Source of the DNA: a virus
IMG/VR virus record: IMGVR_UViG_3300021091_004950
Coordinates: 1-24,450 of that record
DNA: 24,450 nt
Direction: 5' to 3' (one strand)
Both the position numbers and the translations under genes were made by a program. Positions 1 to 24,450 of this stretch are shown here, piece after piece (within the stretch, counting starts at the first letter, position 1; each line of letters opens with the position of its first letter). Under the pieces are notes generated by a model. It was not told the DNA's origin, did no database searches, and saw nothing but the letters and a program-made list of their open reading frames with translations.

Positions 1-369
1 ACCAATAACCTTACCATCCTTTGCAGGTATGTAAGCTACATGTGCAAACCCCATAAATGGTGCATGATGATGCGAACAAAGTGAGGTTACTTTAATATTA
101 GTTTGTGAAACCATTCCATCATACTTATCTATATTATCAAAAGCGGTAATTTTAGGAGGCTCACTATAACAACCCCAAGCAAAATCTTCTACAAACGCTT
201 TTGCAACTCTATGAGGAGTATTAGCACTATTCGGGTCATTTCTCCAATCATAACCTAATGCATCCATATAAGCTTCGTAAGCCTTAGATGCTTTTTCTAT
301 TATTTGTTCTCTTTCTTCTTGTGTATGAGGATGATTGTGATTCGCAAAAGCTAATTTTTTCTTAAACAT
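1..369 (-). CDS. folE: GTP cyclohydrolase I (FolE), 5' part, cut by window edge
   Basis: Reading the minus strand from ATG at 369 gives 123 codons that stay open to the window edge. The product has TPHRVA at residues 51-56 and the zinc/catalytic signature SLCSHHHAPFMG around residues 96-107, with Cys98 and the His pair 100-101 as expected ligands. Both are hallmarks of type I GTP cyclohydrolase, which converts GTP to 7,8-dihydroneopterin triphosphate. The family is about 180-220 residues, so roughly 60-100 C-terminal residues lie outside the window. With queD and queE nearby, the likely role is the first step of 7-deazaguanine synthesis rather than folate. It diverges from the fibre gene at 425 and has its own sigma70-like promoter. 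Family assignment is firm; pathway role is inferred from context. Confidence 0.93.
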   Translation of the reverse strand, partial: MFKKKLAFANHNHPHTQEEREQIIEKASKAYEAYMDALGYDWRNDPNSANTPHRVAKAFVEDFAWGCYSEPPKITAFDNIDKYDGMVSQTNIKVTSLCSHHHAPFMGFAHVAYIPAKDGKVIG

Positions 370-375
370 ATTAAT

Positions 376-403
376 ATTATATGATAAGATGTAACAAGAT
401 CAA
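376..403 (-). promoter_or_regulatory. Sigma70-like promoter of folE
   Basis: On the minus strand, TTGATC (403-398), a 16-base spacer and a perfect TATAAT (381-376). Only 6 bases separate the -10 box from the folE ATG at 369, so transcription would start at or very near the start codon. The type matches the promoters of queD and queE, suggesting early expression. Confidence 0.55.
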
Positions 404-411
404 CATAAATA
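404..411 (+). promoter_or_regulatory. Late promoter motif CATAAATA
   Basis: CATAAATA, one base from the T4 late consensus TATAAATA, ends 13 bases before the ATG of the fibre gene at 425. It faces away from the folE promoter, giving a divergent early/late pair. Confidence 0.5.
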
Positions 412-424
412 ATATAGTAGATTT

Positions 425-1378
425 ATGGCTGATACAACTATATCTGGTTTAACGTTGGGTGTACCTCCTGTAGGAGCTGTATTACCCTACTCCGACGGTA
501 CAATAACAAGAAAAACAACTACAGATAATATATTGGCCAATGCAGGGAACGTTGGTCTAGGTACAACATCTCCTACTTCTAAATTAACCGTTAGCGGTAG
601 TATTTATTCATCCGGACAGGGTAGGTTCGCGGGGTGGTATACCGGGGGTGATGGTGCGGGTCTGGCCACTGAAATAGGTACAAGCGGGGGGCAAGGATAT
701 CTTTATGCATTTAATAGGACAGCGAGTACATATGCGCCTATCAATATAGCAACAGGCAATGCAGGGTTACAAATTAATACAAATGGTGTTATTAATGCTA
801 CCGGTACTTTAAATTTAGCAGGCCCTTATAAAGGAACCATTCAAAGAGGTTCTTACGGTTCATTAACAATAGGTGGTTCTAATAACGGTTACTCGGGTAT
901 AGATTTTACAGATGCAGCTGCAACATTCATGATAAATAATTCTGATGGTTTATGTGGTGTTTATAAAAATAATAACTCTTGGGCATGGTATTTTGATGGA
1001 AGTGGTAATTTAATAACTGGATCAGTTCCATGGAATAGTATTACGGGTAGACCTAAAATTGCATGGGCAAGATTTAATGGTAGTGGTGCTATACAAGCTG
1101 GTAGTTCTGGAGTGAATTCTGTGACAAATAATCCTTCGGGATTAGGTACTAATATCTATAGAATTAATGTTACTGGTGCTGGGTTTAGTAATGCAAATTA
1201 CTCTGTTACAGGAATGACACGTTTTAATAATTATACAAATTCAATGCAGTTGTATACCGGTACGGGTGAAAATACTACATATAATCCAACATCAACTGTT
1301 TTTTATGTTAGTACAAATAATGATCAAGGAGGCGGTATTAACACTCATACAAATTATATTCAAGTTATAGGTACATAA
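425..1378 (+). CDS. Tail-fibre / adhesin-like structural protein
   Basis: 317 residues, probably an appendage protein exposed on the virion. The N-terminus (MADTTISGLTL, about residues 1-40) is shared with the next gene and may be an attachment module. Residues 42-57 contain NVGLGTTSPTSKLTVSGS, a motif common in phage and bacterial fibre proteins. The rest is rich in Gly, Asn, Ser and Thr with no cysteine cluster or enzyme motif. The C-terminal third, beginning KIAWARFNGSGAIQ, resembles the receptor-facing C-terminal domain of other phage fibres, usually seen as AWVNFNGTG followed by short beta strands. It begins an adhesin-rich run preceded by a late-type promoter and ends one base before the next ATG. 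The exact virion position is unknown. Confidence 0.7.
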   Translation: MADTTISGLTLGVPPVGAVLPYSDGTITRKTTTDNILANAGNVGLGTTSPTSKLTVSGSIYSSGQGRFAGWYTGGDGAGLATEIGTSGGQGYLYAFNRTASTYAPINIATGNAGLQINTNGVINATGTLNLAGPYKGTIQRGSYGSLTIGGSNNGYSGIDFTDAAATFMINNSDGLCGVYKNNNSWAWYFDGSGNLITGSVPWNSITGRPKIAWARFNGSGAIQAGSSGVNSVTNNPSGLGTNIYRINVTGAGFSNANYSVTGMTRFNNYTNSMQLYTGTGENTTYNPTSTVFYVSTNNDQGGGINTHTNYIQVIGT

Positions 1379-1379
1379 T

Positions 1380-2258
1380 ATGGCTGATACAACAATATCT
1401 CAATTAAATTTAGTAACACCAATTGGTGAAGCATCTATACCTTTGTCGCAAAATAGTAATACTAGTCGAACCTTAGCATCTAGTTTAACAGCAAATTGTT
1501 TGCCTGTTGGTTCTCTTTATTCAGTTCAATATTTAATTGTAGGCGGTGGAGGTGGAGGTGGACAAGATTACGGAGGAGGCGGCGGAGCAGGGGGATTTTT
1601 AGAAGGTAATACACAAATTGCAGTAGGTCAAACATATCCGGTTATTGTTGGTCTAGGAGGTACAAGGGAATATCAATATATTGTTAACAAAAATGGCGGT
1701 AATTCGTCTTTTAATAACGTTATTGCTTATGGAGGGGGGAAGGGCGGTGGACATAATGCAAATATATATACTCAGGATACATTAGGCGGTAAAGATGGAG
1801 GTAGTGGTGGTGGGCCATATAGGGGCTATCAAAATATTAGCGCTGCTAAAGGCAGAGGCATCTTCGGTCAAGGTAATGATAGTGCCCCAGGGTCTGCAGA
1901 TTACGGCGGTGCAGGAGGTGGTGCAGGAGGACCTGGTGGAATAGATAATAATGGCGGTCCAGGAAAATATTCAACTATTACAGGGACAAACACGTATTAT
2001 GCTAGTGGCGGTACTATAAAAAATTCTAATGTTGCTCTACTAGATAAACCCTCCAATACAGGGTACGGAGGCGATGCTAATTATGGAGGTTGGGGTGTAG
2101 CGAGTGGAGGAGGATCAGGTATAGTAGTAATTGCTTATCCTGGCGCGCCGCGTGGTACTGCATATCTTAATTCTACAACAATACTAGTACCTGATACAAC
2201 ATCTAGACCTGGATATACAGTACATAAATTTTTACAAGGGGGCTATTTTATAGCATAA
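1380..2258 (+). CDS. Glycine-rich tail-fibre tip / adhesin-like protein
   Basis: 292 residues. The first about 40 residues (MADTTISQLNL and following) are paralogous to the N-terminus of the upstream fibre gene. From residue 51 the sequence reads YLIVGGGGGGGQDYGGGGGAGG and continues as glycine-rich loops to about residue 245. It closes with GSGIVVIAYPG and, near the end, GYTVHKF. This pattern is typical of glycine-rich host-recognition domains of phage fibres, which fold as polyglycine-II-like or loop-rich tips. The gene starts 2 bases after the upstream stop and its TAA lies inside the next late-promoter motif. A receptor-binding role is inferred from composition and context. Confidence 0.7.
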   Translation: MADTTISQLNLVTPIGEASIPLSQNSNTSRTLASSLTANCLPVGSLYSVQYLIVGGGGGGGQDYGGGGGAGGFLEGNTQIAVGQTYPVIVGLGGTREYQYIVNKNGGNSSFNNVIAYGGGKGGGHNANIYTQDTLGGKDGGSGGGPYRGYQNISAAKGRGIFGQGNDSAPGSADYGGAGGGAGGPGGIDNNGGPGKYSTITGTNTYYASGGTIKNSNVALLDKPSNTGYGGDANYGGWGVASGGGSGIVVIAYPGAPRGTAYLNSTTILVPDTTSRPGYTVHKFLQGGYFIA

Positions 2259-2261
2259 ATA
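2254..2261 (+). promoter_or_regulatory. Late promoter motif CATAAATA
   Basis: CATAAATA overlaps the stop codon of the glycine-rich fibre gene and ends exactly 5 bases before the ATG at 2267. There is no Shine-Dalgarno sequence between motif and start. Confidence 0.5.
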
Positions 2262-2266
2262 TTTCT

Positions 2267-2701
2267 ATGCAATACGACAAAATATTAGAAGAGAGTTTAA
2301 AGAGTACATCTTTAAAGCGTATTCGTATTAAAGTAGATCCTGCATTGGTTACCGCAGGCACCGAGCTTAAGGGATTAGACGGTTATGAGGGGTATGTTCT
2401 AGAAGAGTGTATGGGTAAAATAAGAGTTTTAGTTTTAACTCCTGATATGCCTATTCACGATATACCTGAAGAATTTATTGAAACGTTTGCAGCAAAACAT
2501 GATCACGATGTATTTGAAGAATTTAAAGCTTTTGCAGTCCAAAATTTAATAAAAGGAGGGATGTCAGAAAATAGTCCAACCTTAGAACAGGTAAGACATT
2601 GTGGTTGCCTTAATGATATCGAACAATATTTAAAACAATCGGGATTTACCGGAGAAAGACTGGCCGATCTATACAGAGATTTTATAACCAATGACACCTA
2701 A
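2267..2701 (+). CDS. Hypothetical protein, 144 aa
   Basis: Not recognised. An acidic soluble protein with no signal peptide or membrane segment. Residues about 18-70 (KRIRIKVDPALVTAGTELK, then YEGYVLEE and IRVLVLTPD) look like a small beta-barrel. The C-terminal half is helical, with a CGC motif near residues 112-114. The start is fixed by the late motif 5 bases upstream. The gene overlaps the next one by 11 bases (ATG at 2691, stop at 2699-2701), which suggests translational coupling. With adhesin genes upstream and a late promoter, a virion or assembly role is possible but not shown. Confidence 0.75.
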   Translation: MQYDKILEESLKSTSLKRIRIKVDPALVTAGTELKGLDGYEGYVLEECMGKIRVLVLTPDMPIHDIPEEFIETFAAKHDHDVFEEFKAFAVQNLIKGGMSENSPTLEQVRHCGCLNDIEQYLKQSGFTGERLADLYRDFITNDT

Positions 2702-3293
2702 ATTCGATCAATTATCTGAAGGCTTTCTTAGTGGGTTAGGTAAAACAATATCTAGTGCTGCTAATATGGCCCAGAAAGCATATAACTTTCCAGGAAAAGC
2801 TATTGGTGCTTTAAACAAAGTAGTACAGCAAGGAGATATATCCCCTATCACCGGTGCGGCGAAAGCTGTGGGTGATAAACTGCAAGGTAGAAAACCAGGA
2901 GATCAACCCTCAGATATTAGTCAACAATTACCTCCTTTAAAAGCAGGTGATAAGGTTAGATTTTATGATGATACAGTATTTAAAAATATGCCAACAGGTG
3001 TAGAAGCTAAATTAGACCAACCTCAAAAATTCCAAGGTGGTAATCTTTATAATGCTACCATTAAAAACCACCCAAAAATAGGATCTATAAAAGTTTATGA
3101 TAATCCTAATGAATCATTAGGTAACATGCGTAGAGTGCATTATTTTGATAAATCCGGTGCCCCTATAACCAATGATACAAGTTTAACAAAATTTCTGTAT
3201 GTTGGGCCTAACCCCGATGCATCGCAAAAGGAATATGTTTTCTCGGACAATGAAACACGGTTAACCCCTGGAGCTTCACAACAAAAAGTATAA
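2691..3293 (+). CDS. Hypothetical protein, 200 aa
   Basis: Not recognised. The N-terminal about 75 residues are rich in Ala, Gly and Lys and predicted helical (FLSGLGKTISSAANMAQKA). A Pro/Asp/Gln linker follows, then a beta-rich C-terminal domain beginning LKAGDKVRFYDD near residue 84. The basic helical N-terminus would suit a virion or core-associated protein, but there is no diagnostic motif. It overlaps the upstream gene by 11 bases and is followed by a late promoter for the next gene. Confidence 0.7.
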   Translation: MTPKFDQLSEGFLSGLGKTISSAANMAQKAYNFPGKAIGALNKVVQQGDISPITGAAKAVGDKLQGRKPGDQPSDISQQLPPLKAGDKVRFYDDTVFKNMPTGVEAKLDQPQKFQGGNLYNATIKNHPKIGSIKVYDNPNESLGNMRRVHYFDKSGAPITNDTSLTKFLYVGPNPDASQKEYVFSDNETRLTPGASQQKV

Positions 3294-3296
3294 ATA
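3289..3296 (+). promoter_or_regulatory. T4-type late promoter TATAAATA
   Basis: An exact TATAAATA overlaps the stop codon of the upstream gene (3291-3293) and ends 8 bases before the ATG at 3305. There is no Shine-Dalgarno sequence in the gap. Confidence 0.6.
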
Positions 3297-3304
3297 ATAA
3301 TACT

Positions 3305-3511
3305 ATGCCAGCAAAATCAGAAAAGCAAAAGAAATTCTTTGGTGTCGTTATGGGTGCTAAAAAAGGTCAAAAAGGTATAACCGGCGCGGCTAAAAAAGCT
3401 GCTAAAGAAATGCCTAAAAAAGAAATTAAAAAGTTTCTTAAGAAAGAAAGCTTCAATGATACTGTAAACGAAATATTGACCGAAATATTTAAAATTAAGA
3501 ATAATGGCTGA
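3305..3511 (+). CDS. Small basic DUF3008-like protein, 68 aa
   Basis: The protein begins MPAKSEKQKKFFGVVMGAKK, continues with ITGAAKKAAKEMPKKEIKKF, and is very lysine-rich. This pattern (MPxxSxxQxxFFG, then a K/A-rich stretch, then a KDxKKFxxxK-like block) matches the DUF3008 family, small proteins of unknown function common in T4-like marine phages and in some bacteria. The basic charge would allow nucleic-acid binding, but function is unknown. It has its own late promoter, and its last 8 bases overlap the start of the next small ORF. Confidence 0.75.
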   Translation: MPAKSEKQKKFFGVVMGAKKGQKGITGAAKKAAKEMPKKEIKKFLKKESFNDTVNEILTEIFKIKNNG

Positions 3512-3662
3512 TAGTTATATTATTTCAAAAGCCGGTTATTTCCTTCTAGACGAAAACAACGAGCTTATATTAGATGAAAGCGGAAGACCTCTGACGTTTA
3601 AGGAAAAAGAAACAGCAGAAAAATATCTAAAAGATAAAAATATCACAGGAACTGTAAAATAG
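3504..3662 (+). CDS. Hypothetical small protein, 52 aa
   Basis: A short ORF from ATG 3504 to TAG 3660-3662, in a different frame from the upstream gene and overlapping it by 8 bases. The product starts MADSYIISKAGYFLLDENNE and has a hairpin-like repeat, FLLDENNELILDESGRPL, followed by a charged helix. I do not recognise the family. Support comes from tight packing, a normal composition and its filling an otherwise empty 200-base stretch. The MAD start recalls the fibre genes upstream but nothing further is shared. Confidence 0.55.
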   Translation: MADSYIISKAGYFLLDENNELILDESGRPLTFKEKETAEKYLKDKNITGTVK

Positions 3663-3666
3663 TCAG

Positions 3667-3695
3667 TTGATTTTTTGGTACTATTTGATTATAAT
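3667..3695 (+). promoter_or_regulatory. Sigma70-like promoter of queD
   Basis: TTGATT (3667-3672), a 17-base spacer and a perfect TATAAT (3690-3695). This is the best-formed host-type promoter in the window. The ATG of queD is 28 bases downstream of the -10 box, leaving room for a short leader with a weak purine stretch (AGAAAGA). Confidence 0.7.
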
Positions 3696-3723
3696 ATAAT
3701 AGGTATATAGAAAGAACTGTACT

Positions 3724-4434
3724 ATGAAATACGAAAGTACTAAAATTATTGAGTTAGGTAGTTGTGCATTTAGACAGTGGAAAGCTAATCACAGTCATTG
3801 CAAGTTTATTCATGGTTATAGACTACAAGCTAAGTTTTGGTTTGGTTGCAATGAACTTGATGAAAAAAATTGGGTAGTAGATTTTGGTGGGTTAGATGAT
3901 CTTAAAAATATTTTACAAAAACAATTTGATCATACATTATGTGTAGCAGATGACGATCCATTGCTAGAAGGATTTAAATCATTACATACTGCTGGAGGCT
4001 GTGATCTACGCGTAATGCAAGGCGGTGTAGGGATTGAGAAAACCGCGGAATGGTGCTTTAATACGGCGAATGAATATTGCCTAAACATTACAAATGGGAG
4101 ATGTTGGGTAGAAAAAGTAGAAGTTTGGGAGCATGAAAAGAACTCGGCTATTGTAACTAAAAATGACAATACATTCAAAGTAAATGTACAAAATTCATTA
4201 GAAGTAAATAATACGGAGACAAGAGGTGCACCTCAAAATCATGTAAGGAATTTTATGGCAGATATTGCTGAGCAAACTGGTGTTAATTTAGAGACAGTAA
4301 TAAAGAACCCACCTCCAATTAGTAATAAACCTGGTGCTGGGCAGCCGCACCCTCAACCGGCTCCAGTTAAAAACAAAGTCACATCTGGGTGGTCTGACTT
4401 ATTCGGCGGTACATCTTGGGGCGCAAATCGCTAA
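3724..4434 (+). CDS. queD: 6-carboxy-5,6,7,8-tetrahydropterin synthase (QueD) with C-terminal extension
   Basis: QueD converts dihydroneopterin triphosphate to 6-carboxytetrahydropterin, the second step of 7-deazaguanine synthesis. Residues 14-33 (CAFRQWKANHSHCKFIHGYR) hold the zinc-binding and catalytic region, with Cys26 and His30. The usual HGH is HGY, a form I associate with alphaproteobacterial QueD. WVVDFGGLDDL (50-60), FDHTLCVADDDP (68-79) and the Glu/Trp-containing core near 100-140 complete the domain. The family is about 120-150 residues. Here the core ends near 150 and is followed by about 75 extra residues: a helical part (NHVRNFMADIAEQTGVNLETV), a Pro-rich linker and a terminal SGWSDLFGGTSWGANR. 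The stop abuts the stop of convergent phoH. Core assignment is strong; the tail's role is unknown. Confidence 0.9.
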   Translation: MKYESTKIIELGSCAFRQWKANHSHCKFIHGYRLQAKFWFGCNELDEKNWVVDFGGLDDLKNILQKQFDHTLCVADDDPLLEGFKSLHTAGGCDLRVMQGGVGIEKTAEWCFNTANEYCLNITNGRCWVEKVEVWEHEKNSAIVTKNDNTFKVNVQNSLEVNNTETRGAPQNHVRNFMADIAEQTGVNLETVIKNPPPISNKPGAGQPHPQPAPVKNKVTSGWSDLFGGTSWGANR

Positions 4435-5166
4435 TTATCTTTTAATTGTAGCTATTACTCTAACAATAAATTTTAATAATTTACTTCTCGTAATATCGTC
4501 TTCAGAAAAATGGAATACATGTATTCCATTATTTGTGCTTTCATTTGTATCAAAACCTTCCATTATATTTTTAAATCCGGATTTATGAATATCTGATTGA
4601 AGAGAATCTCCTATAACAAATAACTTACAATTACGACCATATCTGGTTAAAATAGTAACTAATTCACTATGCTCTAAATTTTGTGCTTCGTCTACTATAA
4701 CCACGCTATTTTGAAAAGTAGAACCTCTCAAGAAATTTACAGGAATGCATTTTAAATATTCATTATCAAACAATACATTTGTCATTTGTTTACCTACTAA
4801 TTCATCACACTTCTCCACTAAAGGAATGCTCCATGGTTTAAATTTTTCGTCAACCTCACCTGGTAAACTACCCAGTTTACGTGTAGCGGATTCTACAATA
4901 CTTCTTATATAAATTATTTCATCAATTTTCTTCTCCTTTAAAAGTGATAAAGCCACGTATGTGGCACAATATGTTTTTGAAGAACCTGCAGGACCATCAC
5001 AGAAGATAATATGAGAATCGTCTTGAAACGCCTTATCTACGAAAGCTTTGTGATGTTCATTAAAGTGAAATTTTTGATCTATTTTAAAATTTAGAAAAAT
5101 ATCAGATTTAATGAGTTTTTGATCATCACGAGCAGCTTTTTTAAGCTGTCTGTCCTTCTTTGACAT
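4435..5166 (-). CDS. phoH: PhoH-like P-loop ATPase
   Basis: 243 residues, close to usual phage PhoH length. Walker A is GPAGSSKT (58-65), Walker B VVIVDEAQN (155-163), and FVIGDSLQSD (183-192) matches the sensor-like GDxxQ motif of the PhoH/helicase-like fold. LPGEVDEKFKPW (101-112) is also characteristic. PhoH is a cytoplasmic ATPase widespread in marine phages. Its role is unsettled: proposals include RNA handling and phosphate-stress response. The N-terminal about 25 residues are highly basic (MSKKDRQLKKAARDDQKLIK). The gene is convergent with queD with no bases between the stops, and divergent from the small gene at 5219. Confidence 0.92.
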   Translation of the reverse strand: MSKKDRQLKKAARDDQKLIKSDIFLNFKIDQKFHFNEHHKAFVDKAFQDDSHIIFCDGPAGSSKTYCATYVALSLLKEKKIDEIIYIRSIVESATRKLGSLPGEVDEKFKPWSIPLVEKCDELVGKQMTNVLFDNEYLKCIPVNFLRGSTFQNSVVIVDEAQNLEHSELVTILTRYGRNCKLFVIGDSLQSDIHKSGFKNIMEGFDTNESTNNGIHVFHFSEDDITRSKLLKFIVRVIATIKR

Positions 5167-5167
5167 C

Positions 5168-5175
5168 TATAAATA
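5168..5175 (+). promoter_or_regulatory. Late promoter motif TATAAATA, plus strand
   Basis: An exact TATAAATA in the phoH/5219 divergent gap, 43 bases upstream of the ATG at 5219. It overlaps a minus-strand AATAAATA, so only one of the two may be used. Confidence 0.35.
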
Positions 5176-5181
5176 TTTATT
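5174..5181 (-). promoter_or_regulatory. Late promoter motif AATAAATA in front of phoH
   Basis: On the minus strand AATAAATA (5181-5174) ends 7 bases before the phoH ATG at 5166. It has the same short spacing as other late motifs in the window. Confidence 0.4.
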
Positions 5182-5182
5182 C

Positions 5183-5210
5183 TGGATAAAGCCAATTTGT
5201 CAATTATAAT
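5183..5210 (+). promoter_or_regulatory. Sigma70-like promoter of the 68-aa gene
   Basis: A perfect TATAAT (5205-5210) ends 8 bases before the ATG at 5219. A weak -35 candidate TGGATA (4 of 6 matches) lies 16 bases upstream. Confidence 0.35.
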
Positions 5211-5218
5211 AGAATTTA

Positions 5219-5425
5219 ATGAGTGTTAAGTTAGATGCTGAATTAACTGATAAGGAATTTAAAAATTTACACCATGTTTTAGGAGAATTTCGTAGAATTA
5301 CTAGAGATCATTATTATAGGTTCGTTAAAACAAATTATTGCTATTCTGAAAGTGAGCACAATAAAGAAATTTACTTTATTGCTGAATCCCTTCTTAAGAA
5401 ACTAGTTGAAGATAAACAGAAGTAA
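5219..5425 (+). CDS. Hypothetical protein, 68 aa
   Basis: Not recognised. A charged, mostly helical soluble protein (LTDKEFKNLHHVLGEFRRIT) with no cysteine cluster or membrane segment. It lies between divergent phoH and queE and has its own TATAAT-type promoter. The gap to queE is 15 bases and contains the queE -10 box. Position suggests an early gene, perhaps expressed with queE, but no function can be assigned. Confidence 0.65.
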   Translation: MSVKLDAELTDKEFKNLHHVLGEFRRITRDHYYRFVKTNYCYSESEHNKEIYFIAESLLKKLVEDKQK

Positions 5426-5433
5426 ATTATAAT
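5406..5433 (+). promoter_or_regulatory. Sigma70-like promoter of queE
   Basis: TTGAAG (5406-5411), a 16-base spacer and a perfect TATAAT (5428-5433) ending 7 bases before the ATG at 5441. The arrangement matches the folE promoter. Confidence 0.5.
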
Positions 5434-5440
5434 TACTTAA

Positions 5441-6184
5441 ATGGACAATACTTTATTTTTAAGTGACGATAAGATTTTCTACACATTAGAAGGCGAGGGT
5501 GAATATGTAGGTCGACCCTCTGTCTTTATGAGGCTATCAATGTGTAATTTAACATGCAAGGGATTTGCATCTGCAGATTCACCTAATGGGTGCGATAGTT
5601 TTATCAGTTGGTCTGTTAAGAATAGAATGTCTTTTGATGAAATATTTGATTATATGTCACAAAATAAATATAATTGTTATTTAAAAGACGGAGCTATTCT
5701 TAAGATTACCGGTGGTGAGCCTCTTATTCAACAAAAACAACTTTTAAATTTTATAGAGGCTTTTATAGCAAGATATGCATTTTGCCCTATTATAGATTTT
5801 GAGACGAATGCAACTATTTTACCAGATGATGCTTGGGTTAAGAAATATTCTGCCACTTTTACCACTTCACCTAAATTAAAAAATAATGGTGACCCTGAAG
5901 AAAAAAGATATAAACCTGCAGTACTTAGATGGCATGTCGACAACGGCTCGGGGTTTAAATTTGTTATTAATGATAATAAAGATTTTGAAGAAGTATTAGA
6001 AAAGTATATACATAATACAGAGGTACGTGTACCTTATAATCGTGTATGGCTAATGCCTTGCTGTGGTAGTAGACAAGAGCATACTGAGAAAGCCGCTCTA
6101 GTAGCAGAACTATGTAAACAACACAACATAAAATTTAGCCCTAGGCTTCAATTAGTTATCTGGGATAAAGCATTAAAGGTATGA
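5441..6184 (+). CDS. queE: 7-carboxy-7-deazaguanine synthase (QueE), radical SAM enzyme
   Basis: QueE converts 6-carboxytetrahydropterin to 7-carboxy-7-deazaguanine (CDG), the common precursor of preQ0, queuosine and 7-deazaguanine DNA bases. The N-terminus reads FYTLEGEGEYVGRPSVFMRL (13-32), followed by CNLTC (Cys35, Cys39) and GCD (Cys51). The 4Fe-4S cysteines are therefore spaced C-x3-C-x11-C instead of the canonical radical-SAM C-x3-C-x2-C. QueE is known for such cluster-loop variation. ITGGEPL (89-95) is the SAM-binding GGE motif. The length of 247 is near normal (about 210-250). The last 4 bases overlap the ATG of the next ORF, so this gene heads an operon of three. Confidence 0.92.
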   Translation: MDNTLFLSDDKIFYTLEGEGEYVGRPSVFMRLSMCNLTCKGFASADSPNGCDSFISWSVKNRMSFDEIFDYMSQNKYNCYLKDGAILKITGGEPLIQQKQLLNFIEAFIARYAFCPIIDFETNATILPDDAWVKKYSATFTTSPKLKNNGDPEEKRYKPAVLRWHVDNGSGFKFVINDNKDFEEVLEKYIHNTEVRVPYNRVWLMPCCGSRQEHTEKAALVAELCKQHNIKFSPRLQLVIWDKALKV

Positions 6185-6348
6185 AGTTTAAGGAATTTGT
6201 TAAAGGGCCTGAGGCCGAACCAATTGAGCAAAACGGCGGTAAATTAACTGTTAAGGACTGGATTAGCGAATTAACTGATGGTAAAGGTATAGATGAAGAG
6301 AGAGTGTATATTATTGTTGGTAGTTTTATAAATAAACTAAAACAATGA
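6181..6348 (+). CDS. Hypothetical small protein, 55 aa
   Basis: ATG at 6181 overlaps the queE stop (ATGA), and TGA at 6346-6348 overlaps the next ATG (ATGA). This is strong positional evidence for a real, translationally coupled gene. The product starts MKFKEFVKGPEAEPIEQNGG and continues LTVKDWISELTDGKG with a short hydrophobic YIIVGSFI. No family recognised. Its place between queE and the kinase hints at a shared process, but this is inference. Confidence 0.65.
   Translation: MKFKEFVKGPEAEPIEQNGGKLTVKDWISELTDGKGIDEERVYIIVGSFINKLKQ
6327..6334 (+). promoter_or_regulatory. Possible late promoter TATAAATA inside the 55-aa ORF
   Basis: An exact TATAAATA ends 10 bases before the kinase ATG at 6345. 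It lies within coding sequence (Phe-Ile-Asn-Lys codons), so it may be a chance match. Confidence 0.3.
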
Positions 6349-7082
6349 GAATTGCAATAGTTGGTAGTGCTTGTCAAGGTAAAACTACTTTAATTAATGA
6401 TATGCTTAAAAACTGGCCTGAATATAAGCGTTCAAATGAATCGTATAGAAGGCTTCTTAAAAAAGAAAAAATAAAAATAAACAAAGAAGTAGATCAAGAC
6501 GGTCAGTGGAAAATCTTAAACTGCCTTATTGATGACTTACAAAAAACAGATAAGTGCGATAAGATTATTTTTGATAGATGTCCTTTAGACAATATAGTTT
6601 ATTCTTTATGGGCTGAAGAAAAGCAATCATCAGACATTGATAGAGATTTTATAAAAAAGTGCATACCTCTTGTACAAGAAAGTATGAAAGCTGTTGATAT
6701 TATTTTCTTTTTACCAATAACTAAAGTAGCACCAGTTCCAATAGAAGAAAAGAAAAATAGAGAAGTAGATATTAACTACATAAAAGAAATTGATAATATT
6801 TTTAAAGCAATAAGCTATACGTTAATGAAAAGTGGAGAGTGTCCGTTTTTAGCAAAAGATGATAGACCTCCAATTATTGAAATATTTGGTGCACCAGAAG
6901 AAAGAATTGAAATTATAAAGCTTTATTTAAATGAAAAGGGTGAGTTATATGATGAGGGATCTAGCGTATTAGATAGTGAAAATTTAAAAAGTATGGAAGA
7001 AATTCTTAATGCTAATAAGAAAGCATACTATGATGAAAAATATGATCAGAAGATTAAAAAGAAAATAATACTCGGTGAATAA
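6345..7082 (+). CDS. P-loop kinase/ATPase (AAA_28, NadR-like)
   Basis: 245 residues. Residues 3-15 (IAIVGSACQGKTT) form a Walker A loop after a beta strand. IIFDRCPLDNIVYS, near residues 73-86, matches the DRxPLDN segment of NadR-type and deoxynucleoside-kinase-like P-loop proteins (AAA_28). A conserved-looking Ser and Arg-rich stretch follows Walker A (SNESYRRLLKK), as in this family. The last about 60 residues form a charged, helical C-terminal region. Phosphorylation of a nucleoside or nucleotide is the likely chemistry, but the substrate cannot be read. It is the third gene of a queE operon with 4-base overlaps, so a role in nucleotide supply for modified DNA is plausible though unproven. 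Confidence 0.7.
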   Translation: MRIAIVGSACQGKTTLINDMLKNWPEYKRSNESYRRLLKKEKIKINKEVDQDGQWKILNCLIDDLQKTDKCDKIIFDRCPLDNIVYSLWAEEKQSSDIDRDFIKKCIPLVQESMKAVDIIFFLPITKVAPVPIEEKKNREVDINYIKEIDNIFKAISYTLMKSGECPFLAKDDRPPIIEIFGAPEERIEIIKLYLNEKGELYDEGSSVLDSENLKSMEEILNANKKAYYDEKYDQKIKKKIILGE

Positions 7083-7085
7083 ATA
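7078..7085 (+). promoter_or_regulatory. Late promoter motif AATAAATA
   Basis: AATAAATA overlaps the kinase stop codon and ends exactly 5 bases before the ATG at 7091. There is no Shine-Dalgarno sequence. Confidence 0.45.
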
Positions 7086-7090
7086 ATTAC

Positions 7091-7303
7091 ATGGCTAATT
7101 TTAACGATAAGTATGAAGAGCTTTTAGAGAGTTTTAAAAGCATTAAAACTATAAAGAGAGAATTTTATCCTAAAAACTTTAAGCTATCTGAAGAGTTTGT
7201 TAAGGCATTTAAAAATGAATATGGCCGCTTAGTTAAAGAAGGTCATCATCCTCGTAAAGCTTTAGCCCGGATTAATAAAGCTTTATTATTTCACGCCAGT
7301 TAA
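7091..7303 (+). CDS. Hypothetical basic helical protein, 70 aa
   Basis: Not recognised. The protein is helical and basic, with FKSIKTIKREFYPKNFKL in the middle and HHPRKALARINKALLF near the C-terminus. No membrane segment or cysteine motif. The start is supported by the late motif 5 bases upstream. Its stop shares bases with the stop of the minus-strand fibre gene (4-base convergent overlap). Late timing suggests an assembly or packaging-stage role, which is only inference. Confidence 0.65.
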   Translation: MANFNDKYEELLESFKSIKTIKREFYPKNFKLSEEFVKAFKNEYGRLVKEGHHPRKALARINKALLFHAS

Positions 7304-8040
7304 ATTATTATATTACTGGGAAAAAAGTATTGACCAGCACTTATAACGTACGTTATAAGAATACGCGCATTAACGGTTAAATTTGGTACATTACGTACAG
7401 GGAAGTTAACCGTAAATAAAAGCCCGTTTGCACCGTCGTTTTGAATATTATTTACATACGGAAAACAAGATAAGGGGCCGTTTACAGAAATACTAATATG
7501 ATACGGCTTGACTTGAGAAACAGAAATAAAAGGAAAATCATTAAAAAAGCTGCCAATAGTAATATTAACACTATCTGAATTTGGATTAGCTCCTGCTTGT
7601 CCAACCTTATCAATAGTTCTCGTATAAATGCCGTTTTGCCAGGATGTTGTAGCGGGTACGAACGTTTGAGTTATATAATTGTAATCATCATCAGCGCGAG
7701 CTATGTAAGTAGCGCTTGTTACAAGACCTCCGTTAAGAGTAAACCGATTATAAAAACCATTTAATCCGGTATAACCTGCAGTATTATTTGCATAAAATAA
7801 TGGGGAAGTTACGTAATTTGTTGCAGAAAGAGTAGAATATTGTGCTTGGTTACCTGTAACACCACCTACAATGGTTGCGTTACCAACAGCATCAGTCTTT
7901 ACAACATTAAAATTTTCGAAAGTAATAGTCTGTGTACCATTTTCAGTTTGTAAAATCAATAAATCAGATGTTACCGCTTCTTGCGTTTGCGGTAAATTAC
8001 TAATGTTGACGTAATTACTATTAGAAGAGTTATTTGCCAT
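7300..8040 (-). CDS. Tail-fibre / appendage-like structural protein
   Basis: 246 residues from ATG 8040 (MANNSSNSNYVNISNLPQ). An ATG at 8046 would add Met-Ile, but it directly abuts the TATAAATA promoter, so it is probably upstream of the RNA start. The N-terminal NISNLPQTQEAVTSDLLILQ followed by GTQTITFENF resembles the short N-terminal module of many phage fibres (xISxLP, then DLLxxxxNGxTxxxxxxxx). The rest is rich in Asn, Thr, Ser, Gly and aromatics, with beta-strand periodicity and no cysteine motif. It lies alone on the minus strand, between an operon of small genes and the sugar cassette, convergent with the former and divergent from the latter. Appendage function is inferred. Confidence 0.65.
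   Translation of the reverse strand: MANNSSNSNYVNISNLPQTQEAVTSDLLILQTENGTQTITFENFNVVKTDAVGNATIVGGVTGNQAQYSTLSATNYVTSPLFYANNTAGYTGLNGFYNRFTLNGGLVTSATYIARADDDYNYITQTFVPATTSWQNGIYTRTIDKVGQAGANPNSDSVNITIGSFFNDFPFISVSQVKPYHISISVNGPLSCFPYVNNIQNDGANGLLFTVNFPVRNVPNLTVNARILITYVISAGQYFFPSNIII
7340..7359. repeat. Perfect 20-bp palindrome
   Basis: CTTATAACGT is followed directly by its exact reverse complement. The site lies about 40 bases before the 3' end of the minus-strand fibre gene and encodes part of LITYVIS, so it is also coding sequence. It could be a binding site for a dimeric protein or a hairpin near the convergent gene ends. It lacks the GC stem and T-run of a standard terminator. Confidence 0.6.
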
Positions 8041-8061
8041 TATCATTATTTATACTATAAT
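8034..8061 (+). promoter_or_regulatory. Sigma70-like promoter of the sugar cassette
   Basis: TTGCCA (8034-8039, 5 of 6 matches to TTGACA), a 16-base spacer and a perfect TATAAT (8056-8061), 12 bases before the ATG at 8074. Its -35 box overlaps the start codon of the divergent fibre gene. This is the only recognisable promoter for the seven-gene cassette. Confidence 0.55.
8047..8054 (-). promoter_or_regulatory. T4-type late promoter TATAAATA of the minus-strand fibre gene
   Basis: An exact TATAAATA on the minus strand (8054-8047). It ends 6 bases before ATG 8040 and abuts ATG 8046. It lies inside the spacer of the opposing early promoter, so the two probably exclude each other. Confidence 0.6.
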
Positions 8062-8073
8062 ACTTAAATTAAT

Positions 8074-8898
8074 ATGGATAAAATAGGCATAGGTATAGTT
8101 ACGTGTAATAGACATAAATTTTTTCTTAAATGTTTTAGATCAATACCTAACGATTATTTACTAGCCGTTGTTAATGATGGAGCAGATTTTGAAGACATTA
8201 ATAAGCTACAAGAAGAAAAACCATTTACATACTTTCATAATAATGTAAATTTAGGAGTAGGAAAATCGAAAAATATCCTTTTTAGGTATCTATTAGATAG
8301 TGATTGTGATCATATTTTTATAATTGAAGATGATATCATTGTGAAAGATCCTTCTGTATTTAAAAAATATATTGAATTAAGAAATATTACCGGTATACAG
8401 CATTTTAATTTTGGTTATCATGGACCAGCTAATAGAAATAATATATCAAAAGGCCCGCCTACACCTAGATATGTTATCGATTACGGTAAGATTCAACTAG
8501 CTATCAATGCCAATAGTGTAGGTGCTTTTTGTTACTATACAAAAGAAGTATTACAAAAAGTTGGTCTTATTGACGAAGATTATACCAATGCATTTGAGCA
8601 CGTTGATCACGATTATAGAATCTATAAAGCCGGCTTTGGTACACCGTATTGGAATTTTTCAGATTTAGCAAATAGTTATGATTATCTTGACGAAATAGAG
8701 TGTTCAGAGAATAGTAGTGCGATTAGACCGAGATCGGATTGGATGGATAACATAAAAAACGGTGCTAAATTATTTACTGAAAAACATGGCTACTCACCTG
8801 CATGGCAAAACATGGTACCTGATACACCAAAGGAGAAAGTAATTAACTTTCTAAAAGAAATAAAGAAAAAATATGAAAATAAGTCTTTTAGTTCCTAG
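8074..8898 (+). CDS. GT-A fold glycosyltransferase, GT2-like
   Basis: 274 residues, first gene of the sugar cassette. It begins IGIGIVTCNRHKFFLKC (4-20), the typical N-terminal strand of GT2 enzymes. NNVNLGVGKSKNILF (56-70) corresponds to the nucleotide-binding segment, and IFIIEDDIIV (81-90) supplies the metal-binding acidic motif EDD (85-87) in place of DxD. FEHVDHDYRIYKAGF, near residue 195, matches the catalytic-base and acceptor-side ED/H motif of GT2. No membrane segments, so a cytoplasmic enzyme. Donor and acceptor are not predictable. The 3' end overlaps the next gene by 26 bases. Confidence 0.8.
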   Translation: MDKIGIGIVTCNRHKFFLKCFRSIPNDYLLAVVNDGADFEDINKLQEEKPFTYFHNNVNLGVGKSKNILFRYLLDSDCDHIFIIEDDIIVKDPSVFKKYIELRNITGIQHFNFGYHGPANRNNISKGPPTPRYVIDYGKIQLAINANSVGAFCYYTKEVLQKVGLIDEDYTNAFEHVDHDYRIYKAGFGTPYWNFSDLANSYDYLDEIECSENSSAIRPRSDWMDNIKNGAKLFTEKHGYSPAWQNMVPDTPKEKVINFLKEIKKKYENKSFSS

Positions 8899-9625
8899 CC
8901 GAGAGCGGTTAAATCTAAAGCTTACTTTAATAAGCTCAATTATTACTTCTGCGAAAAACATTAATAATATTGATCTTGTTTTTGGAGTAGATGAAGATGA
9001 CCCCACACGTGAAATTGTTTATAAAATAGCAGATGCTATTCCGTTTGTACGTATTGTAGATATAAAAAATAATGGAAAATTTATTGGTATTAACCGTATA
9101 TGGAATATTTTAGCTGCTAATACAAAAGAAGAAATATTTGGCTATGTAGGTGATGATATGATTTTTATGACACCTAATTGGGATGAAAAAATTTTAAATG
9201 AATTTAATAGTAAGAATTTACCAGAAGATAAAATTAAATTAATTCATTGTTACGATGGCCATAGAGAGCGCGATGAAATATGTGTTAATGCGTTTGTACA
9301 TAGAAGGTATTATGAAATTTTAGGTTATTTTACAAAAGAAGATTTTTTAATTAATTGGTCCGATCAATGGATGTATCAAACATTTAAAGCGTTTAATAGG
9401 GTAAAATGGATTCGCGACATACACATACAACACAATCATTGGATTTATGGTGGTAGAAAGAGGGATAAAACTGCTGATAGAATGTTAAGCGATAATCATG
9501 ACCGTATAAGTGATGGGTTATGGTATTCCTTGGCCCCCCAGCGCATAGAAGCAGTAGAAAAACTAGCTAGTTATTTAAAAATTGAACCTGATTGGACTAA
9601 AGTTGACAGACGCACAACACCATGA
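8873..9625 (+). CDS. Glycosyltransferase-like protein, GT-A fold
   Basis: 250 residues. MKISLLVPSRERLNLKLTLI is a GT-A style N-terminus. FGVDEDDPT (37-44) and GYVGDDMIFMTPNW (90-103) provide acidic metal/nucleotide motifs, with GDD at 93-95 equivalent to DxD. Further downstream, DEICVNAFVHRRYYE and IHIQHNHWIYGG resemble acceptor-side segments. No membrane helix or signal peptide. It overlaps the upstream gene by 26 bases and the next by 4, so all three are probably translated from one mRNA. The family is less certain than for its neighbours, but a sugar transferase is the best reading. Confidence 0.7.
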   Translation: MKISLLVPSRERLNLKLTLISSIITSAKNINNIDLVFGVDEDDPTREIVYKIADAIPFVRIVDIKNNGKFIGINRIWNILAANTKEEIFGYVGDDMIFMTPNWDEKILNEFNSKNLPEDKIKLIHCYDGHRERDEICVNAFVHRRYYEILGYFTKEDFLINWSDQWMYQTFKAFNRVKWIRDIHIQHNHWIYGGRKRDKTADRMLSDNHDRISDGLWYSLAPQRIEAVEKLASYLKIEPDWTKVDRRTTP

Positions 9626-10278
9626 AAGTTTATACTCATTATAGCGATAGTCATAAAGAAATTTATAATGATTTTTTTATTCAAAGTCTTCGAAAGATAT
9701 ATTCTAAATCTGAATTAAAAATTCGCACGCTTTATCACGAGCAGACTACTGCAGAAGGTAGATTTATGTCTCCGGGGTGGCTTGAAGCAATGAATTATAA
9801 GATTTCTGTAATATTAACAGCAATAGATGAATGTAGAGGTAATTGGTTTATCTTTTCAGATTGCGATGTACAATTCTTTTCTCCATTCTTAGATGATATT
9901 AAAGACGCACTAGAAAACCAAGATATTGTTTGCCAAGAAGATAGAGGAACGTTATGCGCCGGGTTTTTTGCATGCCAAGCTACTGACAAGACTAAATTAT
10001 TATGGGAACAAATAAAAATAAATTTTAGAGCATTAGTAAACGATCAAGCTGCATTAAACTATTATAAGCCCTCAATAAAAAGCAGTACATTAGATAAAAA
10101 TAAGTATTATACTGTTGGAAATTTTTTTGAAAATCCCAATGGCACGTTTGTATGGGATAATGTAACTAATATAGTACCACCAAAGAATATTCTTGTACAT
10201 CATGCAAACTATGTAGAGGGTACAAATAATAAGCTTAAGCTTTTAAAAATGATAAAAAACAATATTACAAATGTCTAA
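9622..10278 (+). CDS. Nucleotide-diphospho-sugar transferase, GT77-like
   Basis: 218 residues. FIFSDCDVQFF (77-87) holds the DxD metal motif (DCD, 80-82), and VNDQAALNYY (139-148) matches the conserved NDQxxLN motif of the Nucleotid_trans/GT77 family. LCAGFFACQ (111-119) corresponds to the family's NxGFF-type strand, and ILVHHANY near residue 191 resembles the terminal His-containing motif. A soluble inverting or retaining transferase using a nucleotide sugar is likely; the sugar is unknown. The start codon overlaps the upstream stop (ATGA), and the 3' end overlaps the next gene by 8 bases. Confidence 0.75.
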   Translation: MKVYTHYSDSHKEIYNDFFIQSLRKIYSKSELKIRTLYHEQTTAEGRFMSPGWLEAMNYKISVILTAIDECRGNWFIFSDCDVQFFSPFLDDIKDALENQDIVCQEDRGTLCAGFFACQATDKTKLLWEQIKINFRALVNDQAALNYYKPSIKSSTLDKNKYYTVGNFFENPNGTFVWDNVTNIVPPKNILVHHANYVEGTNNKLKLLKMIKNNITNV

Positions 10279-11092
10279 TTATATTGAATTTCAAGAATTT
10301 TCTTTCTCTTCTGTTACTGATAGCGTAAAGACAGAGGCAAATGCTTTTAATTTAATAAGCAAAAATAATGTAAATTTAAAAGAAAATATTTATATAGGTA
10401 TTCCGCTAGCAGATATTATTAATAAACTTGGATTAAAGACTGCACAAAGTGTTATAGATAGAATAGAATCTAAAATAAAACAAAAAAAAATTTTTGTATG
10501 TCAGCATATTTTTGTTAACAAGCTTAATTTTTATAATAATACGGTATTTACCCCTCATGCAGAACTAAGCGATTCATTTAAAATAATTCCTCACTACAAC
10601 CTATATTTTAAAAAACAAGATTATAAAGAGTTTATTAAGCGTAAATGTTTAGTTTCTTTTTTAGGGGCGCTAAATTCACACCCTACCAGAATGCAATTAA
10701 AAAATATTAATTCTGATCTTACACCTATTCTTGATACAGGATCTTGGCATTTTGAAAAACAAAAATTTGAACAAGAAAAAAACTCTGCTCTTTATAAAAA
10801 ACTACTTGTCAATTCAAAGTTCAGCCTATGTCCAAGAGGTACCGGTGCGAATACAATTAGATTTTATGAAAGCATTTCAATAGGTTCAATTCCAATTATT
10901 TTTAATGATATTAAAGTGCCAATAGAAATAAAAGACTGCGTAATAAGGTATGACATTAATAATATACGCAATTTGACAAACTATTTAGAAACTGTAAATA
11001 ACGCTGGAGAAATGAGCCAAATATTATATAATTTTTATTGGAATAATTATGATAACAACATTATACATAAACTTATAGAATCCCATGTGTAG
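10271..11092 (+). CDS. Exostosin-family glycosyltransferase (GT47-like)
   Basis: 273 residues. The C-terminal half contains SKFSLCPRGTGANTIRFYES (182-201) followed by IGSIPIIF, the signature of exostosin/GT47 and related GT-B proteins (FxLCPRGxGxxxxRxxEAxxxGxIPVI). LVSFLGALNSHPTRMQL (127-143) fits the family's (F)xFxGxxxxxxR segment. The N-terminal about 110 residues are a less recognisable half-domain. No membrane anchor, unlike eukaryotic exostosins. It overlaps both neighbours by 8 bases. Family call is good; substrate unknown. Confidence 0.8.
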   Translation: MSNYIEFQEFSFSSVTDSVKTEANAFNLISKNNVNLKENIYIGIPLADIINKLGLKTAQSVIDRIESKIKQKKIFVCQHIFVNKLNFYNNTVFTPHAELSDSFKIIPHYNLYFKKQDYKEFIKRKCLVSFLGALNSHPTRMQLKNINSDLTPILDTGSWHFEKQKFEQEKNSALYKKLLVNSKFSLCPRGTGANTIRFYESISIGSIPIIFNDIKVPIEIKDCVIRYDINNIRNLTNYLETVNNAGEMSQILYNFYWNNYDNNIIHKLIESHV

Positions 11093-12401
11093 CTTTTTAT
11101 TTACAAACAAAAAAATTAATAATATTGATACAGCTAACTTTTTTCTTCAGAAAAGAGGACCAGATAAGACCTCTGTATTGAATGTAGATGGGTTTACCTT
11201 TATTCATAACTTACTCTCGATAACCGGAGAGTTTTGCGAACAACCGTTAATCGATGATGGTTTGTTTTTGGTTTTTAATGGTGAGATTTATAATTACAGT
11301 CAAAATAAAAACTATCTAAGTGACGGGTATTATATTCTAGATTGTTATAAAGAATATGGTGAAGATTTTATAAAATATCTAGATGGAGAGTTTGCTCTAG
11401 TTTTATTAGATAAAAACAAAAACAAAATTTATTTTTCGGGGGATATTTTTCAGACAAAACCAATCTATGCAAGTTTAGAATCTGATAATATAGGAATTTC
11501 TTCTTATAAAAGCGCATTAAGTGCTCTAGGGTTTAATAACATTAAAAGGTTGATACCAAACAATAGTTACACTTACGATATAGCTACAAAACAAGTACAA
11601 TATAGTAAAATACATGAATTTAATTTAATACAAAACGTCGACACCTTTGATTTGTGGGAAAATGCATTTTTAAATTCACTTTCAAAACGCATAAAAAATA
11701 CACGTGGCCCTATTGTTGTACCTATGAGCAGCGGTCATGATAGTGGTGTAATCGTTTGCGGTCTTAAGCAATTATCATATAAAAACTATTGTATATATTC
11801 TATTACAGGCGATGAAGATGAAAGTGTTATTTTTAATAGATTTAATCAAGTTGAATGTATTAAAAAATATTCAACAAAATATATTTCAAGTGATGAAATG
11901 AACAATATAGTAAAACATATTACTGAATCAGTAGAGCCATTTTTTTACGGAGTTGATCATACTGCCTCTACATCTGGTCTTAATGATCCAGGAGCTCGAG
12001 GGTTGTATAAAATTTTATCGGATGTAAAGAAAGATTTAAATGTAAAAGTGCAGCTATCCGGTCAAGGAGGAGATGAAATAACTAGTAACGTACAAACATA
12101 CGGCTTTGGTGGTAAGTTTAATCCGCCGTCTTTTACGGACGACTTGTTTGCTGTTTTTCCGTGGAATAACTTTTATTACGGTTCAAATAGTAGTTACCTT
12201 GCAAAAGAAGAATCAATTGCAGGAAGTCTAGGAATAGAAACAAGATACCCTTTATTAGACAAAGAAGTTGTACAACAATTCTTAAGCTTAACTCCTCGCT
12301 TAAAAAATAGTACGTATAAAGCACCAATTACACATTTTCTTCAAAAATATAATTTCCCGTTTAATTGTACAAAGAGAGGCTTTAATATATTAGTACAATG
12401 A
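11085..12401 (+). CDS. Asparagine synthetase B-like glutamine amidotransferase
   Basis: 438 residues against about 550-650 for typical AsnB. Cys2 after Met is the expected glutaminase nucleophile. RGPD (24-27) and NGEIYNY (65-71) mark the class II amidotransferase domain. The synthetase domain has an ATP-pyrophosphatase loop SSGHDS (215-220) where SGGxDS is canonical, plus SGQGGDE (325-331) and IETRYPLLD near 385. AsnB-like proteins in sugar clusters often amidate uronic acids or other carboxylated sugars using glutamine and ATP, so that is a likelier role here than asparagine supply. It overlaps neighbours by 8 and 4 bases. The truncated length and the Gly-to-Ser change in the P-loop make activity worth testing. 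Confidence 0.85.
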   Translation: MCSFLFTNKKINNIDTANFFLQKRGPDKTSVLNVDGFTFIHNLLSITGEFCEQPLIDDGLFLVFNGEIYNYSQNKNYLSDGYYILDCYKEYGEDFIKYLDGEFALVLLDKNKNKIYFSGDIFQTKPIYASLESDNIGISSYKSALSALGFNNIKRLIPNNSYTYDIATKQVQYSKIHEFNLIQNVDTFDLWENAFLNSLSKRIKNTRGPIVVPMSSGHDSGVIVCGLKQLSYKNYCIYSITGDEDESVIFNRFNQVECIKKYSTKYISSDEMNNIVKHITESVEPFFYGVDHTASTSGLNDPGARGLYKILSDVKKDLNVKVQLSGQGGDEITSNVQTYGFGGKFNPPSFTDDLFAVFPWNNFYYGSNSSYLAKEESIAGSLGIETRYPLLDKEVVQQFLSLTPRLKNSTYKAPITHFLQKYNFPFNCTKRGFNILVQ

Positions 12402-12976
12402 TTACGAGGTTAGGCACAGATTACGGCGGCCATTCAATTGAACTGTCTCTTTTAAATAAAGAAAGTATAGTTTATTCTGCAGGTATAGGTACCGATATTT
12501 CGTTCGATAAAGCAGTTATAGAGCAAACTGAGTGTATAGTTCACGCATTTGATCCAACAACTAAATCTATTGCATGGGTTCAAAACCAACCAAAATTACA
12601 AAATTTTTGTTTTTATGATATTGGTATTTCTGATTTTAATGGTATAGCTACCTTTGAGCCACCTGCTGTTGAGAGTCACGTCTCTTTTAAAGAATCAGCT
12701 ACCGGTAATTATAAATTTCTAGTAAAAAAACTCTCTACTATAATGAATAAATTAAAGCATAATGTCGTAGACTGCCTTAAGCTAGACATTGAAGGTTCTG
12801 AATACGGTGTATTGAGTGATATTATAGATGAAAATATTAATGTAAAGCAAATTTGCTTAGAATTTCACGGAAGATCGGAATCAGAAATAAAAGATTTTTT
12901 AGAAAATATTAAATTTTTTGATATTTATAATCAAGCTAACAAAGAAAGATTAGATTATTTGTTTATTAGAAAATGA
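12398..12976 (+). CDS. FkbM-family SAM-dependent methyltransferase
   Basis: 192 residues. VYSAGIGTDISFDKAV (25-40) is motif I for S-adenosylmethionine binding, with AFDPTTKSI (50-58) as the post-strand-2 acidic motif. VDCLKLDIEGSEYGVLSDI (124-142) is the FkbM hallmark. The C-terminus is short and lacks the usual extension, so the protein is compact. FkbM enzymes usually O-methylate sugars, which fits a cassette of glycosyltransferases. It overlaps the upstream and downstream genes by 4 bases each (ATGA), showing translational coupling. Confidence 0.88.
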   Translation: MITRLGTDYGGHSIELSLLNKESIVYSAGIGTDISFDKAVIEQTECIVHAFDPTTKSIAWVQNQPKLQNFCFYDIGISDFNGIATFEPPAVESHVSFKESATGNYKFLVKKLSTIMNKLKHNVVDCLKLDIEGSEYGVLSDIIDENINVKQICLEFHGRSESEIKDFLENIKFFDIYNQANKERLDYLFIRK

Positions 12977-13836
12977 GTATATTTTCTTCTACTAATCATA
13001 TATCCGGACCCGTTCATTACAGAAACGGTGTTAAAATTTCATCTTTAGGTAATAATATTTTACACTTACTTTATATTCTGCATTTTGCAAAGCGTAAAAA
13101 TATAGACTTTTTTGTTTCTCGTGACACTCAGTTAGAGAATATATTTGATCTATCCGCATTTAAAAAGCAAATTCCCGCTGATGCGGTTTGTTTATTTGCT
13201 GAAGAATTCGGAGGCGAGATAGATGAATTTGTTGAAAAGGATAAAAGAAACAACACAAACGCATATAATTTATTAAACAATAATATTTCATTACCCGAAA
13301 ACTTCTGGGTTGAGGGGTGGTTTTATAATTATTCTCTTATGCCAACCTATGATATTTTTAAAAACCTTAAAATTAAACAAGAAATGATAGATCAATTTAA
13401 TAAAGATTTTAGTTTTTTAGAAAGAGAGGATAATCTATCATTACACTATAGGGGGACAGATTTTCAAAATCATGCTATCGGTTGGGGTGATATGAGATTA
13501 CCTCAAAAATATTTTACTGACAGTTTAGAGTATGCTAAACAATTTAATTTTAAAACTGTTAATATTTTTTCTGATCAAAAAGATACTATTATAGAATATG
13601 TTAAGCCTTTTAAATCAGATTTTTCTTTTAATTTAATTTCTAATGACTGCTACATGGACTGGCTTTGTTTACATAAATCAAAATGTCTAATTGCTTCTAA
13701 TTCAAGTTTTTGTTGGACTGCTAGCTTGTATAATAAAAAGTTTTTGACTCAACCTAAGAATTACTTACTTTATAATTTTGATACCGATAAAAGTGTACCA
13801 ACAGACATTTATATTAAAGAAAGTAAAATTTTATAA
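12973..13836 (+). CDS. Fucosyltransferase-like glycosyltransferase (GT11-like)
   Basis: 287 residues. LSLHYRGTDF (155-164) corresponds to the HxRxxD motif that binds GDP-fucose in GT11 and related enzymes. VNIFSDQKDTI (196-206) matches the FSDD-type strand, and LIASNSSFCWTASLYN (239-254) matches the NSxFSWW motif. LGNNILHLLYIL near the N-terminus resembles the family's GLGNxxFQ segment. The tryptophan pair is not fully conserved, so the donor could be another sugar. It is the last gene of the cassette; after a 34-base gap a new TATAAT promoter starts the next unit. Confidence 0.75.
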   Translation: MSIFSSTNHISGPVHYRNGVKISSLGNNILHLLYILHFAKRKNIDFFVSRDTQLENIFDLSAFKKQIPADAVCLFAEEFGGEIDEFVEKDKRNNTNAYNLLNNNISLPENFWVEGWFYNYSLMPTYDIFKNLKIKQEMIDQFNKDFSFLEREDNLSLHYRGTDFQNHAIGWGDMRLPQKYFTDSLEYAKQFNFKTVNIFSDQKDTIIEYVKPFKSDFSFNLISNDCYMDWLCLHKSKCLIASNSSFCWTASLYNKKFLTQPKNYLLYNFDTDKSVPTDIYIKESKIL

Positions 13837-13864
13837 TTGTTTTTCTTGACAGTTATAGTATAAT
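13837..13864 (+). promoter_or_regulatory. Sigma70-like promoter of the DUF366 gene
   Basis: A perfect TATAAT (13859-13864) ends 6 bases before the ATG at 13871, with TTGTTT (13837-13842) 16 bases upstream as a weak -35. A perfect TTGACA at 13846-13851 is only 7 bases from the -10 box, too close to be its partner. Confidence 0.45.
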
Positions 13865-13870
13865 AAGGTC

Positions 13871-14458
13871 ATGATAATTAAAGATATTAAGTCGTACGAC
13901 GGAAAGCTTCTACATTCTAGATTTGCATATAAATTTTTTAGAGATAGGACTCTACCGATAGGCAATATTATTGCATTTCGTGCCCCGATGTATGTAGAAG
14001 CAGAAGGAATGATAGATTCCGAAGACGTTATTAACAATGATTTTATTTACAGTGATGATGCAATTAATTTTTTATGGGAGATTCCTAATCTAGATTCATT
14101 CGGTGCAGTTGCTTATCAGCGCCTACTTAATACACAGATTGCGCAAATTCTTTCTAATAATTACTTAAAAGCTCCTATCGAGGTCGATGGCGATGATTTA
14201 ATTGTTCACAAAGAACATACTCAAGGTGGAATTACACAGCCAAAAGGTAAGTGTTCAGTAAGCATTACATACGTAAAGAATGGTGTTGCTCTAGGCCATA
14301 CAGGAATTAATGTGAGTGCTGGTAAAAAAGCCCCTGCCTTCGCTTTTTCTACTAATTTAACAGATGATCAAGTTAATAGCTTTATGGGAGATGTTGTTAA
14401 GTTGTTTTACGAATTAAATGATAATTTGTTTATTGCCACTACAAAAGTTATTTGTTGA
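13871..14458 (+). CDS. DUF366-family protein (possible 7-deazaguanine enzyme)
   Basis: 195 residues, the usual length of DUF366, a family best known from archaea. Matching segments are YDGKLLHSRFAYKFF (9-23), IIAFRAPMYVEAEGMIDSED (33-52), IYSDDAINFLWEI (59-71), AYQRLLNTQIAQIL (81-94), KCSVSITYVKNG and GHTGINV. No membrane segment or metal cluster. The family's biochemistry was long unknown. I recall, without being able to check, that a DUF366 protein was proposed as a deazaguanine-modifying phage enzyme (a CDG decarboxylase). That would fit FolE, QueD and QueE in the same window. It overlaps the next gene by 1 base. Family call is good; function is inference. Confidence 0.75.
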   Translation: MIIKDIKSYDGKLLHSRFAYKFFRDRTLPIGNIIAFRAPMYVEAEGMIDSEDVINNDFIYSDDAINFLWEIPNLDSFGAVAYQRLLNTQIAQILSNNYLKAPIEVDGDDLIVHKEHTQGGITQPKGKCSVSITYVKNGVALGHTGINVSAGKKAPAFAFSTNLTDDQVNSFMGDVVKLFYELNDNLFIATTKVIC

Positions 14459-14826
14459 TGACTATATTTGATTATATCTCGAGTATACTGTTTACTAAAA
14501 AAAAGATATCAACAACAATCGATGCGGAAACTGAGTTTGTTCCTTTTTTAGTAAATAGGTGGCTAAGTATGTATTCATCACCCTGTGCTAAAATTGCTAA
14601 TACTATTAATCGTTATTTATCTACACTTAATAAATTAGAAATTTATAATTTATGTGTAGCTTGCTTTGATAGGCAGCCTAATAAAAAAATTAATTATTTT
14701 AAAAGATCAAGAGAAGACGATAAAAAAATAAATGAAGATATTGTAAAAAAGATAGCATCTGCTAAGGAGCTCTCGATTCGTGAAGTAAAAGAATATTTTA
14801 AACTGTTGAATTATAAGGCTGAATAA
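14458..14826 (+). CDS. Probable clamp-loader small subunit (gp62-like)
   Basis: 122 residues from ATG 14458, which overlaps the upstream stop by one base (TGATG). Two TTG codons in frame just upstream are less likely starts. FVPFLVNRWLSMYSSPCAKI followed by ANTINRYL recalls the FxPFxxNRxLSxxPDxxxxxNxxN pattern of T4-like gp62 proteins. The end, KELSIREVKEYFKLL, resembles their usual C-terminal helix. In T4, gp62 with gp44 loads the sliding clamp gp45 onto DNA. No gp44 is visible in the window. The match rests on remembered sequence patterns, so the assignment is tentative. Confidence 0.5.
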   Translation: MTIFDYISSILFTKKKISTTIDAETEFVPFLVNRWLSMYSSPCAKIANTINRYLSTLNKLEIYNLCVACFDRQPNKKINYFKRSREDDKKINEDIVKKIASAKELSIREVKEYFKLLNYKAE

Positions 14827-14829
14827 ATA
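14822..14829 (+). promoter_or_regulatory. Late promoter motif AATAAATA
   Basis: AATAAATA overlaps the stop codon of the gp62-like gene and ends 9 bases before the ATG at 14839. Confidence 0.4.
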
Positions 14830-14838
14830 AGTGGTTAT

Positions 14839-15300
14839 ATGCCTTTAAATATTGATGTCTTACCTGTCCAAAAAAGTTTAATTGATTTAGCCGAATTACC
14901 CAAGAATTCATTTAATTCCGTTTTTTACGGATATAATTTAAAATCACTTTTAGATGATGTATTATTAGTTAAGTTTGCGGATGAAACAGAAGACGGTACA
15001 TCTATTGTTAGAAATGGTATAGTTGTTCCTATTAATGTTGACACAAAAGCATGGCGTATTGGGGAAATTATTTTAGCAGGCCCTAATGCAAAGCATACCA
15101 AGCCAGGCGATTTTGTTTGTTTCCCTAACAATTTAGGTATCCCGGTAGCTAATATTGATATAGATGGTTATGGCACTCTTAAGAAAGGCATATTCTTAAA
15201 CGAGCAAAGAATTTTTGGTGTATGCTCAGTACGAAAAGATAATGAAAGTGTCGCTAGCCACATTAAAAAATCTTCTTCTAACCAACGTAGCAGAAATTAA
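14839..15300 (+). CDS. GroES-like co-chaperonin (gp31-like)
   Basis: 153 residues. The core DDVLLVKFADETEDGT (39-54), GIVVPINVDTKAWRIGEIIL (60-79) and GPNAKHTKPGDFVCFP (81-96) has the GroES layout: a first beta strand with an exposed loop, then a G-x-V-x-x-G-type strand and a KxGDxVxFP turn. Phage co-chaperonins such as T4 gp31 replace host GroES so that GroEL can fold the large capsid protein gp23, which this phage encodes further downstream. N- and C-terminal extensions of about 35 and 25 residues are longer than in GroES (about 97 aa). The 3' end overlaps the next gene by 59 bases. Confidence 0.7.
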   Translation: MPLNIDVLPVQKSLIDLAELPKNSFNSVFYGYNLKSLLDDVLLVKFADETEDGTSIVRNGIVVPINVDTKAWRIGEIILAGPNAKHTKPGDFVCFPNNLGIPVANIDIDGYGTLKKGIFLNEQRIFGVCSVRKDNESVASHIKKSSSNQRSRN

Positions 15301-15619
15301 ATTTCTGCGTCGAAGGTCTAAACCTGGTACACCTCCAACCAGGCGCATGCTATGTACAAACTCACTACAATTATTAATGAGCCCCGAAGGGCGGTTAGCA
15401 CTTAATTATAGAAGAGCTATTAATATGCCTAAGTTTAATCCGGATGCAAAGAATTTAATTATTACTTGGGATATTTTTATGCAGGACTATCGATGTATTA
15501 ATGTGGCAACATGTGATTTAATAAATGTTATTCCAGCAAATAAAACGTTTTGGAATTTTTTTAATCAAAGACTCGCTCTTTTATCGACAAATGAAAAAGT
15601 AAGGTTTATGAATACATGA
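15242..15619 (+). CDS. SH3 beta-barrel protein, DUF2693-like
   Basis: 125 residues from ATG 15242 (MKVSLATLKNLLLTNVAEIK). Upstream in-frame TTG/GTG codons would lengthen the overlap with the co-chaperonin gene. The core pattern is xEIKFLRRRxxPGTPPTRRMLCTN, then MPKFNPDAKNLIITWDIFMQ and DYRCINV. This matches the small DUF2693/SH3-barrel proteins of T4-like phages (xxVEVTFTKxxGxxRxMxCTL, then VWDxxxxxWR). Function unknown. The 59-base overlap with the previous gene is unusually long for this genome. The stop overlaps the next ATG (ATGA). Confidence 0.55.
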   Translation: MKVSLATLKNLLLTNVAEIKFLRRRSKPGTPPTRRMLCTNSLQLLMSPEGRLALNYRRAINMPKFNPDAKNLIITWDIFMQDYRCINVATCDLINVIPANKTFWNFFNQRLALLSTNEKVRFMNT

Positions 15620-15963
15620 CATCGCCTGAAATAATAGAAAAAAATTTAGAATCGTATTTACAGAAGCGAGTAGTATTTGCTTTAGAAAATAAAATTCTCA
15701 AAAAAGGTAGATTAATATTATTTTGTATTAAAGATTTTTTCTGTATTTTTACTTTAATTTGTGAAGAAAAAAATAATAAAAAAATAGTTTATGAAATACC
15801 TTACCCTTTTGAATTTACACAAACCCCTACAAGATTGATTTTTGATTACACTGTAACTTCTTTTATACAAGGAAAACAGGATGTTTTATCTGCATTTAAA
15901 AAAATTAATATAGGCAAACCGTCTAAGCTTTTAAATAAAAAAGTCTACCTACAGACAGTTTAA
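15616..15963 (+). CDS. Hypothetical protein, 115 aa
   Basis: Not recognised. Alternating hydrophobic strands (LILFCIKDFFCIFTLICEEK) followed by a charged turn and YEIPYPFEF suggest a small beta-sheet domain. No metal or nucleotide motif. No true membrane helix, since the hydrophobic run is interrupted by charged residues. It is coupled to the upstream gene by an ATGA overlap and followed by the helicase promoter. Confidence 0.65.
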   Translation: MTSPEIIEKNLESYLQKRVVFALENKILKKGRLILFCIKDFFCIFTLICEEKNNKKIVYEIPYPFEFTQTPTRLIFDYTVTSFIQGKQDVLSAFKKINIGKPSKLLNKKVYLQTV

Positions 15964-15980
15964 TAACATAAAGAAGCAGT

Positions 15981-15991
15981 TATAATATAAT
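15981..15991 (+). promoter_or_regulatory. Two overlapping TATAAT -10 boxes before the helicase gene
   Basis: TATAATATAAT contains two perfect -10 boxes (15981-15986 and 15986-15991). The first ends 6 bases and the second 1 base before the GTG at 15993. No good -35 box is visible (TTTAAT or ATAACA at best). Confidence 0.4.
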
Positions 15992-15992
15992 A

Positions 15993-17624
15993 GTGTTTAG
16001 CAGATATATACACCATTTTCCTAGGGAATATAATCCTAGTGATAAACAGGTTGAGCTAATAAAAGGTGTAGAGCGAGCCTTTAATAGAGGTAAAAAATTT
16101 GTTATATGTTGTGCTCCAACAGGGTCTGGTAAAAGCTTTTTAGCTAAAACGTTATCTGGACTAAGCTCTGGGCCGACAGAAAAATTTATTGAAAGTATTA
16201 GATCGTATTCAGCTTACAAGCAGGATTTTGCAGGAAATTATATTAATGAAATCGATTGTATGTCACAACCCCCGTTTGGTACCTTTACATTAACTATAAC
16301 AAAATCATTACAAGACCAATACCTTAACTTGTTTCCTGATACTAATATTTTAAAAGGTAAGACAAATTATATATGCGACGTTGATCCAGCATTTGATGTT
16401 GAAACAGCTCCATGTGTTCTTGTACCAAAAATAAAAGATGAATGTTGGGAAAAAAATAGATGCCCATATTATAATGCACGCAACACATCTGTTCTATCAA
16501 AATTTGCGGTTTTAAATTATAAAATGTTCTTATCACTACCTAATCATATTAAAAGAAAAAATTTTATAATTTGTGATGAAGCATCTGAATTAGAAGATGA
16601 ACTAATAAAAAGATTTTCAGCTGAAATAAGCTACGAGCGTTTAAAATTATATGGAATAGAGTGCCCTACTTTGCTAACAGATAGTTTTGATAAAACAAGA
16701 ACTTGGATTAGTGAGCTCATTTTTAATATAAGTGAAAAGACTAACCAGCTTATAAACCGAGTAAATAAAAAGCAACGAACTTTATCACAGCCAGAAAAAA
16801 TAAAACTGCAATATTTAAAAACTCTTTATAGCTCTCTTCTGGCAGTAGATAATTTATGGAAAGACTGTGAATATGTTATTGATAAGGACAGTAAACGAGT
16901 TGTACTAACCCCGTTAAGAGTTAATAAGCTGACAAAATATGTTTTTGATTATGCAGATAATGTAGTTTTAATGTCAGCTACAATTATTGATCATAAAAAT
17001 TTTGCTAAAAATTTAGGGATAGAGGATTACGAGTATGTTGAAGTTGATAGTGATTTTGATGCACAGAAATCACCGATTTACGTTTCATCAAAAAATAAAC
17101 TCAATTATAAAAATTTAACTAATACTTTGCCTTCAATTTGTACACAAATTAAAACGCTTACAGATCATCATAATCAAGAGAAAGGAATTGTACATACCCA
17201 TTCCATGGAAATAACAAATTTTATAAAAAACAAACTTAGTAATAGTAAGAGATTTTTATTTAGAGATGAACTAATGAACAATGAGGAAATATTAAAAGAG
17301 CATTATGAATCAGATTTACCCACGATCTTAGTTTCACCTTCGCTTGCTTTTGGGGTAGACCTTAAAGATCATTATGCGAGATTTCAGATTATAGTAAAGC
17401 TACCTTATCCACCTTTATCGTCAAAACATATTAAAAAGAGATTTGAACAAGATAAAGAATGGTATGAAAATAAGATGTTAAATGCGTTGGTTCAAGCATG
17501 CGGTAGAGCAACTCGTAGTAAAAACGACTTTTCTACTACATATATACTTGATGGTAATGTTGTTAACGTATTAAAAAGATGTAAGCATAAGCTTCCAAAA
17601 TCTTTTATTGATAGGGTTTGTTAA
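15993..17624 (+). CDS. XPD/DinG-like superfamily 2 helicase with Fe-S cluster motif
   Basis: 543 residues. Walker A is APTGSGKS (41-48), Walker B is DEAS (195-198, DEAH in relatives), and motif III-like VLMSATI lies near 336. VSPSLAFGVDLKD and QACGRATRSKND near 490-515 are motifs V and VI. Cys128, Cys141, Cys151 and Cys157, in the context GKTNYIC to CPYY, match the four-cysteine 4Fe-4S insertion of XPD/Rad3/DinG helicases. These are 5'-3' DNA helicases acting on D-loops, R-loops and replication obstacles. Start is GTG; the next in-frame ATG would lose Walker A. It probably acts in phage DNA replication or recombination. Confidence 0.85.
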   Translation: MFSRYIHHFPREYNPSDKQVELIKGVERAFNRGKKFVICCAPTGSGKSFLAKTLSGLSSGPTEKFIESIRSYSAYKQDFAGNYINEIDCMSQPPFGTFTLTITKSLQDQYLNLFPDTNILKGKTNYICDVDPAFDVETAPCVLVPKIKDECWEKNRCPYYNARNTSVLSKFAVLNYKMFLSLPNHIKRKNFIICDEASELEDELIKRFSAEISYERLKLYGIECPTLLTDSFDKTRTWISELIFNISEKTNQLINRVNKKQRTLSQPEKIKLQYLKTLYSSLLAVDNLWKDCEYVIDKDSKRVVLTPLRVNKLTKYVFDYADNVVLMSATIIDHKNFAKNLGIEDYEYVEVDSDFDAQKSPIYVSSKNKLNYKNLTNTLPSICTQIKTLTDHHNQEKGIVHTHSMEITNFIKNKLSNSKRFLFRDELMNNEEILKEHYESDLPTILVSPSLAFGVDLKDHYARFQIIVKLPYPPLSSKHIKKRFEQDKEWYENKMLNALVQACGRATRSKNDFSTTYILDGNVVNVLKRCKHKLPKSFIDRVC

Positions 17625-17630
17625 TAAATA
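17623..17630 (+). promoter_or_regulatory. Late promoter motif AATAAATA before gp15
   Basis: AATAAATA overlaps the helicase stop codon and ends exactly 5 bases before the GTG at 17636. Since 5 bases is the recurrent spacing in this window, it helps choose GTG 17636 over the in-frame TTG at 17618. Confidence 0.5.
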
Positions 17631-17635
17631 ATATA

Positions 17636-18448
17636 GTGAGGAAAGAAACATTTCACTTTGAGATAAAGGATCTTATTACTCAATTTGTAGCAGCGTTTGA
17701 TGATATTGTAATCAAGCGTTTCAATAAAATTCGAATTCCAGAAAATAAGGTTCAAGTAAGGTATGTGTATGCTCCTAAGCAAAGGGTTTTATATGATTTG
17801 GTTAATAAGGCACAAAATTTAACTGTACCTGTTATTGCTGTTAATATTAATAGTATTAGTAGAGATGAAACCCGGGTGTTTAACAAACTAGGAGGGTTCT
17901 ATATTGCCAGAGGTACCGGAGAAAAAGATACTCAAATTAATTCACAATTCTATAGAACGCCAGTACCAGTAAACATTCAAATTAATATGTCAGTTATTAC
18001 AAAATTTCAAACCGATATGGATCAGATTCTTTCTAACTTTATTCCTTACAATAACCCATATATAATTATTTCTTGGAAAGTACCTAATGAAATTGCTGCC
18101 TCAGCTGTCCCTCAAGAAATAAGAAGTGAAGTTCTTTGGGATGGCGGGGTTACTTTGTCTTACCCCACAGATATTGCTGCTAATGAAAAATATAGAATAG
18201 TAGGAGATACTGCATTCACTATAAAAGGTTGGCTATTTCCTTATGTACAGCCTCCGGTTAGTAACATATATACAGTACAAGCTAATTTCCGCACTTCTTC
18301 ACTTATAACAACTTATGATGAATTATCTGGATCCACATATGTATATCCTGTAAGTACGGGGTTAATTAACGAGACAGAGTCATTTACACTATCATCTAAC
18401 CCTTCATTGACAGAAATTACTTGGTATAATACTCTATACGGTTCATGA
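17636..18448 (+). CDS. gp15: Tail sheath stabiliser (gp15-like)
   Basis: 270 residues from GTG 17636 (read as Met-Arg-Lys-Glu-Thr). Segments line up with T4 gp15 (272 aa): FDDIVIKRFNKI, then VQVRYVYAPKQRVLYDL, with T4 FSNIQIKR and RVPITYASKEHFM. PVNIQINMSVITKFQTDMDQ with its following IPYNNPYIII corresponds to T4 MIYELSIFTRYEDDM and LPYFQPHF. FTIKGWLFPYVQPP matches T4 FEVNGWMYPPV. gp15 caps the tail terminus and fixes the sheath before head joining. It sits 47 bases upstream of the portal gene with its own late motif. T4 has gp16-gp19 between these genes; here they are absent. Confidence 0.82.
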   Translation: MRKETFHFEIKDLITQFVAAFDDIVIKRFNKIRIPENKVQVRYVYAPKQRVLYDLVNKAQNLTVPVIAVNINSISRDETRVFNKLGGFYIARGTGEKDTQINSQFYRTPVPVNIQINMSVITKFQTDMDQILSNFIPYNNPYIIISWKVPNEIAASAVPQEIRSEVLWDGGVTLSYPTDIAANEKYRIVGDTAFTIKGWLFPYVQPPVSNIYTVQANFRTSSLITTYDELSGSTYVYPVSTGLINETESFTLSSNPSLTEITWYNTLYGS

Positions 18449-18475
18449 ATAAACAGTTTAAGTTTTATTTTTTGA

Positions 18476-18483
18476 TATAAATA
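18476..18483 (+). promoter_or_regulatory. T4-type late promoter TATAAATA of gp20
   Basis: An exact TATAAATA ends 12 bases before the ATG at 18496. The intergenic gap is AT-rich and the start has no Shine-Dalgarno sequence. A T-rich run (18465-18473) just upstream might end the gp15 transcript, but no convincing stem precedes it. Confidence 0.6.
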
Positions 18484-18495
18484 TAATATATTCCT

Positions 18496-20280
18496 ATGGC
18501 TCAAGACCCTAATAGAGAAAGTACATTTGGTAGAGATTTGATGAAGTTTATATCTTCAAAACTTCCTTATCAGTCCATAGGGTTTGAAGATAAGGTTAAT
18601 AAACTCAATCCTAAATATCAGGAATTTTTCGATAAAGGTACTAAAAGAGAAGAAGCTCTTTCTCGTCAATCGATTTCTTCCTCCCTAACTTTTACAGATG
18701 ATCTTTATGCCAATGTAGTTCAAAACAAAGACTATCATAACTTTATGTATGCAAATCTACAACCCGACAAGGGTCGTAGGTTAATGGATTACAGAGTAAT
18801 GGCTGCGTTTTCGGAAGTAGCTGATGCTTTAGATGAGATATGCGATGAATTTATTAATAAAGATGATAACGGTGATATTGTAAAGCTTAAATTTAAAACT
18901 TCAACTTTGTCAGAAGAACAAAAAGAAAGACTTAAGAAAGAATTTCAGAAATATATAGGCTTTTTTGATCTTGAAAATAAAGGATGGGAATATCTAAGAC
19001 AGCTTTTAGTGGATGCCGAGCTTTATTGGGAACATATTATTCATAAAAAGTTTCCTGAGGAAGGTATTCTTGGTGTTGTCACGGTACCTTCTGACTTAAT
19101 TGATCCTATTTTTGAAAATGTACAAAATCAAATTGTTCGTGGTTATTTGCTACGTAAAAATATTTATGATGTAAAGAACCCAGGTAAAGTTGCTAAAGTA
19201 GAATTAGTGCCTATGGACGTTAATCAGATTACCTATATTAATTCTGGTATTTGGAACGAGTCAAAAACTCTAAGACTTCCGTTCATAGAAAATGCGCGTC
19301 GCGCTTACAGACAACTTTCTCTTATAGAAGATGCAATCGTAATTTATCGCTTAGTCCGTGCACCAGAGCGTTTAGTATTTAACGTAGATGTGGGCAATAT
19401 GGCACCTCCTAAGGCAGAAGCATATCTACGTAAACTTATGCAAAATTATTGGTCGCGTAGAACTTATGATGCCGACCAAGGTGCTACTGTACAAAAATTT
19501 AACCCGCAATCAATGCTTGACAGTTTTTGGTTTGCTAAAAGACAAGGCTCAACCGGTACTGAAGTAGTTCAACTTCCCGGTGGAGCTAATCTTGGCGAAT
19601 TAACAGACTTAATGTACTTTGTACAAAAGCTTTACAAATCCTTAAAAGTACCCGTAACAAGATTAAATGTTGAGGATGTATTTAAAGACGGTACGGATAT
19701 TCTCAGAGAAGAATTAAAATTTGCTAGATTTATTATTCGTCAACAGCAGCGTTTTGCTGGAGGTCTTAAAAACGGTTTTGTTACTCATCTCAAGCTTCGT
19801 AAGATGTGGGAAGAATACAAGCTTCGCGAAATTGATATAGATCTCGCATTTAATGTACCGACAAACTTTTACGAACTTAGAGAAAATCAAAAGTTTCAAC
19901 TTAAAGCAGAAAACTTTAATTCTATTACTCAAAGTGATCTTGTATCAAAAACTTATGCTCAAAAGAAATATCTTGGATGGACGGATACTGATATTATGGC
20001 TAATAGAGAATTTTTAAGAAAAGATAGGGAACTACTTTGGGAGTTAGATCAAATTACCAATGGAGGCCCTAACTGGAAAGAGCTTGGAGCTGTTACACCG
20101 GGTCAAGGAGCCGAAGGCGGTGGAGCGGGTGAGGGTGGTGTAGCAGGTGGTGGATCGGCTTTGCCGCCTCAATTTGGTCCTGCCCCAGCTACAGCAGGCG
20201 GCGAGGCAGGAACAGCAGCAGGTGGTGCTGAAGCCGGGCCTGCTGGAGGTGCAGCTGCACCAGCGGCTCCTGCGGCTTAA
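18496..20280 (+). CDS. gp20: Portal vertex protein (gp20)
   Basis: 594 residues against about 520-560 in T4-like relatives. The portal dodecamer forms the DNA gate at one capsid vertex and nucleates head assembly. DYRVMAAFSEVADALDEICD (96-115), RAPERLVFNVDVGNMAPPKA near 297, and SFWFAKRQGSTGTEVVQLPG with LYKSLKVPVTRL near 350-400 match T4 gp20 closely. The extra length is a C-terminal tail (residues 536-594, bases 20101-20277) made almost only of Gly, Ala, Pro and Glu. Its base composition is much more GC-rich than the rest of the gene. The start follows a late promoter. Confidence 0.95.
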   Translation: MAQDPNRESTFGRDLMKFISSKLPYQSIGFEDKVNKLNPKYQEFFDKGTKREEALSRQSISSSLTFTDDLYANVVQNKDYHNFMYANLQPDKGRRLMDYRVMAAFSEVADALDEICDEFINKDDNGDIVKLKFKTSTLSEEQKERLKKEFQKYIGFFDLENKGWEYLRQLLVDAELYWEHIIHKKFPEEGILGVVTVPSDLIDPIFENVQNQIVRGYLLRKNIYDVKNPGKVAKVELVPMDVNQITYINSGIWNESKTLRLPFIENARRAYRQLSLIEDAIVIYRLVRAPERLVFNVDVGNMAPPKAEAYLRKLMQNYWSRRTYDADQGATVQKFNPQSMLDSFWFAKRQGSTGTEVVQLPGGANLGELTDLMYFVQKLYKSLKVPVTRLNVEDVFKDGTDILREELKFARFIIRQQQRFAGGLKNGFVTHLKLRKMWEEYKLREIDIDLAFNVPTNFYELRENQKFQLKAENFNSITQSDLVSKTYAQKKYLGWTDTDIMANREFLRKDRELLWELDQITNGGPNWKELGAVTPGQGAEGGGAGEGGVAGGGSALPPQFGPAPATAGGEAGTAAGGAEAGPAGGAAAPAAPAA

Positions 20281-20293
20281 TAAGTCTTTAAAG

Positions 20294-20301
20294 TATAAAT
20301 A
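20294..20301 (+). promoter_or_regulatory. T4-type late promoter TATAAATA of gp13
   Basis: An exact TATAAATA ends exactly 5 bases before the ATG at 20307, with no Shine-Dalgarno sequence between. Confidence 0.65.
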
Positions 20302-20306
20302 ACTAT

Positions 20307-21386
20307 ATGGACTGTTCTGAAATTACACCCATATCTGCTTTTCAAAGCACAAATCTTAATAACAAAATAGACTCTTTTACGAGGCTAGGAGATAGAATAG
20401 TAAGGTCTTTAGGCGCACCTCTAATTAATTTAGAAATACATCATGATCAACTGTTTGAAAATATTTCTATTGCTTGTGAAATGTTTGCTAAATATGCAGG
20501 TTTTACAGAAGAAATTTTAGTTTTTGATTCTGATTTATACATCGATGGTAAGGGTATTAAGCTTGATGAACTGTTTAGCATTACACCATATTACAACAAA
20601 GTAATCAATCCTTCTAAAACCGTGTATGTATCTAATAGTGCAATATCTGGTAATGTTTTTTCAACTTCAACCCTATTATCAAGCACATATACAGATGGTA
20701 TATTTAAAAATCAAATTCTTACAACCACGGATTATCTTAGCGTGATTAATTTTAACGGACAATTGGCAGATTACTTTAAACCTTCTGGTAATAATCAAGA
20801 AAAATTTGTTAACAGCTTTGATTATGATGTTATGGATTACAGAAAAGTTGTCGACATTATTGATTTTGAGGAAGGGTCTTCAACTGGTGTTAACACTCTA
20901 TTTACAATTGAGCAAACTCTAGCCCAGCAAACATATTTTAGTTACGCAATGGGTAATTATGGCTTTGATTTAATTAGCTGGTACGTTTTAAAGGACTGGC
21001 TTAAGGTTAGAGAAAAAATGCTTGCTATTAGACGGGCAATGACTTTTGATGATAGAACTCAATATTTAGTAATGTATCCGCCTCCTCGTACCCCGGGGTC
21101 AGGTAGTAGATTTTACGGCGTTATTAACTGCTATGTAGAGAGGCCTTTAAGAGATATTATAAAAGAGCCTTGGGTATATCAATATGCCCTTGCTTTAAGT
21201 AAAATTGCTATCGGTAATGTAAGAGGTAAATATACAGGAACCACAATGTTTGGTGGTGGTACTATAAATTACAATGATTTACTCTCACAAGGTCTTGCAG
21301 AAAAAGAAAAGCTTGAACAAAAGCTATTTGAAGGAGCAGCCACCGGGTTTGGTGATGGTGCACCACCTTCATTCTTTGTAGGATGA
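20307..21386 (+). CDS. gp13: Neck protein (gp13)
   Basis: 359 residues, about 50 more than T4 gp13 (309). IVRSLGAPLINLEIHHDQLF (31-50) and the following ISIACEMFAKYAGF match T4 [20 protein letters not shown]. The C-terminus, WVYQYALALSKIAIGNVRGK, then TMFGGGTINYNDLLSQGLAE and a final PPSFFVG, matches T4 WVKDYATALAKELNGQI, LPGGVTIDGQRLIEEARLE and PPFGILVG. gp13 with gp14 forms the neck that seals the filled head and joins the tail. The extra residues are in the middle, around 90-200. In T4 the gene lies next to gp14/gp15; here it follows the portal gene. The stop overlaps the gp4 start (ATGA). Confidence 0.85.
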   Translation: MDCSEITPISAFQSTNLNNKIDSFTRLGDRIVRSLGAPLINLEIHHDQLFENISIACEMFAKYAGFTEEILVFDSDLYIDGKGIKLDELFSITPYYNKVINPSKTVYVSNSAISGNVFSTSTLLSSTYTDGIFKNQILTTTDYLSVINFNGQLADYFKPSGNNQEKFVNSFDYDVMDYRKVVDIIDFEEGSSTGVNTLFTIEQTLAQQTYFSYAMGNYGFDLISWYVLKDWLKVREKMLAIRRAMTFDDRTQYLVMYPPPRTPGSGSRFYGVINCYVERPLRDIIKEPWVYQYALALSKIAIGNVRGKYTGTTMFGGGTINYNDLLSQGLAEKEKLEQKLFEGAATGFGDGAPPSFFVG

Positions 21387-21838
21387 TACCGCTTAATAGT
21401 TCGGACAAATATAGACAAGGTTTATTCAGACCTAAAAACACTAAGAAATATATTGGTAGAACACCACCTGTATATAGATCGGGATGGGAATTACGTTTCT
21501 TTAGATGGTGTGATGAAAACTCTAATGTATTAGAATGGGCAAGCGAGGCTATTATTATACCATATATTAACCCTTTAGACGGCAAAGCACATAGATATCA
21601 TACCGATGGGGTAATAGCTATTAAAGAAAAAGATGCAATTAGTAAATATATTATCGAAATAAAACCCTCAGACCAAACTAAACCTCCAGTTACTGGCAAA
21701 AAAAGAAATAGTACTTTAATTTACGAAAATAAGCGATATATACAAAATATGGCTAAGTGGGAAGCTGCTAAAAAGTGGTGTGAGAAAAGAAATTACAAAT
21801 TCTTGATTTTGACAGAAAAGGAGTTAGGTTTAAAATAA
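21383..21838 (+). CDS. gp4: Head completion protein (gp4), PD-(D/E)XK-like
   Basis: 151 residues, the same size as T4 gp4. YRSGWELRFFRWCDENSNVL (31-50), EWASEAIIIPYINP, then HRYHTDGVI and YIIEIKPSDQTKPP match T4 gp4 along its length (YRSNWEKFFFEWLD, WGSETAVIPYF, RRYFMDIW, FFIEIKPKKETQPP). Glu36, Asp75 and the E-I-K triad 92-94 fit the TnsA-type PD-(D/E)XK nuclease arrangement. In T4, gp4 finishes the packaged head before tail attachment. The start overlaps the gp13 stop, so the two are coupled. Placement between neck and protease genes differs from T4. Confidence 0.88.
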   Translation: MIPLNSSDKYRQGLFRPKNTKKYIGRTPPVYRSGWELRFFRWCDENSNVLEWASEAIIIPYINPLDGKAHRYHTDGVIAIKEKDAISKYIIEIKPSDQTKPPVTGKKRNSTLIYENKRYIQNMAKWEAAKKWCEKRNYKFLILTEKELGLK

Positions 21839-21846
21839 TTAAACCT
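21826..21846 (+). other. Hairpin at the gp4/gp21 junction, possible terminator
   Basis: AGGTTTAA, a 5-base loop AATAA, then TTAAACCT: a perfect 8-bp stem. It includes the gp4 stop codon (21836-21838) in its loop and lies just 6 bases before the next late promoter. The stem is AT-rich and no clean T-run follows, so termination would be weak. It could equally protect the 3' end of the gp13-gp4 mRNA. Confidence 0.35.
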
Positions 21847-21852
21847 TTAAAC

Positions 21853-21860
21853 TATAAATA
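21853..21860 (+). promoter_or_regulatory. T4-type late promoter TATAAATA of gp21
   Basis: An exact TATAAATA ends exactly 5 bases before the ATG at 21866, with no Shine-Dalgarno sequence. A hairpin lies immediately upstream. Confidence 0.65.
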
Positions 21861-21865
21861 TTAAT

Positions 21866-22537
21866 ATGGCGCTTCGTCTATTAGTTGAAACACCTGCACC
21901 AGAAGAACAGTTTGAGTATATTCTGGAAGAAAAAAACTCTAAAGAACCCGGTAAGCTTTGTATTCAAGGCCCTTACATGGTTTGTAACGAAGTTAATAAG
22001 AACCAAAGAATTTATGAAAAGACAGATATGGAGCGGGAAGTTAACCGCTACATTAAGGAAATGGTTAATACACAGCGTGCAATGGGTGAGTTAAATCACC
22101 CCACTTCAGCTGAAGTTAATTTAGAGCGCGCTTGTCACTTGGTTACCAACTTAAAAATGGAAGGTAATTATGTTATTGGTAAATCACAAGTACTTTCTAC
22201 TCCTATGGGCCAGCTTGTACGTTCCCTCATTAACGACGGAGTAAAGGTAGGGATGTCTAGCCGCGCATTAGGAAAACTTAATGAAGAGTCCGCAGGTGTT
22301 AATCGTGTTACTGATATGAGATTAATTGCTGTAGATTGCGTAGCAGACCCATCTTGCCCTAAAGCTTTTGTTAATGGTATCTTAGAAAGCAAGCAATTTG
22401 TACTTGCCCAAGATGGACATCTTGAAGAAATATATGATAAGTTTGAAAATTCTTTAAAAAGGCTTCCAGCACGTGAAGTGCAAACGTATCTGAAGGAGCA
22501 GATATTGTCTTTCTTTAAGTTTTTAAAGTCAGCATAA
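21866..22537 (+). CDS. gp21: Prohead core protease (gp21)
   Basis: 223 residues, near T4 gp21 (212). GPYMVCNEVNKNQRIYEK (35-52) matches the N-terminal strand of the family. RAMGELNHP (71-79) carries the catalytic His78, and GVKVGMSSRALGKL (125-138) carries the nucleophile at Ser131 or Ser132. DMRLIAVDCVADPSCPKAFV follows as in T4 (FKLTAGVDAVWGPSAPDAWV). gp21 cleaves the scaffold, core proteins and gp23 after L/I-x-E sites during head maturation. The gene has its own late promoter and is followed by a 38-base gap with another late motif. Confidence 0.93.
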   Translation: MALRLLVETPAPEEQFEYILEEKNSKEPGKLCIQGPYMVCNEVNKNQRIYEKTDMEREVNRYIKEMVNTQRAMGELNHPTSAEVNLERACHLVTNLKMEGNYVIGKSQVLSTPMGQLVRSLINDGVKVGMSSRALGKLNEESAGVNRVTDMRLIAVDCVADPSCPKAFVNGILESKQFVLAQDGHLEEIYDKFENSLKRLPAREVQTYLKEQILSFFKFLKSA

Positions 22538-22562
22538 ACTGTAGAAAATTAATACTCAACTA

Positions 22563-22570
22563 AATAAATA
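22563..22570 (+). promoter_or_regulatory. Late promoter motif AATAAATA before the core genes
   Basis: AATAAATA ends exactly 5 bases before the ATG at 22576. No separate motif precedes gp22, which starts 4 bases after the small core gene, so this promoter probably serves both. Confidence 0.5.
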
Positions 22571-22575
22571 TCTAT

Positions 22576-22767
22576 ATGGCTAAGAAATCTGTCAAAAAAG
22601 TAGAGAAGAAAGACAAAAAGAAGCTTGACGAAAGCCAAGAAATAGTTAAGTTTTTGCGCTCAATTTCCCAAAAAAATTATTCAGAGGCCAATAAATATTT
22701 ACAGAACGTCATCGAATCGAAGCTCAAAGCAAAGATTGGTGAAGCTCTAAAACAAAGACTTTTTTAA
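22576..22767 (+). CDS. Small prohead core protein (gp67/gp68-like)
   Basis: 63 residues. The basic N-terminus (MAKKSVKKVEKKDKKKLDES) is followed by an amphipathic helical part (EIVKFLRSISQKNYSEANKY) and an Ala/Lys-rich end (KLKAKIGEALKQRLF). This resembles the small core proteins of T4-like phages, whose pattern is LxxxxQxDFxxAxxxFxxxxxxKxxxKIxxxK. T4 places gp67 and gp68 between gp20 and gp21; here the gene is between gp21 and gp22. It probably forms part of the internal core with gp22 and is degraded by gp21. Identification relies on position and character more than on a firm motif. Confidence 0.6.
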   Translation: MAKKSVKKVEKKDKKKLDESQEIVKFLRSISQKNYSEANKYLQNVIESKLKAKIGEALKQRLF

Positions 22768-22770
22768 TTT

Positions 22771-23649
22771 ATGGAAAACAACATTACAAAGGTACTGAGA
22801 GAAGCAACCAAAGATATCCTTACAGAGGACGTTCTTAAGGAAATCGAAGCTGCATTTGATAGCACAGTAAATGAAAGAGTTCAACTTCATGTTGAAAAGG
22901 CTCTCTCCGAACAAGATGCTGATTATTCCAAGAAGCTAGAAACTTTAGTAGAAGCAATTGATACAGATCATACCAACAAGCTCAAGAAGGTTGTTGATGC
23001 TATCGATACTGATCGTGCTGAAAAACTAAAAACAATTGTTGAGAAGTATGAAACTGCTCTTAAGGGAGAAGCTTCTAGCTTTAAAAACAATATGGTAGAT
23101 CAAGTTAGCAAATATCTTGATATCTACCTAGAAGAAAAACTTCCTTTATCTGATATAAAGGAAGCTGTGAAGAACAAGAGAGCTATTACAGTTCTTGAAG
23201 GTCTTCGCTCTGAGCTTTCTGTTGACATGGCTCTTGCGAAAGAAAATATTCGTGATGCCGTAGTCGATGGTAAGACAAAATTAGATGAAGCTGCCAAGCA
23301 GCTTGAAGCCGCTAATAAGCAGGTTGAGAAGTTAGCCGAGGAAAATCGTAAGATGCTCGCTGATCTCGTTCTAGAAAAGAAGATTTCTAATCTAGAAGAA
23401 GATAAGAAAGTATACATGAAGAAGATGCTCGGTCATAAATCTCCTGAATTTATCAAGGAGAACTTCGACTACACTCTCAAATTATTTGAGAAGACTGAAG
23501 AAGAGCGGCTTGCAAATCTAAAAACAGAAGCAGTTGCCGAAGCTGTCACCACAGAGGTTGATCGCCCGGTAATTGAAGAGAAAGCTGAAGCTCCTGTACA
23601 GGATGATCCAACATTTGGACTGTACATGAAAGAGCTTAGCAAGTATTAA
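22771..23649 (+). CDS. gp22: Prohead scaffolding core protein (gp22)
   Basis: 292 residues, close to T4 gp22 (269). It is highly charged and almost wholly helical with strong coiled-coil character, and has no cysteine. Residues 55-99 hold three 15-residue repeats beginning KLETLVEAIDTD, KLKKVVDAIDTD and KLKTIVEKYETA. Residues 172-208 (KLDEAAKQLEAANKQVEKLAEENRK) are a second coiled coil. The C-terminal ERLANLKTEAVAEAVTTE and the end DDPTFGLYMKELSKY resemble the conserved C-terminus of T4-like gp22. The protein fills the prohead as scaffold and is cut to peptides by gp21. Codon use, with more C/G in third positions, matches gp23 and suggests high expression. Confidence 0.88.
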   Translation: MENNITKVLREATKDILTEDVLKEIEAAFDSTVNERVQLHVEKALSEQDADYSKKLETLVEAIDTDHTNKLKKVVDAIDTDRAEKLKTIVEKYETALKGEASSFKNNMVDQVSKYLDIYLEEKLPLSDIKEAVKNKRAITVLEGLRSELSVDMALAKENIRDAVVDGKTKLDEAAKQLEAANKQVEKLAEENRKMLADLVLEKKISNLEEDKKVYMKKMLGHKSPEFIKENFDYTLKLFEKTEEERLANLKTEAVAEAVTTEVDRPVIEEKAEAPVQDDPTFGLYMKELSKY

Positions 23650-23669
23650 TTTTTTTGTAAGATTTGTTA

Positions 23670-23683
23670 AGGAACTAATTCCT
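23670..23683 (+). other. Small hairpin in the gp22-gp23 gap
   Basis: AGGAA-CTAA-TTCCT, a 5-bp stem in the 86-base gap between gp22 and gp23. Too short for a normal terminator; it may be an mRNA-processing or pausing element. No TATAAATA was found in the gap, so gp23 may be read through from the upstream promoter or use an unrecognised one. Confidence 0.3.
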
Positions 23684-23723
23684 GAATAGTTAATATTTTA
23701 TATTGGTCGACATTGTATTTGTT

Positions 23724-23728
23724 AAGGA
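23724..23728 (+). promoter_or_regulatory. Strong Shine-Dalgarno sequence of gp23
   Basis: AAGGA lies 7 bases before the gp23 ATG at 23736. It is the clearest ribosome-binding site among the structural genes here, most of which have none. This fits very high translation of the capsid protein and a leader-containing mRNA. Confidence 0.65.
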
Positions 23729-23735
23729 TTTATAA

Positions 23736-24450
23736 ATGGCTAAACAAATTCGTCCTACACAGGCTTACATTGATGAGTCTCGCGCAAAGGTACTTCTCGA
23801 GAAGTGGGGTCCAGTTCTGGATTACTCTTCCGATAACGTTCGCGCAATCGAAGACGATCACACACGCTTAAATACCGCTATTCTTTTGGAAAACCAAGAG
23901 AAATATTGTGTTGAAGCTTACGGTGGTAATACTTCGAACATTGCGGGCGGAAATTCTAGCGTATTTGGTTCTATCGACGCAGGTGGCACCGGCGGTGTAT
24001 TCCCCGGTTCTCCTAACGACTCCGCATATGCTCCAAACGACGCTCGTCTCCCCAAGATTCTCATTCCGATGATTCGCCGTACGTTCCCTGAGTTGATTAC
24101 CAACGAAATCGTTGGCGTTCAGCCCATGAGCGGTCCAGTAGGTCTCGCTTTTGCTCTCCGTTATAGATACGAAGGTACAGCACTCGGCTCGCAGCTGAAC
24201 GATGGTGACGCTGCTCCAGGCGTTAGTGGTAACACTAGCGGTTGGACTAAAAAGGCTGATGGTGCTGAACTTGGTTACCAGTATCTTGATTCTAGATTCA
24301 CAGGCGTTTCTGCCTCGGCTCTTTCGGGCCTTGGTCCGAACAGCGACTTTGATATTCTTGGTCAGGATCAGGGTGTAGCCGCACTGCTTTCGCAGTTCGA
24401 GCTAAGCTCCAAGATTCCTCAGATCGTTGTCTCTTTTGAGAAGACGGCTG
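23736..24450 (+). CDS. gp23: Major capsid protein (gp23), 5' part, cut by window end
   Basis: ATG at 23736 opens 238 codons with no stop to the window edge; full-length relatives are about 450-530 residues. The start is MAKQIRPTQAYIDESRAKVL. RLPKILIPMIRRTFPELITN with EIVGVQPMSGPVGLAFALRY is the T4-like gp23 hallmark. SALSGLGPNSDFD corresponds to part of the domain before the conserved core. The first about 65 residues should be removed by gp21. Possible cleavage sites (L/I-x-E or similar) include LLE|N and CVE|A near residues 54-65, but I cannot choose between them. gp23 needs GroEL with a phage co-chaperonin in T4, consistent with the GroES-like gene here. Confidence 0.96.
   Translation, partial: MAKQIRPTQAYIDESRAKVLLEKWGPVLDYSSDNVRAIEDDHTRLNTAILLENQEKYCVEAYGGNTSNIAGGNSSVFGSIDAGGTGGVFPGSPNDSAYAPNDARLPKILIPMIRRTFPELITNEIVGVQPMSGPVGLAFALRYRYEGTALGSQLNDGDAAPGVSGNTSGWTKKADGAELGYQYLDSRFTGVSASALSGLGPNSDFDILGQDQGVAALLSQFELSSKIPQIVVSFEKTA

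What the first reader, a model, noticed from the sequence alone, without database searches (positions are those of the whole stretch)
8074..13836. Seven-gene sugar cassette in one overlapping operon
Five glycosyltransferases from different families, an AsnB-like amidotransferase and an FkbM methyltransferase overlap by 4-26 bases and share one promoter. The mix (GT2-like, GT77-like, GT47-like, GT11-like, amidation, methylation) looks like a pathway for a specific decorated oligosaccharide. No sugar-nucleotide synthesis or flippase genes are present, so donors come from the host and the acceptor is intracellular: a virion protein, modified DNA, or host surface precursors.
Basis: partly seen in the sequence, partly recalled or inferred. 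Interest (0 to 1): 0.6.

Follow-up and report, generated by a model that had tools for sequence, protein, structure and literature searches.

The report
Phage's swappable sugar-coat gene island
A T4-like phage carries seven overlapping sugar-attaching and sugar-trimming enzyme genes in a fixed genome slot whose contents are swapped between related phages, most likely to decorate the phage particle itself with a changeable sugar coat.

Summary
Seven same-strand genes, overlapping by 4, 8 or 26 bases, lie exactly at 8074-13836 of a T4-like phage fragment: GT2-like, PHROG-GT, GT77, GT47, AsnB-like, FkbM, GT11-like. But the seven-gene set is not the unit. In 21 related phages with the complete interval, the same slot (divergent fibre-like gene m12 / first transferase A ... 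DUF366) holds 3-18 co-directional, mostly sugar-related genes. 66 of the 97 gene clusters occur in one island only; A, m12 and DUF366 are always there. It is a hypervariable glyco-island with a conserved first enzyme. Acceptor: 162 of 166 island proteins lack membrane segments, and 18 relatives lack the initiating transferase, flippase and GtrA families, so no self-contained lipid-linked surface pathway. Searched relatives lack dCMP hydroxymethylase and DpdA families, against DNA. Distant relatives of A lie in flagellin glycosylation islands, between major-tail and tape-measure genes of a Cronobacter phage, and near relatives of Che8 gp110 (reported essential for capsid glycosylation). Best reading: cytoplasmic glycosylation of a virion protein, with the linkage sugar set by A and the outer glycan by the swappable interior; m12 is a candidate acceptor. 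No glycan has been seen; the host is unknown; host-surface modification remains the main rival.

The parts
7300..8046 (-). m12: fast-evolving fibre-like protein divergent from the island; conserved N-terminus, central helix, C-terminal beta-sandwich; candidate virion acceptor or receptor-binding protein
   Evidence: Present beside A in all 21 complete islands, 30-66% identity by BLAST; alignment; AF2 C-terminal domain mostly pLDDT >85; weak but recurrent Foldseek matches to H-type lectins, pyocin fibres and tail fibres, no E<0.001 in PDB; BFVD hits include tail-fibre proteins
8047..8054 (-). T4-type late promoter TATAAATA for m12 (minus strand)
   Evidence: conserved in nearly all the relatives' m12-A spacers
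8034..8061 (+). sigma-70-like promoter of the cassette (TTGCCA-16-TATAAT)
   Evidence: best match of the region, 11/12; -10-like element in 20 of 22 relatives
8074..8898 (+). A: GT2-like transferase (EDD motif), conserved left anchor, first gene of the island
   Evidence: in all 21 complete islands; found in 23 of 24 records searched
8873..9625 (+). B: glycosyltransferase (phrog_14945), second gene in many islands
   Evidence: 13 of 21 islands
9622..10278 (+). C: PF03407 nucleotide-sugar transferase (GT77 family), DxD motif
   Evidence: 5 of 21 islands
10271..11092 (+). D: exostosin-type GT47 transferase
   Evidence: 5 of 21 islands
11085..12401 (+). E: AsnB-like class II glutamine amidotransferase
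   Evidence: only otherwise in partial locus L004 (81%)
12398..12976 (+). F: FkbM-type methyltransferase
   Evidence: homologue follows E in L004 (61%)
12973..13836 (+). G: GT11-like transferase (HYRGTD motif)
13871..14458 (+). DUF366 protein: conserved right anchor with its own TATAAT-like promoter; not itself a sugar enzyme by family
   Evidence: in all 21 islands at 71-90% identity

Best explanation
The cassette is this phage's version of a hypervariable glycosylation island that its lineage keeps at one genome position. Soluble enzymes are made from one promoter and build an oligosaccharide in the cytoplasm on a virion protein. The conserved first enzyme A (with B in many phages) is inferred to add the linkage sugars to a common acceptor; the exchangeable interior (here C, D, G plus the E-F amidation/methylation pair) is inferred to extend and decorate the glycan, so related phages would differ in outer sugar coat. 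The neighbouring fibre-like protein m12 is the leading candidate acceptor, with capsid or tail-tube proteins next. Shown: gene content, fixed slot, anchors, interior replacement, absence of membrane and lipid-carrier families. Inferred: acceptor, order of steps, biological benefit.
For: Fixed slot with anchors and replaced interior: 21 complete islands, 3-18 interior genes, 172 of 172 co-directional, 97 clusters of which 66 occur in one island. Interiors include GT2, GT10, GT11, GT25, GT47, FkbM, CmcI, sugar dehydratases/epimerases and aminotransferases. No membrane segment in 162 of 166 island proteins, whereas bacterial polysaccharide clusters holding A homologues show 11-13-segment proteins. 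No PF02397, PF01943 or PF04138 in 18 relatives, controls positive. Context of A-family genes elsewhere: Tatumella between flagellin and fliA-like sigma genes; Pseudomonas near flgA/M/N; Cronobacter phage ENT47670 between major tail protein and tape measure; phage-like contig L134, A- and B-family genes side by side next to a tail-protein gene; Myrna gp234 four genes before gp238, a homologue of Che8 gp110, which is followed by a virion structural gene. A-family and Che8-gp110-like genes lie close together in five unrelated phages; Che8 gp110 is reported essential for capsid glycosylation and Myrna is reported to have glycosylated proteins (PMC12363180). In two relatives the gene after A matches the gp110-like profile (L084 2.9e-9, L011 1e-7). 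m12 and the island share a divergent spacer, stay together when the whole block is relocated in G013, and m12 similarity tracks island content beyond flanking-gene similarity.
Against: No virion, glycan or expression data. A itself does not match Che8 gp108-110 and A-to-phage-GT identities are only 21-31%, so acceptor inference by homology is weak. Some A homologues (Ignavibacteria) sit in lipid-linked polysaccharide clusters. Soluble transferases could still act on host lipid-linked precursors. The m12-island association is modest: partial r 0.54 (p 0.0005) falls to 0.30 (p 0.008) by ranks after collapsing one clade, and the C-terminal domain alone is not significant there (0.17, p 0.07). AAA28 and g11 are also linked to the island. 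The window and all relatives are fragments.
Confidence: 0.55

Rival explanations
1. Host-surface remodelling: the enzymes alter host lipopolysaccharide, O-chain or capsule precursors during infection, so that sister phages cannot adsorb and progeny do not stick to debris. m12 would be the receptor-binding fibre whose receptor the island masks, as in serotype conversion.
For: Glycosyltransferases in pelagimyophage hypervariable regions were read this way (PMC7029224). m12 looks like a fibre with a lectin-like tip, and a receptor-binding gene beside receptor-modifying genes would explain linkage and co-variation. The cassette has a TATAAT-type promoter while m12 has a late promoter, fitting action before assembly.
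Against: No flippase, initiating transferase or GtrA in 18 relatives; almost no membrane proteins in the islands. The nearest informative contexts of A are flagellin and phage head/tail loci.
Confidence: 0.28
2. DNA hypermodification: the enzymes add sugars to modified bases of phage DNA, as in T4 or recently described multi-sugar DNA modifications.
For: Phage multi-transferase DNA glycosylation exists (cited in PMC12619734; the primary paper was not read); QueD and QueE genes in the window show base-modification chemistry is nearby (QueE by similarity and position).
Against: No thymidylate synthase/dCMP hydroxymethylase family in 14 relatives and no TGT/DpdA family in 24, controls positive; A-family contexts are protein-linked. 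The Tet_JBP search had no positive control and is uninformative.
Confidence: 0.07
3. Ordinary cargo: an assortment of host-derived sugar genes gathered in a recombination hot spot with no single pathway.
For: Extreme turnover of interior genes; most clusters occur once.
Against: Near-exclusive sugar chemistry among recognised families, universal co-directionality, universal A, anchors kept across deep divergence and after relocation of the block, and purifying selection on A and B.
Confidence: 0.07

Closest known systems
Mycobacteriophage virion glycosylation (Che8, Corndog, Myrna)
   Same: Phage-encoded soluble glycosyltransferases; A belongs to a family whose members lie near Che8-gp110-like transferases in Myrna and four other phages
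   Different: Those systems show a few transferase genes; here a 3-18-gene exchangeable island with amidation, methylation and, in relatives, sugar-nucleotide synthesis. The window itself has no gp110-like protein
Bacterial flagellin glycosylation islands (PMC4875605)
   Same: Hypervariable sugar genes at a fixed site beside the gene of a filament protein; GT2, FkbM, DegT and sugar-synthesis genes; an A homologue sits in Tatumella's island
   Different: Phage genome; neighbour is a fibre-like protein, not flagellin; acceptor unproven
Host recognition cluster of pelagimyophages (PMC7029224)
   Same: T4-like aquatic phages with a hypervariable region rich in glycosyltransferases and fibre genes
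   Different: That cluster lies between VrlC and gp14; this island lies between AAA28/m12 and DUF366/gp62, is bounded by a conserved transferase, and shares only distant B homology with HTVC008M
Serotype-converting gtrABC cassettes
   Same: Phage sugar genes beside a putative receptor-binding gene (analogy from general knowledge)
   Different: No GtrA flippase and no membrane transferase here

Membership tests
Phage virion-protein glycosylation (Che8/Myrna type) | Soluble phage glycosyltransferase of a family tied to virion glycosylation | tested here: met
   A profile matches Myrna gp234 (7.5e-25), ENT47670 gp40, mEp390 gp54, FBKp24 176; family-level only, since gp234's own role was not verified
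Phage virion-protein glycosylation (Che8/Myrna type) | Che8-gp110-like transferase | tested here: not met
   No match in the window; present in relatives' islands L084 and L011
Phage virion-protein glycosylation (Che8/Myrna type) | Glycan on capsid, tail tube or fibre | not testable with these tools
   needs virions
Flagellin-type glycosylation island | Hypervariable sugar genes at a fixed site beside the acceptor filament gene | tested here: inconclusive
   Fixed site beside m12 met; m12 as acceptor unproven; not flagellin
Serotype conversion (gtrABC) | GtrA flippase / membrane transferases | tested here: not met
   PF04138 absent in 18 relatives; no membrane segments in A-G
Lipid-linked surface polysaccharide cluster (Wzx/Wzy type) | Initiating sugar-phosphate transferase and flippase | tested here: not met
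   PF02397 and PF01943 absent in 18 relatives, controls positive
Phage DNA glycosylation | Hydroxymethyl-pyrimidine or 7-deazaguanine insertion enzyme | tested here: not met
   PF00303 absent in 14 and PF01702 in 24 relatives; the window phage's own full genome is not held
Pelagimyophage host recognition cluster | Location between VrlC and gp14 | tested here: not met
   Island bounded by AAA28/m12 and DUF366/gp62, upstream of gp3 and gp20; gp14 and VrlC themselves were not located

The most novel reading that the evidence does not exclude
Lytic T4-like phages of uncultured bacteria maintain a serotype-like system for their own particles: one conserved transferase primes a virion fibre or tail protein, and a swappable cassette gives each lineage a different sugar coat, a phage counterpart of bacterial flagellin glycosylation islands that co-diversifies with the fibre gene next door.
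Probability: 0.38. Interest if true: 0.78.

Novelty: new variant of a known kind. Interest (0 to 1): 0.58.

Why it matters
Virion glycosylation has been demonstrated for a few mycobacteriophages. If this island glycosylates virions, it would extend the phenomenon to widespread uncultured T4-like phages and show it as a fast-evolving, cassette-exchanged trait. It also offers a testable alternative to the usual assumption that such gene sets in aquatic T4-like phages remodel host LPS.

Tried and rejected
The seven-gene order as a conserved pathway: rejected, relatives share the slot only. DNA acceptor via 7-deazaguanine (QueD/QueE in the window suggested it): no DpdA family in 24 relatives. DUF366 as part of a 7-deazaguanine modification pathway: literature search gave nothing useful. 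Tet/JBP search: no positive control, not used. m12 by sequence against PDB and phage records: no meaningful match; fold search only weak lectin/fibre-like hits. PDB search with G: only chance-level hits. tRNAs: found in two large relatives but not used for host assignment; host left open. C-terminal domain of m12 as the specific co-varying part: linear test suggested it, rank-based tests did not support it. Primary paper on mycobacteriophage virion glycosylation not held; cited through PMC12363180.
Full report
WHAT IS THERE. The window is a 24,450-base virus record from a T4-like myovirus: portal gp20, prohead protease gp21, gp22-like, tail sheath stabiliser gp3, gp62, PhoH, QueD and a QueE-like protein. 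The closest portal in 50,697 phage records is only about 33% identical, so no near cultured relative is held. Near-identical contigs (99.8-99.96%) occur in IMG datasets 3300020179 and 3300020578.

THE UNIT IS A SLOT. I fetched 80 relatives by portal and 20 further stretches and mapped them. In all 21 loci with a complete interval the order is AAA28 kinase, usually g11, m12 (opposite strand, sometimes duplicated), A, a variable interior, DUF366, then usually gp62 and the GroES-like gene. A (37-84% identical to the window), m12 (30-66%) and DUF366 (71-90%) are always there. The interior holds 3-18 genes over 2.2-14.9 kb, 172 of 172 on the same strand; 97 protein clusters, 66 found once. Of the window's interior genes B is in 13 of 21, C and D in 5, F and G in 1, E in 0 (E and F recur in the partial locus L004). 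In L008, whose portal is 95% identical, C, D and G are present at 60, about 30 and 53%, and D runs straight into G: the E-F pair is an inserted (or there lost) module. In G013 the whole block from AAA28 to gp3 lies some 70 kb from gp20 and is still intact.

CHEMISTRY. Pfam over 103 interior representatives gives GT2, GT10, GT11, GT25, GT47, FkbM, CmcI-type methyltransferases, GDP-mannose dehydratase/epimerase types, DegT aminotransferases and nucleotidyltransferases. PF00535 and GDP-mannose-dehydratase hits fall at or within about 5 kb of this locus, with one exception (G013:71737). In four records the dehydratase-type gene lies just outside the island, upstream of AAA28.

WHICH ACCEPTOR. (i) 162 of 166 island proteins have no predicted membrane segment, whereas three bacterial polysaccharide clusters containing an A homologue contain 11-13-segment proteins. 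(ii) PF02397, PF01943 and PF04138 are absent from 18 relatives of 34-199 kb while controls ring. (iii) PF00303 is absent from 14 and PF01702 from 24 relatives. (iv) A homologues in bacteria: Tatumella, between flagellin and a FliA-type sigma gene, the site described for enterobacterial flagellin glycosylation islands (PMC4875605); Pseudomonas, near flgA-flgM-flgN; Ignavibacteria, in lipid-linked polysaccharide clusters. (v) A homologues in phages: Cronobacter phage ENT47670, between the major tail protein and the tape measure; an Acidimicrobiales-bin contig that looks like a phage, with A- and B-family genes adjacent and next to a tail-protein gene; Myrna gp234. Che8-gp110-like genes (27-52% identical to Che8 gp110) lie within a few genes of the A-family gene in Myrna, mEp390, ENT47670, FBKp24 and prophiGD21-2. 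Che8 gp110 is described as essential for capsid glycosylation, and Che8, Corndog and Myrna as having glycosylated proteins (PMC12363180, citing a paper I could not open). In relatives L084 and L011 the gene after A matches the gp110-like profile; the window's own genes do not. Together this favours a virion protein, but it is inference by family context at low identity.

M12. The divergent neighbour is Ser/Thr/Asn-rich and Lys/Arg-poor, like the fibre-like g1. AlphaFold gives a low-confidence N-terminal half, a helix and a confident C-terminal beta-sandwich. Foldseek matches are weak (no PDB E below 0.001) but repeatedly H-type lectins and phage or pyocin fibres. The best BFVD hits include an L-shaped tail fibre protein. 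It has a TATAAATA late-type promoter, while A has a TATAAT-type element in the same short spacer. m12 similarity between phages tracks island content after correcting for DUF366 and AAA28: partial Mantel r 0.54, p 0.0005. By ranks and with one clade collapsed it is r 0.30, p 0.008, and the C-terminal domain alone is not significant. This fits m12 as acceptor, and equally m12 as receptor-binding protein whose receptor the island changes.

HOW IT PROBABLY WORKS. Early-type transcription yields soluble enzymes; A attaches a first sugar to a conserved acceptor; B and the interior enzymes extend the chain; E would amidate a uronic acid and F methylate (functions by family, inferred); donors come from host pools here and partly from phage genes in relatives. 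Late in infection m12 and other virion proteins are made, glycosylated in the cytoplasm and assembled. Exchange of the interior changes the outer glycan without touching the linkage step.

LIMITS. All records are fragments, so absences are not proofs. Host unknown. Gene calls in relatives were mechanical (ATG starts, longest non-overlapping). The membrane test is a simple hydropathy threshold. No experiment exists.

Noticed in passing
window 3724-4434, 5441-6184: QueD and QueE-like genes without any TGT/DpdA family gene in 24 relatives: preQ0-pathway genes presumably serve host queuosine or another use, not DNA insertion by DpdA.
   Followed up: partly
window 13871-14458: DUF366 protein is one of the most conserved genes of this lineage (71-90%) and marks the island's right edge; function unknown.
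   Followed up: partly
window promoters at 3690, 5428, 8056, 13859, 15981 versus 18476, 20294, 21853, 8047(-): Two promoter-like classes: TATAAT just upstream of enzyme genes (QueD, QueE, A, DUF366, helicase) and TATAAATA upstream of virion genes (gp20, neck, gp21, m12); the contrast was seen by eye and not tested statistically.
   Followed up: partly
window 14839-15300: GroES-like protein (phrog_3188) with a late-type motif upstream, probably a gp31-type capsid co-chaperonin.
   Followed up: no
window 425-2258: Two adjacent fibre-like proteins, the second with a Pfam Gly_rich_2 domain; relatives have several paralogues elsewhere.
   Followed up: partly
L134:5040-6998: In an Acidimicrobiales genome bin a phage-like contig has A- and B-family transferases side by side next to tail genes; possible virion glycosylation outside mycobacteriophages.
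   Followed up: partly
L144 (ENT47670 40111-42143): Two annotated glycosyltransferase genes lie between the major tail protein and the tape measure of a Cronobacter phage; one is Che8-gp110-like. A possible cultured test case for tail glycosylation.
   Followed up: partly
L085, L095, L102: m12 is duplicated in tandem in three relatives; in L085 and L102 the outer copy lacks the conserved MAIxxSNSN start.
   Followed up: no
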